Assembly: GCF_000015825.1 (NCBI RefSeq)
Contig: NC_009051.1
Coordinates: 800,695-864,694 of the forward strand
DNA from: Methanoculleus marisnigri JR1
Lineage (GTDB): Archaea > Halobacteriota > Methanomicrobia > Methanomicrobiales > Methanoculleaceae
Reading direction: 5' to 3'
Length of the DNA: 64,000 nt
In this document: positions 1 to 64,000 of the stretch, in pieces
Position numbering within the stretch: the stretch's first letter is position 1
Layout: the number at the start of each line of letters is the position of its first letter
Position numbers and translations under genes: made by a program
The notes under the pieces: model-generated
The model's database searches: none
Seen by the model: the letters and a program-made list of their open reading frames with translations, nothing else
What the model was told of the DNA's origin: nothing

Positions 1-79
1 CTTTGAGGAGAGTTCTTGCCCGGTGATCCCCTGCATGGGAAGAGGATACGCCTTGACGGAAGAAAAAGTTTCGGTGGGG

Positions 80-1303
80 CTAAATCCCTTCGTCGCCGGA
101 GGTGATCAGTCCGGCGGTGACGTAGTGCCGGCGGTTCCCGGTTATCGCAGCCTTCCCGGCAAACCCGAACGGGAGATCCTCTTTCACGACGACGTTGAGG
201 TAGCAGGGGTTGCGGCAGACGGTCGATCCCGGCGCGTTCTTCTCGGTCGCGACGATCGATGTCTCCCGCCCGATCCAGCGCTCGTTGTAGGAGTCGTAGA
301 CCCGGTTTGCTTCGGCGAGCAGCGTCCGGGAGCGATCTTTGCGTATCCGCTCGGGGAGGTCTTTTAAGGCCGCGGCGGGCGTTCCGGGCCGCCGGGAGTA
401 GCGGGTGATGTTCACCTTCACGAACGCCGCCCTCCGGAGGAGTTCGAGCGTCTGTGAAAACTCTTCGTCCGTCTCTCCGGGAAACCCGGTGATAAAGTCG
501 GAGGAGATCATCATATCTGGATAACGCTCCCGGAACGCATCGACGATCCGGAGAACGTCGGCGGCAGTGTAGCCGCGTTGCATCCGCTCGAGGACGGTAT
601 CGGAGCCTGACTGGACGGGGAGGTGGAGGAATCGGAAGATCTTCTTGCTCTCGTAGGCGTCGACGAGGGGCTCAAGGATCCCGAGCACCGTGGCCGGGTG
701 CATCATCCCCGGCCTGACGGCGAACCTCCCGGGGATCTCTGCTATCTCTTGCAGAAGATCGGGGAGCGACTCGCCCCGGTCAAGCCCCCATGCGGCCACG
801 TCCTGCCCGGTCAGCTGGATCTCGCAGGCGCCTGAGGTGACGAGAGCCCGGACGGCGTCGGCGATCGCTTCGCGCGGTGCGCTTATCAGCCGCCCCCGGG
901 CGAGCCGGGTGATGCAGTAACTGCACCGGCCGACGCATCCGCTCGCCACCTGCACCACGCCGGTTGCCCCCGGCCCCCGGGTGCCGACGCTGCCGGCACG
1001 TTCGTGGATCTCGTCCGGGCGGATGACGTGCGGCGTGCAGACCGAACGAATCTTATCCAGCTGGACGACCGGCATGCATCCGGTCACGTAGAGGTCGCGG
1101 TCGGCGAAGAGAGCGAGGCGCCGGAGCATCTTTCGTTCGGTCGCGCCGATCACCGTGCAGGTGTTGACGATGACGGCGTCCGCCTCTTCCGGGTGTTCGG
1201 TCATGGTGCAGCCGAGCCCGTCCAGTATCGCCGCGAGCCTCTGTGTGTCGGCATGGTTGTAGGTGCACCCGTAGGTCTCGATGTAGACCCGTCTATCCTG
1301 CAG
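80..1303 (-). CDS. tRNA threonylcarbamoyladenosine methylthiotransferase (archaeal MtaB/CDKAL1 type)
   Basis: Radical-SAM enzyme that adds a methylthio group to t6A37 of tRNA. Counting from the only ATG (1204), the radical-SAM cysteines are C90, C94 and C97, cluster cysteines C16 and C43 lie in the N-terminal methylthiotransferase domain, and a TRAM-like RNA-binding domain ends the protein. The first cluster cysteine of the family, in the motif ETYGC, lies upstream of that ATG and in frame, so translation must start further out. No ATG, GTG or TTG exists in frame before the upstream stop near 1376; a CTG at 1303 is used here as a provisional start and adds 33 residues. Function is confident from the family; the start is unresolved. 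It is divergent from nadX. Confidence 0.85.
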   Translation of the reverse strand: MQDRRVYIETYGCTYNHADTQRLAAILDGLGCTMTEHPEEADAVIVNTCTVIGATERKMLRRLALFADRDLYVTGCMPVVQLDKIRSVCTPHVIRPDEIHERAGSVGTRGPGATGVVQVASGCVGRCSYCITRLARGRLISAPREAIADAVRALVTSGACEIQLTGQDVAAWGLDRGESLPDLLQEIAEIPGRFAVRPGMMHPATVLGILEPLVDAYESKKIFRFLHLPVQSGSDTVLERMQRGYTAADVLRIVDAFRERYPDMMISSDFITGFPGETDEEFSQTLELLRRAAFVKVNITRYSRRPGTPAAALKDLPERIRKDRSRTLLAEANRVYDSYNERWIGRETSIVATEKNAPGSTVCRNPCYLNVVVKEDLPFGFAGKAAITGNRRHYVTAGLITSGDEGI

Positions 1304-1470
1304 TCCCTCAAACGTGATGGCGATCGACTCCCCCTGCGCGCGGTCGGTGGCCGGCCCGGGTTCCCGGCGGTCCGGTCACCCCTATCGGTCGGAGGATAGT
1401 TTCCTCCTCTTTCGACCGGATTCGTGACGAGCACAATACTTAAACGCTGACATTACAACTTCTTTATTCG

Positions 1471-2229
1471 ATGATTAAAATAGGGTTGCTAGGATGCGGC
1501 AACGTCGGGCATATCATCGCCACACACGCCGAGAGCATCCAGGTCACCGCCGTCTTCGATATCATCCCCGGGCGGGCGGAGACACTCGCGGCACTCTGCC
1601 ATGCCCGGCCCTACACGGACTTCGACGCCTTCATGCAAGAGGACTTCTCGATCGTCGTGGAAGCCGCCTCGGTCGACGCCGTCAGGATATATAGCGAAGC
1701 GGTCCTCCGGTCGGGGCGAGACATCGCCGTGCTCTCCGCGGGAGCTCTCGCGGACGACGAGTTCCGCGAGCACCTCATCGAGGTCGCACGGGAGATGGGA
1801 AAGAAGATCCGCATCCCGAGCGGCGCCATCGTCGGACTCGACAACCTCAAGGTCGGCCAGATCTCGCCGCCGACGCAACTCCTCCTGCGGACGACGAAAC
1901 CTCCCGCGTCGCTCGGGATGACCGCCGAAGCTCCGACCGAGATATTTAAGGGGCTGGCACACGAGTGTATAAAACAATACCCTAAAAACATCAACGTCGC
2001 GGTAGCGCTGGGACTCGCTGCCGGCAGGGACGCCGACGTGGAACTCTGGGTCGACCCTGCGGCGGAGAGGAACATCCACGAGTTATTCGTCGAGGGAGAC
2101 TTCGGGGACATCTACGTCCGGGTCAGGAACGTCCCGAGCCCCGATAACCCGGCGACGAGTTATATGGCGGCCCTCTCCATCCTGACGCTCTTAAAGAACC
2201 TCGAGAACCCTCTGGTGGTGGGTACGTAA
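1471..2229 (+). CDS. nadX: L-aspartate dehydrogenase
   Basis: Oxidises L-aspartate to iminoaspartate with NAD(P), the first step of NAD synthesis in organisms without aspartate oxidase. The 252-residue protein starts with a Rossmann motif (GLLGCGNVG, residues 5-13). The C-terminal half carries the family pattern of a catalytic domain, including the SGAIVGLDN stretch near residue 117. It is the first gene of a nadX-nadA-nadC operon: nadA starts 2 bases after its stop. A TATA-like CTTAAAC lies about 30 bases upstream of the ATG, so the message may be nearly leaderless. Confidence 0.93.
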   Translation: MIKIGLLGCGNVGHIIATHAESIQVTAVFDIIPGRAETLAALCHARPYTDFDAFMQEDFSIVVEAASVDAVRIYSEAVLRSGRDIAVLSAGALADDEFREHLIEVAREMGKKIRIPSGAIVGLDNLKVGQISPPTQLLLRTTKPPASLGMTAEAPTEIFKGLAHECIKQYPKNINVAVALGLAAGRDADVELWVDPAAERNIHELFVEGDFGDIYVRVRNVPSPDNPATSYMAALSILTLLKNLENPLVVGT

Positions 2230-2231
2230 CA

Positions 2232-3128
2232 ATGGAAAAGGAGATTCGTGCGCTCAAGGCCGGGAAGAACGCAGTCGTCATGGCGCATAACTACCAGCCC
2301 ATGGAGATTCAGGGACTCGCCGACGTGGTGGGCGACAGCCTCGAGCTCGCGGTGAAGGCGAAGGAGACCGCGGCGGACCTGCTCGTCGTCTGCGGCGTCC
2401 GATTCATGGCCGAGACGGCAAAGATCCTCAACCCCGACCGGAAGGTGGTCATCCCCGTAGAGGACGCAGGATGCCCGCTTGCCGATTTCCTGACCCCGGA
2501 GATGATCCGGGAGGCACGCCGGCAGCACCCCGACGCGGCTGTGGTGGTCTACGTCAACAGCACGGCGGAGAGCAAGGCGCTCGCCGACATCACCTGCACC
2601 TCGGCAAACGCGGTCCGGGTTGTCCGGTCGCTCCCAAACGACACCATCCTCTTCGGGCCGGACGCAAACCTCGCGGCATACGTCCAGCGGGAGCTCCCCG
2701 AAAAGACGATCATTCCCCTGCCTCCCGGCGGCCACTGCTACGTCCATACGGGGTTCACCCTTGCCGACGTCGAGGCGGCCCGGAAGAAAGGCGGTCAGAT
2801 CGTCTGCCACCCCGAATGCCCGCCGGAAGTCCAGGAGCAGGCCGACCGGATAGCCTCCACGGGGGGCATGGTCCGGGACGCCGCGGCCGGCGGGGACGAG
2901 CCCTGGTGGGTCTTCACCGAGCGGGAGATGGCTTCACGCCTGCGGTTGCTTTACCCCGGAAGGGTCTTTTACGAGAAGCCGGAGGCTGTCTGCGCGGATA
3001 TGAAGAGGATCTCGCTTGCCGACCTCCGCCGGGCACTCGAGTCCGAGGAGCACGAGGTCGTCCTCCCTCCCGAAGTCATGGACCGGGCGCGGCGGGCGAT
3101 CGAGCGGATGATCGCCGTCGGAGCGTGA
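2232..3128 (+). CDS. nadA: quinolinate synthase A
   Basis: Condenses iminoaspartate with dihydroxyacetone phosphate to quinolinate using a [4Fe-4S] cluster. The 298-residue length is normal for the archaeal form. Cluster-ligand cysteines appear in three expected places: the DITCTSANA segment, the CHPEC segment and the AVCADM segment near the C terminus. The early MAHNYQ motif is typical of NadA substrate binding. The gene sits 2 bases after nadX, which supplies its oxygen-labile substrate, and its TGA overlaps the nadC ATG, implying translational coupling. Confidence 0.95.
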   Translation: MEKEIRALKAGKNAVVMAHNYQPMEIQGLADVVGDSLELAVKAKETAADLLVVCGVRFMAETAKILNPDRKVVIPVEDAGCPLADFLTPEMIREARRQHPDAAVVVYVNSTAESKALADITCTSANAVRVVRSLPNDTILFGPDANLAAYVQRELPEKTIIPLPPGGHCYVHTGFTLADVEAARKKGGQIVCHPECPPEVQEQADRIASTGGMVRDAAAGGDEPWWVFTEREMASRLRLLYPGRVFYEKPEAVCADMKRISLADLRRALESEEHEVVLPPEVMDRARRAIERMIAVGA

Positions 3129-3988
3129 TGCGGATGATCCCGATCGAGGATCTGCTCCGTTTTGTCCGGGAGGATGCGCCGTGGGGCGACGTCACCTCTG
3201 AGACGGTCGTCCCCGACGTCGCCTGCCGGGCGGTGATCCGGGCGAAGGATGCAGGGGTCATCGCCGGCCTCGAGGAGGCACGGGCGCTCTTCGAGCATTA
3301 CGGGGTCGCCGTGCGTCAGCGCATCCCCGACGGGAGACCGGTTGCTCCCGGAGCGGTTCTCCTCGAACTCGAAGGCCGCGCGAGGGCGATCCTTCTCCTG
3401 GAGCGGACGGCGCTCAACATCATCGGGCGGATGAGCGGGATTGCGACCCGGACCCGGGAATCTGTCGACGCCGTCCGGGCGGTCTCCCCCGCCGTGCGGG
3501 TTGCCGCGACCCGGAAGACCGCTCCGGGACTCCGGATGCTCGATAAGAAGGCGGTGGTTCTCGGCGGGGGTGACCCGCACCGCTACTGCCTCTCGGACAT
3601 GGTCCTGATCAAGGATAACCATCTCGCGCTGGTGCCGCTCCCGGAGGCGATCCGGAAGGCAAAGGAGCGGAGCCGCTACCGGGCGGTCGAGGTGGAGGTC
3701 GAGACTGCACGGGATGCCGTCACGGCAGCAGTTGCCGGTGCCGACATCATCCTTCTCGACAATATGGCGCCGGACGCCGTCCGGGAGACGGTCGGGACGC
3801 TGGCTGCCCGCGGTCTCCGGGAACAGGTCACCCTCGAGGTCTCGGGAGGCGTCGCCGGCGGCGATCTTGCCGGGTATGCCGCGGCCGGGATCGATATCAT
3901 CAGCATGGGTGCGCTCACCCATACGGTCAGGAACTTCGACGTGAGCCTGGATATCCTGAAAGGCGCGGGTACCGTCAGGCTTTCATAA
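3128..3988 (+). CDS. nadC: nicotinate-nucleotide pyrophosphorylase (quinolinate phosphoribosyltransferase)
   Basis: Converts quinolinate and PRPP to nicotinate mononucleotide, completing the NAD precursor branch. The protein has 286 residues from the ATG that overlaps the nadA stop (ATGA). It shows family landmarks: the APWGDVTSE segment near residue 15, the RKTAPGLR active-site stretch near residue 135, and the HRYCLSDMVLIKDNH motif. The reading frame stays open far upstream, but that part is antisense-like read-through of nadA in another frame. A second ATG two codons later is an alternative start. Confidence 0.94.
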   Translation: MRMIPIEDLLRFVREDAPWGDVTSETVVPDVACRAVIRAKDAGVIAGLEEARALFEHYGVAVRQRIPDGRPVAPGAVLLELEGRARAILLLERTALNIIGRMSGIATRTRESVDAVRAVSPAVRVAATRKTAPGLRMLDKKAVVLGGGDPHRYCLSDMVLIKDNHLALVPLPEAIRKAKERSRYRAVEVEVETARDAVTAAVAGADIILLDNMAPDAVRETVGTLAARGLREQVTLEVSGGVAGGDLAGYAAAGIDIISMGALTHTVRNFDVSLDILKGAGTVRLS

Positions 3989-3999
3989 AAAGAGACGGT

Positions 4000-4425
4000 T
4001 CAGGATGCAGTCTGGGTATCTTCCATCGTGAGTTCGTCCAGAAACGGCATCAGCCCTTTGACGTACGGCACGAGTTTGCCCTCTTCTGTCCTGAGTTCCC
4101 CGTAGGCCACGACTTCGATGACCAGCGGGAGCTCGTCCAGGCGCCGGGTGAAGAGGGGATCCTCTTCGCCGGCGTACCGGAGGAACGCGTTCAGGTCGAC
4201 GAACGGGCGTTCCGTTTCGGGCACACCGCCGTATTCCTGCAGGTCTTCCCGGAGCGTGGAGTCTCTGGCCAGATCACCCTCGAAGTAGAGGAAGACGTGA
4301 AAGTTGTGGCGGCGACCCATTGCATCAAGGTCTCTGATATCGATCTTCGCTCCGGCAACGACGCCGAGACGCTCCAGATCCGGGGGAAACGCCGTCCCCT
4401 CCGGTGTAACCGTCGAACTCTCCAT
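4000..4425 (-). CDS. hypothetical protein, 141 residues
   Basis: I do not recognise a family. It is a soluble, acidic protein with no signal peptide or membrane segment and no cysteines. It contains a short hydrophobic strand pattern (NFHVFLYFEGDL) and a C-terminal segment that looks alpha/beta. It is convergent with nadC (11 bases between stops) and divergent from the HEAT-repeat gene. Codon use matches its neighbours, and the frame is clean, so it is probably a real lineage-specific gene. Confidence 0.6.
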   Translation of the reverse strand: MESSTVTPEGTAFPPDLERLGVVAGAKIDIRDLDAMGRRHNFHVFLYFEGDLARDSTLREDLQEYGGVPETERPFVDLNAFLRYAGEEDPLFTRRLDELPLVIEVVAYGELRTEEGKLVPYVKGLMPFLDELTMEDTQTAS

Positions 4426-4526
4426 ACTATGGTGAAGGCAGGGAGAGTAGAAAAATGCACCCCTGTGAGCATCTCCCGTGGCAAAACCTTATGCCCGGCC
4501 GACCCCAGTTGGGCGTGAGGTGGCCT

Positions 4527-5069
4527 ATGGCAGGGAGGGATCCGCCGGTGCCGGGGAGAGAGACCGAAGGTCTCGATAGGGAGAAGGTACTCCACAGACA
4601 CCTTTCGATGCTTGCGTCCGGGAATCTCAATGAACGGTGGCGGGCTGCGGAGGCGCTCGGGGAACTCGGCGACAGCCGCGCGGTGCGGCCGCTCATCGAG
4701 GCACTGGAGGACGAACATGTCGAGGTACGGTGGAAGGCGGCGAAGGCGCTCGGGATCCTCGATGGACGCGAACCTGTCCTCCCGCTGATAGGGAGCCTGG
4801 AAGACGACAGCCTCTGGGTTCGGATGGGGGCGGCCTGGGCGCTCGGGAAGATCGGCGATCCCCGGGCGGTCGAGCCGTTGATCCGGCTGCTCGACGATGC
4901 AAAACCCCGGGTCAGGAGGATGGCGGCCTGGGCGCTCGGCCGGATAGGCAACCCGCGGGCCCGGGAACCCCTTTTACGCCTCCTCGGGGACGCCGACCGC
5001 GATGTCAGGGTTGCCGGCAGGCAGGCGCTCGACGAGATCGGAACCGAGCGGGAGATCCCGACCGTCTGA
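4527..5069 (+). CDS. HEAT-repeat (PBS lyase-like) protein
   Basis: About 180 residues, made almost entirely of five HEAT-like helical repeats of about 31 residues. Each has the pattern of conserved A-x-x-ALG-x-hydrophobic-G/D followed by A-V-x-P-L-I. Such repeats are protein-interaction scaffolds, common in methanogens; the partner is unknown. The frame extends upstream to 4455, but the ATG at 4527 has a good ribosome binding site (GAGGTG a few bases upstream), and the upstream residues do not fit the repeat pattern. Confidence 0.8.
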   Translation: MAGRDPPVPGRETEGLDREKVLHRHLSMLASGNLNERWRAAEALGELGDSRAVRPLIEALEDEHVEVRWKAAKALGILDGREPVLPLIGSLEDDSLWVRMGAAWALGKIGDPRAVEPLIRLLDDAKPRVRRMAAWALGRIGNPRAREPLLRLLGDADRDVRVAGRQALDEIGTEREIPTV

Positions 5070-5233
5070 AGGGGCGGCTCTGTCTGGAACCTTCGCCCGC
5101 CGGTGTTCCGAACTGCCGTTTTCGTCCCGTATGCGTTTATTATTCAGGAACGTCTTCTTATATCTGACAGGGTGTTGCAATCAGTTTATGTGCCGAACTG
5201 AGCGCCCGGGAGGAGATTTGTACGGATATATTC

Positions 5234-5656
5234 ATGAAGTGCGCCGTAGAGGAGGCGGAAGCGGGTCTGCGGGAAGGCGGAATACCTATCGGCTCGGTGC
5301 TGGTGCGCGACGGCCGGATCATCGGTCGTGGCCGGAACCGCCGCGTCCAGAATGACGACCCCGTGCTCCACGCCGAGATCGACTGCCTGAGGAACGCCGG
5401 GAGGATCGGTAGCTACGCGGAGTGTACGCTCTACTCCACGCTGATGCCCTGCTACCTCTGCGCGGGAGCGGCCGTCCAGTTCGGGATCGGGAAGGTCGTC
5501 GCCGGGGAATCGGTGAATTTCGCGGGAGCGCGGGAGTTCCTCGAGTCGCACGGGGTCGAGGTGCTCGATCTCGACCTCGACGTCTGCAAGGCGATGATGG
5601 GCACGTTCATCGAACAGCATCCCGACCTCTGGTACGAGGATATCGGGGAGTTGTGA
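5234..5656 (+). CDS. cytosine deaminase-like nucleoside/nucleobase deaminase (fungal FCY1-type)
   Basis: Zinc hydrolase of the cytidine deaminase-like fold, most like yeast cytosine deaminase. Visible are HAE (the zinc histidine and catalytic glutamate, residues 49-51), the PCYLC zinc motif, the family VGE-VNF-like segment (VVAGESVNF), and a C terminus ending WYEDIGEL, as in FCY1 proteins. The substrate could be cytosine or another base. The start is doubtful: conserved sequence seems to begin four codons before this ATG, and the ribosome binding site GGGAGGAG (5208-5215) is 18 bases away, better placed for an ACG at 5222. acetolactate decarboxylase follows after 8 bases. Confidence 0.85.
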   Translation: MKCAVEEAEAGLREGGIPIGSVLVRDGRIIGRGRNRRVQNDDPVLHAEIDCLRNAGRIGSYAECTLYSTLMPCYLCAGAAVQFGIGKVVAGESVNFAGAREFLESHGVEVLDLDLDVCKAMMGTFIEQHPDLWYEDIGEL

Positions 5657-5664
5657 GGCGGTTT

Positions 5665-6486
5665 ATGACCGGGGACAGGTTGCTCCGTTACGCCGTCGTT
5701 GCCGCCGCCTTCCTTCTTGTCGGGGCCTGTATCGGCCTTGCGGTCGCTCCCTTCCCGGCCGCGCCCGTATCGGAGGGAGGAGCCGATAGGGATACGCTCT
5801 TTCAGGTCTCGACCATCGACGCGCTCCTCCAGGGGACCTACGACGGCAGCATGACGTTCGACGAGCTCGCGAGGCACGGGGACTTCGGGATCGGGTGCGG
5901 CGACCGGCTCGACGGGGAACTGATCGGCGTCGACGGCGAGTGGTACCTGATCCGGGTCGATGGGCGGGCCTATCCGGTTGACGGGGACGCGACGACGCCG
6001 TTCGCGGCCGCGACCTTCTTCGATTCGGACATGACGGTCGCGATCGACGAGCCGATGAACCTGGCCGCTCTCGAGAGCCGGGTGCAGGCGGAGCTCCCCT
6101 CGAAGAATCTCTTCTACGCTATCCGGGTGGACGGCACCTTCCCGCATCTGGTGACCCGGAGCGTGCCCGCCCAGGAGAAGCCGTACCCGCGGCTCGCCGA
6201 TGTGACGGCGAACCAGACGGTCTTTACGCTCGAGAACGTCACCGGAACGGCTGTCGGGTTCTGGACGCCGGACCTCGCAGAGGGGATCAATGTCCCCGGC
6301 TACCACCTTCACTTCATCACGGACGACCGTACCGCCGGCGGCCACGTGCTCGATATGATCCTGGCGGAGGGCACCGTGCAGGTCGACACCACGATGAACT
6401 TCACCATGGCGCTCCCGTCCGGCGGCGACTTCTTAACGGTCGATCTCTCGGGAGACCTCTCGGAAGATCTCGAGCAGGTGGAATGA
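5665..6486 (+). CDS. budA: alpha-acetolactate decarboxylase, probably membrane-tethered or exported
   Basis: Decarboxylates acetolactate to acetoin. The 273-residue protein carries the family core (YDGSMTFDELARHGDFGIG) and the zinc ligands as HxH and GGH in the segment PGYHLHFITDDRTAGGH. It begins with a basic start, a hydrophobic segment (residues about 9-27) and a possible lipobox (VGAC), so it should act outside the membrane or anchored to it. The start ATG at 5665 follows TGAGGCGG. The larger open frame upstream is a shadow of the deaminase gene. Confidence 0.88.
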   Translation: MTGDRLLRYAVVAAAFLLVGACIGLAVAPFPAAPVSEGGADRDTLFQVSTIDALLQGTYDGSMTFDELARHGDFGIGCGDRLDGELIGVDGEWYLIRVDGRAYPVDGDATTPFAAATFFDSDMTVAIDEPMNLAALESRVQAELPSKNLFYAIRVDGTFPHLVTRSVPAQEKPYPRLADVTANQTVFTLENVTGTAVGFWTPDLAEGINVPGYHLHFITDDRTAGGHVLDMILAEGTVQVDTTMNFTMALPSGGDFLTVDLSGDLSEDLEQVE

Positions 6487-6500
6487 GCCCGAGGGACCAC

Positions 6501-6507
6501 TTTTTTT
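6501..6507 (+). terminator. oligo-T terminator after the acetolactate decarboxylase gene
   Basis: A run of seven T residues begins 15 bases after the stop codon. Archaeal RNA polymerase terminates at such tracts without needing a hairpin. Confidence 0.6.
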
Positions 6508-6569
6508 CTCGCACCTGATGGTGCTTGAGTTCTGGTTTTCACGACCTGTTTCCGGATAAGGCTACAGGC

Positions 6570-6698
6570 CTCACGCGAAGAGCGACGGATGTCTCATCCG
6601 GAGCGTAACTCACAATCAACTTGGTCTTCGCGGCTTCGCGTGAGATGGTGGGGCTGAGCAACGATACGGTCTCACGCGAAGGACGCGAAGCCGCGAAG
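6570..6698. repeat. inverted repeat of CTCACGCGAAG-type units
   Basis: The 248-base gap between budA and the usp gene holds three related units. CTCACGCGAAG occurs at 6570-6580. Its reverse complement within a 19-base unit is at 6626-6644, and the matching arm, interrupted by an extra 9 bases, is at 6671-6698. The last two could fold into a long imperfect hairpin. No gene is visible in the gap. Function unknown; it may be a dispersed intergenic repeat. Confidence 0.7.
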
Positions 6699-6722
6699 GG
6701 AACTCCGCATCACCGCGGCCAG

Positions 6723-6728
6723 AAAAAA
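6723..6728 (-). terminator. oligo-T terminator of the usp-nhaD-usp operon
   Basis: Six A residues on the plus strand, i.e. T6 on the transcribed sense, just after the stop of the last usp gene. Confidence 0.5.
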
Positions 6729-6734
6729 GGATGG

Positions 6735-7184
6735 TTACCGGACGACGAGCAGCGGCGGTCTGACCGCACCGCCGATCTGTTCGAGCAGGGCGGTGATCCG
6801 GGACTTTCCGCTCCTGCCGAAAGCACCCATGACGATCAGCCCGTATTCGCTGGAGTTTGCCTCCTTGAGAATCTCGTCCCTGATTGCGCCTTCGACAATC
6901 TTTGAGGAGCATCGAACCCTCTCACCCTGGTAGCGGGAGAGGATGCTGTTCTGGTCATCCTCGATGCTCTTTCGCATATCTTTCCATATCCGGCCTTCGT
7001 AGTCCTTCAACTGCTCGCAGATTCCACTCTGGGCGCAGAAGTTGAATGCCATCGTCTTTGCCTCCGCGATATCCAGTACCGAGAAGAGGACTACCTCGGC
7101 ATTCTTCCGCTTTGCCAATCCAATCGCATGCAGAGCCGCCTTCTGGCTCCACTTCGAACCATCGATAAGCACGAGAATTTTCAT
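6735..7184 (-). CDS. universal stress protein (UspA family)
   Basis: A single UspA domain of 149 residues. It begins MKILVLIDGS, with the nucleotide-binding first strand, and ends LIVMGAFGRSG...LLVV. The ATP-binding signature G-2x-G-9x-G(S/T) is only partly kept: GAFG is present but the later G-S pair is not. The start ATG lies 5 bases after the stop of the ArsB/NhaD transporter, so the two are cotranscribed; the longer open frame is read-through of the transporter. It is likely an accessory or regulatory partner of the transporter (inference). Confidence 0.85.
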   Translation of the reverse strand: MKILVLIDGSKWSQKAALHAIGLAKRKNAEVVLFSVLDIAEAKTMAFNFCAQSGICEQLKDYEGRIWKDMRKSIEDDQNSILSRYQGERVRCSSKIVEGAIRDEILKEANSSEYGLIVMGAFGRSGKSRITALLEQIGGAVRPPLLVVR

Positions 7185-7189
7185 GTCGT

Positions 7190-8512
7190 TCACATCGCAA
7201 ATTTCAGCCAGAGCATTCCAAGACCTACCGCCACCGTCACGAAGAGCACGAGCATACCCACCTTCAGGAAGTCGATGAACGTGATGCCGATCCCCTCGCG
7301 CTCGGCGATACCGATGACGACGACGTTCGCCGACGCTCCGATGGCGGTTCCGTTCCCCCCGAGGCACGCACCGAGAGCGAGCGACCACCAGAGCGGGTAG
7401 ACGTCCATCGTCGTCCCCAGGTCGTGGATGAGCGGGATCATCGCCGCGGTGAGGGGGATGTTGTCCACGATTGCCGAGGCGATCGCGGCGAACCAGGCCA
7501 CGATAAACATCGCCTCACCGGTCGAACCGACGTTCTCGATCATGACCGAGGCGATGCTCGAGATGATGCCGGTCTCGACGAGGGCACCGACGATGATGAA
7601 GAGCCCGCCGAAGAAGAAGAGGGCCGGCCACTCGATCTTCTCGAAGATCTCCTCCGGCGACTGCCTGCTCCAGAAGAGGAGGGTCGCCGCACCGATGAGG
7701 GCCACCTCTGCGGGTTCGAGCCCCATCGCCGGGTCGACGAACGGCAGGACGACGTGCAGGATCTCTCCGATCCGGTCGTGGACAAAGAAGAGGAGGACCA
7801 CGAAGGCGATTACTGCCACCGACTTGTTGAAGAGCGACCTGTCGGTGACCGCCGCCCGCTCGTCCAGGCCGTTGAGCGTCCGGACCAGCTCCTGCCGCTC
7901 TTCGGCGCTCACCCTCATCGACCTGCCGTAAATGACGTACATCATCAGGAGGAGGATCGCCATGTCGACGATCATGATGGGCCCGAGATGGATGATGAAC
8001 TCGTTGAACGTCAGTCCCGCAGACGACGCGATCATGATGTTCGGCGGGTCGCCGATGAGCGTCGCAGCCCCGCCGACGTTTGAGGAGAAGATCTCCGTGA
8101 CAAGGAAGGGAATGGGGTTGAGGTTCATCACCCTCGCGACATAGAGGAGCATCGGGGTGAGGAGAAGGACCGTGGTGACGTTGTCGAGGAACGCGCTCAC
8201 GATCGCGGTCACGATCGCAAAGAGGACGAGAACCCGGATGGGGCTGCCTTTCGCGAGTTTCGCCGTCCTTATCGCGATATATTCGAAGAGGCCGCTGCCC
8301 CGCGCGGTGTTGACGATGATCATCATCCCGAGGAGCAGGAAGATCGTCCCGAAGTCGACGTGCTCGAGGAGGGCCTCCCAGGGAACGATTCCGACGAAGA
8401 CCACGATCGCCGCACCGAGCATGGCGGCGACCGCCCGGTGGATCCGCTCGTCGATGATGAGTGCGTAGGTGAAGAGAAAGACCGCTACCGCGATCAGCGC
8501 CACTGCTTCCAT
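7190..8512 (-). CDS. ArsB/NhaD-family ion transporter
   Basis: A 440-residue, roughly 11-helix membrane protein of the ion transporter superfamily that includes ArsB arsenite pumps, NhaD sodium/proton antiporters and the P-protein permeases. Two repeated halves are visible. Each has the re-entrant-loop signature of conserved Asn in a hydrophobic context: FLDNVTTVLLLTP with SSNVGGAATLIGDPPN in the first, and IVDNIPLTAAMIP with LGGNGTAIGASANVV in the second. The substrate cannot be told from sequence; Na+/H+ exchange or anion export are both possible. It is sandwiched between two universal stress protein genes transcribed in the same direction. Confidence 0.88.
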   Translation of the reverse strand: MEAVALIAVAVFLFTYALIIDERIHRAVAAMLGAAIVVFVGIVPWEALLEHVDFGTIFLLLGMMIIVNTARGSGLFEYIAIRTAKLAKGSPIRVLVLFAIVTAIVSAFLDNVTTVLLLTPMLLYVARVMNLNPIPFLVTEIFSSNVGGAATLIGDPPNIMIASSAGLTFNEFIIHLGPIMIVDMAILLLMMYVIYGRSMRVSAEERQELVRTLNGLDERAAVTDRSLFNKSVAVIAFVVLLFFVHDRIGEILHVVLPFVDPAMGLEPAEVALIGAATLLFWSRQSPEEIFEKIEWPALFFFGGLFIIVGALVETGIISSIASVMIENVGSTGEAMFIVAWFAAIASAIVDNIPLTAAMIPLIHDLGTTMDVYPLWWSLALGACLGGNGTAIGASANVVVIGIAEREGIGITFIDFLKVGMLVLFVTVAVGLGMLWLKFAM

Positions 8513-8523
8513 CCGTGCACCCT

Positions 8524-9066
8524 TCAGTAGATGAGCGCGGGAGTCTCCACCCGCTGGCAGATGCGCAGAACGATCGGGCTTACCGAGGCGTCGGTCGACT
8601 CCCCGTCGGCGTAGCGGCGGCAGAGCGCGACCATGTCGTGGTTCTTCGCCATCCGGACGACGTCGTCGCCCTTATGTCCGACAAACATCCGTGTCTGGGT
8701 CGAAAAGCCGTATTCTTCGAGTTTGGCTGCAGTCCGTTCGAGGAGTTTCCGGCCGTACTCTTCCTTCTTTTTCCGGAACTCCTCCGTCGATTCACGGTCG
8801 AGCGCCTGTTCCAGGAGTTCGATCACCTCGGTGTCGGTGATGTAGGCGAGCGAGATCGTGGCGTCGTAGGCGGAGAGCACGTCGATTGCTTCGTCGGTGA
8901 TGTCGTGAACGAAGAAGTCGAGCGGTACCAGGATCGACCTGATCTCGGGGACGAGCATCTCCTCGTCGGTCAGCAGGAACTCGCCGTAGTCCTTCAGGAC
9001 CGAGTCGTACCGCCTTCCGACGATATCTTTGAACTTTCGCTGGATCAAGGAAGAAGAGTATCCCAT
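8524..9066 (-). CDS. universal stress protein-like protein, divergent
   Basis: 180 residues. After a 40-residue N-terminal extension comes a UspA-like fold (RSILVPLDFFVHD...AIDVLSAYDATISLAYITD) with a charged helix and a C-terminal strand. It lacks the glycine-rich ATP signature, so it probably does not bind ATP like classical members. It is first in the operon: the nhaD-type gene starts 11 bases after its stop. Context suggests a stress-linked regulator of the transporter. Confidence 0.75.
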   Translation of the reverse strand: MGYSSSLIQRKFKDIVGRRYDSVLKDYGEFLLTDEEMLVPEIRSILVPLDFFVHDITDEAIDVLSAYDATISLAYITDTEVIELLEQALDRESTEEFRKKKEEYGRKLLERTAAKLEEYGFSTQTRMFVGHKGDDVVRMAKNHDMVALCRRYADGESTDASVSPIVLRICQRVETPALIY

Positions 9067-9203
9067 CGTGATCTAGGTTTCCCGGCACGCTCGTTTAATA
9101 CTTTTGTTTGCCTGGTTCCTGTCGAAAAGCCTGAAGACGCTCGCCCGGCGGGAGTTTTCGGCAGTGGGGATCGAATCTATGAGAGATGCACCGGGTTTTG
9201 TCG

Positions 9204-9743
9204 TCATCGCCCGCCTAATGACGCGAGCGCCTCCCTGCAGGCCGGACAGAGCATCTTTCTCTTTCTGTCCAGTTCGTCCAGGGTTCTCGGCCGGAACATG
9301 ACGCACTCGGAGTTTTCGCAGTGGTCGAGCCCGAGGAGATGCCCGAGTTCGTGCGCGCCCTCTTTTGCCGTCCGGTCGATGAGGTCGGTGTCGTCCGGCG
9401 TCCTGCCGTAGTAGTCGTTCCCGAGGCGGGCGGTCGAGACGACGGCGACGCCGCATGCCGGCCGTGCGAGGCCGAAGACGAAGTCGCATCCGTTGACGTA
9501 GAGGTCGCGGGAGGTGACGAGCAGCAGGGGGCCGTCGATATCGTACCTGCGCGTGAGGGTGTCCTGCAGGCGATCCAGGATCTTTTGAGCATCGTGCTGG
9601 TTGCGGTTCCGGTCGTAACCGTCGATGAGAAACGGGTATTCGACGAGTTCGGGTTCTTTCCCGAGGATCATCGCGATCATCCGGACGACCGGGAGCTCGA
9701 CACCTACCGGTGCCTGCGGGTCCCAAAGAATATTGATGCCCAT
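9204..9743 (-). CDS. amzA: archaemetzincin (zinc metalloprotease)
   Basis: A 179-residue protein with the diagnostic archaemetzincin motif: zinc-binding H131, E132, H135 and H141 in HELGHLLGLDH, immediately followed by C142, C147, C166 and C169, which form a second zinc site. Substrates in archaea are unknown. It is divergent from the UPF0146 gene with only 17 bases between the start codons, and its TATA box apparently lies inside that neighbour. Confidence 0.95.
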   Translation of the reverse strand: MGINILWDPQAPVGVELPVVRMIAMILGKEPELVEYPFLIDGYDRNRNQHDAQKILDRLQDTLTRRYDIDGPLLLVTSRDLYVNGCDFVFGLARPACGVAVVSTARLGNDYYGRTPDDTDLIDRTAKEGAHELGHLLGLDHCENSECVMFRPRTLDELDRKRKMLCPACREALASLGGR

Positions 9744-9777
9744 TACCTAATCTCTGGGTAATGTGTCGGTATAAACA
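9728..9777. promoter_or_regulatory. overlapping divergent promoters with an inverted repeat over both start codons
   Basis: CATTACC (9741-9747) and GGTAATG (9757-9763) form a 7-base inverted repeat containing the start codons of amzA and the UPF0146 gene. A TATA-like GAATATTG (about 9729-9736) is placed to start RNA at 9761, and GTTTATAC on the minus strand (about 9769-9776) is placed to start RNA near 9743. Both messages would be leaderless, with each promoter inside the other gene's coding sequence. Confidence 0.5.
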
Positions 9778-10168
9778 TATTGAACGGAGTATCGGGGAGT
9801 ATATCGCCGCTCGCTACCGGCGGGCCGTCGAGGTGGGCGTCGGCAACAATCCCGAGGCAGCAGGGCTTATAGCGGCCGCCGGCGCCCTGATGCTCTGCAC
9901 CGACATACGGCCGGGCATCCGGCACGACGGGCTTACCGTCGTGACCGACGACGTCTTCGAGCCGGATCTCCGGCTGTATGAGGGCGCGGACCTGATCTAC
10001 GCCGTGCGGCCCGGCGTGGAGATGGTTCCGCCGCTGATCGCGCTTGCCGACCGGATCGACAGCGACCTCCTGGTCTACCACCTGGGATGCGAGATCTACG
10101 GGGACGGCGGCGAGGTCGTGGACTGCGGCCCGGCCCTCCTCCACCGCTACCGCTGTCGCCGTCTTTAA
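9761..10168 (+). CDS. UPF0146 family protein
   Basis: 135 residues of a conserved archaeal family of unknown function. It resembles a minimal Rossmann/methyltransferase-like fold: [12 protein letters not shown] (residues 22-33) looks like a glycine-rich motif I, followed by CTDI, as in a nucleotide-binding acidic strand end. Length and start fit the family. It converges on rfcL, overlapping its 3' end by 4 bases. Function is not known; methyltransferase activity is only a fold-based guess. Confidence 0.85.
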
Positions 10169-11529
10169 AAGAGCGTCGCCTGGCCCGGGGATGGGTCCCG
10201 CCGGGATTCTCCGGTATCTGCGGGCGGGTCGTCGTCCCGGGACTTCTTGCCTTTCGTTGGCGCCTTCTCTTTGGCGGCGGCCTTCTTCGCCTTCTCCTTC
10301 TCCTCTTTCGCCACTTCTTTGACGACCTTCGTGGCCCGGGCCTTGTCGTGGATGAAGAGGTTCAGTTCGTCGGCGTCGAGGTCGAACTCGCGGACGTATG
10401 TTGCAGGGTCCCGCTCGACGAGGATGGTGATCGCGGTGAAGAAGTCTTCCCGGAGGGCATCCTGTGGTATGTGCGTCATCTCGCTGAGTTTCCGGGAGAG
10501 GCCCGCCCGGACTGCCTTCTGCTTCTTCGACGCCCCCATCTTCTGCCAGCGCGACGGCGGCATGATGCGGCCGTGGACGCCGTGCCCGCCGGCGGCGTCG
10601 GCGACGCCGAGGAGCATGACCGCGCTCGCGTAGCGCCAGAGGGTGTAATACTGCCGCCGGTAAGTCCGGCCGATGTACTCGTCCGCCCTCGCGAGGCAGG
10701 CGTAGCCTTCCGCCCGGGAGGCGAGGTCGGGCATGTGGTCGAGGTTCCCCTCGAGCCACTGTTCGATGGCATCGGGGGTATCCTCGACCTCCACCGCCAT
10801 GCGGAGCAGGTCGGCGTCTCTCTTCCCTTTGAAGGTCGCTCCGACGAGTTCGAAGATGGTCGAGCGCTCGTCCTTTGCGGAGGTGTGGACGTCGCCCGCC
10901 GCGAGGTGCTCCTTCCCGATCGCCGCGGCGTAGAGCATGTTCACCGCGGCCCGCATATCCCCGCCGGCGCGGTTCGCGATATCGTCGAGCGCGGCGGGAT
11001 CGCATGCCACGCCTTCCGCGGCGCAGATCTGGCGGAGGCGGGGGACGATCGAGCGGGCCTGGAGCGCCCGGAACTGCACCGGCTCCGTGACCGCCTTGAG
11101 TTCTCTCGTGAGGGAGTAGTAGTCGTTTGCAATCAGGATGATCGGCTGCTGCGCCGCCGCGATGATCTCCACGATCGCCTTCGCCCCGCCCCGGTCGGCC
11201 TGTCCGTGCAGGTTGTCGGCCTCATCCAGCAGGATGAGTTTGCGGCTCGCACCGGAGAGGCTGGCCGTCGTGGAGCCCGCGCCCGCTACCCGTTCGAGGG
11301 CCGCTTTCGTCCGCTGGTCGGAGGCGTTCAGTTCCACCACCTCCCAGTTCATGTCGTTCGCGAGGGCATACGCGCTCGAGGTCTTGCCGGTGCCGGGTTT
11401 TCCGTACAGGATGAGCGGTTTCTTCTGCCGTGACCAGTCCCGCGCCCACTCGTATATCAGCCTGACGGCGCCGGAGTTCCCCACGACATCCTGAAGATGC
11501 TGCGGCCTGTACTTCTCCACCCAGTCCAT
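10165..11529 (-). CDS. rfcL: replication factor C large subunit
   Basis: Clamp-loader large subunit that loads PCNA on DNA with the small RFC subunits. 454 residues: Walker A GKPGTGKT at 43-50, Walker B LLDEAD near 100-105, sensor region and an RFC C-terminal helical domain, then a lysine/glutamate-rich tail. The final QATLF is a PCNA-interacting (PIP-box-like) end, as usual in archaeal RfcL. The start ATG is supported by the conserved MDWVEKYRP beginning. The small subunit gene is not in this window. Confidence 0.96.
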
Positions 11530-11752
11530 ACCTGACTATTGGGTGCGGTGCATCAAAAATGCCACCCCGGTGCGGATGCAAGACGATCCGGAGGACGCGC
11601 CACAAGGGGGCCGTACCCGTCCCGGCCGAATGCCGGCCGGCAGTTCTCTTCCCGATCGGTTCCCGGAACGGAGTGCATAATACCGGTGAATCAAATACAT
11701 TATCTTTGATGAGGCAAAATACCATAAAGAAACCTGGAATGTTGGTGTTCTT

Positions 11753-12763
11753 GTGGTGAAGGATTGCTCCACCGATACGGTAGCACGGGCCGTCAGGGAA
11801 TACGAGGGCGTCACCCGGAAGAAGGAGATCGGGGATATGATCCGGTCTCTCCGGATAGAGAGCCCCGATGTTGTCGCTTCGTTCGGTGAGGATGCCGCGG
11901 TCATCCGGCATAACGCAGAGGACGCGTTGCTTCTTGCGGCGGACGGTATCTGGAGCAAGTTGATGGAGGCGGACCCGTTCTGGGCGGGGTACTGCGCCGT
12001 GCTCGTGAACGTTCACGATATCGCCGCCATGGGCGGAAGGCCGGTTGCGATGGTCGATATCCTCTCCGTCACGAGCGATCGGCTCCGCGACGAAGTGACC
12101 CGGGGCATGGTCGCGGCATCCGCACAGTTCGGCGTCCCGATCGTGGGCGGGCACCTGCATCCGAATACGCCCTACAGCGTCGTGGATGTGGCGATCCTCG
12201 GGACGGCCACGATGGACCAGATCATCTTCTCGAACACGGCAGAGGAGGGCGACGTGGTCGTCGCGGCGATAGACCTCGACGGCCGGGTGCACCCGTCGTG
12301 CTGCTTCAACTGGGACTCGGTCACGATGAAGTCGGCGGAAGCGGTGCGGGCCCAGATCCGGGTGATGGAGGATCTCGGCAAAGAGCACCTGGTGACGGCC
12401 GGGAAGGATATCAGCAACCCGGGCGTCATCGGGACGCTCGGGATGCTCCTCGAGGTGAGCGGGAAGGGCGCGGTGATCGACCTCGAGGCGATACCCCGGC
12501 CGGACCTCTCGGCGATCGACCTCTCCTTCGAGCAGTGGGTGCGCATGTACCCCGGCATGGGTTTCATCCTGACCGTCAAACCGGAGAACGTGGAGGAGGT
12601 CCGCCGCCGGTTTGCCGACGTCGGGATCACCGCCGCCGCTATCGGGGAGGTGAACGGGAGCCGGAGGCTCTCCGTCAGGTACCTGGGCCGGGAGACGCAG
12701 GTCTTCGATCTGGACCGGGAAGGGATCATGCGCTTCTTCCCCGAAGGAGGGGCATGCCGGTAA
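11753..12763 (+). CDS. putative methanogenesis marker protein 2 (AIR synthase-related)
   Basis: 336 residues of the AIR synthase/HypE/selenophosphate synthetase-like ATP-binding fold: FGEDAAVI near residue 44, an ADGIWSKL segment, VNVHDIAAMGGRP, and GKDISNPG in the C-terminal half. The family is found across methanogens and used as a methanogenesis marker; the reaction is unknown. It begins with tandem GTG codons (GTG at 11753 or 11756). A TATA-like ATACCATAAAG is about 25-35 bases upstream. It overlaps mtxX by 10 bases, so the two are coupled. Confidence 0.9.
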   Translation: MVKDCSTDTVARAVREYEGVTRKKEIGDMIRSLRIESPDVVASFGEDAAVIRHNAEDALLLAADGIWSKLMEADPFWAGYCAVLVNVHDIAAMGGRPVAMVDILSVTSDRLRDEVTRGMVAASAQFGVPIVGGHLHPNTPYSVVDVAILGTATMDQIIFSNTAEEGDVVVAAIDLDGRVHPSCCFNWDSVTMKSAEAVRAQIRVMEDLGKEHLVTAGKDISNPGVIGTLGMLLEVSGKGAVIDLEAIPRPDLSAIDLSFEQWVRMYPGMGFILTVKPENVEEVRRRFADVGITAAAIGEVNGSRRLSVRYLGRETQVFDLDREGIMRFFPEGGACR

Positions 12764-13515
12764 CGGTCGGGCTTGGTGCGGCGTCCCCAGATCCAAAGAT
12801 CCTCTCGACGGTCCGGGCGGTCGGCCGGGAGGTCGATATCATCCTTTTTTCCCCTCCGGGGACCGCCGGTTCGTTTGGTGATGCGGCTACGGTCGTCGAG
12901 GCCGTGGAGCCGGAGGTCGCGCTCATCGAGGCTCTCTACGCCGGCAGGATCGATGCCGCCGTCAGGGGCACTCTCCCCGCATCATCCACCCTGAAATACC
13001 TCAAGCAGACTGCGGGTGTCGAATGCCTCGAGCGGATCGCCCTCCTCGAGACCGCCGACGGCCGCCTCTTCCTCCTCGCCCCCGTCGGGGTCGACGAGGG
13101 CTGGACGGTCGAGGAAAAGGTGCGGTTCGTCAGAATAGGCAGGGATATCGCCCGGAGTTTCGGGCTCGCCGAGGGAGTGGCGATCCTCTCGGGAGGGCGG
13201 CTCGGGGATATCGGGCGGCATCCGTCCGTCGACCGGACGATGGCGGATGCCGAGCTCGTCGCACGCCTGACCGGTGCGGAGCACACCGAGATCCTGATCG
13301 AGGAGGCGGTGGGGAGGTACGGGATGGTCGTGGCGCCCGACGGGATATCCGGGAACCTGATCTTTCGCACGCTCGTCTTCCTCGGAGCCGGGGCGGGGCA
13401 TGGTGCTCCGGTGGTAAATATCGATAGAATTTTCGTGGATACGTCGCGCGCCTCTGCAGATTATACCAATGCAGTAATGCTTGCGAAATCTCTGGCGCAA
13501 TTAAAAAGTCCGTGA
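12754..13515 (+). CDS. mtxX: methanogenesis marker protein 4 / MtxX-type putative methyltransferase-associated protein
   Basis: 253 residues. It matches the MtxX family (methanogen marker 4), distantly like phosphotransacetylase-type folds; named for an association with methyltransferase genes, but the activity is not established. The ATG at 12754 lies inside the end of marker 2 and is preceded by GAAGGAGG, a strong ribosome binding site. The C-terminal part contains ISGNLIFRTLVFLGAG, typical of the family. Pairing with marker 2 suggests a shared role linked to methanogenesis. An oligo-T terminator follows. Confidence 0.85.
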   Translation: MPVTVGLGAASPDPKILSTVRAVGREVDIILFSPPGTAGSFGDAATVVEAVEPEVALIEALYAGRIDAAVRGTLPASSTLKYLKQTAGVECLERIALLETADGRLFLLAPVGVDEGWTVEEKVRFVRIGRDIARSFGLAEGVAILSGGRLGDIGRHPSVDRTMADAELVARLTGAEHTEILIEEAVGRYGMVVAPDGISGNLIFRTLVFLGAGAGHGAPVVNIDRIFVDTSRASADYTNAVMLAKSLAQLKSP

Positions 13516-13544
13516 TTTGTTATCTAATGGGGGGTTGGTGTCCA

Positions 13545-13558
13545 TTTTTTGGTTTTTT
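13545..13558 (+). terminator. double oligo-T terminator after mtxX
   Basis: Two T6 runs (13545-13550 and 13553-13558) about 30 bases after the mtxX stop, before the histone promoter. Confidence 0.7.
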
Positions 13559-13650
13559 CAATCGGCACCGTTCCCTGCCGGTTATCGGGGTGCCCTGTCC
13601 AGACATACCCTCAATGGTGAAGATAAACGCAGATTTCCGAGATTATCCCG

Positions 13651-13692
13651 AAACGTTTAAATATTAACTAATACACCTCTTTTTAGAGGTGG
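13651..13692 (+). promoter_or_regulatory. histone gene promoter and ribosome binding site
   Basis: A BRE/TATA element (CGAAACGTTTAAATATT, TATA core about 13656-13663) is followed some 25 bases later by the likely transcription start, and GAGGTGG (13686-13692) lies 9 bases before the histone ATG. A strong promoter plus strong ribosome binding site fits an abundant chromatin protein. Confidence 0.75.
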
Positions 13693-13701
13693 AATGAGAT
13701 T

Positions 13702-13908
13702 ATGGCAGATCTACCTATTGCTGCGGTTGTACGTATCGCAAAAAAGAATGGTGCTGAGAGAGTGGGCAGCGACGCTGCTGCCGCACTGGTTACCAAGGCT
13801 GAGGCGTACATCGCCGAGCTGACCAAGGAAGCCAACAGGCTTGCCCAGCACGCGGGACGCAAGACGATCAAGGCGGAAGACGTCGACCTCGCGGTTAAAT
13901 CCGCGTAA
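13702..13908 (+). CDS. archaeal histone (HMf family)
   Basis: A 68-residue minimal histone fold of three helices: ADLPIAAVVRIAKKNGAERV, the central long helix around AAALVTKAEAYIAELTKEAN, and HAGRKTIKAEDVDLAVKSA. It has no tails. It dimerises and wraps DNA. The KTIKAEDV loop and the preceding GRK basic residues contact DNA in characterised homologues. It is a monocistronic gene with a strong promoter and Shine-Dalgarno sequence. Confidence 0.97.
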   Translation: MADLPIAAVVRIAKKNGAERVGSDAAAALVTKAEAYIAELTKEANRLAQHAGRKTIKAEDVDLAVKSA

Positions 13909-14294
13909 ATCGACCTCTCTTTCCTTCTCTTTACCGGGGTCCGTTTGGGCCCCATTTCAAATCTCTCCCAGACCCGGACGTTCTTTGTGGTTCCTGTCGT
14001 CGACGGTATCGTAGCCCTCGCTCCGGGGTTCGTGTCCGGCGGGTGAGTGCCGCGTGCGGCGACTGCCGGGATACCGTGAAGCGCGAGCGGAAGCGAACGT
14101 GAGCGTCGCCTGCCCGGCCTGCAGGTGGGTATCCGGGCAGGTGATGGGTGTCAGACGCTTCTATCTTCGATTTCAGCCCGGTTATGCGTCGGTAAGGTGG
14201 AATCGGGCATCCGTCGCAGAACGCAGGTCTTAGGAGCCGATACGTCGTTGTTGGGGTGAGGCTTCTCCCGGAGAAACCGGACGGGACCCCGGTC
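13909..14294. other. intergenic region without recognised gene
   Basis: About 390 bases between the histone gene and hisB. A 121-codon minus-strand open frame has low-complexity composition and no recognisable domain, so it is not called. I see no tRNA, no clear promoter and no strong repeat beyond short GC-rich inverted segments. Confidence 0.5.
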
Positions 14295-14302
14295 AAAAAA
14301 AA
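14295..14302 (-). terminator. oligo-T terminator of the his genes
   Basis: Eight A residues on the plus strand (T8 on the transcribed sense) 19 bases beyond the hisB stop codon. Confidence 0.65.
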
Positions 14303-14320
14303 GTTATCCTGCTCCCGGGC

Positions 14321-14902
14321 TCACAGCGAGCCTTTGGTGCTCGGCACGTCGCCTATCGCAGGATCGATTGCCACGGCGGCCCGGAGCGCCCGGGCGAACG
14401 CCTTGAACGCCGCCTCGCAGATGTGGTGGTCGTTCCTGCCCGTGACCGTGATGTGGGCGGTGATCCCGGCATGGCTGCAGAGGCTGTGGAAGAAGTGCTC
14501 GATGAGGTCGCCGGGGATGCCGCCCGGGCCCACCGGCGAGAAGTCGCCCTCGAAGACGAGGTAGCCCCGGCCGCCTACGTCGAGCGCCACCCGGGCGAGC
14601 GCCTCGTCCATCGGGACGGCGGCGTCCGCGAACCGGGTGATCCCTCTCCCGTCGCCGACCGACTCGGCGAGAGCCGTCCCGAGGACGATCCCGATATCCT
14701 CGATGGTGTGGTGGGGATCCACGGCAAGGTCGCCGGTCGCGCGGACGGAAAGATCGATCCGCCCGTGCCGGGCAAACGACGCGAGCATGTGGTCGAAGAA
14801 CGGTATCCCGGTCTCGATGGTTCCGGCCCCCGTCCCGTCGAGGTCGAGGGAGAGGGTGATATCGGTCTCCCGTGTCGCGCGGTGGACCTCACTCGTTCGC
14901 AT
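14321..14902 (-). CDS. hisB: imidazoleglycerol-phosphate dehydratase
   Basis: Histidine pathway step from imidazoleglycerol phosphate to imidazoleacetol phosphate. 193 residues, the usual length of the monofunctional enzyme. The manganese-binding motifs are present: FFDHML near residue 40, [10 protein letters not shown] near residue 66, and [15 protein letters not shown] near the C terminus. The chosen ATG overlaps the end of hisA by 14 bases and fits the conserved beginning ([14 protein letters not shown]); upstream codons in the frame are hisA in another frame. Confidence 0.96.
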
Positions 14903-15608
14903 GCGCCGCCTCCATGGCCTCCGGGAGCCGCACCTTCCCGGCGTAGAGGGCGGACCCGAGGACCGCCCCCGCCGCTCCGGCATCCCGGAGCGCCGCGACG
15001 TCCCCGGGGCTCGATATCCCGCCCGAGACGACGACCGGGACCTTCACTCTCGCGAGGAGTTCCGTCACGGGTTCGATGGCGATCCCCTGCTGGAGCCCCT
15101 CCACGTCCACATTCGTATAGAGGAGCGATCCCGCGCCGAGGCTCTCGAACCGCTCCGCCCAGGATAGGTAACTGCCTGCCGGGCGCTCCCAGCCCTCGAT
15201 CATCACCTCGCCGGCCCGGGCGTCGATGCCCGCCATCACCCGCTCGCCGCCGAACTCTTCGGCAAGCGTTCGGATCATCTCCGGCTCCCGGACGGCCTGG
15301 GTCGAGACGATCACCCGGTCGACGCCGGCGTCAAGCCACCCCGCGGCATCCTCCACGCTCCTGATACCGCCCCCGAGTTCGGTGAACGTCTCCGTCTCGC
15401 GGGTGAAAGCCCGGATCAGGTCGGCGTTTTTGCGCGCGCGGCCGAACGCCCCGTCCAGGTTGACGACGTGAAGGCCGTCGGCTCCCTCGTCAAGCCACCG
15501 GTGCGCCCAGGCGGCCGGATCGCCGTAGACCGTCGCCGCCTCAGGCCGCCCCTGCACGAGCTGCACGCATCGCCCGTCCAGGATATCAACTGCAGGATAG
15601 ATCTCCAT
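14889..15608 (-). CDS. hisA: ProFAR isomerase (phosphoribosylformimino-AICAR-P isomerase)
   Basis: A 239-residue (beta/alpha)8 barrel of the histidine pathway. The two catalytic aspartates are visible: the first in [14 protein letters not shown] (residue 8) and the second in the [10 protein letters not shown] half. Phosphate-binding glycines occur in [11 protein letters not shown] and [10 protein letters not shown]. It lies 4 bases after hisG and overlaps hisB, so the three are one operon. Confidence 0.96.
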
Positions 15609-15612
15609 GCTC

Positions 15613-16515
15613 TCAGCGTATGATCCGTTCGATGGGCATGACTAATATGTCTTTTGCGCCGGCCCGCTTTAACTGGTTGATTAACTGGTAGACCCGCTCC
15701 TCTTTCACGACGGCGTGAACGGCGACCAGATTCTCGTCGGAAGCCACGTCCATCACCGTCGGCCCGGAGAGGCCGGGCAGCACCTCCCGCACGTCCGCAA
15801 GAGCGTTCCGCTGGACGTTCATCATCAGGTAGCACTGCCCCTTCGCCCGGATGACGCTTTCGAGGGCGAGGATGATCTCGTCGATCTTTTCGCGCTTGGC
15901 CGTCAGCGAGGCGGGGTTCGCCACCAGGACGGTCGTGGACGCAAGCACCTCGTCGACGACGCGGAGGTGGTTCGTCCGCAGCGTCGTCCCCGAGGAGGAG
16001 AGGTCGACGATGGCGTCGGCGATCCCGAGGTGCGGCGTCGCCTCGCATGCTCCGCCCACGGTCACGATCGTGACGGCGACCCCGTGCCCGGCAAAGAACG
16101 CGCGGGTGATCGCCGGGAACTCGGTCGCCACCTTTGCACCTGCAAGGTCGGCGACGGTCTCGATGTCGGACTCCTCCGGCACGGCGACGACGAGCGTGGC
16201 CTTTCCGGTCTGCAGGTCGAGAACCTGTTCGACCGCGGAACCCCGCTCCATGACCATATCCTTCCCGGTGATCCCGAGATCGGCAACGCCGCTCGCCACG
16301 TACTCCGGTATGTCGATCGGGCGGGCGAAGAGGATCTCCACGTTCGGGTCGCGGGTCCGGGTGATGAGTCTGCGCTCGCTGCCGCCTTCGGCCAGGTGGA
16401 GGCCGCTCTTCTCGATCAACTCGTTGATGGGCCCGGAGATCCTCCCTTTGTTCGGGATGGCGAGACGAACGAGTCCGGGTCCGGGCACGGGGTGCCGGGG
16501 TGACGGTTTACTCAT
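15613..16515 (-). CDS. hisG: ATP phosphoribosyltransferase, long form
   Basis: First step of histidine synthesis (ATP + PRPP). At 300 residues this is the long, hexameric HisG form with its own C-terminal regulatory domain, so no HisZ partner is needed. The catalytic half shows [19 protein letters not shown] and [14 protein letters not shown] (the PRPP-binding loop). The last 75 residues (from LPGLSGPTV) form the histidine-binding ACT-like domain. The gene starts 34 bases after the mat stop and may be cotranscribed with it. Confidence 0.96.
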
Positions 16516-16549
16516 GGGTTAGAACAACTCCGAAAATATTGAGAGAGGG

Positions 16550-17752
16550 TTAGAAGGTAGAGAGTTCTCCCCTGATAACCTTCTCGGTGATGGTGGGGGT
16601 CTTCTCCAGCCATTCGTCGATGATCGCCTCGATATCGGGCTTGACGGAGCTGATGTCGACGCCCGGTTTCGTGAGGATCTGGGCGCTCGCCACGTGCGGC
16701 TGGTCGATCGGGTAGCCGATCTGGGAGAGCATACGGACGTACATCTCCTCAATGCCGTCGACCTTCGCGACGCAGTCCTGCGCTACCTGGGTCGCGAGGA
16801 GGTTGTAGATCTTGCCGATGTGGTTGATCGGGTTCTTGCCGCTCGTCGCTTCCATGCTCATCGGGCGGTTCGGGGTGATCAGCCCGTTCGCACGGTTGCC
16901 TCTGCCGACCGAGCCGTCGTCGCCCATCTCGGCGGAGGTGCCCGAGACCGTCAGGAAGACGCTGCCGCCCTCGAGGTCGTCGGCGGTGTTGACGGCGACG
17001 TTGACCGATCGTTTGGTGAACTGTTTTGCGACCGCCGCGATCTGCTCCGTCAGGAAGTTCTTCTGCTCGATGTATTCGGCGATGCCCGAGCAGTAGCGGT
17101 CCACGAACGCCATCGCGATGGTCAGGGTGATGGCATCGCCGTCACGCAGGCACATGATCTTGCAGTCCTGGCCGATGACGGGGTACTTCGGGCGGAGCGT
17201 ACCGTCGATGAACGCGGAAACGCCCCTGACAATGCTCTCCGCCTCGCTGAACGGTGCGTGCCCGACGCCGAACGAGGTGTCGTTCGCCCGCGGGACCATT
17301 CCTTCGCAGGACCGGAAGACGTCCTGCAGGTCGGTCGACCCCTTGCCCATCCGGCAGTCGACGATGATGTCGCGGTCCATGTTGATGGCGGGGAGGATCG
17401 ACTTGATGTAGTCCCGTGCCGCCTCGACGGCGATCGCGTCTGCGGGGATGTTTATGCCGTTGAATGTCTTCGTGGCCCGTCCCGATATGAGGAAGTAGAT
17501 CGGCTTTGTGATCGTGCCGCCGCCGAACTTCGGGAGCGATTCGCCCGCAACGACCTCCCCCTGGTCGGTGTTGTGGTGCAGGACGCTGCCGCACTCTTCC
17601 AGGTACGACCTGCTGAGTGCCCTGCTGATCGACTCCGCGATGCCGTCTGCGAGACTGTCCGGGTGCCCGAGGCACTTGCGCTCCACCAGTTCTATCCGCT
17701 GCTTCTCGATCGGGATCTGGTCAAGCCCTTCTACGCTGATGTTCCTGGTCAT
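16550..17752 (-). CDS. mat: archaeal S-adenosylmethionine synthetase
   Basis: Makes S-adenosylmethionine from ATP and methionine. The archaeal family is quite unlike bacterial MetK. The 400-residue length is typical, with conserved [17 protein letters not shown] near the N terminus, HNTDQGEV, and the [11 protein letters not shown] segment. The ATG at 17752 follows GGTGGA at good spacing; the earlier in-frame ATG at 17797 would put the TATA box inside the gene and is not favoured. It has its own promoter downstream of dacZ. It supplies the methyl donor for the many methyltransferases and radical-SAM enzymes here. Confidence 0.96.
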
Positions 17753-17797
17753 CAAATCCACCGTAGTTCTAAAGTGTGATAAGAGAAATGATTGCAA

Positions 17798-17806
17798 TTC
17801 ATATAA
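17798..17806 (-). promoter_or_regulatory. TATA box for mat
   Basis: GTTATATG on the minus strand, about 50 bases upstream of the mat ATG, in the 60-base gap after dacZ; RNA would start about 20 bases before the start codon. Confidence 0.5.
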
Positions 17807-17812
17807 CCATTT

Positions 17813-18625
17813 CTAACCGTCACTACGGAGGCGGATGTCGGAACGGATGCTGATCTTGCAGTTTCCGTCCCTGAAGATGCGCACCATGCCTCCGCTCTCG
17901 GAGACCGTGATGCCGATGGCCGGGATCTCGTGGGTGATGGATGCGGTTGCGCGGTGCCTCCCTCCGAGGCCCCCGGGAAGAGAGATGCCCCGCCCGGTGA
18001 CGTCCAGGTAGCGGCCCGCCGCCCGCACCTCGCCGGTTTTATCGATGACGAAGACGCCGTCGAGCTGGGCGAACTCTTTGACGCTCTCCCAGTTGTCCCG
18101 GTTCTTGATGTCCCGGAGCGTTCCGGGCTGCCCCTGGTAGGGGTTGAGGATCGCCTGGTGGGAGTGCCGGAAGATCTCCTCCGGGTCGCCGATGATGAAC
18201 GCGGTGCCGATGGCTCTCCCTTCCCTCCCCTCGACCGCGATCTCGAGGGCCAGCGTGAGGGCAGCGTGGAGCACCTCGCGGGGGACGATGTCGGAGAAGT
18301 CTTTTAAGTTGATGAAGTTCTTCCCCTCCTCGATGTCGTAGAGGATGACGGCGTAGGGAAAGACGCCGACGACGAGGCCGCTCTCCAGGTTGCGCCGGAG
18401 GTAGAGGTGGACGGCGGCGTCGAGCATGTGCCGCTCGCTCACCTCCAGGATATCGTGCATGGTGAGGTCTTTCAAGACGTCGAGCTGGAGTTCCTGCACC
18501 CGGATGATCGGGATATCGGGCACCTCCGCGAGAACCGGCGCCGGTTCGACGAATGAGACGATCGCCCGCGCCCCGATCTTCACCGCCACGTCGCATGCGG
18601 TTGCAAGCATCAGGTCGCCGTTCAT
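17813..18625 (-). CDS. dacZ: diadenylate cyclase DacZ (c-di-AMP synthase)
   Basis: Makes the second messenger c-di-AMP from two ATP. 270 residues: an N-terminal pyruvate-kinase-C-like domain (about 1-120) and a C-terminal DAC domain with the catalytic motifs DGV (189-191) and RHR (223-225), both intact. That is the arrangement of euryarchaeal DacZ. The ATG overlaps the sucD stop (ATGA), so it is the last gene of the fum-kor-suc operon and translationally coupled. The upstream open frame is a shadow of sucD. Linking c-di-AMP supply to 2-oxoglutarate synthesis is inferred from this coupling. Confidence 0.93.
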   Translation of the reverse strand: MNGDLMLATACDVAVKIGARAIVSFVEPAPVLAEVPDIPIIRVQELQLDVLKDLTMHDILEVSERHMLDAAVHLYLRRNLESGLVVGVFPYAVILYDIEEGKNFINLKDFSDIVPREVLHAALTLALEIAVEGREGRAIGTAFIIGDPEEIFRHSHQAILNPYQGQPGTLRDIKNRDNWESVKEFAQLDGVFVIDKTGEVRAAGRYLDVTGRGISLPGGLGGRHRATASITHEIPAIGITVSESGGMVRIFRDGNCKISIRSDIRLRSDG

Positions 18626-19488
18626 AGTACCTCGCGGATCAGTCCTGGTATCTCCGAAGGACGGGACGCGACGGGGATCTCGAGGGCGCGAAGCCGCCGG
18701 ACCTTGGACCGGGCGTCGCCCTCCCCTCCCTCGATGATCGCGCCCGCGTGGCCCATCCTCTTCTCGGGCGGGGCGCTCACGCCGGCGATGTAGGTGACGA
18801 CCGGGAGATCGGTCGACCGGACGCCTTCCTCCTCCAGGTTGCCGCCCACCTCGCCGATGACGATGACCGCCTTCGTGTGGGGATCCTCGTCGAACCGGGC
18901 GAGGACGTCGACGAACGTCTGGCCGATCACCGGGTCGCCGCCGATCCCGACGATCGTGCTCTGGCCGATGCCGGCGCGGGTGAGTTCGTCGAACACCTCG
19001 TAGGTGAGGGTCCCGCTCCGGGAGACGACGCCGACGTTGCCGCGGCGGGCGAGGTGGGCCGGCATGATCCCGAGTTTGCACTCTCCCGGCGAGAGGAGTC
19101 CCGGGCAGTTCGGGCCGATGACCGTGCAGTCGTGGAGTTTCGCGTAGGCGATGGCCGACATAGCGTCGTGAACCGGGATGTGCTCGGTGATGACGACCGC
19201 AAGCTCGATCCCCGCGTGCGCCGCTTCCATGACCGCGTCGCCAGCGGCGCCTGCCGGGACGAAGACGACGCTTGCGGTCGCGTCGTGCTCGGCGAGCGCT
19301 TCCTTGACGGTGTTGTAGACGGGTACACCGTGAACCTCCCGGCCGGCCTTCCCGGGCGCGACCCCGGCGACGACGCCCCGTCCCCCGACCTCGCGGGCGT
19401 AGGCGTTCATCAGTTCCGTATGAAACGTGCCCTGCCTGCCGGTGATGTTCTGGACGATCACGCCGAGATTCTTATCGCCGTAGATCAT
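18622..19488 (-). CDS. sucD: succinyl-CoA synthetase alpha subunit
   Basis: With SucC makes succinyl-CoA from succinate, CoA and ATP. 288 residues: CoA-binding Rossmann start ([11 protein letters not shown], near residue 11), IGPNCPGLL near residue 125, and the active-site phosphohistidine in the segment [13 protein letters not shown] (the H of GHAGA) near residue 240. The ATG overlaps the sucC stop by 4 bases. The larger open frame is read-through of sucC. Confidence 0.96.
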
Positions 19489-20570
19489 AGTGAGACCTCC
19501 ATCGCCGCTTTCACGGCGGCATCCATGCTCTCGAGCATCCGGTAGCCGCATCCGGCGAGCAGTCGCCGCCCCTCCTCCTCGTTCGTCCCGGCCATCCGGA
19601 CGATGACCGTCGGCGTGACGCCGGCGGCGATGATCCCCTTCGCCACCTCGTCGCATCGGGTGATGCCCCCGAGGAGGTTGACGACGATCACGTTCACCCC
19701 GGGCATGCTCGCGACGAGCCTGACGGCGTGCATCACGCGCTCCTGGTCGGCGCCGCCCCCGACGTCGAGGAAGTTCGCCGCCCGCCCGTTGTAAAACTCG
19801 ATGAGGTCGAGCGTCGACATCGTGAGCCCGGCGCCGTTGCCGATGACCCCGATGCTCCCGTCCAGTTCCACGTAGGAGAAACCGTGCTTCTCGGCCTCGC
19901 GCTCGCGTTCCGAGAGGTCGCGGTTGACCGCTATCCCCTGGCGGGCGAGGGCGTTGTCGTCGACGATCAGCTTCGCGTCCGCCGCGTAGACCCCCCGCGG
20001 CGTCGTCACGAGCGGGTTGATCTCCGCGAGCATGGCATCCTTCCCCTGGAATACGTGGTAGAGGCAGTTTATGACGGGGGCGAGTTCCTTCGGCGCGCCG
20101 CCGAGGAGTTCCCGCATCAAAAACGGCGGGATGTCCCGGAGGAGAGGGGATACGACGACTCTCCGTACGGCGGACTCGTCCTCTTGTGCCATCTTCTCGA
20201 TCTCCACCCCGCCGGCGTCCGCGAAGAGTACCACCGGCTGTCTGCTCGACCGGTCGACCGCGATGCTGACGTAGTACTCGTGCTCGATCGCCAGTCGCTC
20301 CTCTGCGAGGATCTCCCCGACCGGGACGCCCTTGATCTCCCGGGAGAAGAGTTCCCGGGCGGTCTCGGCCGCTGTCGCGCGGTCGGCCATCAGGACGCCG
20401 CCGGCCTTTCCGCGCCCGCCGACGTCCACCTGCGCCTTCAGCACCACACCGCCGCCGAGGTCCGGCAGGTGTGCCGCGACCTCCTCCGGTGCCCGTATAA
20501 CGACCCCTTTCGGGACCGGTATCCCGTACTCTGCAAAGACCCGTTTTGCCTCGTATTCCAGTAGTTTCAT
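19485..20570 (-). CDS. sucC: succinyl-CoA synthetase beta subunit
   Basis: ATP-grasp subunit, 361 residues: EYEAKRVFAEYGIPVPKG at the start, LKAQVDVGGRGKAGGV near residue 44, the nucleotide site, and a C-terminal flavodoxin-like domain (NFLDVGGGADQERV, NLLGGITRCDEVAKG). Starts 4 bases after korC. In methanogens it works in the reductive direction to feed 2-oxoglutarate synthase. Confidence 0.96.
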   Translation of the reverse strand: MKLLEYEAKRVFAEYGIPVPKGVVIRAPEEVAAHLPDLGGGVVLKAQVDVGGRGKAGGVLMADRATAAETARELFSREIKGVPVGEILAEERLAIEHEYYVSIAVDRSSRQPVVLFADAGGVEIEKMAQEDESAVRRVVVSPLLRDIPPFLMRELLGGAPKELAPVINCLYHVFQGKDAMLAEINPLVTTPRGVYAADAKLIVDDNALARQGIAVNRDLSEREREAEKHGFSYVELDGSIGVIGNGAGLTMSTLDLIEFYNGRAANFLDVGGGADQERVMHAVRLVASMPGVNVIVVNLLGGITRCDEVAKGIIAAGVTPTVIVRMAGTNEEEGRRLLAGCGYRMLESMDAAVKAAMEVSL

Positions 20571-20574
20571 GGGT

Positions 20575-21105
20575 TCACGCTCGTTCTCCGAGTTCGAATC
20601 CTCTCTTTAACGCCTTCAGATTCAGTTCCTCGGTGCCTTTCGGGACGCTGTCGAGCACCGCACGCTCGATCGCCTCCCTGCTCACGACCCCGGTTGCGGT
20701 CACGAGGGCGCCGATCATCACGATATTCGCGACAATCTCCCGCCCGAGAGTGTTTTTCGCCTCCGATGTCGCCGGGATCTCGTAGTAGCGGCAGTCCGGG
20801 CGCGACCGGACCAGGTCGGAGTCGACGAGCATGACTGCATCTTCCCGCGCTGAAACCCCGTACTTCTCGAACCCCTGCTGGGACATGATGACGTAGATGT
20901 CCGGTTCGGTCACCTCGGGGTAGAGGATCGGCTCATCGTCGATCACCACCTGCCCCATCGAGGCGCCGCCCCGCGCCTCCGGGCCGTAGACCTGGGTCTG
21001 GACGGCGTATTTGTCGTCGTAGAGCGCCGCCGCCCGCCCGAGAATGACCGCGGAGAGGAGGACCCCCTGTCCGCCGTATCCCGAGAACCTGATCTCGTGT
21101 CTCAT
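20575..21105 (-). CDS. korC: 2-oxoglutarate:ferredoxin oxidoreductase gamma subunit
   Basis: 176 residues with the typical gamma start RFSGYGGQGVLLSAVILGRAA and the QVYGPEARGGAS motif. It overlaps korB by 4 bases. Together with KorA, KorB and KorD it catalyses the ferredoxin-linked carboxylation of succinyl-CoA to 2-oxoglutarate. Assignment to 2-oxoglutarate rather than another 2-oxoacid rests on the flanking fum and suc genes. Confidence 0.93.
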   Translation of the reverse strand: MRHEIRFSGYGGQGVLLSAVILGRAAALYDDKYAVQTQVYGPEARGGASMGQVVIDDEPILYPEVTEPDIYVIMSQQGFEKYGVSAREDAVMLVDSDLVRSRPDCRYYEIPATSEAKNTLGREIVANIVMIGALVTATGVVSREAIERAVLDSVPKGTEELNLKALKRGFELGERA

Positions 21106-21890
21106 GGGCGCACCCCCATCGCCGGCCGGCTCCTTCGGACCAGTTCCCCGACGGTGAAGGCCCCTTCGGGGATTGGTTTTCCTTCCGCGACCAGCCGATC
21201 ACGCTTCGCGACAAGCATCGCGTGGCTCCGGAGGTGCTCGATCATCTCCGAAACCCGCCGGAGCTTGTTGTGGCGGCCGTAGTTGGTCGGGCACTGGGTC
21301 CGTACCTCGATGAACGCGAGCCCCGGCGTCTGCATCCCGGCGGCGACGGCCTTCGTGAGTTCCTTGACGTGGTAAGACGTCCAGCGCGCGACGTAGTTCG
21401 CGCCTGCGGCGACAGCAAGTTCCGCGAGGTCGAAGGCCGGTTCGCTCATCCCGTAGGGCGTCGTCGTCGAGATCGCCCCCGGCGGGGTCGTCGGGCTTCC
21501 CTGCCCGCCGGTCATGCCGTAGATGTGGTTGTTCATGCAGACCACGGTCATGTCCACGTTCCGGCGGCAGGCGTGGATGAAGTGGTTCCCGCCGATGGCG
21601 GCGAGGTCGCCGTCTCCCGTGAAGACGACGACGTGCAGGTCCGGCCGCGCCATCTTCACGCCGGTGGCGAACGCGAGCGCCCGCCCGTGGGTGGTGTGGA
21701 GCGAGTCGGTGAGGATGTAGCCGGGAGCCCGGGAGGAGCACCCGATCCCGGAGATGAAGACCGTCTCGTTGCGTTTCCAGCCCATCTCCTCGACTGCCGC
21801 GAGGGTGCAGTTGATGACCGTCCCGTTCCCGCACCCGGTGCAGTAGATGTGCGGCAGGCGGTCGTCCCGGAACCAGTCGGGCGCGATCAT
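21102..21890 (-). CDS. korB: 2-oxoglutarate:ferredoxin oxidoreductase beta subunit
   Basis: 262 residues. It is the thiamine-diphosphate subunit: YCTGCGNGT near residue 16, GIGCSSRAPGY near residue 48, and the Mg/ThDP motif VVFTGDGDLAAIGGNHF with the matching NNHIYGMTGGQGSPTTP. Its ATG overlaps the korA stop by 4 bases. Upstream codons in the same frame belong to a shadow of korA. Confidence 0.95.
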   Translation of the reverse strand: MIAPDWFRDDRLPHIYCTGCGNGTVINCTLAAVEEMGWKRNETVFISGIGCSSRAPGYILTDSLHTTHGRALAFATGVKMARPDLHVVVFTGDGDLAAIGGNHFIHACRRNVDMTVVCMNNHIYGMTGGQGSPTTPPGAISTTTPYGMSEPAFDLAELAVAAGANYVARWTSYHVKELTKAVAAGMQTPGLAFIEVRTQCPTNYGRHNKLRRVSEMIEHLRSHAMLVAKRDRLVAEGKPIPEGAFTVGELVRRSRPAMGVRP

Positions 21891-22987
21891 CGGTGCGCCT
21901 CCAGCGCCCGCACGAGTTCGGCGGGGGTGTGGAGTTCGCCGCCGATCTTCGGGATGGAGACGACCGGCTGGTCCACGTGGCGCTGGACCTCCCGCACCAT
22001 CTGGCCCATGTTCAGTTCCGGCATCAGGAAGACCTTCGCGTTCGGGAAGATCTTGAGGGCGAACTCCGGGAACGGCCAGACGACCCGGAGGCGCAGATGG
22101 CCGATCGAGTCGTCGGGACGGTCGCGCATCACCTGCTCGACCGTCCGCGACGGTGGGCCGTAGGTGACGAAGACCGTCTCGGCATCGGGGTTTACGACCT
22201 CGTAGTCGGCGATATCGCGGCGTGCCGACTCGACCTTGGCGACCAGCCGCCGCACCAGCCGGTCGTGTGCCTCGGGATCGGTCGTGTCCGGGTAGCCCCG
22301 CTCGTCGTGGGTGAGGCCGGTCACATGGATGGATCTCCCCGACCCGAAGGGCGCGAACCCGGGAGTCCCGTCGTCCCCTCCCTCGAACGGGAGAGCGCCC
22401 TCCGCAAGCGGGCGGGGGCGTTCGATCTCGACCGCGTCGGGGATGGTCACCCGCTCGCGCATGTGGCCGACGATCTCGTCGGACATCACGAACGTGGGGA
22501 CCCGGTACCGGTCGGCGAGGTCGAAGGCTTTTGCGGTCAGGTCGAACATCTCCTGGACGGAGTTCGGGGTGAGCGCAATGGTGCTGTAGTCGCCGTGCGA
22601 CCCGAACCGGCACTGGAGCATGTCGCCCTGCGCCGCCCGCGTCGGCTGCCCGGTGCTCGGGCCACCGCGCTGGATGTTGACGACGACGCACGGGGTCTCG
22701 GTCATGACCGCGTAGCCGATGTTCTCCATCATCAGCGAGAACCCGGGGCCGCTCGTCGCGGTCATGGCTCGTGCCCCCGTCCAGGCGGCGCCGATCACCG
22801 CGGCGATGCTCGCGAGTTCGTCCTCCATGGAGATGAAGACCCCGCCGGCTTTCGGGAGTTTCCGGGCCATGGCCTCGGCTATTTCGGTCGACGGCGTGAT
22901 GGGGTAGCCGCCGAAGAACCGGCACCCGGCGGCGAGCGCGCCTTCGGCACAGGCGGCGTTCCCCTGCATGAACTCGGTTCGGCTCAA
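21887..22987 (-). CDS. korA: 2-oxoglutarate:ferredoxin oxidoreductase alpha subunit
   Basis: 366 residues: pyrimidine-binding domain with FMQGNAACAEGALAAGCRFFGGYPITPSTEI-type start (residues 6 onward), TSGPGFSLMMENIGYA near residue 80, and a C-terminal domain II with MPELNMGQMVREV. It overlaps korD and korB by 4 bases each. Alpha subunit of the heterotetrameric enzyme. Confidence 0.95.
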   Translation of the reverse strand: MSRTEFMQGNAACAEGALAAGCRFFGGYPITPSTEIAEAMARKLPKAGGVFISMEDELASIAAVIGAAWTGARAMTATSGPGFSLMMENIGYAVMTETPCVVVNIQRGGPSTGQPTRAAQGDMLQCRFGSHGDYSTIALTPNSVQEMFDLTAKAFDLADRYRVPTFVMSDEIVGHMRERVTIPDAVEIERPRPLAEGALPFEGGDDGTPGFAPFGSGRSIHVTGLTHDERGYPDTTDPEAHDRLVRRLVAKVESARRDIADYEVVNPDAETVFVTYGPPSRTVEQVMRDRPDDSIGHLRLRVVWPFPEFALKIFPNAKVFLMPELNMGQMVREVQRHVDQPVVSIPKIGGELHTPAELVRALEAHR

Positions 22988-23256
22988 AACTCCACCTCCA
23001 CCCGGTGAGGCTCGAACGGCTTCTCCTCGACCCAGGAGATGGCCTGGTCAGGGCAGATCATGTGGCAGACCCCGCAGAGCATCCTGCCGTAGAGGGCCTG
23101 CAGCCTGCAGTTCGTACACCGTTCGGGGCGGTCGAGGATGGGGGTGACGATCCCCCGGCTGTTGAGTTCCGTTCCCTCCCGAAATATACCGTAGGGGCAG
23201 ACCAGCACGCAGAGGTTGCATCCTTTGCAGCGGCTTTCATCGATGACGAGTTTCAT
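22984..23256 (-). CDS. korD: 2-oxoglutarate:ferredoxin oxidoreductase delta subunit (ferredoxin-like)
   Basis: 90 residues. One classical [4Fe-4S] motif C10, C13, C16, C20 followed by P, and a second set C47, C50, C61, C64 and C68 with an unusually long spacing between its first two pairs. It carries electrons between ferredoxin and the KorAB active site. It overlaps both fumB and korA by 4 bases. Confidence 0.93.
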   Translation of the reverse strand: MKLVIDESRCKGCNLCVLVCPYGIFREGTELNSRGIVTPILDRPERCTNCRLQALYGRMLCGVCHMICPDQAISWVEEKPFEPHRVEVEF

Positions 23257-23810
23257 GAGACGGTATCCTGCTTAGTATTGAATCGCTGGTGAAATTGTGT
23301 TTTCGCTTTCTCGCGTACGGCGCGGAAGAGATCGCCGCCGTGGGCGTCGATCCCGACCGTCAGTGGCAGATGATCGGCTTCGATGACCCAGACCGCCTCG
23401 GCCATGCCGAGGTCTTCGAAATAGACCCCTTTGAGGGTCATGCGGGCGGCGGCGAGCGCGGCGCACCCTCCGGTGAGCGCGAGGTAGACTCCGTGCCCCC
23501 GGAGGTGCTCGACCACCTCCTGTCCCATGCCGCCTTTGCCGACGAGGGCGCGGACGCCCGCGTCGATGAGAAATCCCGTGAGCCTGTTCATCCGGGCGGA
23601 CGTCGTGGGGCCGGCGACGACGAGCCGGCCGTCCTGCACCACCGGGCCGCAGTGGTAGACCGCGGCGCCCTCCGAATCGAAGGGGATGCCTTCTTCCATC
23701 ATCCGCAGGTGGGCTTCGTCCCGTGCGGTGTAGATCGTTCCCGAGAGCGTGACCGTATCGCCCGCCCGGAGGTCGAGCACCTCGGCGCCGAGCGGTGTCG
23801 TGAGGTTCAA
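23253..23810 (-). CDS. fumB: fumarate hydratase beta (C-terminal) subunit
   Basis: Second half of the two-subunit class I, iron-sulfur fumarase. 185 residues with family landmarks LRAGDTVTLSGTIYTARD, VYHCGPV, GPTTSARMN and GKGGM. The start is a TTG at 23810 that overlaps the TGA of the alpha subunit and is preceded by a strong GGAGGTGA, which decides for it over the longer open frame. It overlaps korD by 4 bases. Confidence 0.93.
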   Translation of the reverse strand: MNLTTPLGAEVLDLRAGDTVTLSGTIYTARDEAHLRMMEEGIPFDSEGAAVYHCGPVVQDGRLVVAGPTTSARMNRLTGFLIDAGVRALVGKGGMGQEVVEHLRGHGVYLALTGGCAALAAARMTLKGVYFEDLGMAEAVWVIEADHLPLTVGIDAHGGDLFRAVREKAKTQFHQRFNTKQDTVS

Positions 23811-24646
23811 CGCTTCACCTCCACGGTCGCCCGCCGGCATGCCCAGCACTGGACGTTCACCGCCACCGGGAGGGACGCGGTGTGGCAGTCCGCCCGCTTC
23901 ACCTTCACGCTGAGCGCCGTCGTGTCGCCCCCAAGCCCCATCGGCCCGATCCCGAGGGCGTTGACCGCGTCGCAGAGTTCCGCTTCAAAGTCGCCCATGA
24001 CGTCCACCGGGAGGAGCAGGGCTTCCTTTGCGAGCGCGGCCGCCATATCGAACGTCCCGCCGATCCCGACGCCGAGGATCACCGGAGGGCAGGGTTTCCC
24101 TCCCGCAAGAAGCATCGTCTCGGCGACGAATTTCGGGATCTCCTTCGCCTGTGAGGGGAGGAGCATCCCGATCCTCGAGACGTTCTCCGAACCCGCACCT
24201 TTCGGGAGCACCGTCACCGTGAGCCTCTCCCCGGGCGTCACGTGTACCGCAGGCATCCCGGCACCGGTGTTGTCGCCGGTGTTCTCCCGGGTGAGGGGGT
24301 CGACGACGTTCGGGCGGAGGGGGATCGCGGCCGTTGCTCTCTGCACCCCTTCCCGCACCCCTTCAAAAAGGGCGGGTGAGAGCCCGATATCGGGCGGGAG
24401 GGTGAGGTAGACCACCGGCACGCCGGTATCCTGACAGATCGGCACCCGCCGCTCTTCTGCGAACGCGATGTTCTCGAGGATATTGCCGAGTTCCCGGCGT
24501 GCGATCTCGTCCCTCTCGGCTGCCGCTGCCCTCCGGAGCGCCGCGAGCACATCGGGAGGCAGCCGGATCTCGGCCTCCAGGAGTGCTCTCTCTGTGGCGT
24601 CTGCCAGTGCGCTCGAAAGCGTCGGATCTGCCGGATTGACCATCAT
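23807..24646 (-). CDS. fumA: fumarate hydratase alpha (N-terminal) subunit
   Basis: Interconverts malate and fumarate. 279 residues: VPICQDTGVPVVYLTLP near residue 74 holds the first cluster cysteine, and GGKPCPPVILGVGIGGTFD and the C-terminal ALGIGPMGLGG segment complete the class I pattern. First gene of the nine-gene operon. Its TATA box sits about 25 bases before the ATG, so the operon message is probably leaderless. Confidence 0.94.
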   Translation of the reverse strand: MMVNPADPTLSSALADATERALLEAEIRLPPDVLAALRRAAAAERDEIARRELGNILENIAFAEERRVPICQDTGVPVVYLTLPPDIGLSPALFEGVREGVQRATAAIPLRPNVVDPLTRENTGDNTGAGMPAVHVTPGERLTVTVLPKGAGSENVSRIGMLLPSQAKEIPKFVAETMLLAGGKPCPPVILGVGIGGTFDMAAALAKEALLLPVDVMGDFEAELCDAVNALGIGPMGLGGDTTALSVKVKRADCHTASLPVAVNVQCWACRRATVEVKR

Positions 24647-24665
24647 GTATACTGGTGGGAAGAGA

Positions 24666-24675
24666 CTATAAATAC
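24666..24675 (-). promoter_or_regulatory. promoter of the fum-kor-suc-dacZ operon
   Basis: GTATTTATAG on the minus strand; its centre is about 25 bases from the fumA ATG, the archaeal spacing from TATA box to transcription start, so the message should begin at or next to the start codon. Confidence 0.65.
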
Positions 24676-24723
24676 CTATATTTCTCCCGGTAGCGGATAC
24701 GCCGCCTCCGGGGAGTTCCCCGG

Positions 24724-24729
24724 AAAAAA
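24724..24729 (-). terminator. oligo-T terminator after the L10e gene
   Basis: T6 on the minus strand, 20 bases after the stop of the ribosomal protein gene and before the fum operon promoter. Confidence 0.5.
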
Positions 24730-24748
24730 GATGGGAAGTGATGCGGGT

Positions 24749-25261
24749 TTATGCTGCCGGCGCCCGCTCTTCGACGATTCTTGCGGGAGTCGGAAGTTTG
24801 TATATGCCGCGCTTGAGCGAAACCTTGGCCTTGTCGACATACTGCGGGCTCGTCCAGACGGAGAAGACCTTCTGGCCCTTCTCCACCCGTGCCGCGGTGC
24901 CGACGGCTTTGCCGAAGGCGAGACGCATGCCTTCCGAGACACGGTCCGCTCCTGCGCCGGTTGCCTGCTTGTTCTCCCGGAGAACGTGGTGCGGGAACGT
25001 CCGGATCTTCAGGTGGAAGTTTGCCCTCCCGACCTCCTTCTGGAGCTGCCGGTTGATACCGATACGGGCGGCCTCAAGAGCCGTGTGGCGTATCTGGCAG
25101 GTCTCGTCGACGACGATGGAGAGTTCGACCGGGTAATCCTCGGTGAGGTTGCCCATATCGAACTGCACGATCTTGCTGCCCGGCACGCCGCCCATGTATT
25201 CCCTGCGTGTATATGCTTTCTTTGCGAGATTCCTGTACATCTTCGCTGGTTTTCGTACCAT
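24749..25261 (-). CDS. rpl10e: 50S ribosomal protein L16/L10e (uL16)
   Basis: 170 residues, the archaeal uL16 form: starts [11 protein letters not shown], then [33 protein letters not shown] and the P-site proximal loop [15 protein letters not shown], all conserved. It lies alone between the ABC transporter and the fum operon. It is essential for peptidyl transferase centre assembly. Confidence 0.96.
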
Positions 25262-25322
25262 CGTTAAAAACTCCTGCCGATCTTTGAGTGCTTTATAAAA
25301 TGGAGATGTCCTCTAATAAACC

Positions 25323-26084
25323 TTACTGGGTGTTTTCGGTCTCGTCGATCATCCGGAGTACCCTTCGCCGGACTTCTGCGAACTCTGCACTGGTGCGGTC
25401 CCGCGGATGCGGCCAGGGGATCTCGATGATCTCCCGGATGGATCCCGGGCGCGGTGAGAGGACAACGATCCTGGTGGCGAGGTAGACCGCTTCGTCGACG
25501 CTATGGGTGACGAAGACGATCGTCTTCTTCGTCTGTTCCCAGAGGAAGAGGAGTTCTTTCTGCATCCTGTTCCGGGTCTGGGCGTCCAGCGCCCCGAACG
25601 GTTCGTCCATGAGGAGAACGTCGGGGTCGTTTGCGAGCGCTCTTGCGATCGCCACGCGCTGCCGCATCCCGCCGGAGAGTTCGTAGGGGTAGGCGTCCCG
25701 GAACTGGGAGAGGCCGACCATCTCGATGTAGCGATCCGCTGTCCGCCGGCGCTCCTCCTTTGCGACGCCTTTCATCTCGAGGCCGAAGGCGACGTTGTCG
25801 ATCACCCTCCGCCAGGGGAAGAGGGAGTACTCCTGAAAGACCATCCCCCGCTTGGGATCCGGGCCGGTGACCGCGCGGCCGTCGACGGTCACGGCCCCGG
25901 TGGTCGCGGTCTCGAGCCCGGCGATGATCCGGAGAAGCGTTGTCTTCCCGCATCCCGACGGTCCGACCAGGCAGATGAACTCCGTATCGCGGATCTCCAG
26001 GTTGACGCCCTCGAGTGCCTGCGTGGCGGTGCCGTCCTCTTTCGGGAAGGCCTTGCCGAGATCCCGTATCGTAACCCCGCTCAT
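25323..26084 (-). CDS. ABC transporter ATP-binding protein, nitrate/sulfonate/taurine type
   Basis: 253 residues. Walker A GPSGCGKTT, the LSGGMRQRVAIARAL signature, Walker B VLLMDEPFGALD and the switch histidine in FVTHSVDEAVYL are all intact. The GMVFQEYSLFPWR Q-loop is typical of the SsuB/TauB/NrtD subfamily. It starts 1 base after the permease stop and is last in the three-gene operon. Confidence 0.92.
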   Translation of the reverse strand: MSGVTIRDLGKAFPKEDGTATQALEGVNLEIRDTEFICLVGPSGCGKTTLLRIIAGLETATTGAVTVDGRAVTGPDPKRGMVFQEYSLFPWRRVIDNVAFGLEMKGVAKEERRRTADRYIEMVGLSQFRDAYPYELSGGMRQRVAIARALANDPDVLLMDEPFGALDAQTRNRMQKELLFLWEQTKKTIVFVTHSVDEAVYLATRIVVLSPRPGSIREIIEIPWPHPRDRTSAEFAEVRRRVLRMIDETENTQ

Positions 26085-26085
26085 T

Positions 26086-26862
26086 CTAGGCCACCTCCCC
26101 TGCATGCCACCGCAGGAGCCTCTGGTCGACGTAGTTTCGGAAGATGCGGTCGATGATGAGGCCTGCAAACCCGAGGATCAGCATGTAGACGACGACGTTG
26201 GGCATCTGGTGGAGGTAGTAGTTATGCCAGAGCTGGTAGCCGAGCCCCGACCGGGAGACACCGAACATCTCGGCGGCCACGAGACACATCCACCCGACGC
26301 CCATGGCGATCCTGATCCCGGATGCTATCGCCGGGATGGCGGCGGGAAGGGCGACGTAGCGGATCAGCTCGAGCGAGGTGTCGCACCCGAGCACCTTGCC
26401 CGCCTCGACGAAGACCTTCGGGACGGACCGGAACGCGGCGTAGGTCGCGGTCAGGATCGGGAAGAATGCCCCGGCGAAGATGACGAAGCCGGCCGCCTGG
26501 GTGGTGAGCCCGAACCAGATGATGGCGAACGGGATCCAGGCGAGCGGCGGTATGGGGCGGAGGATCTCGATGATCGGGTCGAGCAGGAAGTCCGCCACCC
26601 GGAACCATCCCATCAGGATCCCTACGGGGACGCCGAGGAGGAGCGCTGCGATGAGTCCTATTCCGAAATGCTCCAAACTTACTACGATGTCGGCAACGAG
26701 GGTGCCGGACTCGAGGAGGGTTACGAACGCGCCGGCGACGTCGGTGACGCTCGGGAGGATGAAGGATCGCCCCACCACGTATTCGGCGACGATCTGCCAG
26801 ATCGCAGCCGCGACGACGAGCGCTGCGATGCCGAGTAGTCGTTTCTGTGTCTGTCGGTTCAT
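26086..26862 (-). CDS. ABC transporter permease, nitrate/sulfonate/taurine type
   Basis: 258 residues with six predicted membrane helices. The cytoplasmic EAA-like loop is EAGKVLGCDTSLELIRYVALPAAIPAIASGI, split around G-x9-P as usual for the SsuC/TauC family. The start ATG at 26862 is preferred over an upstream TTG at 26925. It is flanked by the binding protein and ATPase genes of the same system. Confidence 0.9.
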   Translation of the reverse strand: MNRQTQKRLLGIAALVVAAAIWQIVAEYVVGRSFILPSVTDVAGAFVTLLESGTLVADIVVSLEHFGIGLIAALLLGVPVGILMGWFRVADFLLDPIIEILRPIPPLAWIPFAIIWFGLTTQAAGFVIFAGAFFPILTATYAAFRSVPKVFVEAGKVLGCDTSLELIRYVALPAAIPAIASGIRIAMGVGWMCLVAAEMFGVSRSGLGYQLWHNYYLHQMPNVVVYMLILGFAGLIIDRIFRNYVDQRLLRWHAGEVA

Positions 26863-26985
26863 GTCTTTATTCCGTTGCCTGGTTGTTGCCGATGCGGGCC
26901 GTTTTGCCCCGGGATAATTCTCCAATATTTCATCGGCACGCCCATAAAAGAAACTGTTGGAGTAAAAATGGGTGAAGTTCCCGGG

Positions 26986-27972
26986 TTATGCCCGGGCCCT
27001 GTCGTAGAACGAGAAGTTGAAGAGGTCGTCTTCCGTGAGGGGGTTGCTGATGTAGCCGAGTTCGTACTGGAGCTCGGTGTACTCGACGACCGACGTCGTG
27101 ATGACGTGCGGGTCAGCGGTCCAGGTGCCGTCCCAGTCCCGGAAGGATGCCTTCACGGTCTCGACGTTCTGTCCGGTTTTGCTCGCGTAGATGGATGCGG
27201 CCTCGTCGGGGTGTTCGAGGTTGTACTCCGTCGCCCTGATGTGCGTCTTCACGCTCTGCTCGACGATGTCAGGGTGGTCCCGGATCAGGGAGCCGCTTGC
27301 AACCATGACGCAGCAGGCGTGGTCTTTCATCATCTCGCCCGATTTAACCACGGTTCTTCCCGTGCCCTCCGCCGCGATGATGGCCGGGGACGGGTGGGGC
27401 AGGAAGACGCCGTCGACCTGCCCTGCAGAGATGGCGGTGGTGGCGGCGCCGGGGTCCATGGCGATGATCTCGACGCTTGCGGGGTCGACGCCGTTCTCCT
27501 GCAGCCAGGACCGCAGGATGGTGTCCTGGATTGTTCCCGGCGGGAAGGTGGCGATCTTCTTGCCCACGAGGTCGGCGGGGGTCGAGTACGGAACCTCGGT
27601 CCTGAGCACCAGGTCCGAGCCTTGGGTCTGCACCGCGGCAACGATCTTGGCGTCAAGCCCGCTGCTCACGGCCGCGACGAACGGGGCGGCGCCGACGAAG
27701 GCGATGTCAAGGTCGCCGGCAAGCATCGCCTGCATCTCGGTCGCGCCGGTGCCGAACTCGTAGTCGGTCACCTGCGTGATGCCGAGCGGTTCGAGGTCTT
27801 CCTGCCACCATCCCTTCTCCATCGCGGTGGTGTGGGAAACCTGGTGGGTGCTCGGCTGGTAGCCGATCCGGAGATGCGTTACGTCGCCGGTTCCGGTGTC
27901 GGTGCACCCGCTTACAAACGTGAACGCCGCGACCAGGGCCACGGCCAGAAGAATTGCGGTTAGCGATCTCAT
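26986..27972 (-). CDS. ABC transporter substrate-binding lipoprotein, SsuA/TauA/NMT1-like
   Basis: 328 residues from the second ATG, which has GGAGAG at ideal spacing; an ATG four codons earlier is the alternative. A lipoprotein signal ends in VSGC, followed by a threonine/aspartate-rich linker and a periplasmic-binding type II fold (RIGYQPSTHQ, DLDIAFVGAAPFVAA, KIATFPPGTIQD). The ligand is unknown: alkanesulfonates, taurine, nitrate or a thiamine precursor are all candidates for this family. First gene of the operon. Confidence 0.88.
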   Translation of the reverse strand: MRSLTAILLAVALVAAFTFVSGCTDTGTGDVTHLRIGYQPSTHQVSHTTAMEKGWWQEDLEPLGITQVTDYEFGTGATEMQAMLAGDLDIAFVGAAPFVAAVSSGLDAKIVAAVQTQGSDLVLRTEVPYSTPADLVGKKIATFPPGTIQDTILRSWLQENGVDPASVEIIAMDPGAATTAISAGQVDGVFLPHPSPAIIAAEGTGRTVVKSGEMMKDHACCVMVASGSLIRDHPDIVEQSVKTHIRATEYNLEHPDEAASIYASKTGQNVETVKASFRDWDGTWTADPHVITTSVVEYTELQYELGYISNPLTEDDLFNFSFYDRARA

Positions 27973-28015
27973 TGGTCTCTCCATCCGTATGTGGATGTGT
28001 AGTCTTCATGGTATC

Positions 28016-28025
28016 AGTATATAGT
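28016..28025 (-). promoter_or_regulatory. TATA box of the ABC transporter operon
   Basis: ACTATATACT on the minus strand; RNA would start near 27995, giving a leader of about 23 bases that contains the GGAGAG ribosome binding site. Confidence 0.6.
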
Positions 28026-28453
28026 ATTGTCGAAAATAGGGGGGATTGTTATACTTTAGTAGTAATTTCCAATCGAGTTTTATCCTTTTATGGGGGATCG
28101 GTTGCGGGGCGGAGAGGCCGGCCGGGGGTGCGGACAGTTCAAGGTGATGTTCTTTTTGATTGGGGCTGCTGGAATGGTAGGGATGGCAAAACCCCGGTAC
28201 GCTGGACCGTGGGAGTATCGCCTTGGGGGGGGTGGGGACAGGGGAGGGGGGCACGCCCCCCTCCCCGTTAGCCCCTCCCCCCAGACGCGATACCCGATGG
28301 AAAGCCGTGGACGGGCAAGTGTAATTGAAGGGCGTATGAGCGTCGCATGAATGGGCACCCCTTGGACGGGAACCTGCTCATCCCTCTCCCCCACCCCGGG
28401 CGTGGTTTTAATCTCTCCCCCGGTCAAACGGTACAGACAGGACTGTTGATATA
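28026..28453. other. intergenic region with G-rich tracts and a strong GC hairpin
   Basis: A long gap between the divergent ABC operon and argH. No gene is recognised; the open frames are low-complexity. It holds a stretch of G tracts (28225-28251), a perfect 11-base-pair hairpin at 28241-28266 and an argH TATA-like TTTTAATC at 28406-28413. Confidence 0.6.
28241..28266. repeat. perfect GC hairpin, 11-bp stem
   Basis: GGGGAGGGGGG at 28241-28251 pairs with CCCCCCTCCCC at 28256-28266 around a 4-base loop (CACG). Upstream G tracts (from 28225) give the plus strand the pattern of a potential G-quadruplex, competing with the hairpin. Confidence 0.85.
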
Positions 28454-29932
28454 ATGCGTTCGGATCAGATTCGGCAGGGCCGTCTTGCCGGCGAGCGGTC
28501 GGGCGATCTCGAGCACTTTCTTGCATCGATGGACGCCGACCGCTGGATTGCAAGGGCGGACCTCCTCGTGGATATGGCGCACCTCCTCGGGCTCTCGCGG
28601 CAGGGGATCATCGACGAGGCCCCGGCACGTGCGCTGATGGCGGCGCTCCTCGATCTCTACGACCACGGAGTTCCGGAGGAGGCGTTCGACGAGCGGTTCG
28701 AGGACGTCCACGCGGGCAAGGAGGCCTACCTCATCGACCGGGTGGGCGAGGACTTCGGCGGCCGCCTCCACATGGGCCGGTCCCGCAACGACGAAGTCGC
28801 GACCTGCATCAGGATTCGGCTAAAAGAGGAGATCATTGCCCTCCTGCGGTCGCTCGTCGATCTCCGGGCGACCCTGCTCGACGTCGCCGCCGGCCATACG
28901 GGGACGGTGATGCCGGGCTTCACCCATCTCCAGCACGCCCAGCCCACGACGCTGGCCCACTACCTCCTCGCCTACGAGCAGGCCTTCTCCCGCGATACGG
29001 CCCGGCTGCGGGAGGCGTATGCCCGGGTGGATGTATCGCCGCTCGGTTCGGCGGCGTTCGCCTCGACCGGCTTTCCCCTCGACCGCGCCTACACCGCGAG
29101 CCTTCTCGGCTTCTCCCGCCCGGCGGGAAACAGCATGGACGCGGTCGCAGCACGGGACTTCGCGATTGAGGTGCTTGCCGATGCCTCCATCTGCATGACG
29201 TCGACGAGCCGGCTCTGCGAGGAGCTCGTCCTCTGGAGCACGGCGTTCGTCGGGTTCGTCCGGCTCGACGATGCCTACTGCTCCTCCTCCTCGATCATGC
29301 CCCAGAAGAAGAACCCGGACGTGGCGGAGATCATGCGGGCAAAGGCAGGGTCGGTCGCAGGCTCGCTTGCCGCGGCGATCACGATCACGAAGGGCCTGCC
29401 CATGAGTTACAACCGCGACCTCCAGGAACTGACCCCGCACCTCTGGCGCGGCGTGGAGGCCGCGAGGCAGAGCATCCCGCTCCTTTCCGGGATGCTCGGG
29501 TCTGCTACGTTCGATGCGGAACGGATGGCCGCCGAGGCGGGGAGAGGGTTCTCCACCGCGACGGAACTCGCCGACGTCCTCGTCCGGGAGTACGGGCTCC
29601 CCTTCCGCACCGCCCACCGAATCGTCGGGCGGGCGGTCAGGCACGGGTCGCTCGACCTCGCAACACTCGAGGCCGCCGCTCGCGAAGCGGCCGACTTCTC
29701 GGTCGTGGAACTGGGGCTGACCCGGGAGAAGATCGACGCCGTCCTCGATCCCCGCCATGCCGTCGCGGTCAGGAACATCGTCGGCGGCCCGGCGCCCGAG
29801 GCGGTCGCGGCGCAGATTTCGGAGCAGAGAAACCTCCTCGCCCGGGATAAGGCCTGGGCGGAAGAGACGGAATCAGCATTATCGGGCGCATTCGAACACC
29901 TTATCCTTGAAGCACGGAGGTTTGCAGCATAA
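28454..29932 (+). CDS. argH: argininosuccinate lyase
   Basis: Last step of arginine synthesis. 492 residues of the fumarase/aspartase superfamily, with HMGRSRNDEVAT near residue 97, TVMPGFTHLQHAQPTT near residue 153 and the signature SSSIMPQKKNPDVAEI near residue 278, which contains the catalytic serine loop. Its TAA overlaps the gatD ATG, so argH, gatD and gatE form one operon. Confidence 0.96.
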   Translation: MRSDQIRQGRLAGERSGDLEHFLASMDADRWIARADLLVDMAHLLGLSRQGIIDEAPARALMAALLDLYDHGVPEEAFDERFEDVHAGKEAYLIDRVGEDFGGRLHMGRSRNDEVATCIRIRLKEEIIALLRSLVDLRATLLDVAAGHTGTVMPGFTHLQHAQPTTLAHYLLAYEQAFSRDTARLREAYARVDVSPLGSAAFASTGFPLDRAYTASLLGFSRPAGNSMDAVAARDFAIEVLADASICMTSTSRLCEELVLWSTAFVGFVRLDDAYCSSSSIMPQKKNPDVAEIMRAKAGSVAGSLAAAITITKGLPMSYNRDLQELTPHLWRGVEAARQSIPLLSGMLGSATFDAERMAAEAGRGFSTATELADVLVREYGLPFRTAHRIVGRAVRHGSLDLATLEAAAREAADFSVVELGLTREKIDAVLDPRHAVAVRNIVGGPAPEAVAAQISEQRNLLARDKAWAEETESALSGAFEHLILEARRFAA

Positions 29933-31161
29933 TGGAGAGACTCGAGACCGGTGACCTGGTGCGGTACGCAAACGGCGGAACCGCGCTCACCGGCACCTAC
30001 ATCGCCGAACGGGACGGTATGGCCGTCGTCAAACTGGAGAGCGGCTACAACATCGGAACGTCGCTTGAGAAGATCGAGTTCATCGAGCGCCCGGCCCGGC
30101 ACCCGCCGGCAGGCGCGGGTGTCGTCGTCCAGAACCCCGACCTCCCGGAACTCTCCATCATATCCACCGGCGGGACGATCGCAAGCCGGGTGGACTACCG
30201 GACCGGTGCGGTGATGAGCCAGTTCTCGGCGAGCGATATCCTGCGGGCGATCCCGGAACTCGGGGATATCGCCCGCTACCGCGACCGCCAGATCGCGAGC
30301 ATCCTCTCGGAGAACATGCAGCCGGCGCTCTGGCGGGAACTCGCCCGGGCGATTTACGACGAGATCCGGGCCGGCGTTGCCGGGGTGATCGTCACCCACG
30401 GCACCGACACGATGGCCTACTCGGCGGCGGCGGTCAGGTTCATGCTCAAGACCCCGGTGCCGGTCGTCTTCGTCGGGTCGCAACGGTCCGCCGACCGCCC
30501 GAGTTCCGACAACGCCATGAACGCCCTCTGCAGCGCCGCCGTCGCCGCCGGCGACCTCGGCGAGGTGGTGGTGGCGATGCACGCGACGACGAACGATGAC
30601 CGGTGCGCCGTCCACCGTGCCACAAGGGTCCGTAAAATGCACACCTCCCGGCGCGACGCCTTCCAGAGCACAGGCATGGAGCCGCTCGGCTACGTCGACT
30701 ATCCCTCGCTCTCCGTCACCCTCTCGGACGAGGCGGTCCGGCGGGGAACCGAAGAGCCGGAACTCCACGATAACCTCGAGGAGCGCTGCGCCCTTCTCCA
30801 CTTCTACCCCGGGATGCCCGCCGCGGTCCTCGACGCCTACGAGGGCTATAAGGGCCTGGTCATATCGGGGACAGGGCTCGGGCACGTGGCGACGGCGTGG
30901 ATCCCGAAACTCCGGGAGATGATCGAGAGCGGGACGACCGTCGTCATGACCTCGCAGTGCCTGCACGGCCGGGTCTGCGACCGGGTCTACAACACGGGAA
31001 GGGACCTGCTATCCGCCGGCGTCATCGAGGGCGAGGATATGCTCCCCGAAGCGGCGCTCGTCAAATTGATGTGGGTGCTCGGGAACGAGCCGGACCCCGA
31101 ACGGGCAGGGGTGCTGATGCAGACCGATCTTGCTGGCGAGATCCGGCGGAGGTCGATATGA
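29932..31161 (+). CDS. gatD: glutamyl-tRNA(Gln) amidotransferase subunit D
   Basis: Asparaginase-like, ammonia-releasing subunit of the archaeal GatDE that converts Glu-tRNA(Gln) to Gln-tRNA(Gln). 409 residues: a small N-terminal beta-barrel (about 1-65), then an asparaginase domain with ISTGGTIAS near residue 76 and VTHGTDTMAYSA near residue 156, giving the catalytic threonines, aspartate and later lysine. It is coupled to argH (TAATG) and to gatE (ATGATG). Confidence 0.96.
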   Translation: MERLETGDLVRYANGGTALTGTYIAERDGMAVVKLESGYNIGTSLEKIEFIERPARHPPAGAGVVVQNPDLPELSIISTGGTIASRVDYRTGAVMSQFSASDILRAIPELGDIARYRDRQIASILSENMQPALWRELARAIYDEIRAGVAGVIVTHGTDTMAYSAAAVRFMLKTPVPVVFVGSQRSADRPSSDNAMNALCSAAVAAGDLGEVVVAMHATTNDDRCAVHRATRVRKMHTSRRDAFQSTGMEPLGYVDYPSLSVTLSDEAVRRGTEEPELHDNLEERCALLHFYPGMPAAVLDAYEGYKGLVISGTGLGHVATAWIPKLREMIESGTTVVMTSQCLHGRVCDRVYNTGRDLLSAGVIEGEDMLPEAALVKLMWVLGNEPDPERAGVLMQTDLAGEIRRRSI

Positions 31162-33017
31162 TGGATTACGAGAAACTCGGCCTCAAGGCCGGTATCGAGA
31201 TTCACCAGCAGCTCGACACCGCCGAGAAACTCTTCTGCCGGTGCCCGACCACCCTCAGGGATGTCTCCGAGCGAACCGGGGAGTTTCACCGCTACCTCCG
31301 GGCGACGGAGAGCGAGCTCGGGGAGATCGACCGGGCGGCGCGCGAGGAGATGAAACTCGTCCGGAAGTTCTGCTACTACACCTACGACACGGTCTGCCTG
31401 GTGGAGCACGACGAGGAGCCCCCGGCCCCGATGAACCCCGAGGCGCTCGAGATCTGCCTCACGATAGCAAAGATGCTCGGGATGACCCCGGTCGAGCAGG
31501 TGCACACGATGCGGAAGCTCGTCATCGACGGCTCGAACACCAGCGGGTTCCAGCGGACGGCGCTCGTCGCGCTCTCCGGCGCCCTTCCCGGCGGCTGCCG
31601 GGTCGAGACGATCTGCCTGGAGGAGGAGGCGGCGCAGCGGGTGGAGGACGAGACCTTCTCCCTCGACCGCCTGGGGATCCCGCTCGTCGAGATCACCACC
31701 GCCCCCTGCATGCACACCCCCGAAGCCGTCCAGGAGGTCGCGGGGCATATCGGGATGGTGCTCCGTTCCACCGGGAGGGTGAAGCGCGGGCTCGGGACGA
31801 TCCGCCAGGACATCAACGTCTCCATCGCCGACGGCGCCCGGGTGGAGATCAAGGGTGTTCAGGATCTCGATCTCATCGCCGAGGTGGTGCGCCGCGAGGC
31901 CGGGCGGCAGACGAATCTCCTCGCGATCCGGGATGAACTCCGTGAGAGGGGCGCCCGGGTCGATCACACCGTCATCGACGCCACGTCCCTCTTTGCCCAA
32001 ACGAAATCTTCGATCCTGAAGAAGGCGAAGACCGTCCTCGCGGTCCGGCTCTGCGGGTTCGCGGGGCTCGTCGGCCGGGAGATCCAGCCCGGCAGGCGTC
32101 TCGGGAGCGAGATGTCGGACTACGCGAAGAAGTGCGGCGTTGGCGGGATCTTCCACACCGACGAGCTCCCCGCCTACGGCGTCACGGCTGAAGAGGTGGC
32201 GCACCTGCGCGAGTTCGTCGGCGCCGCGGAGGAAGACTGCGTCGTCATCGTTGCGGCAACCCGGCAGCGTGCCGGGTGTGCGGCCGAGCAGGTGATGATC
32301 CGCGCCGAGATGGCAATCGCCGGCGTGCCCGAGGAGACCCGGAAGATGCTCGAAGAAGGGAGCACGGCCTACATGCGTCCGCTCCCGGGAGCCGCCCGGA
32401 TGTACCCCGAGACCGACGTCTTCGAGGTCACGATCGATGACGCCCTCTGGGAGAGCATCAAGGTCCCCGAACTCCTCACCGACCGGACGGAACGGTTCGT
32501 CCGGGAGTTCGGGCTCGACGAAGGGCTGGCACGGCAGGTGGCGTTCTCCGAGCGATTGGCGCTCTTCGAGAAGGCGGTCGCCGCCGGCGTCCGCCCCACC
32601 CTTGCTGCGCGGACGTTGCTCGGCACCTGCCGGGAGCTCGCCCGTGACGGTGTCGACGTCGGCCGGGTGAGCGAGGAGGAGATCCTCGCCCTCCTCTTGG
32701 CCGTCGAGGCCGGCCGGGCGGCAAAGGAGGCGATCCCCGACCTCCTCACCGAACTCGCGCGGACCGCCGGAGACGCCGGGGCACCCGGAGAACGGGTGGA
32801 GGCGGCCATCGGGAAGATGGGGCCCGCCGTCTCGCAGGCAGACGTGGAGGAGATCGTGCGCCGTATCGTTGCCGAGCGCGAGGCGTTCGCCCGGGAGAAG
32901 GGTATGGGCGCGCTCGGCCCCCTGATGGGCGTCGTCATGCAGGAGCTCCGCGGGAGCGTCGACGGGAAGGTCATCAGCGAGACCCTCCGGCGCGAGCTCC
33001 AGCGGTTACTCTCCTGA
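31158..33017 (+). CDS. gatE: glutamyl-tRNA(Gln) amidotransferase subunit E
   Basis: tRNA-binding kinase-like partner of GatD. 619 residues: begins KLGLKAGIEIHQQLDT, has the GatB/E core (FHRYLRATESELGEIDRA, IDGSNTSGFQRTALVA, GTIRQDINVSIADGARVEIKG), an inserted AspRS-like domain near 300-400, and helical/YqeY-like tail domains. The ATG at 31158 (a second ATG follows at once) overlaps the gatD stop. The extended upstream frame is a gatD shadow. Confidence 0.95.
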   Translation: MMDYEKLGLKAGIEIHQQLDTAEKLFCRCPTTLRDVSERTGEFHRYLRATESELGEIDRAAREEMKLVRKFCYYTYDTVCLVEHDEEPPAPMNPEALEICLTIAKMLGMTPVEQVHTMRKLVIDGSNTSGFQRTALVALSGALPGGCRVETICLEEEAAQRVEDETFSLDRLGIPLVEITTAPCMHTPEAVQEVAGHIGMVLRSTGRVKRGLGTIRQDINVSIADGARVEIKGVQDLDLIAEVVRREAGRQTNLLAIRDELRERGARVDHTVIDATSLFAQTKSSILKKAKTVLAVRLCGFAGLVGREIQPGRRLGSEMSDYAKKCGVGGIFHTDELPAYGVTAEEVAHLREFVGAAEEDCVVIVAATRQRAGCAAEQVMIRAEMAIAGVPEETRKMLEEGSTAYMRPLPGAARMYPETDVFEVTIDDALWESIKVPELLTDRTERFVREFGLDEGLARQVAFSERLALFEKAVAAGVRPTLAARTLLGTCRELARDGVDVGRVSEEEILALLLAVEAGRAAKEAIPDLLTELARTAGDAGAPGERVEAAIGKMGPAVSQADVEEIVRRIVAEREAFAREKGMGALGPLMGVVMQELRGSVDGKVISETLRRELQRLLS

Positions 33018-33091
33018 CCCCCGGCCCGGGACCGTCCCGGCCGGGTTACTTTTATCATCGGATCGGTGCATAAATATAAAGGAGTTTTATC

Positions 33092-33394
33092 ATGGGAAAG
33101 ACAGGCAGTGTTCAGTGGGCCCAGGTCAAGGGCGTCAAGGGGCAGATTCGGCTCGTCCCTGCACGTGAAGGCGAAGTGAAGAAACCCGGCCCGAACCAGC
33201 GGTTCAAGCCTGCAGCGGCTATCCAGAAGCGGGCGAGCAGGGAAGGGCAGGATCAGCGGCGTGGCGGACGCGGTGGACGCGGCGGACGTGGCGGACGCAG
33301 AGGAGGAGGCGCCCCGACCATGGATGTACGGGTACGCCGGGGCATACGCCGCGCGAAGGTTTCGGCTCTCGGGACCAAGCAGAAATCGAGATAA
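33092..33394 (+). CDS. small basic RGG-repeat protein (DUF5350-like)
   Basis: 100 residues. The N-terminal half (KTGSVQWAQVKGVKGQIRLVP...KKPGPNQRFKPA) looks like a conserved small methanogen family, probably DUF5350. The middle is a glycine-arginine tract with repeated RGG triplets (about 57-73), an RNA-binding element. A good AAAGGAG lies 6 bases before the ATG, and a TATA-like CTTTTATC about 40 bases upstream. Likely an RNA- or ribosome-associated protein (inference). Confidence 0.7.
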   Translation: MGKTGSVQWAQVKGVKGQIRLVPAREGEVKKPGPNQRFKPAAAIQKRASREGQDQRRGGRGGRGGRGGRRGGGAPTMDVRVRRGIRRAKVSALGTKQKSR

Positions 33395-33419
33395 GCCGTC
33401 CCCCTCTTCTCCTTCAATA

Positions 33420-33429
33420 CTTTTTATAC
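33420..33429 (+). promoter_or_regulatory. TATA box for a leaderless message at 33451
   Basis: CTTTTTATAC, whose centre is about 26 bases before the ATG at 33451; RNA should begin at the start codon, which also argues against the upstream TTG start at 33430. Confidence 0.6.
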
Positions 33430-33450
33430 TTGAGAGTTCCAGTATGTGGT

Positions 33451-33807
33451 ATGGATCTCAAAACCGCCATCAGGACCTATCAGTTTGCCGAACGGGCGAA
33501 ATCCGAACTGATTGTGGGGTCGCAGCTGACGACAGCCCTGATCCAGTTTCCGCTCCAGGAGAAGCCCGGCGGAAAACGGATGCTTGTGATGGTGCTCGAG
33601 TCGATCCGCTCGGAACTCGAGTTTGCGTACGGCGATACGGAACTTTCCGAGTTTAAGAAAGCCATCGATCACCTCAACGAGGCGATCAGCCTGACAGAGA
33701 GTATGGATCTCGGCGCCGCGTCGGAGCGGATGAGCAGGGCCGTCAGCGCCGCCACGACCGCAGCCCAGGCCGCATGGGAGACGCTCAAAGAGCATGAACT
33801 CCTCTGA
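33451..33807 (+). CDS. hypothetical helical protein, 118 residues
   Basis: Not recognised. Predicted all-helical and soluble, with long amphipathic helices in the second half (FKKAIDHLNEAISLTESMDLGAASERMSRAVSAA region). It overlaps the nitroreductase gene by 14 bases, so the two are cotranscribed. The leaderless promoter supports the ATG at 33451. Confidence 0.65.
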   Translation: MDLKTAIRTYQFAERAKSELIVGSQLTTALIQFPLQEKPGGKRMLVMVLESIRSELEFAYGDTELSEFKKAIDHLNEAISLTESMDLGAASERMSRAVSAATTAAQAAWETLKEHELL

Positions 33808-34321
33808 TTTCCTCCGTTTCCTGAGAGCACGGTCGTCGGTACGGGAATACTCCGGGGAGCCGCTTGAAGAGGAGGATATCGATTACATCCTCGCCTGTGC
33901 GAGTACGGCGCCGAGCGCCGGTAACCGCGAAGCCTGGGACGTCGTCGTCGTCACCGACGACGATGTCAGGCTGGAACTCGCGTCGGCGGCCCTCGAGCAG
34001 GTGCACATCCGGGAGGCCCCGACGGTCTTCGTGGTCTGCGCGAACTACGTCCGGTCGATGTCGCACTACGGGGAGCGGGGGATCCTCTACGCGCTCGAGG
34101 ACGCCACGATCGCCTGCACCTACATGATGCTCGCCGCCCACGCCCGCAATCTGCACTCGTGCTGGACGGGGGCGTTCGAGGAAGACGAGGTTCGCGAGGT
34201 TCTCGGCCTCCCGCAGCATCTCCGTCCCGTCGCGCTTCTTGCGGTCGGGAAGGGGACGCCGCTGCTCGAGCCCATGGAGCGGATGCCCATCAAGGAGCAC
34301 GTGCACCGCGAGACCTGGTAG
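33794..34321 (+). CDS. nitroreductase-family FMN protein
   Basis: 175 residues: an N-terminal FMN-binding motif ([23 protein letters not shown]) with the usual R-S-x-R, then [19 protein letters not shown] and C-terminal [16 protein letters not shown]. These are NAD(P)H-dependent or ferredoxin-dependent flavin reductases; the physiological substrate is not deducible. It overlaps the preceding hypothetical gene and lies 22 bases before the UPF0212 gene. Confidence 0.88.
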
Positions 34322-34343
34322 GATTAACATTTTCGGAGAGAAT

Positions 34344-34682
34344 ATGCCGGATTATTTGGTTACGCTTGAATCAGCGTGGATAATTAAAGACGTCAAGTCT
34401 ATGGACGACGCCGTGAGCATCGCGATCAGCGAGGCCGGCAAAAGGCTCAACCCCTCGGCGAAGTTCGTGGAGATCGAGGCGGGGATGATCGCCTGCCCCT
34501 TCTGCGAGGGGGAGTTGAACACCGCTCTCGTGGTCGCCGCCACCGCCCTCGTCGGGCTCGTGCTGCAGATGAAGGTCTTCCGTGCGGAGTCCGAAGAGCA
34601 CGCGGCCAGGATAGCGAAGTCGGTCGTCGGGAAAGCGCTTCACGACGTGCCGCTGAAAGTCCAGGAAGTGCAGGAGTTATGA
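34344..34682 (+). CDS. UPF0212 / DUF555 family protein
   Basis: 112 residues of a conserved euryarchaeal family of unknown function. Features: [30 protein letters not shown] near the N terminus, a CPFC zinc-type pair (C51, C54), and the family ending [31 protein letters not shown] at 34344 follows GGAGAG. The stop overlaps the start of the PfkB gene by 4 bases. Confidence 0.88.
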
Positions 34683-35569
34683 TCTCAGTCGTCGGGCATA
34701 CCGCCGTCGACCATCTCTTCCGGGTGCCGAAACTCCCCGGGCGGCACAACTCGACCTACATCACCGGTCACGAGGTCTACTTCGGCGGCGGGGCGGCGAA
34801 CATCGCGGCCGGGATTGCGATGCTCGGCGAGCGATGCCGGCTGGTCTCTCTGGTCGGCGGCGACTTCCCGGGCAGCGACTATGATCGGTGGCTGCACAGC
34901 CTCGAGATCGTGCAGGACTTCACCCAGGTGAAGGATGCCCGGACCGCGACCGCGTACGTCTTCACCGACGACGACGGCGACCAGGAGACCTTCTTCGAGT
35001 GGGGCGCGTCGACCGCGTTCTCCCGCGCGGAGGCTCCCGCTCTCGACTTCGTCCACATGGCGACGGCCGACCCCGACTTCAACGTCCGGGTGGCCCAGAA
35101 GAGCAAATTCGCCTCTTTCGACCCGGGGCAGGATCTCCTCCGCTACACCCGTGATCAGCTCGAGATCATCCTCGCGAACATCGATATCCTCTTCTCGAAC
35201 AACCACGAGATGGACCGGATGTGCGAGATGCTGGGGCTGGAGCGCTCCGCACTCGTCGCGTCGATCCCGATGACGGTCACGACCCGGGGGGCGGAGGGGA
35301 GCATCCTCTGCGTGGACGGCGAGGAGTTCCACGTCCCGGCCGTCGCGGTCGAGGCCGTCGACCCCACCGGCGCCGGCGACGGCTACCGTGCCGGGTTCCT
35401 CACGGCGTTCCGGAAGGGCCACGCCCCGCTCGACTGTTGCCGCGTCGGCGCGGTGGTCTCGTCCTTCGTCGTCGAGCGGCCGGGCACCCAGACGAACCTC
35501 CCCGACTGGGAGCGGATGCTTGCCCGGTACCGGAAGGTCTTTGACGAGCCCGGCGAAATTATTGTCTGA
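34679..35569 (+). CDS. PfkB-family carbohydrate/nucleoside kinase
   Basis: 296 residues of the ribokinase fold: an N-terminal [10 protein letters not shown] motif near residue 37 and the C-terminal catalytic motif [13 protein letters not shown], with G231-D234 forming the anion hole and catalytic base. Archaeal members phosphorylate ribose, nucleosides or sugars; the substrate cannot be assigned from sequence. It is translationally coupled to the UPF0212 gene. Confidence 0.88.
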
Positions 35570-35649
35570 ATTATGGGAAATACAGCGCTGATGGCCGGGA
35601 TCGTTATGCCGGCTCCCGTGTCCGGTCCGAGAGCACCCGGGGGCGTCTG

Positions 35650-37389
35650 ATGGAGTCCGGCCCCGACGTCCGCGTCGAGCGGCTCACCCGGTATATCTTC
35701 TCCGCACCGTCCTGGCCGCGGTCGCTTGGGATCATCGTGGTGCTCGGGCTCATCATCGACATAGCTACCTACCGGCCCGGCAACGAACTCTTTCTCGTCG
35801 GGACCCTCGGGTTCACGATCCCGGCGCTGGTCGCCTTCCTGCTGACCGTGCCGCTGGTGAGGGTCTCCGGCAAGCAGATCACCCATAACCGGTCGGCTCT
35901 TCTCGCCCTGGCCTGCACGGTCATTACGGTGATCCTGAGCCTCTCGCCGGTCCTTGTCTTCGGGCGGGAGCTCTTTCCGACGCTCTATGCGGGCGCTCTC
36001 GGCCTGATCTTCGGCCTCCGGCTGCTGGTCCTCGTAGCTATCGCCGACTACCGGATCTCCCGGATGGTCCTCCCCGCGTTTGTCCAGAGCGTGGTCGGGA
36101 TAGCGGTCGGTGCCTGGTTCTTCACGCCCGGGTTCGTCCCCTACGCCCTCCTCCTCCAGGCGGTCTTTGGGCTGGGCTTCGTCTCCCTGATCTGGTTAAT
36201 CGAGCGGCCACTGAAGCGGGCGTTCCAGATCAGCGGGCTCAACTTCCTCAACACCTTCATCGCCCACCTGACCGACGGCTCGAAGAAAATGGAGGACTTC
36301 TTCCGCGAGATCGGCGAGGAGGTCTACGTCCCGGAGGTCTCGCTCTTCTTCTCCCGCGACTCCGGCAAAGACGTCCTCTTCACCGTCCCGAACGTCCACC
36401 CCGGCCCGATGGGCGACGTCGGCGGCGGCAACCTCCCCCGGATACTCCATGACACGTTTCCCGAGGAGACGCTGGTCGCCCACGGCTGCGCCACCCACGA
36501 CTTCAACCTGGTCTCGGAGAGCGAGATCGAGAAGATCGCCCGCGCCGTGGAGGCGTCCCGGGAGGGGCTTACCTTCTCCGCCGTCGCGAGCCGCCCTGTC
36601 CGGGTCGAATCGGGCTCGGTCTCGATCCTCTGCCAGCGGTTCGGGGACGCCCTCCTGATGGTGAGCACCCGGTCGCCGGAGCGGACGGAGGATCTCGACT
36701 ACTCGGTCGGGATGGCGATCATGGCCGAGGGCAGGTGTGCCTTCTCGGAGGTCGCGTTCGTGGACGCTCACAACTGCATGACCAGCGTGGGCTCCCCGGT
36801 CCTCCCGGCGACGCGGATCGCAACGGAGTACATCGCCGCCGCACGCGAGGGGTTCCGGGTCGCGCGGGACCTGCCCCTTGAGCCCCTCGCGATCGGGGTC
36901 TCCCACGTCCGGGTTCCGTTCACCCGCGAGCAGGGGTTCGGGTCGCTCGGGGTGCAGGCGCTGGCGACGGAGGTCGGGGGGAAGCGGGCGGTCTACGTTC
37001 TGATCGACGGGAACAACGTGGCCCGGGGCGTCCGGGAGCAGCTGCGCGCGGTGGTGCTCGACCATGCGGACGAGGGGGAGATCATGACAACCGACACGCA
37101 CACGGTGAACACGATCAGCGGGAAGAACCCGGTCGGCTACGCGGTGCCGCCGGGGGAGATCATCCCCTACATCGAGCAGGCGGTCAGGGAGGCGTTCGCC
37201 GACCTCTCGGGGGGCCGCGTGGGGTCGGCGACGGCCTCGTGCGAGGGGATCACGGTCTTCGGGTCGCAGCGGGTCTCGCAGCTCGCGAGCACCGTGAACG
37301 CGATGCTTGCGTTCATCGCCCCGCTGAGTTTCATGATTCTCGTGCTCGCGTTCCTGCTCTCGGTCTTCGCCTACATCATGCTGCAGTAG
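35650..37389 (+). CDS. DUF2070 family integral membrane protein
   Basis: 579 residues of an archaeal membrane family. Five to six N-terminal helices (about 25-185) precede a large soluble domain with NVHPGPMGDVGGGNLP and HDFNLVSESE, then DTHTVN and one final helix pair (about 555-579). The histidine/aspartate-rich motifs resemble metal sites, so an enzymatic role is possible but unproven. It lies 80 bases after the kinase gene in the same direction. Confidence 0.88.
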   Translation: MESGPDVRVERLTRYIFSAPSWPRSLGIIVVLGLIIDIATYRPGNELFLVGTLGFTIPALVAFLLTVPLVRVSGKQITHNRSALLALACTVITVILSLSPVLVFGRELFPTLYAGALGLIFGLRLLVLVAIADYRISRMVLPAFVQSVVGIAVGAWFFTPGFVPYALLLQAVFGLGFVSLIWLIERPLKRAFQISGLNFLNTFIAHLTDGSKKMEDFFREIGEEVYVPEVSLFFSRDSGKDVLFTVPNVHPGPMGDVGGGNLPRILHDTFPEETLVAHGCATHDFNLVSESEIEKIARAVEASREGLTFSAVASRPVRVESGSVSILCQRFGDALLMVSTRSPERTEDLDYSVGMAIMAEGRCAFSEVAFVDAHNCMTSVGSPVLPATRIATEYIAAAREGFRVARDLPLEPLAIGVSHVRVPFTREQGFGSLGVQALATEVGGKRAVYVLIDGNNVARGVREQLRAVVLDHADEGEIMTTDTHTVNTISGKNPVGYAVPPGEIIPYIEQAVREAFADLSGGRVGSATASCEGITVFGSQRVSQLASTVNAMLAFIAPLSFMILVLAFLLSVFAYIMLQ

Positions 37390-37432
37390 GATACCCGGCA
37401 TCTTTTCTTTTGAGGCGCTCAATACTGGTTAT

Positions 37433-38611
37433 ATGGAGTACCGGTTTTCTTCCCGGATGGGGCGGGTTCCGGAGTCGTTCCTCAAAGAACTCTTCCGGGT
37501 CTCGAGCGTCCCCGGAGTGATATCGTTTGCAGGAGGGCTGCCGGGCTCGGCCTACATCGACGTCGAGGGAATCCGGGAGGCGGCCCGCGAGGTCTTCGCC
37601 GAAGAGGGGCGGACGGCGCTGCAGTACACGACGACGGACGGCTACCTGCCGCTCCGGGAGTTCATCGCCGACCGTTACCGGAGAAGGCTCGGCCTCCCGG
37701 CGACGCCCGAGGAGATCCAGATCGTGAACGGTTCCCAGCAGTGCCTGGACCTCGTCGCGAAGATCTTCCTCGATCCCGGCGACGCCGTCGGGATGGAGCG
37801 GCCGGGCTACCTCGGGGCGATCGAGGCCTTCTCCCTCTACGAGCCGGATTTTTATTCGGTTCCCCTGGAGGAGGACGGGCCGGATCTCGTGGCGTTCGCG
37901 TCGCTCATCCGGGATCGTGCGCCGAAGTTCTTCTACGGCATCCCGAACTCGCAGAACCCCTCGGGGAGAACCTACTCGGAAGGGAAGCGGCGGGCCGTCG
38001 CGGAGATCCTCGAGGGGACGGATACGATCTTTTACGAGGACGACGCTTTCGGGGAGCTCTTCTTCGACGGGAAGCCACGGCTGCCGGTGAAGCACCACCT
38101 CCCGGAGCAGACGGTGATCTCGGGGTCGTTTTCGAAGATCGTCGCACCCGGGATGCGGATCGGCTGGATATACGCGCCGGCGCCGGTCCTCCGTGAGTTC
38201 AACGTCGCGAAGCAGGCGGCCGACCTCCACTCGAATTTCCTCTGCCAGGTGATCCTGCACCGCTACCTCGCGACCCACGATCTCGACGCCCACGTCGCCC
38301 GGGTCTCTGCGGTCTACGGCGAGCACTGCCGGCTGATGTGCGAACTCCTCGACGACCTGATGCCGCCGGGCACGACCCACACCAACCCCGAGGGCGGGAT
38401 GTTCATGACCGCGGCCCTGCCGGGCGGCGTCTCGTCGATGGAGGTCTTTTCCGAGGGTGTCAGAGAAGGCGTCGCGGTCCTTCCCGGGGTGCCGTTCTAC
38501 GTCGGCGGCGGCGGGGAGGATACGATCCGGCTGAACTTCTCGGCGGCGGGCGAGGAGGAGATCGTCGAGGGGATGCACCGGCTGGCGAGGGTGGTGCGGC
38601 GGCTGGCGTGA
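37433..38611 (+). CDS. PLP-dependent aminotransferase (class I, 2-aminoadipate/aromatic type)
   Basis: 392 residues. The PLP lysine is K235 in SGSFSKIVAPGMRIGW, and other fold-I landmarks are NGSQQCLDLVAK and PNSQNPSGRTYS. The sequence type is that of LysN/ARO8-like and MocR-derived aminotransferases, which accept aromatic amino acids or 2-aminoadipate. In this context it could serve aromatic or branched amino acid synthesis. It starts 43 bases after the DUF2070 gene. Confidence 0.88.
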   Translation: MEYRFSSRMGRVPESFLKELFRVSSVPGVISFAGGLPGSAYIDVEGIREAAREVFAEEGRTALQYTTTDGYLPLREFIADRYRRRLGLPATPEEIQIVNGSQQCLDLVAKIFLDPGDAVGMERPGYLGAIEAFSLYEPDFYSVPLEEDGPDLVAFASLIRDRAPKFFYGIPNSQNPSGRTYSEGKRRAVAEILEGTDTIFYEDDAFGELFFDGKPRLPVKHHLPEQTVISGSFSKIVAPGMRIGWIYAPAPVLREFNVAKQAADLHSNFLCQVILHRYLATHDLDAHVARVSAVYGEHCRLMCELLDDLMPPGTTHTNPEGGMFMTAALPGGVSSMEVFSEGVREGVAVLPGVPFYVGGGGEDTIRLNFSAAGEEEIVEGMHRLARVVRRLA

Positions 38612-38617
38612 GACCGG

Positions 38618-39241
38618 CTACCGGCGTTTTATCATGTTCCACGCCACGAGCCAGCACCCGACCATGACGAGCAGCCCGTGGGCGATCCGGACCGCCGGAG
38701 GCGTGAAGAATTGCGGGAGGAAGAGCGCGAAGCCGAGCGCGAGAGGGATGCCGCTCCACCGGGGGAAGGTGCCCGAACGCCAGATCGCGGTTGCGAAGAG
38801 GATGCTGCCTGCCGCAAGGGCGAGGAGACCCGCACCGAAGAGCCAGACGCCTTCCCCGAACCGGATCGCGTCCGTGAGCGTTACCAGAAGATCGATGCTG
38901 TTCTGCTGGAGTGCTTGCCGGCCCACGGCGTTGAGTGCAAACGTCTCGGCCCCGTAGTAGGGGAGAACCAGCCCGACGCCGACCCAGGTCAGGACGAGTG
39001 CCGCGAGGGCCCGGGGTTCGGCCTTCGTCTCGCGCAGGATGTCGTAGAGGCCGAGCAGCCCGAGCACGAGCAGGATGAACCCCACTATGGCGAGCGTGTG
39101 CGAGAGGAGCCATGCGGGAGAGGCGAATGCCCCGGCGCCGGCGAGGGACGTCTCATCGGTGTACGGCCGGATCGCGGGGTACGCGAAGAAGCAGGCGCCT
39201 GCAACCGCGAGCGAGAGCGCCGCAAGGAGTGTTCTGGTCAT
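38618..39241 (-). CDS. six-helix membrane protein, function unknown
   Basis: 207 residues with about six hydrophobic helices. It starts MTRTLLAALSLAVAGACFFAYPA, then YTDET, and has an amphipathic loop between helices two and three. It resembles small integral membrane proteins of the DUF998/DUF4386 type in layout, but I cannot assign a family. Convergent with the aminotransferase gene (6 bases between stops) and followed upstream by the cupin gene in the same direction. Confidence 0.65.
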   Translation of the reverse strand: MTRTLLAALSLAVAGACFFAYPAIRPYTDETSLAGAGAFASPAWLLSHTLAIVGFILLVLGLLGLYDILRETKAEPRALAALVLTWVGVGLVLPYYGAETFALNAVGRQALQQNSIDLLVTLTDAIRFGEGVWLFGAGLLALAAGSILFATAIWRSGTFPRWSGIPLALGFALFLPQFFTPPAVRIAHGLLVMVGCWLVAWNMIKRR

Positions 39242-39286
39242 CGGTTTGCCTCGATCTGATCGATGTCCAACCGCCGTGACGGTCGG

Positions 39287-39748
39287 TTATCCTGGCAGGC
39301 ACGGCCTGCCGGGGCTTGATTGCCGCTCCACCTGCACGAGCATCAGCACCGCGGGCTCGTCGCCCACCGTTCCCGAACGGTGCCCCCTCTTTCCCTGCTC
39401 GTCGGGCCGGGTGTTCTGGTCGTTCCCGAACGAGAGTTCCCCCGGCCCCATCTCCACGCGGGTGCCGTCCATGGTCTCGACGAACCAGCGGCCCGAGAGC
39501 GGCACGATCCACTGCGGCTCCGGGAACTCGCGCCACTCGCCCACCCAGCCTGCGGGGAGGACGAGGATGACGACGCGGCGGGCCGGATCGGTGAGCCTGT
39601 CGATCCACGACGGCGCGGCACCGCTCGATATGCTTGCGAACTGAAAGTCGCTCATCCGGCAGCGGTCCTGGCGGCTCACGCCGTTCTCGTCGGTCCGGAC
39701 GTGCCAGTAGGGCACTTCGGGACTGTCCGGGTTACGGTCTCTCTCCAT
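39287..39748 (-). CDS. cupin-like protein
   Basis: 153 residues. The central part (VVILVLPAGWVGEWREFPEPQWIVPLSGRWFVETMDG...MGPGELSFGNDQNT) has the strand and glycine pattern of a cupin barrel; the usual metal-binding histidines are mostly replaced, so it may not bind metal. The ATG at 39748 has TTGGAGG at good spacing and is preferred to the longer open frame that runs back towards the tRNA gene. Confidence 0.65.
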   Translation of the reverse strand: MERDRNPDSPEVPYWHVRTDENGVSRQDRCRMSDFQFASISSGAAPSWIDRLTDPARRVVILVLPAGWVGEWREFPEPQWIVPLSGRWFVETMDGTRVEMGPGELSFGNDQNTRPDEQGKRGHRSGTVGDEPAVLMLVQVERQSSPGRPCLPG

Positions 39749-39895
39749 GGTAGCCTCCAATCTTCGGCCCCGCCTCAAATACCTTTGGGCCCGGGAGTCC
39801 CCCTGGAGAACGGTTGCCGGATCGGTTTTCCCCCGGCGGCATGCGGGCGTCGGACTTAATACATGCGATGGAGAATAGGTAATGGCACGTTTTGA

Positions 39896-39980
39896 GCGAG
39901 GGTAGCCAAGCCCGGCCAACGGCGCCGGACTTAAGATCCGGTCCCGAAGGGGTCCGTGGGTTCGAATCCCACCCCTCGCA
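39896..39980 (+). tRNA. tRNA-Leu (anticodon UAA)
   Basis: An 85-base class II tRNA. The acceptor arms GCGAGGG and CCCTCGC pair and A is the discriminator. The anticodon TAA is at 39932-39934 inside a CTTAAGA loop, the variable arm is long (as in leucine tRNAs), and the T loop is GTTCGAATC. CCA is not encoded. Its 3' half is duplicated downstream, so it appears to be an integration target. A TATA-like CTTAATAC lies about 40 bases upstream. Confidence 0.97.
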
Positions 39981-39981
39981 T

Positions 39982-40354
39982 GTTGTCATGGTTATTCTTG
40001 AATAATTAGTGCCCTTTTTGCAATTGAGCGCTTCTTCTGCAAATACGCGGGTTTTATCGCCCGGGGGCACGGTTGCCCTTGAGATCTCTTACGCCCCCGC
40101 CTCCCGCAGGCGCGCGGAGCAGATCGGGCGTGTGGTGACGGAACCCTGATGCTCGCACGTTACGATCGTCGGTATGCGTCTAAGACGATTCATGCAACTA
40201 TGCCCTTTATGCCGGGTTCCTCGCATTACAATCCGGGAAAACTCCCGGTGGTCATAAAATGATTCTGATCGGCAAAGTCGCTACTGTAAAGGCTATTGTT
40301 ATTATCTCCCGGGGAAAATACCCTCTTATCATTTAAAAGGAACCTCTGATTCAG
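39982..40354. other. intergenic region downstream of tRNA-Leu
   Basis: About 370 bases, more AT-rich than the flanks, between the tRNA and the sensor kinase. It holds a short hairpin (CCGGGA/TCCCGG around 40232-40247) and AT-rich stretches before the kinase start. The minus-strand open frame crossing the tRNA is not a gene. I looked here for the missing N-terminal half of the truncated integrase and did not see it. Confidence 0.5.
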
Positions 40355-42562
40355 ATGCCGTCTCCCTCAGAAAACATACCCGAATGTTCCTATCCCGCCG
40401 GACAGGGCAAAACGGCGCCGGAAATCTCCGGAGAGGTCGAACAGTGTGTTCGAGAGCGGTTGCAGGAGTTCCAAACAGAAATCGATGCGCTTCGGCGTGA
40501 AAATGAGAGGCTGAAACGCGTTGAAAACGAGGCATTTCTGAATGGCAAGCAGGAGCTCGATCTGATCTACGCATCGGCCCCAATCGGACTATGCCTTATT
40601 GACACTGATACCCGGTACCTTCGTATCAACAGAATTTTTGCGGAGATGAATGGATATTCCATCGGAGAGCACATCGGTAAGAGAGTCCGGGAGATCTTGC
40701 CGGACCTTGCGGATGCGGCAGAGGAACTCACGCGAAAGGTTGTAAAGACGGGTGAAGCCGTGCTCAATACGGAGATTCAGGGGGAGACCCCGGCACGGCC
40801 CGGTGCGGTGCGGTACTGGAAAGAGACCTGGTCGCCGCTCAAGAATGACCGGGGGGAAGTCGTGGCTATCAATATAGTCGCCCGGGAGATCACCGGGCAA
40901 AAGCAAGCCGAGGATGCATTGCATCGCAGCGAAGGGCAACTGGCGCTCGAGGTAGAAACGCTGACCAAACTCCACACCTTCAGCACCCGTCTGCTCGCGA
41001 TGTCGGATATCGAAACCGTGGCGCAGGAAGCGCTGGATGAGCTGATCGATCTGGTCGGCGCGGAGATGGGAACCCTTCAGGTCTACGACCCTGTTACCGG
41101 CGGCTTGAAATTTATGGCGACCCGAGCCCTCGATGAGGCCGCGATCGCGTCCCTGCCGGCAGTCATCGCTCCGGATTACCCCTCGACATGCGGCCGTGCG
41201 CTGAAGACGCGGCAACGCATTATCGTTGAGGACACTCTGAGCGATCCTGCTGCGGCCGCCCATCGCACGCCCGCTGCCAAACTCGGCTACCGGGCGGCTC
41301 AAAGTACGCCGCTGCTCGCCAACGGTGAACTCTTCGGCATGATCTCAACGCACTTCCGTCAGCCGCATCACTTCACGGAGCATGATCTGCGGTTGATCGA
41401 TCTGGCGGCATCGCACACCGCTTCGCTCATGGAACGAACGCGTGCGGCCGAGATATTGCGCGAGAGTGAGGAACGTCTGTCTCTCGCGCTCGAAGCCGCC
41501 CAATTCGGGACGTTCGACTTCGACCTCAGGACCCGGAAGGCCAACTGGGACGAACAATCGAAACGGATATTTGGCGTCTCCGGAAGGGGGGGGCCTGGAT
41601 ACGAAGGGTTCATCGGGTTAATTCATCCCGACGATCGGGCGCGGGTTGAGGCTGTGCTTGCCCGGGCCTTCGATCCGGCCACAGACGGTACCTACGAGAC
41701 CGAGTTTCGCATTATCCGCCCGGATGGCGGTATGGTGTGGAACCGGACGGCAGGGAAGATGTACTTCGAGGGCGAGGGACCGGAACGAAAGGCTGTTCGT
41801 CAACTTGGAATAAACCAGGATATCACCGAGCGCAAGAGGGAGGAAGAGGCGCTCAAGCGGCATACCGCCGAGCTCGCCAGGCTCCACCGCGACCTGAAGA
41901 TAGCAAACCGGGAGGCGAACCTGTATCTCGACATCCTGACCCACGACATCGGCAACACCGAGAATGTCTCGAATCTCTATGCCGACATTCTGATCGAGGC
42001 ATTGCAGGGGAAGGAGGAAGAGATCGGATACGTGAAAAAACTCCAGCGTAGCGTCCAGAAGAGCATCGAGATCCTGAGGACCGTCTCCACCATCCGCCGG
42101 ATTCATCGGACGACCTCCGAACTCCGGCCGGTGGGTCTGGATGCGGCGATCAGGGGAGTGATCCGGAGCTCCCCGAGCAGCACCATTCTCTACGACGGAG
42201 CGAGTTCCCGGGTATGGGGCGACGATCTGTTCCCGGTGGTCATGGATAATCTCGTCGGCAATGCCGTCAAGCACGGCGGTCCGGATGTCGAGATCGTCAT
42301 CCGGGTGGAAGAACTGGACGGCAGGGTGCTGGTCTCTGTCGAGGATACCGGGCCGGGTGTCCCTGACACAGAAAAGCAGGAGATCTTTCACCGATACGAG
42401 CAGAAACGCCGGGGCGTCGGCGAAGGGCTCGGGCTGTACCTCGTGCGGATCCTGGTCGAGCGCTACGGTGGAATGGTCTGGGTCGACGATCGGGTGCCGG
42501 GCCGGCCGGAGGAAGGGGCGGCGTTCCGGTTCACGGTTGCAACGGCGCCGGAGAGTGACTGA
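40355..42562 (+). CDS. PAS-GAF-PAS sensor histidine kinase
   Basis: 735 residues, soluble. After a short coiled coil (about 30-65): PAS (about 70-190), GAF (about 200-360), PAS with PAC (about 365-490), a linker helix and a methanogen-type kinase core. The phospho-acceptor helix is LDILTHDIGNTEN near residue 530; the ATPase domain has N-box VGNAVKHGG, G1 EDTGPGVPD and G2 GVGEGLGLYLV. It has no membrane segments, so it senses a cytoplasmic signal. No response regulator lies next to it. The kinase core closely resembles that of the 61194-63617 kinase. It lies between tRNA-Leu and a degenerate copy of its 3' end. Confidence 0.9.
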   Translation: MPSPSENIPECSYPAGQGKTAPEISGEVEQCVRERLQEFQTEIDALRRENERLKRVENEAFLNGKQELDLIYASAPIGLCLIDTDTRYLRINRIFAEMNGYSIGEHIGKRVREILPDLADAAEELTRKVVKTGEAVLNTEIQGETPARPGAVRYWKETWSPLKNDRGEVVAINIVAREITGQKQAEDALHRSEGQLALEVETLTKLHTFSTRLLAMSDIETVAQEALDELIDLVGAEMGTLQVYDPVTGGLKFMATRALDEAAIASLPAVIAPDYPSTCGRALKTRQRIIVEDTLSDPAAAAHRTPAAKLGYRAAQSTPLLANGELFGMISTHFRQPHHFTEHDLRLIDLAASHTASLMERTRAAEILRESEERLSLALEAAQFGTFDFDLRTRKANWDEQSKRIFGVSGRGGPGYEGFIGLIHPDDRARVEAVLARAFDPATDGTYETEFRIIRPDGGMVWNRTAGKMYFEGEGPERKAVRQLGINQDITERKREEEALKRHTAELARLHRDLKIANREANLYLDILTHDIGNTENVSNLYADILIEALQGKEEEIGYVKKLQRSVQKSIEILRTVSTIRRIHRTTSELRPVGLDAAIRGVIRSSPSSTILYDGASSRVWGDDLFPVVMDNLVGNAVKHGGPDVEIVIRVEELDGRVLVSVEDTGPGVPDTEKQEIFHRYEQKRRGVGEGLGLYLVRILVERYGGMVWVDDRVPGRPEEGAAFRFTVATAPESD

Positions 42563-42611
42563 TGTTTTCGGAAGCACATTCGCAGGTGTTTTGCTTGCCG
42601 AGAGGGCCTGG

Positions 42612-42662
42612 TTACGATCCGCTCCCGCAGGGGTCCGTGGGTTGGAATCGTGTCCCTTGCAT
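42612..42662 (+). pseudogene. degenerate copy of the tRNA-Leu 3' half (candidate attachment site)
   Basis: Aligns without gaps to 39931-39981 of the tRNA-Leu gene, 42 of 51 bases identical, with an exact 15-base run (AGGGGTCCGTGGGTT). The 5' half, the anticodon base pairs and the acceptor pairing are missing, so it is not a functional tRNA. It begins right after the kinase gene. A duplicated tRNA 3' end is the classic scar of tRNA-targeted integration. Confidence 0.85.
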
Positions 42663-42702
42663 TCTGGAGTTTGGGTATAGTTGGTAGGAAAAATGCTATT
42701 AA

Positions 42703-42993
42703 TTATAGCCTTACAAAGTTTTGCAATCCTTTTTGGAAGATTTCAATTCTGTCTATATTTTCATCGATACCACCTCGCTTTTTAAAGTATCGCACATCGC
42801 CCCAATCTGGTCCTACCAGCAGAATCTTAGCATCCAGACTCCCCTGCCACAAAGACCAGGGACCTATCTCATCAGAGTCATACTCTGAGATCTGTGAGGG
42901 GTTGGTTAGACCTTCACAGAGACAACACTGTTTTCGCTGCTTTACCAGTTCTCGATATGCTTCGTCCTTCTTGCCTCTTGCAACATCGCTCAT
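42703..42993 (-). pseudogene. N-terminal fragment of a uracil-DNA glycosylase-superfamily protein
   Basis: 96 codons. The first 75 residues match the start of a uracil-DNA glycosylase-like protein (CCLCEGLTNPSQ, then GPWSLWQGSLDAKILLVGPDWGD, which corresponds to motif A). The family is about 200 residues or more, but the frame ends after a short unrelated tail, so the catalytic C-terminal half is missing. Its ATG overlaps the integrase-fragment stop by 4 bases. The DNA is clearly AT-richer than its surroundings. Confidence 0.7.
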
Positions 42994-43427
42994 AACCCTA
43001 GATCTGCTTTCAGGGCCTTTAACAATTGCAAATACTCTCCACTCTTCCTCGCCTCCTCCGTCGACTCGTCCACTTTCCTCGCCGCCTCCTCAACGAGCGC
43101 CATCGAGCACGTCGCACAGTAGAGAGCGTCGTGGGCGTTCAGGTTCTTGCACCGCGGGCACTGCCGGGGCTCGAGCGCGGCATCTGCCGGGTCGGGAGTT
43201 TCATCGATGAACCCGGCGTCCTCCAGAAACTTTCGCTCGACATCCGCACCGGACAGATGGATATACACCTCGGGCATCGCGCTGTTCTTCTCCCAGCCGG
43301 CGACGAGCCGGAGCTCCATCTCCGAGAGGGCCTGCTTCTTACCGTTGCTCTGGGTCAGGTCGGTGAGCCGCGCATGGTGGATCGCGTGCGGGTGAATCGG
43401 TCTTGTCATGCCAACCACCCCTCGCAT
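42990..43427 (-). pseudogene. C-terminal fragment of a tyrosine recombinase (integrase)
   Basis: 145 codons. The sequence holds the HxxR box (HAIHHARLTDL), a GWEKNSAMPEVYIHLSGADV segment with the nucleophile tyrosine, and a C-terminal zinc ribbon (CPRCKN...CATC), as in archaeal XerD-like integrases. The N-terminal core-binding domain and the first catalytic arginine are missing. The 5' end of the fragment coincides exactly with a 13-base copy of the tRNA-Leu 3' end (43415-43427), suggesting that the gene was cut at its attachment site. An alternative is simple deletion. Confidence 0.75.
43415..43427 (+). repeat. 13-base exact copy of the tRNA-Leu 3' end (candidate attachment core)
   Basis: CCACCCCTCGCAT is identical to 39969-39981. 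The bases just after it (CTGGAATTT) also resemble those after the 42612-42662 copy (CTGGAGTTT), so the two downstream sites share a flank. Confidence 0.75.
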
Positions 43428-43544
43428 CTGGAATTTACGATTGTAAATCTCGCGAATGCCCTATATCCGCTTGCGAATCCGGTCGGCGGCAAAGCGATCT
43501 TGCACCCGCCGACGAGCCTGCCACCACAATGCACTGCACACGTA

Positions 43545-43555
43545 ATTTATTATAC
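43545..43555 (+). promoter_or_regulatory. TATA box for a leaderless message at 43577
   Basis: ATTTATTATAC, centred about 27 bases before the ATG at 43577, so transcription should begin at the start codon. Confidence 0.55.
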
Positions 43556-43576
43556 TTCTTTTATACATGTGGCACC

Positions 43577-43960
43577 ATGGCTCCAACATACCGTGATGCA
43601 ACCATCAACTCCGTCGAAGCGACTGCCACGGTCAGCGGCAGCACGGGCGGTGGCCGCGACGAGAAGGGCAACGTGTACTTCTTCCCGGACGTCTCGGTGA
43701 GCATCGGCTACTGGTTCGACAACGAAGGAGTTCCGTCTTCGGACTGGGATACGCACTTCAAGGCGCAGCTGTGGATCAACGGTGAACAGGTCGGCAAGAA
43801 ACAGGACCTCTCCGCCGGCGGCCCGCAGACCTACACGTTCTTCGCGCACAAGTTCCCGGCAGCGGGGACGTATAAGGTGGAGGTTCGCGGGAAGAACTCG
43901 AAGTCGGTCGATGTTACGATCAAGAATCCCCCGGTGCAGGAGAAGAAGGCGGCGCAGTGA
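43577..43960 (+). CDS. hypothetical protein with immunoglobulin-like/beta-sandwich pattern
   Basis: 127 residues, beta-strand rich (ATINSVEATATVSGS, VYFFPDVSVSIGYWFDN, TYTFFAHKFPAAGTYKVEVRGKNSKSVDVTIKN). The closing pattern AAGTYKVEVRG is that of PKD/CARDB-like sandwich domains. It has no signal peptide, so it is probably cytoplasmic despite the fold type. I do not recognise the family. It stands alone between the integrase fragment and a regulator; the next 274 bases show nothing recognisable. Confidence 0.6.
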   Translation: MAPTYRDATINSVEATATVSGSTGGGRDEKGNVYFFPDVSVSIGYWFDNEGVPSSDWDTHFKAQLWINGEQVGKKQDLSAGGPQTYTFFAHKFPAAGTYKVEVRGKNSKSVDVTIKNPPVQEKKAAQ

Positions 43961-44234
43961 CGGGGGGGGAGCGTCTAATTTTTCGCTAATCTATAACCGC
44001 CCTGTTCTGGATCTGTTGAGCACCGAGAACCACTTATGAGATTGTGCAATATGTGTACCTATTATACTCGCTACCGTCCTCGTTTGGGACGGTAGTTTGT
44101 TCTTTTGTTTTACTCCCGTGTCACGAGCAGGTTCAGGTAGCCCGGGCAACATCTACACCTCACGGAGCCGGTTTTTCCCCTCGATTATGCCGGCGGCTCA
44201 CCTGTCCTGGGGATGAAGCATATTTCGGTGAGGA

Positions 44235-45599
44235 TCATTCCCGAACCTCCCAGTGACCGCCCCGGGCAGGGCCGATGCGGCGGAGCCGACCATCTTCACG
44301 AAGTTTGGCGATCTGCTTTTCAACTGCTCTCTGCGTGATTCCCAGCCTTTCTGCGACTACTCTTGCTGCAAGGTCGGGTTCGGCCTTCAGGAGCGCGAGG
44401 ATTTTCTCCGAACTTTTCTCCGAACTTTTCTCCGAACTTTTCTCCTCCTTTCGGTGAACTGTGACGGTGAAAAGGCAGCCGTCCCGGTCATCGGCAAAGT
44501 CGATCTCAGGCCAGTCTTCGAGTGCCCGTTTGATGCCGGAGCCGAGGCCGCGGTATGGCAGCAGCCCCTTTGCGACGTACGATGCCAAGATCGGATTCCT
44601 GATATTGGAGTTACCAGCCCGGATTTTTGCCACCGTCAGATTGTTCGGGAGGTGGCCAGGGCTAATAATCTCGATGCGGTTGTCGAAGACGAACAGCCGG
44701 ATAGGTGCGCTGACCAGATAGTCCCGATGCACCAGGGCATTGACCAGCAGTTCCTCAAAGACAACCGGCGGAATTTCTGGAACCCCTGGTGCATTGATTC
44801 CCTTGCCTGCCTGAGTTTTCCTGAGGTTGCGCATGATAAACGCCATGGCACCTTCGAAGACCTCAGGGAGCGTCCCGGAGAAATCCTCGCTGTCGAGATA
44901 CTCGCTTACGTGAATGGCGTTGCCGGGATAGCGGATAGCCTTGATGACGAACTGCGGTTTGATCCACTCGGGCTTCTCAGCAAAGAGGAGCGCCCCGGCC
45001 AGATTCAGCATGCCGTTATCCGCGGCAAGGTTCATGTTCTGCAGGAGCGTTAGCAGTTCTTCAGACGAATCCGGGTAAGGTTGATTATAGGCGTTCCGCA
45101 GAAAGTCCCGGAAGCGCAGACTGTCCAGTTTGTCGACGCCTGCTCTGGTCGGCAGTTCGTCGGCATGGAAGATATCGACGCTCTGGAAGAGGCGGCGGAG
45201 TTCCTCCCTGGAGTTCACCCGCCGTTTGTCGGCCCCGTTTTTGAACCAGATCACACCGTTCCTATCGAAGTATGGCTTATCCTGCCCCTTCGGAACGGTG
45301 AGCACGATGACGATGCGATCTTCATCCACCTGAACATTCTCAGTCTGTACCGTCAACGGGCTCTTCACGTGCTGAGAGGCCGCGTTGCTGATGAGCTGGT
45401 TGAGTCGATTCACATCCGTGCGTGAGAGACCCAGTACGGAGCCATCGTCAGCAACACCGAGAAAAAGCGTGCCCCCTTCGGCATTGGCAAATGCAGCCAT
45501 CTCAGCAGCAAGGGCATCGGCGTTGGTAACGTCGCGCTTGAACTGGCGGCGGCTGTCTTCACCGGTGGCGATCAGGGCTCGGAGGATATCAGGGATCAT
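44235..45599 (-). CDS. Schlafen/AlbA_2-domain ATPase with C-terminal winged helix (COG2865-type regulator)
   Basis: 454 residues. N-terminal AlbA_2 (Schlafen-like) domain with EMAAFANAEGGTLFLGVADDGSV (about 32-54); a middle region; a GHKL-like ATPase domain with ELLVNALVHRDY, DNRIEIISPGHLP and GLGSGIKRAL; then a linker of S-E-K repeats encoded by a tandem 12-base repeat, and a winged helix (AERLGITQRAVEKQIAKL). Such proteins are often transcription regulators or parts of defence systems. The start ATG at 45599 has GAGG upstream; a longer frame begins too close to the TATA box. Confidence 0.8.
   Translation of the reverse strand: MIPDILRALIATGEDSRRQFKRDVTNADALAAEMAAFANAEGGTLFLGVADDGSVLGLSRTDVNRLNQLISNAASQHVKSPLTVQTENVQVDEDRIVIVLTVPKGQDKPYFDRNGVIWFKNGADKRRVNSREELRRLFQSVDIFHADELPTRAGVDKLDSLRFRDFLRNAYNQPYPDSSEELLTLLQNMNLAADNGMLNLAGALLFAEKPEWIKPQFVIKAIRYPGNAIHVSEYLDSEDFSGTLPEVFEGAMAFIMRNLRKTQAGKGINAPGVPEIPPVVFEELLVNALVHRDYLVSAPIRLFVFDNRIEIISPGHLPNNLTVAKIRAGNSNIRNPILASYVAKGLLPYRGLGSGIKRALEDWPEIDFADDRDGCLFTVTVHRKEEKSSEKSSEKSSEKILALLKAEPDLAARVVAERLGITQRAVEKQIAKLREDGRLRRIGPARGGHWEVRE
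44408..44443. repeat. three tandem copies of a 12-base unit inside the regulator gene
   Basis: CCGAACTTTTCT is repeated exactly three times, encoding the SSEK-type linker between the ATPase and winged-helix domains. The unit is a multiple of three, so copy-number change keeps the frame and only alters linker length. Confidence 0.9.
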
Positions 45600-45939
45600 G
45601 GGGGGAGCCTCGTTGTGGAGGGGGCAGAAGGTAGGCTGTCTCTGTAGATCCCGTTCCCATCTTCCCTCTCTGGTTGTTGCGATACGATAAGTACCCATTT
45701 TGGATCGGGGCTATATTAACCTACCATTTTTCTGGATTCAACTATCTCTTGACTTTCCAAATCCCGAATTTGCAGGAGGCATCTTCGACTTTTCCCTCTA
45801 TCTACGGTGATAACCCCGAATACCATGGTCTTGAGCTTCTTTCTCCTTCATACTTCAGGCAATCCCCGGCGAGGTGTTTCGCCAATCGACATGTTCCAGT
45901 CGTCTCTTTTTATATGTCGGTTCTGCTGAGATCTACTAT
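45600..45939. promoter_or_regulatory. divergent promoter region between the regulator and nuclease-like genes
   Basis: 340 bases. On the minus strand GGTTAATATAGCC (45708-45720) fits a TATA box for the regulator, giving a leader near 90 bases. On the plus strand TTTTTATATG (about 45907-45916) is 27 bases before the ATG at 45940, so that message is probably leaderless. No gene is recognised in between; the DNA is AT-rich. Confidence 0.55.
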
Positions 45940-47103
45940 ATGGGCGGCAAGATATTCCTCCTCAAAGACGGTGACGAATTGCAGGAGATGGTCGAAACCC
46001 CGTATGATTCTGAAGACCTCCTTCAGCAGCTCCTCAAGAACCATCCTGCGCTTCTTGCCGGTGACCAGATTGATCCGACCGAACCGAGGAGATGGCTGTT
46101 GATCACTCGTGAAATGGGTGTCCCGGATAGCGATGACAGTACAGGGAGGTGGGCACTCGACCATTTGTTCATTGACCAGGACGGAATCCCTACCCTCGTT
46201 GAGGTGAAGCGGAGCTGCGACACTCGAACTCGCCGTGAGGTGGTTGCCCAGATGCTGGACTATGCAGCGAACTCAGTGCAGTACTGGAATATCGGAGATA
46301 TCATCAGATCCTTTACTCACACTTGTGGAGAGAAAGGAGTTGACCCTGAAGAGGAACTTGCAGCCTTCTTATCTGGCTCTACCGATCCCGAGGAATATTG
46401 GGATATAGCGTTGGCGAACCTTCGGCAGGGGAAGATCCGACTCCTCTTTGTCACCGATATTATCCCCCCTGAATTGAAGAGGATTATCGAGTTCCTGAAT
46501 GAGCAGATGAATCCCGCGGAGGTGCTCGGGGTGGAGGTTAAGCAGTATACCGGCCGAAAGGAAAAAACCCTTGTCTCCAGGGTCGTTGGCCAGACGATGA
46601 GGGCGATCGACACCAAGAAGGTTCGGTCTGGAAAACCACGGCAATGGGATCGGGAGTCGTTACTTCTGCAGGTGCAGGAGAGGGCAGGAGATGAATCTGT
46701 GCGTATTGTAGATCATGTCCTTGAATGGGCGGAGACGCACAATTTCTCATTGAAATACGGAAAGGGTGCGCACGAGGGGTCAGCAACGATTGGACTCGAC
46801 CTGCCCGGCGGGAATTACTGCAGGATTATCACAGTGAATGGAGGAGGCAGCATCGCTCCTAACTTTGATATGCTATTGGGTTTTCCTCCATTTGATCAGA
46901 GGGAGATGCGCCTAAAGATGCTTAATAAATTGGGCCGCGAAAGCAATATCCGGTTTGATCCGAATAAAGTCGATACCTGGTCAAACCGACCTCTCTCTCC
47001 GCTCGCAGATGAGAACCACTTCCATGCGTTTTGCAAGACCCTTGAGTGGGTGAGAGGTAAGCTGGAAGAGCATCACCGACTTGCAGGAGCGCAATCGGGA
47101 TAA
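45940..47103 (+). CDS. PD-(D/E)XK nuclease-like protein (NucS/DUF91-like domain), paralogue 1
   Basis: 387 residues. Around residues 70-95, ALDHLFIDQDGIPTLVEVKRS fits the D-x(n)-E-x-K core of restriction-endonuclease-like folds; it is followed by an RREVVAQMLDYAAN helix, as in NucS-type nucleases. The middle (LANLRQGKIRLLFVTDIIPPELKRIIEFLNE) is shared with the next gene. The C-terminal part (GSATIGLDLPGGNYCRII) looks like a separate beta domain. Codon use is AT-richer than the core genome. No characterised family is recognised beyond the nuclease fold; a role in defence or element maintenance is inference. Confidence 0.65.
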   Translation: MGGKIFLLKDGDELQEMVETPYDSEDLLQQLLKNHPALLAGDQIDPTEPRRWLLITREMGVPDSDDSTGRWALDHLFIDQDGIPTLVEVKRSCDTRTRREVVAQMLDYAANSVQYWNIGDIIRSFTHTCGEKGVDPEEELAAFLSGSTDPEEYWDIALANLRQGKIRLLFVTDIIPPELKRIIEFLNEQMNPAEVLGVEVKQYTGRKEKTLVSRVVGQTMRAIDTKKVRSGKPRQWDRESLLLQVQERAGDESVRIVDHVLEWAETHNFSLKYGKGAHEGSATIGLDLPGGNYCRIITVNGGGSIAPNFDMLLGFPPFDQREMRLKMLNKLGRESNIRFDPNKVDTWSNRPLSPLADENHFHAFCKTLEWVRGKLEEHHRLAGAQSG

Positions 47104-47285
47104 AATCTTCTTCGTAAGGGCATCCAATACCTTTTTCGAGGGTATAACTGTTGTCTGGAGACGTACCTTGAGATCTCCCTATTTTGGCTCTGTACTGTGA
47201 GTCACCTCTCAAGCCCCATGCCTGCCCGCCCCCATTGATAAACATCTATCAACCTCTCCCTCCATATTCGCTATGGAGAGATTCG

Positions 47286-48323
47286 ATGCCCGCGATACGA
47301 ATAAGCGAAGGAAGCGAGCTGGCCCAGCAGCCGGAACCCTTCAAGAATGAATATGAACTGCAGGAGATCCTCGCCGGGCACCCGGTGCTCCTCGTCGACC
47401 GGGACGATTCCGCGCTCGTCACGATCTGCCGGGAGTTGCCGTTTGAGAACGGATTCGCCGATATCGTTCTCATCGACAGCAACGGGCTGCCGGTCATCGT
47501 CGAGGTGAAACTGGCCCGGAACGAAGAGTCGCGGCGCGAGGTCGTCGGCCGGTTATGCGACTCTCTTTCAGCAATGCGCAACCTTACGCCTGATGCGGTG
47601 AACGAGCGATCCGCGGGCCTTCTCGAAGAAACACTCCAGTCCATGGCCGGTGCCGAGGGAGAAGAGAGCCCCGGAGAACGGCTCGCCCTGCTGAAGAGCA
47701 ACTTCGCCTCGTATTTGAGAGCCGGGCAGATCAGGGGTATCATCGTCCTCGACGCCGCCCCCGACGACCTTATCCGGGAGTTCAGTTACCTCAACGAACA
47801 CAGCGATCTCGATCTCCGGCTGCTGGTGGTCGAGCGCTACCGGCTCGGCAGGAACGAGTATTTCTACCATTCGCGATTCCTGGTATCGGGAGAGGCAGAT
47901 CCGGAGATAAAGAGGCAGAGATTACGGCTTCGCCTGATCGTCGAGAAGTTCTCGAAGATGAAACCGCCGATATTCTCGACGCACGCGACAGGGAAGGAGA
48001 ACGTCCGGGTATACCGCGAAGGGTGGCCGGCAGCGGTGCACTACGAGTTCGGCGACCGGGGGGATTCCATCAGTATCGAGCTGCAAGTCCGGCACAGGGA
48101 GTACCCGAAGGTCGCGGACTTCCTCTCCAGACTCCGCGAGCACCTCGCCACGGCCATCTCGAAGACCCAGCGGGTCGAACTGGTTACCGACCCGTCCGGG
48201 TGGACGAGGCTTCAGTTCTTCTTCGGGGAAGAGATCGACCCGTACTGGATTGCACAATCGATGGTGCGGCTCTGTAAGACCGAGAAAGACCTCTCCACCC
48301 TGCTGCAGGAAGGGAGCGGATAG
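47286..48323 (+). CDS. PD-(D/E)XK nuclease-like protein, paralogue 2
   Basis: 345 residues, homologous to the preceding gene over the nuclease domain: ELQEILAGHPVLLV, ADIVLIDSNGLPVIVEVKLAR (core D and E-x-K near residues 60-79), RREVVGRLCDSL, then LRAGQIRGIIVLDAAPDDLIREFSYLNEH. The C-terminal domain (from about 225) differs from paralogue 1 and resembles DUF4268-like domains. The ATG has GGAGA 6 bases upstream; the longer frame has no good start. GC content is nearer the host's than paralogue 1, so the pair may have arrived or evolved separately. Confidence 0.65.
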   Translation: MPAIRISEGSELAQQPEPFKNEYELQEILAGHPVLLVDRDDSALVTICRELPFENGFADIVLIDSNGLPVIVEVKLARNEESRREVVGRLCDSLSAMRNLTPDAVNERSAGLLEETLQSMAGAEGEESPGERLALLKSNFASYLRAGQIRGIIVLDAAPDDLIREFSYLNEHSDLDLRLLVVERYRLGRNEYFYHSRFLVSGEADPEIKRQRLRLRLIVEKFSKMKPPIFSTHATGKENVRVYREGWPAAVHYEFGDRGDSISIELQVRHREYPKVADFLSRLREHLATAISKTQRVELVTDPSGWTRLQFFFGEEIDPYWIAQSMVRLCKTEKDLSTLLQEGSG

Positions 48324-48468
48324 AGGGCGAACGCCATCCGCCGATTCGTCCGGCTCCACGGAGGCGCCCGCCTGGACGCCGGAACCGCCGCCCTCCTCCA
48401 AAGGTATACGTATCGGTGCATCGAACACCTCATATGGATGCTCCGGCCTCGACGGGCAGGAAGAGGTC

Positions 48469-48936
48469 ATGAACGGCGGCACGATGATCCTGGCTCTCGT
48501 TTTTGCATGCGGTCTCCTTGCAGGATTCGGCATCTACGCGATCGTATCCTCCACCCCGGGAGAGACCGCCCTCTACACGGCGAACGCGCCGGAGCCCATC
48601 GGGCCGTACAGCCAGGCCGTGCAGTGCGGGGACTACCTCTTTATGTCGGGGCAGATCGGTCTCGACCCGGCGACCAACAACCTCTCCGGCACCGCCGCCG
48701 GCGAGGCGAGACAGGCGATGGAGAACCTGCAGGCCATACTCGCCGAAGGCGGCCTCGACTTCCCGGACGTCGTCCAGACCCGGATTTATCTCACGGACCT
48801 CGCGGACTTTGATGCGGTCAACGCCGTCTACGCCGAGTATTTCAACGAGCCCTACCCCGCACGGGCGACGATGCAGGTCGCCGCCCTCCCGAAAGGGTCG
48901 AGGGTCGAGATCGAGATGATCGCAAACGTGCGGTGA
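48469..48936 (+). CDS. RidA-family (YjgF) enamine/imine deaminase with N-terminal membrane anchor
   Basis: 155 residues. Residues 6-28 are a hydrophobic segment (MILALVFACGLLAGFGIYAIV), followed by a full RidA domain: APEPIGPYSQAVQCGDYLFMSGQIGLDP and the C-terminal catalytic arginine region, with YFNEPYPARATMQVAALPKGSRVEIEMIA. RidA normally acts in the cytoplasm on reactive enamines, so an exported or anchored form is uncommon. The start follows AAGAGGTC. The reading frame upstream is a shadow of the preceding gene. Confidence 0.85.
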   Translation: MNGGTMILALVFACGLLAGFGIYAIVSSTPGETALYTANAPEPIGPYSQAVQCGDYLFMSGQIGLDPATNNLSGTAAGEARQAMENLQAILAEGGLDFPDVVQTRIYLTDLADFDAVNAVYAEYFNEPYPARATMQVAALPKGSRVEIEMIANVR

Positions 48937-49085
48937 CCCGGGCGACCTGAAGGAGGCGCCGTGCTCACGCGGGAGAGATTGCATTCTCCCTTCTGTGGGG
49001 ATACCGGCCCCCGTTAGATCAAAATCTTTCCTTAATCCCGCACAATACGATAAAATGCCTCTATATTGCCCTGACAATTGGAAAT

Positions 49086-49096
49086 GTTTTTTATAC
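49086..49096 (+). promoter_or_regulatory. TATA box for a leaderless kinase message
   Basis: TTTTTTATACC, centred about 28 bases before the GTG at 49120. The upstream ATG at 49084 would lie on the TATA box itself, so the GTG is preferred. Confidence 0.5.
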
Positions 49097-49119
49097 CCGT
49101 TCTCTCTCATTTAGATATA

Positions 49120-50586
49120 GTGCATCCCCTCACGAACCCGGATCACATCCTCTACGTGGACGACGAAGAGGCGCTGCTCGAGATCGGTCGGGCCTTCCTC
49201 GAGCGAGCGGGCAGCATCATCGTCGATACGACCTCGAACCCGCTGGAGGCATGCGAAACAATCATGGCCGGGCGGTACGATGCGGTCGTCTCGGACTACA
49301 TGATGCCGGGGATGGATGGGATTGCTCTCTTAAAGCATGTCCGGGAGGCAGGGTCCCGGGTACCCTTCATCATCTTCACCGGCAGGGGACGCGAGGAGGT
49401 GGCAATCGAGGCGCTGAACAGCGGTGCCGACTTCTACCTCCAGAAAGGCGGCGACCCGAGGGCTCAGTTTGCCGATCTCGCCAATGCGGTCCGGCAACTG
49501 GCTGGGAAGCAGAGGGCGGAAGCGGCGTTGCGCAGGAGCGAAGATATGCTGCACAGGGCGGAGAGCATCTTCCGTGCCGCCCCCACCGGTATCGGAATGG
49601 CTGTGGACGGGGTCGTCACGGAGGTCAACGAACGGCTCTGCGATCTTCTCGGCTACACCCGCGACGAACTCGTCGGTCAGTCCATGCGGCTGCTTTATCC
49701 GGGCGACGCGGAGTATGAATCCGCCCTGCAGCAGATGGACGTCCAGATCCGGAAGGCCGGAACGTGCACGCTTGAGACCCGTTGCATGCGCAAGGACGGA
49801 GCGACTCTCGACGTGCAGTTCTCCAGCACGCCTCTCGATCCGGAGGACCCCTCACGCGGCGTGACGTTTACGACTCTGGATATCAGCGAGCACACGGCCC
49901 TGGAGCGGGAGATTGCGTATCACGCCGAGGAACTTGTCCGGCAGACGAACGGCCTGGCCGTTGCGAACAGGAAACTCAACCTGATGAGCAGCATCACCCG
50001 GCATGATATCCTGAACCAGCTGACGATCCTTCTCGGCAACCTCTGGATGGTGGAGGAGGCTGAACCGGGCGAGGATATCTCGGAGCACCTTGCCCGCGTG
50101 AAGGGTTCGGCCGACCGGATACACCGCCAGATCGAGTTCACCCGGGACTACACGGATCTCGGCGTCCGGTCGCCGGAATGGCAGCGGGTCTCTGACGCGC
50201 TCGGGACTGAGGGGCTTCACGGGCTGCCGGTCGAGAACGAAGCCGGCGATCTTGCCGTTTACGCCGATCCGATGCTTGCAACGGTCTTTTCCAACCTGAT
50301 GGATAACACAATCCGGCACGGGGAGTCGGTGACCCGGGTCTGCGTCCGGTATCACCCGGGGGAGAGCGGAGACCTCACCCTCATCTGGGAAGACGACGGT
50401 GCCGGTGTTCCTGCCGGGGAGAAGGAGCGGATCTTTCACCGGGGCGTCGGGAAGAACACGGGACTTGGCCTTTTCCTGATCCGGGAGATTCTCGGGATCA
50501 CCGGGATCAGAATCACCGAGACGGGCGAGCCCGGGAATGGGGCACGGTTCGAGATGCTCGTGCCCCGCGGGATGTATCGGGTTTAG
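49120..50586 (+). CDS. hybrid response regulator-PAS-histidine kinase
   Basis: About 488 residues. Receiver domain (about 5-120) with acidic pocket DD in LYVDDEEALLE, phospho-aspartate in AVVSDYMMPGMDG, T in IIFTGRGRE and K in YLQKGG; a PAS domain (about 145-265); then a methanogen-type kinase with RHDILNQLTIL as acceptor helix, N-box MDNTIRHGE, and glycine boxes WEDDGAGVPAGEKE and KNTGLGLFLIREIL. Receiver-first kinases accept phosphate from another kinase. The GTG at 49120 is preferred over a TTG at 49078, because a TATA box lies between them. Confidence 0.85.
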   Translation: MHPLTNPDHILYVDDEEALLEIGRAFLERAGSIIVDTTSNPLEACETIMAGRYDAVVSDYMMPGMDGIALLKHVREAGSRVPFIIFTGRGREEVAIEALNSGADFYLQKGGDPRAQFADLANAVRQLAGKQRAEAALRRSEDMLHRAESIFRAAPTGIGMAVDGVVTEVNERLCDLLGYTRDELVGQSMRLLYPGDAEYESALQQMDVQIRKAGTCTLETRCMRKDGATLDVQFSSTPLDPEDPSRGVTFTTLDISEHTALEREIAYHAEELVRQTNGLAVANRKLNLMSSITRHDILNQLTILLGNLWMVEEAEPGEDISEHLARVKGSADRIHRQIEFTRDYTDLGVRSPEWQRVSDALGTEGLHGLPVENEAGDLAVYADPMLATVFSNLMDNTIRHGESVTRVCVRYHPGESGDLTLIWEDDGAGVPAGEKERIFHRGVGKNTGLGLFLIREILGITGIRITETGEPGNGARFEMLVPRGMYRV

Positions 50587-50669
50587 GTCCGGTGACCGGG
50601 AGGCGGTCTCCTGCATCGTCGTGGTTATCCAACCCCTACCTTAATCTCCCTCCAATCCGACCCTATCCT

Positions 50670-51115
50670 ATGAATCTCCGCCAGATCCCGCTCCTCACCG
50701 CCCTGCTCCTCCTCGCCGCGGCCGCTGCAGCGGGTGCATGGCCCAGGAGACCGTGGTCTCAGACGACGTGAAGGCAGAGGTGCTCGCATACGCGGACCCG
50801 ATCGCCGGGAACGTCATGCAGGGCTTCAACGAGGGCAACTACACGATCTACTCCCGCGACTTCAGCCCGGAGATGAGGCAGGCTCTCGACGAGGCCGCGT
50901 TCGAGCAGAACCGCGAGTTCGTCACGTCCCGGATCGGGCTCTATGAATCCAGGACCGATCCCGTCGTCACCGAGACCGGCGAGTACATCGCCGTGACCTA
51001 CAGGGGAGAGTTCGAGCGGGAGGACGGTGTGGCTCTCCGGTTGGTCTTCCAGAAGGACGATCCGTCGCACCGGCTCCACGGGCTCTGGTTCAACTCGCCG
51101 ATGCTGCGCAGTTAA
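50670..51115 (+). pseudogene. DUF3887-type lipoprotein gene with a frameshift in the signal peptide
   Basis: From the ATG at 50670 a lipoprotein-type signal (MNLRQIPLLTALLLLAAAAA) is read, but it runs out of frame with the mature domain, which is open from 50738. The mature part (MAQETVVSDDVKAEVLA...GEYIAVTYRGEF...HGLWFNSPMLR) is a DUF3887-like domain. One extra G in the GGG run near 50732 would restore a single frame with a perfect AAAGC lipobox before MAQE. This is a real frameshift, a slippage site or a sequencing error; the 125-codon frame alone would make an unexported protein. Confidence 0.7.
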
Positions 51116-51183
51116 GGCGGTTCAGAACTGCCCGGCGGGAGCGTGCCGACCGGCCCCCCTACCTCCGGTATAAGGAATGGTTC

Positions 51184-52554
51184 CTATCCAGCAGCACACA
51201 CCGCTTCGATCTCTTCCAGGTCGTAGATGAGGAACCCCTCCTCACGAAGCCGGTCTTTTGCCTCGATGCTGCCGGCGACAAGGCAGAAGCGTTCGTTTGG
51301 ATAGCGGTCGTGCCGGACGCCCCCCGCCTTCTGCATAAGGCGCGTGAGCACGCCGCGCCCCTCCCGTTCCGTAAGGCTCCCCCATTTGCACTCCCCGAAG
51401 ACAATGCTCGCGTCGCTCTCCCGGGCGGCAACGAGATCGATCTCCTCGCCGCGATACCACCATCGTCCGACGGTATATCCCGGCAGAACGCTCCGGGCGA
51501 ACTCGTTCCGCACGAAGACCTCGAACTGTTTGCCGAAGTAGGGGTTCATATCGACGGCATCGCCTGTAAGGCTCTCCATCTCGATCTCCTGCCGGTGTGA
51601 AAAGACGAAGTTGTACCAGAAGTCGAAGATGCAGTCCTTGATGCGGTACAGCCCCTGCCGCCGGCTGCCGAGGAGGGGCAGCTCCTTTTCGATGATCCCG
51701 AGCCGGGTCATCGCTTCGAGGTAGGGGTAGAGGTGGCGGGCGTCCATGCCGCAGAACTGAGCGATGCTGCTGGCGCTTGTGTTACCGACGGCGACGGCGT
51801 TGAGGATCGCCTGATAGGTCTTCAACTCCCGGAACTCCTGCGAGAGGAGGAAGTAGGGCTCCCGGTAGAAGTAGCCGTACCTGCTGAAGAATTCCCGTTC
51901 AACAAAGGTGCGATAGTCGGGATAATCCCCGGCCTTGAGGAGGTACTCAGGGATGCCACCGATGGTCAGGTGAGCCTTGAGGGCGTCGCGGAACGAAAAC
52001 CAGGGAAGCAGTTTTCGTGCATCGGCAAATCGGAGCGGCCCAAGGAGCATATCGCGTGTCCGCCGCCCGTAGAGGGGGGACGTGTAGGAGAGCGCACTGT
52101 CGGTCATCAGCCCGAGCATCGACCCGGAGAGGAGAATGTACAAATTCGATCCGGCAAAGGCGGTATCCCAGGCTTTCTGGAGCGCTGAAAGGACTGCCGG
52201 GTCGTTCTTGATCAGGTAGGTGAACTCGTCGATGACAAGGTAGCGGCGCTCCGGGAGCGGTATCCGGGCGAGGTAGGTGAAGAGTTGGTCCCAGGTCGCG
52301 ATCTCCAGGGTTGCGAGAAGCGGGTCATCGAAGAACTGTGCTATCGCCTCCTGTAGCCGCCGGATCTGGATCTGCGGCGCGGTGTCTTCGGCGAAATGAA
52401 GGATGCCCTTCTTGTCGCGGACGAACTCGGTGATGAGCCGGGTCTTGCCGATCCGGCGCCGGCCGTAGAGTATGATCAGCCGCCCGCCGTCTTTTTGCCA
52501 TTCTTCCTCAAGGAGGGCGGACTCGGTCTCGCGGTCGACAAACTCCCTAATCAT
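51184..52554 (-). CDS. archaeal AAA ATPase with C-terminal DUF234 nuclease-like domain
   Basis: 456 residues of the archaeal ATPase family (COG1672). Walker A is YGRRRIGKTRL (about 30-40), Walker B YLVIDEFTYL, and the sensor region LYILLSGSMLGLM. The C-terminal third (from about 340) contains EEIDLVAARESDASIVFGECKWG, a PD-(D/E)XK-like D-x-E-x-K pattern typical of DUF234. Function in archaea is unknown; mobile or defence links have been suggested for the family. Palindromic repeats cover the start codon. Confidence 0.88.
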   Translation of the reverse strand: MIREFVDRETESALLEEEWQKDGGRLIILYGRRRIGKTRLITEFVRDKKGILHFAEDTAPQIQIRRLQEAIAQFFDDPLLATLEIATWDQLFTYLARIPLPERRYLVIDEFTYLIKNDPAVLSALQKAWDTAFAGSNLYILLSGSMLGLMTDSALSYTSPLYGRRTRDMLLGPLRFADARKLLPWFSFRDALKAHLTIGGIPEYLLKAGDYPDYRTFVEREFFSRYGYFYREPYFLLSQEFRELKTYQAILNAVAVGNTSASSIAQFCGMDARHLYPYLEAMTRLGIIEKELPLLGSRRQGLYRIKDCIFDFWYNFVFSHRQEIEMESLTGDAVDMNPYFGKQFEVFVRNEFARSVLPGYTVGRWWYRGEEIDLVAARESDASIVFGECKWGSLTEREGRGVLTRLMQKAGGVRHDRYPNERFCLVAGSIEAKDRLREEGFLIYDLEEIEAVCAAG

Positions 52555-52578
52555 GATTAGTACTAATCCAGATTAGTA
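52547..52578. promoter_or_regulatory. overlapping palindromes at the AAA ATPase start codon
   Basis: CTAATCATGATTAG (52547-52560) and GATTAGTACTAATC (52555-52568) are two perfect 14-base palindromes that share GATTAG, and a further GATTAGTA follows at 52571-52578. The start codon lies inside the first palindrome. The layout fits a repressor binding site or autoregulation. Confidence 0.7.
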
Positions 52579-52809
52579 ATAAGGACTTCGTTTTACGGGC
52601 ATGCCGGTTGCATCCACCGTCTCCGCACCGTCGGGCCGGAAGCGTGGCTTCCCGGCAGTCTCCACCCGAGAGCCCGACTGCGCTTCGTGATCCCGGGCCA
52701 TTTCAGCGGTCGGGAGTGTATCAGGTGTGGTTCTCACCTCCCCGGGCCGACCTGATAGAGCGCGATCGCAAAAGAAGTGGTTCGGGAGAGTACCCCGCAG
52801 CGATCCGCC

Positions 52810-54933
52810 TCAGGCCGGCACCTGCTCCTTCTTCTCCCGGTCCCAGTGGCGGTGCCGGGCGATGGCCGTCTTGAACTGCTCGACAAACGAGTTCACGTCC
52901 CCCTGGCTCCCACAGGTGACGACCCCCATCTCGGAGACGGCCTCTCCTCCGGTTCCTGCATCGACGAAGGTCACACCCTTGATATCCGATGCCTTCAGGA
53001 GTTCGATCCCTTCTCCCATCGCTCCGATCGGTTTGCAGTGCTTGAAGGCCTCGTTGACGAAGTGGATCGCGAAGCCCTGGTTCTTCAGGGTCTCCGCGTG
53101 CCTCCCGCCCGGGACATACACGGCGTCGTACACGACGGAGGTGGTGGTGACGTAACTCTTGTCCACCTCCATCTCTTTACCATCGGCAGACTTGACCATG
53201 CCGCGGAACTGCGAGACGATCTGCGGGTGAGCGCCCGCATCCTTGAGCGCCTTCTTCACCTGCATCACCTCGTCGTGGTCGTAGCCCTCCATAGCGAGGA
53301 TCGCGACCTTCCGGCTCTTGATGGTGTCCATGACGGTCTTCTCCTGGCTGAGGTTCGGGGACTTCTTCGTGCCGGAGGATGCGCCCTTCTCCGCCGGGGG
53401 CGGCACCCCGATCCCTTCCGCGATCCGTATCGCGAGATCGCCGTCGACGTTGTTGATGAGGTCCACCACCCTTTTGCGGACCCCGGAGTCCGAGACCTTC
53501 CCGAGCTCGAAGTGGAAGGCCTTGACGATATGCTCCTTCTCCGCGTCCGACATGCTGTTCCAGAAGAGCTTCGCCTGGCTGAAGTGGTCGTTGAACTTCT
53601 CGCTCCGTGCACGGATCTTCCTCCCCTCGATCTTCTCCTGGTAGTGGGCGTAGCCGCCCTCCTCCACCCGGGCCGGCCGGGGTTTGTTCTCGCCGAGCGC
53701 ATTCGGGAAGTAACTCACGACACCCTTATCGATCGTCATCCGGTTGTAGCCCTCCCGCTGGTTGTTCGCGGCGGGCGCGAGCGTCCGGTTGATCGGGATC
53801 TCCTGGAAGTTCGGGCCGCCGAGGCGTATCAGCTGGGTATCCAGGTACGAGAAGAGCCGGCCCTGGAGGAGCGGGTCGTTCGAGAAGTCGATCCCCGGCA
53901 CGACGTTCGCCGGGCAGAAAGCGACCTGCTCGGTCTCGGCGAAGAAGTTGTCCGGGTTCCGGTTCAGAATCATCTTCCCGATCCACCGGATCGGCACCTC
54001 CTCCTCGGGCCAGAGTTTCGTCGCGTCCAGAATATCGAACTCGAAGTTGTGCTCGTCCGCCTCCTCGATCATCTGCACCCCGAGCTCGAACTCCGGGTAG
54101 TCTCCCATCTCGATCGCCTCCCAGAGGTCGCGGCGGTTGAAGTCCGGGTCTTTCCCGGCGATCTTCTGCGTCTCGTCCCAGACGAGCGAGTGAACCCCGA
54201 GCTGCGGTCGCCAGTGGAACTTGATGAACCGCGCCTTCCCCTCGGCGTTGATGAACCGGAAGGTGTTGACCCCGAACCCCTCCATCATCCGGTAACTCCT
54301 CGGGAGCGCACGGTCAGAGAGAACCCACATGATCATGTGCGTGATCTCGGGCAGGTTCCCGACAAAGTCCCAGAAGGTGTCGTGGGCGGCGGAGGCCTGC
54401 GGCATCTGGTGATGCTGCTCCGGTTTGATGGCGTGAACGAGGTCGGGGAACTTGATGGCGTCCACGATGAAGAAGACCGGCATGTTGTTGCCGACGAGGT
54501 CGTAATTCCCCTCCTCCGTGTAGAACTTCGTCGCAAATCCCCGGACATCCCTGACCGTATCGGCAGACCCGCGGAACCCGACGACCGTCGAGAACCGGAC
54601 GAAGACCGGCGTTTTCTTTGCAGGGTCCTGGAGGAACGCCGCCCTCGTATACTCGGTCATCGGTTCGTAGACCTGAAAGTAGCCGTGAGCGCCCGAACCC
54701 CTGGCGTGGACGACCCGCTCGGGGATCCGCTCGTGGTCGAAATGCGTCAGTTTCTCGCGGAAGTGGAAATCCTCAAGGAGCGTCGGCCCCCGCTCCCCCG
54801 CTTTTAACGAGTCGTCGGTATGGCTTACCCGGACCGCCTGGTTCGTCGTCAGGTACTCCTGCTCCGGGTCCTGGCGGAATTCGTCGAGCTGCTCCTGCTT
54901 GCTCTTCTCATCTACCTTTCTCTTCTGATCCAT
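52810..54933 (-). CDS. katE: large-subunit heme catalase (HPII/KatE type) with DJ-1/PfpI-like C-terminal domain
   Basis: 707 residues from the ATG at 54933, which has AGGTGA upstream; a GTG two codons earlier is the alternative. Catalytic H76 sits in [12 protein letters not shown], the distal Asn in [10 protein letters not shown] (about 149-150), and the proximal heme ligand is Y363 in [11 protein letters not shown] flavodoxin-like C-terminal domain (from about residue 545) contains the DJ-1/PfpI fold without the usual nucleophile, as in large catalases. It protects against hydrogen peroxide. It lies beside the ahb heme operon on the same strand, with about 200 bases between. Confidence 0.95.
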
Positions 54934-55136
54934 ACTCACTCACCTGCACCCCTCTTATCCCGGCCGGCCATACACCGCTGCTCTCCCCGGTGGGCGTGCC
55001 CCCACATTCCGGCCACCCACCATAAAAGTAACTGCACGCTGGAAACGGATGTTCAGAACGGCCTTTGTAGCCAGGGGTGCCTGCAAAATGGGTTGATGGA
55101 GGAAACCAGGTTCTTCCACCTATCAGACGTTTCCGG

Positions 55137-56333
55137 TCACGCCCCGTCCCGGGGTTCCTCGCGGCGGACGGGGCAGAGCGGTTCTTCCGCCCAGAGGTCG
55201 CCGGTATCGGCAAACGCCCGGATCCTGCACCCGCCGCCGCAACGGTCGCGGTAGGAGCATCGCCCGCAGGAGCCCCCGACCAGATCCTTCTTTCTCCGGA
55301 AGTCGGCGAGGATCCGGTTCTCCGGGTCGTTCCAGATGGTGCTGAACGGTTTCTCCCGGATGCTCCCGACCTTGAGTCTGTCCATCTGGGCGAACTGGCA
55401 GGGGTAGACGGCACCGGAGGGATCGATGTTTGCGATGCGGTCTCCCGCGCTGCACCCGACGCCGGCGTGTGCAAGAAGGGTGCACATACTCTCGTATGCG
55501 GAAGGATCGTCCTTCTCCAGCCTCTTAAGAAGGTATACGGTGTCCTGGGGTGCGTCGACCGTGAGGAACTCCATGGCCGCCGGGTCTACCTCGCGTGCCT
55601 TCTCGATGAGCAGGTCAAGGAGGCCGGCAATCTCCTGGAATCGAAGTTGCCGGGCGTCATACCCCTCCCCTCCCCGGCCGCTCGGGACCAGCCAGTAGAC
55701 GCAGAACCGTTCCGCCCCGGTGTCCAGGGAGAGGTCGATGAGGGCGCAGATCTCGGCGTAGTTCTCCCGCGTCGCCGTCACCCGGACGCCGCACTTCAGC
55801 CCGGCGGATCTGCAGTTATCGAGCGCTGAGACAGCCTTATCAAAGCTCCCCGGGACGTTTCGCATACCGTCATGCGTCTCGGCGGTCGCCCCGTCGAGCG
55901 AGACCCCTGCGTACTCCACCCCCGCGTCGCGGAGCCGCCGTGCAACGGCCGGCGTGATCAGCGTGCCGTTGGTGCTCAGGGCGGTGGTGAGGCCACTCTC
56001 CTTCGCGTGCCCGGCGAGTTCCCAGAAGTCCTCCCGGACGAGCGGCTCGCCGCCGGAGAAGAGCAGAAGGGGAACCCGCATCTCTGCAAGGTCGTCGATA
56101 AGAGCGAGCCCCTCCTCCGTCGTCAGTTCGTCCTCCCGCCCCCGCCCCGGCCCTGCCCGGATGTAGCAGTGGGAGCAGAGGAGGTTGCACCGGTTCGTGA
56201 TGTTCCAGAAGACGACCGGCCGGCGGAGTTCGGAGAACGCGAGCATGCCGCTCGGTCTCTTTTCGGCCGCACGGTGCCGGATTACCTCGCTGACCGTGCC
56301 GGTCGCGTGGATGTATCTCGTGATCCGGTTCAT
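55137..56333 (-). CDS. ahbC: 12,18-didecarboxysiroheme deacetylase (radical SAM, AhbC)
   Basis: Third step of siroheme-dependent heme synthesis: removes the acetate side chains to give iron-coproporphyrin III. 398 residues: N-terminal extension, radical-SAM cysteines C49, C53 and C56 in TNRCNLLCSHC, the DELTTEEGLALIDDLAEM stretch, and a SPASM-type C-terminal region with CGRCSYRDRCGGGCRIRAFA. Its N-terminal extension and RPVVFWNITNRCN start match AhbC rather than AhbD. Its ATG overlaps ahbB by 4 bases. Confidence 0.88.
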   Translation of the reverse strand: MNRITRYIHATGTVSEVIRHRAAEKRPSGMLAFSELRRPVVFWNITNRCNLLCSHCYIRAGPGRGREDELTTEEGLALIDDLAEMRVPLLLFSGGEPLVREDFWELAGHAKESGLTTALSTNGTLITPAVARRLRDAGVEYAGVSLDGATAETHDGMRNVPGSFDKAVSALDNCRSAGLKCGVRVTATRENYAEICALIDLSLDTGAERFCVYWLVPSGRGGEGYDARQLRFQEIAGLLDLLIEKAREVDPAAMEFLTVDAPQDTVYLLKRLEKDDPSAYESMCTLLAHAGVGCSAGDRIANIDPSGAVYPCQFAQMDRLKVGSIREKPFSTIWNDPENRILADFRRKKDLVGGSCGRCSYRDRCGGGCRIRAFADTGDLWAEEPLCPVRREEPRDGA

Positions 56334-56827
56334 CGCCCACGCCCCGGCCCTGCCGCAGGCTCGATCCGGCCGCTCGGTTCCCGCTTGAACTCCTCGGTGC
56401 TGAAGAGAACCCGGTAGTCGGCGGCACCGGTCGCCCGGGAGAGGGCCGCGACCCTGCGGAGCGCGTCCTCGCGGTCACGGCAGTGGAGCACGGTGTAGAG
56501 GTTGTACTCCCAGCGTCCGGGGATGGTGCGGCGCTCGTAGCAGTGAGTCACGTCGGGGCTCTCCGCCATGGCCGCTCCGACCTCGGCGACGCAGTTCTCG
56601 GGGACGCTCCAGACCACCATGGCGTTCGCCATGAGTTCGGCTTTCCGGGGGTTGATCCTCATCCCGAACCGGCGGACGACGCCGATCTGCCTGAGTCTCT
56701 GCAGCCGGGCGACGACCTCCTCCTCGCTGATCCGAAGCCTTCTCGCCGCACGGAGAAACGGCCTCTCCTCAAACCCGATACCGTCCTGTGTCAATATGAG
56801 TAGTTCTTTATCGACCCTGTCCATCAT
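56330..56827 (-). CDS. ahbB: siroheme decarboxylase subunit B
   Basis: 165 residues, Lrp/AsnC-like helix-turn-helix domain (about 1-65) plus a ligand-binding half with HCYERRTIPGRWEYNLYTVLHCRDREDAL. It pairs with AhbA to decarboxylate siroheme to 12,18-didecarboxysiroheme. The YERR and WEYNLY segments are typical of subunit B. It overlaps ahbA by 20 bases and ahbC by 4, so the operon is tightly coupled. Confidence 0.88.
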   Translation of the reverse strand: MMDRVDKELLILTQDGIGFEERPFLRAARRLRISEEEVVARLQRLRQIGVVRRFGMRINPRKAELMANAMVVWSVPENCVAEVGAAMAESPDVTHCYERRTIPGRWEYNLYTVLHCRDREDALRRVAALSRATGAADYRVLFSTEEFKREPSGRIEPAAGPGRGR

Positions 56828-57302
56828 CGTCTTCCTCCGCTAAAAACCGGAACCGGACGTCGAGTTTGAACCTCCGCACCATGGGAAGGTTCAGGACGTC
56901 CCCGGGAGGGATCGTCGACCGCCGCACGATCTCCTCGAGTATTCCGTGAAGTTCCTCTTCGCCCGCAGCGGCGACGGTAAACCAGAGGTTGTAGTCTCCG
57001 TCGCGGCGGTAGTTGTGGGAGACGCCGTCGTACCCGTTCACGATCGCCGCGACCTCGTGCATCTGCTTTTCCGGCACCCGCATCGCGACGAGCGTGGAAG
57101 AGCGAATGCCGAGACTTCCGGGTTCCAGGATCGGCGCGATATGCCTGATCACCCCCCGGCGGGAGAGACCGGCCAGCCGCGCCATCACCTCCAGTTCCGG
57201 CATCCCGAGCGCTTCGCCGATGACCCGGTACGGCCGGGGATCGAGAGGAAAGTCGTCCTGCACCCGCTGGAGGAGCACCCGGTCGAGCGGGTCGAGGCGC
57301 AC
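56808..57302 (-). CDS. ahbA: siroheme decarboxylase subunit A
   Basis: 164 residues, the same Lrp/AsnC-like architecture as AhbB: PLDRVLLQRVQDDFPLDPRPYRVIGEALGM at the start and SHNYRRDGDYNLWFTVAAAG in the sensor half, the pattern of subunit A. The start is a GTG immediately after the ahbD TGA. Forms the siroheme decarboxylase with AhbB. Confidence 0.88.
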   Translation of the reverse strand: MRLDPLDRVLLQRVQDDFPLDPRPYRVIGEALGMPELEVMARLAGLSRRGVIRHIAPILEPGSLGIRSSTLVAMRVPEKQMHEVAAIVNGYDGVSHNYRRDGDYNLWFTVAAAGEEELHGILEEIVRRSTIPPGDVLNLPMVRRFKLDVRFRFLAEEDDDGQGR

Positions 57303-58352
57303 TCACCGCACCCCCGGCTCGTAGAGGCACCAGGGGTCTTCTGCGAGGCAGTCGCCGGTACCCGAGCGCTCTTGTGTAACCCCGTATGCCCGGGCGCGGC
57401 ACCCCCCGCAGGCAGAACGGTATTCGCACGCACCGCATTTGCCCCTCAGCCCCTCGCCGGAGCGGAGGGCCGCAAAGACCTCCGACCCGTTCCAGATCTC
57501 GGCGAACGGAGTTCTCCGGATATTCCCGAGACCCAGCGGGAGGTAGGGGCAGGGGGTGACCTCGCCCGTCGGGTCTATCCTGCAGTAGCGGATGCCCGCG
57601 ATGCACCCCCGTTCTCCTTCGGCTACGGGAAGCCCCATCCCGGCCGCGATCCGCACGTACTGCGGGGCGCACGTCGGGCGGATAGAGAGACCCCTATCTG
57701 CTCTCAGCCGGAGGATTCGGCGTATCAGGGACTCATACATCTCCGGGGAGATGTCGACGACCTCCTTCCCCCTCCCCGTGGGGACGAGGAAGAAGAACTG
57801 AAAGTCGCGCACCCCGAGGCTCTCCCCGAATTCCGCGATCCCCTCCAGGTCGCGGTGGTTCTGCAGGGTCACCGTCGTGTGCACCTGAACGGGAATACCG
57901 GCATCCCTGCAGGCCTCGATGCCCGCGACGGCACGCTCCCAGGCACCCGCCACCCCCCTGAACCGGTCGTGAACCCCTGGATCCGCCGAGTCGAGGCTTA
58001 TCGCCGCTTTCCGGACGCCCGCCCCGGCGAGCCGAACCGCCGTGCGATCGTCGATCAGGGTTCCATTCGTCCCGATGGCCATCCGAAGCCCCCGCTGCGT
58101 CCCGTATTCGGCGATCTCGAAGATATCGTCCCGCAGCAGGGGTTCTCCCCCGCTGAGGATCAGCACCGGGGAACCTGCCTGTTTGACCTGGTCGATGAGC
58201 ATCTTCGCTTCGCTGGTGGAGAGTTCCAGAGCCCCTCCCCCGTCCCCGGCATCCATGTAGCAGTGGGCGCACCGCAGGTTGCACCGGTAGGTGACGTTCC
58301 ATGATATGAGGGTGGGTTCGCTCTTCCCGCTGTCTCCGATACTGTTCCGCAT
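57303..58352 (-). CDS. ahbD: heme b synthase (radical SAM, AhbD)
   Basis: Last step: decarboxylates the propionates of iron-coproporphyrin III to heme b. 349 residues: C24, C28 and C31 in RCNLRCAHC bind the radical-SAM cluster, and the C-terminal CGACEYRSACGGCRARAYGV plus CIAGIRYCRIDP supply auxiliary-cluster cysteines. The short N terminus before LISWNVTYRCN and the APQYVRI segment match AhbD. First gene of the ahb operon. Confidence 0.88.
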   Translation of the reverse strand: MRNSIGDSGKSEPTLISWNVTYRCNLRCAHCYMDAGDGGGALELSTSEAKMLIDQVKQAGSPVLILSGGEPLLRDDIFEIAEYGTQRGLRMAIGTNGTLIDDRTAVRLAGAGVRKAAISLDSADPGVHDRFRGVAGAWERAVAGIEACRDAGIPVQVHTTVTLQNHRDLEGIAEFGESLGVRDFQFFFLVPTGRGKEVVDISPEMYESLIRRILRLRADRGLSIRPTCAPQYVRIAAGMGLPVAEGERGCIAGIRYCRIDPTGEVTPCPYLPLGLGNIRRTPFAEIWNGSEVFAALRSGEGLRGKCGACEYRSACGGCRARAYGVTQERSGTGDCLAEDPWCLYEPGVR

Positions 58353-58599
58353 CGACCGATCACCAGTCTCGTACGCTCCCCCGAAGAGAGGCGTGGGTAT
58401 ACCCGGACGACCCTATATCAATGTATCGCAAATCCCGGGAAAATAGCGAATTTTCAGGTTATCTCTCCGTTGGCGGCACACTTTTACGGTCAGATAATTT
58501 GCCCCCACATCCTCGTGTTCGCTCATGTTGCCGGGGCTCCGGGAGTGCGGTCATGTTGGTATACCTCGTCCAGAGGCGGCGCAGTTCATGAAAGGACCG

Positions 58600-58911
58600 T
58601 CAGCCCCAGATCGGGTCGTCGCCGAACCGGTCCATCCAGTAATCGGCGGGGCTCTGCGCCAGGTCTTTTTCGAGGTCATCAAGCCTGAACGAGACCGGAC
58701 GGTTCATGCAGTAGTCGATCAGGAGGTCGTAAGCCTCTTTTAAGCGTATCGTCATCTCGTGGGACTCCGCCGGGTCTTTTCGCGACACGTCGGGATGCCA
58801 GTCCTTGATCTTCTCGGAGTAGCGGGCGCGAATCTCGTTGAGACTTGCCCGGTCCCGGATGCCGAGCAGTTCAGCCGCCTCCCTCACCCGCCCGGCGGTT
58901 ATTTCGGCCAT
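58600..58911 (-). CDS. small J-domain protein
   Basis: 103 residues. A J domain covers about 8-73, with helix II/III separated by the HPD motif in IKDWHPDVSRKDP and helix III LKEAYDLLIDYC. No zinc finger or C-terminal substrate domain is present, so it is a minimal J protein that would stimulate DnaK or act through unknown partners. The ATG at 58911 gives the expected start; the frame extends upstream with unlike sequence. It is divergent from the class V aminotransferase gene. Confidence 0.75.
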   Translation of the reverse strand: MAEITAGRVREAAELLGIRDRASLNEIRARYSEKIKDWHPDVSRKDPAESHEMTIRLKEAYDLLIDYCMNRPVSFRLDDLEKDLAQSPADYWMDRFGDDPIWG

Positions 58912-59009
58912 TGAAGATGCGTATACCATGTCCGCAGGATAAGCATTGCGAAGTGCCCAAAGCGATCTCTTTTTGGTCGCAGACGATAGATTCACTGAAA
59001 ACGAGTCTT

Positions 59010-60176
59010 ATGGGAGATAATCCGCCGATCATCTACTTGAACAACGCCGCCACGACCTGGCCGAAACCCCCGGAGGTGCTCGAGGCTGTCAGGCAATCGC
59101 TTGCGCTCCCGGTCTTCGGGTCGGGAAGGACCACCGGCAGCCAGGGCGAGGACTACATCACGCTGGCACGGGAAGCGCTCGCGGACCTCCTCGCCGCAGA
59201 TCCGCCGGAGCACGTGATCTTCACCCAGAACGCGACCGATTCCTTAAATGTCCTCATCGGGGGATTTCTTGCCGGAGAGACCGGGTGCCACGTCCTCACG
59301 ACCGAGCTCGACCACAACTCCGTTCTGCGGCCGCTTCACGAACTCGAGCGGCAGGGCCGCATCCGGCTGACGGTTCTCCCCTTCGAGAACGGCTCCGTCA
59401 GTCCCGATGCCGTTCGCGCGGCCATCACGCCCGATACCCGGCTGATGGTCACGGCCCACGGGAGCAACGTGCTCGGCTCCGTACAGGACGTTGCCCGGAT
59501 CGGGGAAACCCTGCACGATCACGGGGTCTATTTTATCGTTGACGGAGCGCAGACCGCCGGCCACATCCCCGTCGATCTTGGAAACCTCCCGGTAGACGCC
59601 TACGTCTTCACCGGCCATAAGGGCCTCCTCGGTATCCCGGGCACCGGCGGATTCTACCTGCGGGACCCGGAATCGATCGCACCCCTCCGTTACGGGGGGA
59701 CCGGGACGGACTCCTTCTCGCTCTTCCAGCCCCGGGAGATGCCGGAGCGGTTCGAGGTCGGAACGCATAACTATCCCGGCCTTGCGGCCCTCGCCGCCGG
59801 GGTGAACTACATCGCAGCTATCGGGGTAGAGGCCGTCGCAGAGAAAGCGGAGCGCCAGACTGCGTTCCTTATCGGGGAGTTGAAGGAAGAGCCCAACATC
59901 ATGGTCTACAACGAGTCGCCCGTCCTTCCCATCGTCTCCTTTAACATCCGGGGGATGGAGAACGACGACGTTGGGTTCATCCTCGCCCGTGCCTACGGGA
60001 TCGTCGCCCGCACGGGGCTGCACTGTGCGCCCCTCGTACACCGGGCGATCGACGGCGGGAGAGGCTCCGTGCGGCTCAGCCTCTCCTGGTTCACCACGGA
60101 CGAAGAGTGCCGGACCGCCGCAAGAGCAGTAAAGGAGATTGCACGAAATGCGAATTCTTCGCTCGGTTCGCCATAA
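59010..60176 (+). CDS. class V aminotransferase / cysteine desulfurase-like protein
   Basis: 388 residues of the IscS/SufS/CsdA fold. PLP lysine K204 in FTGHKGLLG, and an active-site cysteine C339 in TGLHCAPLVH, the loop pattern of the TIGR01977-type desulfurase family. GTHNYPGLAALAAGV and REMPERFEVGTHN are family landmarks. It could mobilise sulfur or selenium. It overlaps the next gene by 29 bases, suggesting a functional pair. Confidence 0.85.
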   Translation: MGDNPPIIYLNNAATTWPKPPEVLEAVRQSLALPVFGSGRTTGSQGEDYITLAREALADLLAADPPEHVIFTQNATDSLNVLIGGFLAGETGCHVLTTELDHNSVLRPLHELERQGRIRLTVLPFENGSVSPDAVRAAITPDTRLMVTAHGSNVLGSVQDVARIGETLHDHGVYFIVDGAQTAGHIPVDLGNLPVDAYVFTGHKGLLGIPGTGGFYLRDPESIAPLRYGGTGTDSFSLFQPREMPERFEVGTHNYPGLAALAAGVNYIAAIGVEAVAEKAERQTAFLIGELKEEPNIMVYNESPVLPIVSFNIRGMENDDVGFILARAYGIVARTGLHCAPLVHRAIDGGRGSVRLSLSWFTTDEECRTAARAVKEIARNANSSLGSP

Positions 60177-60516
60177 ATCCTGTGCCGACGGCTCGTTCAT
60201 GAAGGAGTTCCTCCTGAGTGCCCCGGTACCGGCGGGGTTCTTTGCCTACCTCGGGAACTTCGGGGAGGTTGAGGCGCTCCCGAAGATCGGCGAGGGGTTC
60301 TACAAGTTCGAGAAGCCCGACTGGTTCTCCATCAAAGGCCTTGCCGGGGATACCACCGTCGAGGTCAGGTTCAGGAAAGAGGTCATGCACCTGACGGTGG
60401 ATTTCCTCTACCTCCTCTTCTCCTCCTACCGTGAGGGGCCGGGTGGATCTCTCGGTGCTGAAGCAGAGGGAGCAGGGGGCCGGGAAACGGGTGAGAGAAC
60501 ACCTGTATGGGCGTGA
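60148..60516 (+). CDS. hypothetical protein paired with the class V aminotransferase
   Basis: 122 residues, not recognised. Start ATG at 60148 is preferred over 60139 because AAAGGAG lies about 10 bases before it. The first 95 residues look compact (EFLLSAPVPAGFFAYLGNFGEVEALPKIGEGFYKFEK, VEVRFRKEVMHLTVDFLYLLF) and the last 28 are a glycine/glutamate tail that seems dispensable. The 29-base overlap with the upstream gene implies a shared pathway; a sulfur-acceptor or regulator role is only a guess. Confidence 0.6.
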   Translation: MRILRSVRHKSCADGSFMKEFLLSAPVPAGFFAYLGNFGEVEALPKIGEGFYKFEKPDWFSIKGLAGDTTVEVRFRKEVMHLTVDFLYLLFSSYREGPGGSLGAEAEGAGGRETGERTPVWA

Positions 60517-60531
60517 CTGATGGGGGGCAGA

Positions 60532-61107
60532 ATGCCCGGGGACGTATTCGAGCAGTTTGCTGAAGATTACGATCGCTGGTTCGAGGAGCACCGCGCCGAG
60601 TACCATGCGGAACTCGCCCGGATCCGGCGTCTTTTCCCCCGCCCGGACTCCCGTGCTCTCGAGGTGGGAGTCGGGTCCGGGCGGTTTGCCGCGCCCCTTG
60701 GGGTCGCGCTCGGGCTCGAACCCTCGCGAGCCCTCGGCCGGATGGCTCGCCGGCGGGGGATCGAGGTGATCCGCGGGCGGGCGGAATCGATCCCGATCCG
60801 GGACGGGTCGTGTTCGTCCGCGCTCATGGTGACGGTCATCTGTTTCCTGGACGACCCGGTTCTGGCATTCGAGGAGATCCACCGGGTTCTCGTCCCGGGG
60901 GGAACGCTCGTCCTCGGGTTTATCGAGCGGGACGGAGAGGTCGCCCGAAAATACCTGCATGAGAAGGGAAAACACCGGTTCCTCTCCCGCGCCCGGTTGT
61001 ATTCATCGGATGAAGTCCGTCAACTCCTCGGACGCACCGGGTTTCGCGTGGCGGAGGTCGATTCACGGGCCGGGTTCTTGGTTATCGCCGCGAGGAAAGG
61101 CCGGTAG
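60532..61107 (+). CDS. SAM-dependent methyltransferase (class I, UbiE/Methyltransf_11-like)
   Basis: 191 residues. SAM-binding motif I is ALEVGVGSGRFAAPLG near residue 42, followed by an acidic-end strand, DGSCSSALMVTVICFLDDP as motif IV-like, and the post-motif LVPGGTLVLGFIERD. The ATG at 60532 is preferred, with a GGGGG upstream; one four codons earlier is the alternative. Substrate unknown. It follows the aminotransferase pair in the same direction. Confidence 0.8.
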   Translation: MPGDVFEQFAEDYDRWFEEHRAEYHAELARIRRLFPRPDSRALEVGVGSGRFAAPLGVALGLEPSRALGRMARRRGIEVIRGRAESIPIRDGSCSSALMVTVICFLDDPVLAFEEIHRVLVPGGTLVLGFIERDGEVARKYLHEKGKHRFLSRARLYSSDEVRQLLGRTGFRVAEVDSRAGFLVIAARKGR

Positions 61108-61193
61108 GACACTCACCACTTCCGCTTCATCCCGGTGCCTTCGATGGGTATGCTGCCGTGCCCCGACTCCGTGGCTGCGCTCCGCCTTTCTTC

Positions 61194-63617
61194 TCATGCC
61201 TTCTTCAGGGTAAACCGGAACGCCGCTCCTTTCCCGGGGCGGCCCGGCACCCGGTCATCGGCCCAGACCCGTCCTCCGTAGCGCTCCACCAGGATCTGCA
61301 CGAGGTAAAGTCCGAGACCTTCGCCGACGCCGCGTTTTTGCTGCTCGTAGCGGTGGAAGATTGCCTCCTTGTCCTCATCCGGCACGCCCCGACCGGTATC
61401 CTCGACCGTCACCAGCACTTCGTCGCCCTGCTCTTCAACCCGGACCGCGACTTCGACGTCAGGACCGCCGTGCTTGACGGCATTGCCGATGAGGTTGTTG
61501 AAGACCACGGGGAGCAGGTCGTCCGCCAGGACCAGATGGCAGGCCCCGTTATGGTAGATGACGCTGGTGGGGGACCCCTCGATCGCTCCCTGGATTGCCC
61601 TGTTGAGATCGGTCTGTTTGAGATCCGGTGAAGCCTGATAAATCCGGCGGATGGTTGAGACGGTGCCCAGGATCTCGATGCTCTTCTGGACGCTGCTCTG
61701 CAGTTTCTTAATGTATTCAGCTGCTTCTCCCTCCAGGGACTCGATGAGCAGTTCGGCGTAGAGGTTCGAGACGTTCTCGGTGTTGCCGATATCGTGGGTG
61801 AGGATGTCCAGGTAGAGGTTCGCCTCCCGATTCGCGGCCTCCAGTTCGCGGTGAAGCCGGGTGAGTTCTTCAGTATGGCGTATGAGCGCTTCTTCCGCAC
61901 GTTTGCGCCCGGTGATATCCGTGAGGATGGCAATGGCTCCGACGATAGTACCGCCGGCATCGCGGATAGGGGCCGCTGACGTGTCCACCCAGAGCGGTTC
62001 CCGGTTCAGGCGGGTAACCATCACCTCTTCTCCCTGCACGGTCTCTCCGTGCAGCGCCCGGTAGTATGGGGTCGCCTCGAGGGAGAGCGGCGTCCCATCC
62101 GGCCGCAGAACCCCAAAACCCGCCTGGCGCTCCTCGAAACGGACTGGATCAAGGGACATCGACGTTCTGCCGATCATCTTACGCACCGCTTCGTTCACCC
62201 GAACAATAGCCCCGGTAGTATCGTAGATGATGACGCCCGATGCGATCGAGGCAAGTGTCGCATCCAGTTCGGTAGCTCTCAAATGCTCTCTTTCCATGAC
62301 GGCGCGGAGTTTCGCCTCAACCTGCTTGCGCTCGGCGATATCCCGGAAAACAACCATGATAGAAGGCTGGCCCTGGTAGAGTATGGGGGTCGCCGTGATG
62401 TCGACCTGAATCGTCCGGTCGTCGAGGGTCCTGAGTTCCTGTTCGACCAATGGGGTCGCCGTGCCTTCCTGTTCCATCCGGCGGATATGCCCGGCGATAC
62501 GCTCGCGGTATTCGGGGGAGACGAAGAGATCCAGCGGTTTGCCCACGAGGTCTTCGGGGCTCTTCGCGCCCGCAATCCGGACGCAGGCAGGATTCACGTA
62601 CACGATGATGCCGTCCCGGTGTACGACCACGGCATCCGGCATGAGCTCGACAAGGGAACGGTACCGCTCCTCGCTCTCCCGGAGGGCATCCTCCATCTGC
62701 TTTCTCCCGGTGATGTCCCGCATGATCACCTGGACGACAGGGGTGCCGGCAATGTAGGTCATGACCCCTTTCCCCTCCACCCAGAAGGGGGTTCCATCCA
62801 GCCGGAGGAGCTGGAGCTGGGTGGTTGGCGAAGGTTCGCCCAGGAGATCCATCGCAGCGTTCTTCCGGATGCGGTCGCGGAAGTCGGGATGAATGATCTC
62901 GAGGAAGTTCCTGCCGAGGATCTCGTTCGGACTGGATGCGCCAAGAAGGTTCACCCCGGTTGGATTGATGTAGAGGATCTTCTCACTGTCGTGAATGAGG
63001 ACGATGTCGAGAGCGGTCTCCACCAGGGTTCGGTACTTGGCCTCGCTCTCCCGCAGGGCTTCTTCCGCCTGCTTCTGCTCGGTGATGTCGGTGAAACTCT
63101 CGAGAACATGTGTTACCCGGCCGGATGCATCTTTCACCGGCTGGGCAACGATATTCATCCAGCGCCCACGGCGCGAGACGCACTTCTCTACTCTTGCAAC
63201 CTCGCCCGTTGCAAAGACGCGCCGTGCTGCACACACTTCGCACGGTTCGTTCAGGCTTTCGAAATAGCGGTAACACTTCTGGCCGACGGGCTCCTGTTCG
63301 GGAAGTATGTCACGGGCCTCCTGGTTGACCCACACGATCGTCATATCCGGGTCGACAAGGGACTGCCCCGTATCGAGGGCGGAGAGGATGGCACCCACCC
63401 TATCCTTCTCCCGGCGCAGCGCCTCTTCGTCTCTCCTGCATTCGGTCTCGGCCTGCCTGAGTTCTTCATTCTCCCGGCGAAGGGTATCAATCTCTACCTG
63501 GAGTTCACTGATCCGCTCTTCGGCGAGCCGTTCGGTCTCTGCAGGGTTCTCCTGTGGAACCTCATCCCGCCCGGCGGGATCAGGCTTCCTCCGTGGAGTT
63601 TCTGGGGGCGCTGGCAT
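61194..63617 (-). CDS. multi-PAS sensor histidine kinase (four PAS domains)
   Basis: 807 residues, soluble. A coiled coil (about 25-75), then four PAS domains (about 75-190, 195-315, 320-440, 450-575), several closed by PAC motifs such as SFTDITEQKQAEE, MRDITGRKQMED and LTDITGRKRAEE, and the kinase core (about 590-807) with LDILTHDIGNTENVSN, N-box IGNAVKHGG, G1 EDTGRGVPDED and G2 GVGEGLGLYLV. The first PAS has several cysteines (EPCEVCAARR), which could bind a cofactor. Kinase core nearly the same as in the 40355-42562 gene. Confidence 0.9.
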   Translation of the reverse strand: MPAPPETPRRKPDPAGRDEVPQENPAETERLAEERISELQVEIDTLRRENEELRQAETECRRDEEALRREKDRVGAILSALDTGQSLVDPDMTIVWVNQEARDILPEQEPVGQKCYRYFESLNEPCEVCAARRVFATGEVARVEKCVSRRGRWMNIVAQPVKDASGRVTHVLESFTDITEQKQAEEALRESEAKYRTLVETALDIVLIHDSEKILYINPTGVNLLGASSPNEILGRNFLEIIHPDFRDRIRKNAAMDLLGEPSPTTQLQLLRLDGTPFWVEGKGVMTYIAGTPVVQVIMRDITGRKQMEDALRESEERYRSLVELMPDAVVVHRDGIIVYVNPACVRIAGAKSPEDLVGKPLDLFVSPEYRERIAGHIRRMEQEGTATPLVEQELRTLDDRTIQVDITATPILYQGQPSIMVVFRDIAERKQVEAKLRAVMEREHLRATELDATLASIASGVIIYDTTGAIVRVNEAVRKMIGRTSMSLDPVRFEERQAGFGVLRPDGTPLSLEATPYYRALHGETVQGEEVMVTRLNREPLWVDTSAAPIRDAGGTIVGAIAILTDITGRKRAEEALIRHTEELTRLHRELEAANREANLYLDILTHDIGNTENVSNLYAELLIESLEGEAAEYIKKLQSSVQKSIEILGTVSTIRRIYQASPDLKQTDLNRAIQGAIEGSPTSVIYHNGACHLVLADDLLPVVFNNLIGNAVKHGGPDVEVAVRVEEQGDEVLVTVEDTGRGVPDEDKEAIFHRYEQQKRGVGEGLGLYLVQILVERYGGRVWADDRVPGRPGKGAAFRFTLKKA

Positions 63618-64000
63618 CTGGTGTAGGGACTCCTATTAAACAGCAGGTACAGTGAGTTTCACATTAGCAGTATTAACGGTAGCGCTCCCGGGCTACGCAG
63701 GTTCTCCTGGAGTACGGTGGGAAAATGCCTTTATGTCAACATTTGGACGGAGGTTATGAGATGACATTGACCGGGAAGTGTCATGCGAGATGACGGATCG
63801 GGCGGGTAAATGACCGACGGGTTCTCTCACTTCCGGTTGATTCGGGACGCCTGTCCCCCCACTGCCGGAACAGGTCCTCACCCTGCCTCTTCCCAAAAGA
63901 GCCCGTATCGCTATCTTGGGGCCGTAGGGAGCTCCGATATCTCTTTTCGGCCCGCCGACCAGGTTCGTTCCGGCGCCTTCTTCCCTACTACTTCTCCGAG
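63618..64000. other. region upstream of the four-PAS kinase, no gene recognised
   Basis: 383 bases to the window edge. No convincing open frame: a 67-codon minus-strand frame has no recognisable features. A small ATG preceded by GGAGG (63749-63753) opens a frame of only ten codons. An oligo-purine/pyrimidine mix and short AT stretches (about 63650-63690) could hold the kinase promoter. Confidence 0.45.

What the first reader, a model, noticed from the sequence alone, without database searches (positions are those of the whole stretch)
42990..43427. Integrase fragment begins at the attachment-like core, with no N-terminal half found
The C-terminal tyrosine recombinase part (HxxR box, nucleophile Tyr, zinc ribbon) begins within a few codons of the 13-base tRNA match. 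In SSV-type integration one would expect the N-terminal half on the minus strand next to the tRNA gene; I read that region (39982-40354) and did not see it. So either the second half was deleted, or the split happened by another route.
Basis: partly seen in the sequence, partly recalled or inferred. Interest (0 to 1): 0.5.

Follow-up and report, generated by a model that had tools for sequence, protein, structure and literature searches.

The report
Integrase remnant beside broken tRNA site
The fragment is the tail of a decayed integrase left by a mobile element that had inserted into a leucine tRNA gene, and its intact relatives insert into the middle of that tRNA gene, break it, and bring a spare tRNA gene that probably keeps the cell alive.

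Summary
Observation largely confirmed. 42990-43427(-) is the C-terminal part of a ~378-aa tyrosine integrase, joined to the last 13 nt of tRNA-Leu(TAA) read antisense. One correction: the catalytic HxxR has become HAIH. The 13 nt are a true attR: in an empty-site relative the tRNA runs straight into the flank that starts at 43428. SSV-type splitting is not supported. In the nine close relatives with an intact integrase that I examined, the tRNA part lies upstream of the gene; none of eight close copies has the core at codon ~237. The N-terminal half was deleted (about 0.8 kb). A second species has the identical junction but different element DNA behind it, which points to later homologous recombination inside the integrase gene. 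The more interesting result lies in the relatives. Their integrases recombine at a ~9-nt core in the tRNA-Leu anticodon loop, leaving the host gene in two unjoined halves. The element carries a complete tRNA-Leu with the same anticodon (10 left junctions in 9 genomes, 3 genera, two isoacceptors). This matches the sequence criteria of 'tRNA-dependent lysogeny', known from actinobacteriophages; my literature searches showed no archaeal report. Whether the window's own lost element worked this way is not shown.

The parts
42990..43427 (-). C-terminal integrase remnant (box II and Tyr region, zinc ribbon); homology to intact integrases starts at about intact residue 237
43415..43427 (+). attR remnant: last 13 nt of a displaced tRNA-Leu 3' part, fused to the integrase remnant
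43428..43640 (.). original chromosomal flank downstream of tRNA-Leu (contiguous with the tRNA in the empty site of G028)
39896..39980 (+). complete tRNA-Leu(TAA), the integration target; the only TAA match to the tRNA-Leu pattern (up to 3 mismatches) in this genome
42612..42662 (+). second, degenerate copy of the tRNA-Leu 3' half, starting at the anticodon loop (51 nt, 82%)
39982..42611 (.). younger unit between tRNA and second copy; with tRNA and copy it is 99.5% identical over 2821 bp to G006; carries a PAS/GAF histidine kinase (40355-42562 +), no integrase seen
42663..42757 (.). old element end next to the second copy; together with 42612-42662 it matches the tRNA 3' part and downstream DNA of G032 at 90.5%
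42703..42993 (-). 96-aa open frame overlapping the integrase stop codon; no Pfam (E <= 0.1) or PADLOC (E <= 0.001) match; nature unknown

Best explanation
The fragment is the scar of an integrative element that had entered tRNA-Leu(TAA). Its integrase was a tyrosine integrase with the att site just upstream of the gene, not inside it. Integration pushed the 3' part of a tRNA-Leu to the right end of the element (attR), next to the 5' end of int. A later deletion of about 0.8 kb removed all but the last 13 nt of that displaced tRNA part, the ~60-nt spacer and int codons 1 to ~236, fusing 13 tRNA bases to the integrase C-terminus (shown by alignment; the deletion itself is inferred). The scar is now dead as a recombinase (no N-terminal half, box-II Arg changed to His). 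The same scar in G033 carries different element DNA behind it. The best account is that the scar arose once and that later elements recombined homologously with its integrase remnant (inferred). Intact members of this integrase family recombine at a ~9-nt core in the anticodon loop, split the host tRNA-Leu, and carry a complete tRNA-Leu of the same anticodon as a replacement (anatomy shown where both ends were found; dependence on that tRNA inferred).
For: Empty site: G028 reads tRNA-Leu ...CCCTCGCAT directly into the flank found at 43428 in the window, and its match to the window runs 43415-43994 in one piece. Intact relatives: displaced tRNA 3' part, spacer, then the start codon, in 7 of 7 loci with an intact start, plus L033 and G097. 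In G033 the element match to G026 (3528 bp, 93.6%) stops at L037 11904 and the empty-site match starts at 11905, the same cut. JR1 and G033 share the junction without a difference over 54 nt (10 flank, 13 core, 31 int), with two bases inside int not seen in the other copies aligned. Mosaic: bases shared only by the window and G032 lie only in the last part of int (7 sites at 379-430; that part, 78 columns, groups the two with 95/96 support), while G033 is 94.2% like G026 outside int but 88.8% inside. G026's integrase N-terminus and att are of tRNA-Leu(TAG) type, yet G033's copy sits at tRNA-Leu(TAA). Family mechanism: 10 left junctions in 9 genomes; ARAGORN finds only the element-borne tRNA at the 10 left ends and none at the 8 right ends examined; rejoined host halves give tRNA-Leu of the same anticodon in 7 of 8 pairs.
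Against: The window, G033 and G032 have a complete tRNA-Leu and no host 5' half at the left, so their own element may have reconstructed the tRNA in the usual way, or the locus was repaired later. In the middle of int, the data do not resolve whether JR1 and G033 are sisters (AU p 0.09). The high dS of the remnant is not unique: two neighbouring frames reach 0.43 and 0.93. The homologous-recombination step rests on mosaic patterns in a ~430-nt region with few informative sites. The size of the deletion is extrapolated from G001. In G011 a left end was found but no displaced 3' half in the 18 kb fetched.
Confidence: 0.82

Rival explanations
1. SSV-type (suicidal) integrase: the att site lay inside int, integration split the gene, and the N-terminal half next to the tRNA was lost later.
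For: The fragment starts at the tRNA core and the N-terminal half is missing.
Against: None of eight close copies has the core inside int at that point. Of 35 places matched at E <= 1e-25 in 232 genomes of the order, only the window and G033 match from residue 1. The tRNA part is upstream of int in the nine close intact copies examined. Four intact relatives hit PF00589, not PF16795, which the review names for the suicidal families.
Confidence: 0.03
2. The same junction arose twice, in two different elements, because the integrase itself recombines the tRNA core with a secondary site at int codon ~237.
For: Element DNA behind the junction differs in JR1 and G033; int alleles differ (dS 0.60 against a median of 0.17, range 0.02-0.92, over 39 mechanical frames around them, several of them wrong-frame).
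Against: The two share two bases inside int next to the junction that no other aligned copy has, plus sites 76 and 246; intact int has no clear similarity to the core there.
Confidence: 0.1
3. The 145-aa C-terminal piece is kept as a working stand-alone protein, for example a DNA-binding regulator.
For: Open frame in both species; dN/dS 0.15 between them, far from 1.
Against: dS is well above the local median, so the low ratio can be inherited from intact alleles. Changes private to the two remnants are 11 N: 7 S against 12 N: 27 S in seven other copies (six with an intact start, plus L002), that is, relaxed. The catalytic Arg is lost in the window.
Confidence: 0.07
4. For the relatives: ordinary tRNA-restoring elements beside an unrelated local tRNA duplication, not tRNA replacement.
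For: The review describes integration as restoring the tRNA; the window, G033 and G032 have complete host-side tRNAs.
Against: Ten left junctions end at the same anticodon-loop position and continue into similar element sequence; the host halves fit each other (7 of 8 give a tRNA) and the complete gene beside them is different.
Confidence: 0.05

Closest known systems
tRNA-dependent lysogeny of actinobacteriophages (Fionnbharth, Gaia; PMC10865867)
   Same: Tyrosine integrase; short (8-10 bp) shared core inside a tRNA gene; host tRNA not rebuilt; [quoted passage not shown] related integrases exist in rebuilding and non-rebuilding forms.
   Different: Archaeal hosts (Methanoculleus and relatives); elements with defence and plasmid-like genes rather than proven phages; replacement tRNA sits at the end away from int; two tRNA-Leu isoacceptors tracked by the integrase N-terminus; requirement not tested.
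pNOB8-type / type II (classical) archaeal integrases
   Same: int stays intact after integration, att next to the gene, target a tRNA gene.
   Different: Classical integration is described as restoring the tRNA (PMC8371274, section 18 passage); the intact relatives whose left end was found do not.
SSV-type (suicidal) integrases
   Same: A C-terminal integrase piece beside a tRNA core.
   Different: att site not inside int; no N-terminal half; PF00589 rather than PF16795.
Caldiarchaeum tRNA-Thr disruption (PMC3293823)
   Same: 5' tRNA fragment, a recombinase-bearing insertion and a complete tRNA at one locus; authors propose a mobile element as cause.
   Different: That case is explained by a reconstituted tRNA that gained an intron; here both unjoined halves of the host tRNA and a different complete tRNA are seen.

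Membership tests
SSV-type (suicidal) integrase | attP inside the integrase gene | tested here: not met
   tRNA part upstream of the start codon in nine close intact relatives examined; core absent from int at codon ~237 in eight close copies
SSV-type (suicidal) integrase | N-terminal half at the other end, next to the tRNA | tested here: not met
   no credible hit in window or genome; none in the G033 locus
SSV-type (suicidal) integrase | Phage_integr_3 (PF16795) domain | tested here: not met
   4 intact relatives scanned hit PF00589 and not PF16795 at E <= 0.01
Classical tyrosine integrase (PF00589) | PF00589 domain in the full-length protein | tested here: met
   4 of 4 intact relatives scanned, E 4e-18 to 4e-17; the window's fragment alone has no hit
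Classical tyrosine integrase (PF00589) | complete catalytic residues | tested here: not met
   window fragment lacks the N-terminal part with Arg I (recalled position) and has HAIH in box II; it is a remnant
tRNA-dependent integration (intact relatives) | short core shared by attP and attB, inside a tRNA gene | tested here: met
   host 5' half nt 1-42/43 and displaced 3' half nt 33/35-85 overlap by about 9 nt in G001, G012 and G029
tRNA-dependent integration (intact relatives) | host tRNA not rebuilt at either junction | tested here: met
   10 left ends: only the element-borne tRNA; 8 right ends: none
[quoted passage not shown]
   10 of 10 left ends, same anticodon TAA or TAG
tRNA-dependent integration (intact relatives) | element tRNA required for survival of the integrant | not testable with these tools
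   only the indirect result that it is the sole complete pattern match for its anticodon in the genomes scanned, some of them incomplete drafts
tRNA-dependent integration (the window's own lost element) | host 5' half and element-borne tRNA at the left end | tested here: inconclusive
   complete tRNA, no separate 5' half found; displaced 3' parts present

The most novel reading that the evidence does not exclude
Methanomicrobiales carry a family of integrative, partly defence-bearing elements whose integrase cuts the anticodon loop of tRNA-Leu, destroys the only host gene for that anticodon and supplies a replacement tRNA, so the cell cannot lose the element by a sloppy deletion. [quoted passage not shown] Dead C-terminal remnants such as the one in this window act as landing strips where elements of the other specificity are captured by homologous recombination. 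Repeated rounds would also replace the cell's tRNA genes and leave tRNA halves cut in the anticodon loop, where (as I recall) archaeal tRNA introns and splits often lie.
Probability: 0.45. Interest if true: 0.65.

Novelty: new variant of a known kind. Interest (0 to 1): 0.45.

Why it matters
The fragment itself is ordinary decay. The family it comes from shows, in archaea, integration that breaks an apparently single-copy tRNA and replaces it. The 2021 review of archaeal recombinases describes integration as restoring the tRNA. If the element tRNA is essential, element loss is punished without a toxin, and tRNA genes turn over by mobile elements. It also gives natural cases of tRNAs cut in the anticodon loop, so the idea that mobile elements seed split tRNAs becomes testable in methanogens. 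The pairing of integrase N-terminal type with tRNA-Leu isoacceptor makes target choice directly testable.

Tried and rejected
SSV split: rejected. Search for the N-terminal half in window, genome and the G033 locus: none credible. Viral contigs: no relative by tblastn; phage records: 3 hits below 60% identity; plasmids: 2 hits below 60%. Tree of the int middle part (333 columns): unresolved, JR1+G033 as one clade not rejected (p 0.09), so I do not claim non-sisterhood there. Neutral decay since a shared truncation was weighed against selection: the difference pattern (39.5 S, 26.5 N) fits neither pure neutrality nor simple vertical descent. My local dS baseline (39 frames, median 0.17, range 0.02-0.92) came from mechanical frames, some in the wrong frame (ratios above 1), so only its rough level is used. 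Two broken copies, L038 (start decayed) and L046 (frame broken), show no tRNA part before int and are left out of the nine; G017's more distant integrase gave an ambiguous att type and is also left out (10 examined). Further intact frames listed were not all examined. Left ends of the TAG-type elements in G025 and G026 were not found, and neither genome gave a complete TAG match (86% and 82% complete). I first thought the 96-aa frame at 42703-42993 resembled uracil-DNA glycosylase; no Pfam hit, so dropped. I first read the 51-54-nt tRNA copies beside int as att cores; some searches showed them to be displaced host halves with a core of only ~9 nt.

Full report
WHAT IS THERE. The window is bases 800695-864694 of a single 2,478,101-bp contig; that length equals Methanoculleus marisnigri JR1 as I recall it, and I call it JR1. 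The open frame at 42990-43427(-) encodes 145 aa. Its first 13 bases are the last 12 of tRNA-Leu(TAA) with the next base, read antisense (39969-39981); no third copy with up to one mismatch exists in the window. ARAGORN finds one tRNA in the window, tRNA-Leu(TAA) at 39896-39980. A second, degenerate 51-nt copy of the tRNA 3' part is at 42612-42662.

THE 13 BASES ARE A REAL attR. The 150-nt flank that begins at 43428 has matches in 14 of 35 genomes of the genus, the window's own included. In G028 the tRNA and this flank are contiguous...CCCATCCCTCGCATTCTGGAATTTACGATTG, and the window stretch 43415-43994 matches G028 in one piece. So everything between 39982 and about 43414 was inserted, and the 13 bases are the end of a tRNA 3' part pushed to the right.

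THE INTEGRASE WAS CUT BY DELETION, NOT SPLIT AT ITS att SITE. 33 of 61 genomes (own and near relatives) have a match to the fragment at E <= 0.01; most of the closest are full-length frames. Eight close copies read (I/V)ARKLGM(T/K)KPIH(P/S)HAIRHAR, the window reads MRGVVGMTRPIHPHAIHHAR; DNA similarity starts right after the 13 tRNA bases. Seven of seven loci with an intact integrase start have a tRNA-Leu 3' part ending 59-87 nt before the start codon; two broken copies in the same call (L038, L046) have none. Two more intact copies, L033 and G097, agree (60 and 58 nt). With the dimensions of G001 the deletion is about 0.8 kb. The N-terminal half is not in the window, and the genome has only a 22% match in a different 415-aa frame. 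The box-II Arg is His in the window and Arg in G033 and the eight close copies.

THE SAME SCAR IN A SECOND SPECIES. G033 has the same junction at the orthologous place (L037 11477-11917). Of 35 places matched at E <= 1e-25 in 232 genomes of the order, only these two match from residue 1. Behind the junction the DNA differs. G033 carries 3.5 kb that is 93.6% identical to an element of G026, ending exactly at the cut. In the window the end of int and the piece 42663-42757 resemble G032. dS between the two remnants is 0.60 against a local median of 0.17 (39 mechanical frames, range 0.02-0.92, some wrong-frame); dN/dS is 0.15. Sites shared only by the window and G032 lie in the last part of int, and that part groups with G032 (95/96, 78 columns); sites shared only by the window and G033 lie at the junction plus two further places. 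For the middle part the tree is unresolved and does not reject JR1+G033 (p 0.09). I infer one deletion, then exchange of the element side by homologous recombination in the integrase remnant; this is the weaker part of the argument.

WHAT THE INTACT RELATIVES DO. Looking at both ends changed the picture. In G001 the host tRNA-Leu(TAA) nt 1-42 (100% to the empty-site gene) are followed at once by element sequence TTAATACTAAAAAAGG, then a stretch like the host tRNA promoter region and a complete but different tRNA-Leu(TAA). At the int end, 31.7 kb away, the element sequence ...GCGCCAAGTGTATGTGATA is followed by host tRNA nt 34-85 (98%). So the shared core is about 9 nt, in the anticodon loop. 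The same anatomy holds for G012 (10.8 kb), G097 in another genus (44.9 kb), G118 (25.9 kb) and G119 (22.1 kb) in a third genus and another family, whose integrases are more distant (60% to the fragment), and, for tRNA-Leu(TAG), for G029 (16.6 kb), G012 and G007, the last two with the ends on different contigs, so that their pairing is assumed. Left ends only were seen in G011 and G016; in G011 no displaced 3' half was found in the 18 kb fetched (sizes computed from the coordinates there). In all, 10 left junctions in 9 genomes and 8 pairs. ARAGORN finds only the element-borne tRNA at the 10 left ends and no tRNA at the 8 right ends. Joining the two host halves gives tRNA-Leu of the same anticodon in 7 of 8 pairs; in the eighth (G012 TAA) the displaced half has lost a base. 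In the genomes scanned with a tRNA-Leu pattern (up to 3 mismatches; more divergent genes would be missed) the element-borne gene is the only complete match for its anticodon (TAA in G001, G011, G012, G016, G097, G118, G119; TAG in G029, G012, G007; G016 and G007 are drafts of 80% and 83% completeness). The review of archaeal recombinases states that integration restores an uninterrupted tRNA (PMC8371274, passage seen).

TARGET CHOICE AND EXCHANGE. Of 10 integrases examined, four have a TAA-type att, five a TAG-type att and one (G017) is ambiguous. Between the two types residues 1-95 are 56-64% identical, within the TAA type 76-86% and within the TAG type 88-100%; the C-terminal part is 83-95% identical across types. 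So the catalytic part appears to move between specificities, and G033 shows TAG-type element DNA lodged at the TAA site behind the old scar. I treat this as the best single pointer to capture by homologous recombination. Elements carry varied cargo: type I restriction genes and a Cdc6-like ATPase in G001, a defence-library helicase match in G032.

HOW THIS BEARS ON THE WINDOW. The window and G033 have complete tRNAs at the left and no host 5' half. Their lost element may have restored the tRNA, as related integrases of both habits coexist in phages (PMC10865867, passages), or the left end was tidied later. Whether this scar came from a tRNA-breaking member is therefore open. The upper unit (39844-42664: tRNA, histidine kinase, second tRNA copy) is 99.5% identical to G006 over 2821 bp while the pieces upstream are 82% and 92.7%, so it probably moved recently; no integrase was seen in it.

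LITERATURE. I saw the abstract, the discussion section and passages of PMC10865867, passages of PMC8371274, and the abstract and first part of the discussion of PMC3293823. Other papers were seen only as search listings. No archaeal case of tRNA replacement by an integrating element showed in searches, which cover only the held open-access library and list only their best results. PMC3293823 is the nearest and reads its case as a reconstituted tRNA that gained an intron.

VERDICT. The finding's puzzle is solved and ordinary: a deletion scar. The mechanism of the family behind it is a new variant of a known kind and deserves the attention.

Noticed in passing
window 39844-42664; L097 905-3725: A 2.8-kb block with tRNA-Leu, one PAS/GAF histidine kinase and a 51-nt tRNA copy is 99.5% identical in JR1 and G006 while pieces upstream are 82% and 92.7%; it probably moved recently and no integrase was seen in it.
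   Followed up: partly
L037 8153-8235; window 44022-44104: An ~84-nt stretch recurs beside the tRNA in G033, in the flank of several genomes, and just outside attR in G001; in the window it ends near an inverted repeat that looks like a terminator (read by eye).
   Followed up: no
L034 6001-6405; L013 1510-1731: Two other integrase C-terminal remnants begin just before HPHAIRHAR with unrelated or decayed upstream sequence.
   Followed up: no
L033 (JAHDPQ010000103.1): Contig filed under an Oscillospiraceae MAG carries a Methanoculleus-type integrase and tRNA-Leu half: probably a misbinned archaeal contig.
   Followed up: no
window 45874-47103 and 44235-45698: Genes right of the scar match PADLOC models (PDC-S11, E 1e-13; AlbA-type protein with hits to Argonaute-system models, E 1e-16), so the tRNA region may be a defence hot spot.
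   Followed up: no
L038 11429-14668: G032 element carries a 1079-aa protein matching PADLOC PDC-M23B and Hachiman helicase (HamB) models.
   Followed up: no
L041 13221-16429, L040 13608-16816, L039 4133-7386: A 113-aa frame followed by a 956-971-aa frame recurs in three elements near int; the G001 pair has no Pfam match at E <= 0.001.
   Followed up: no
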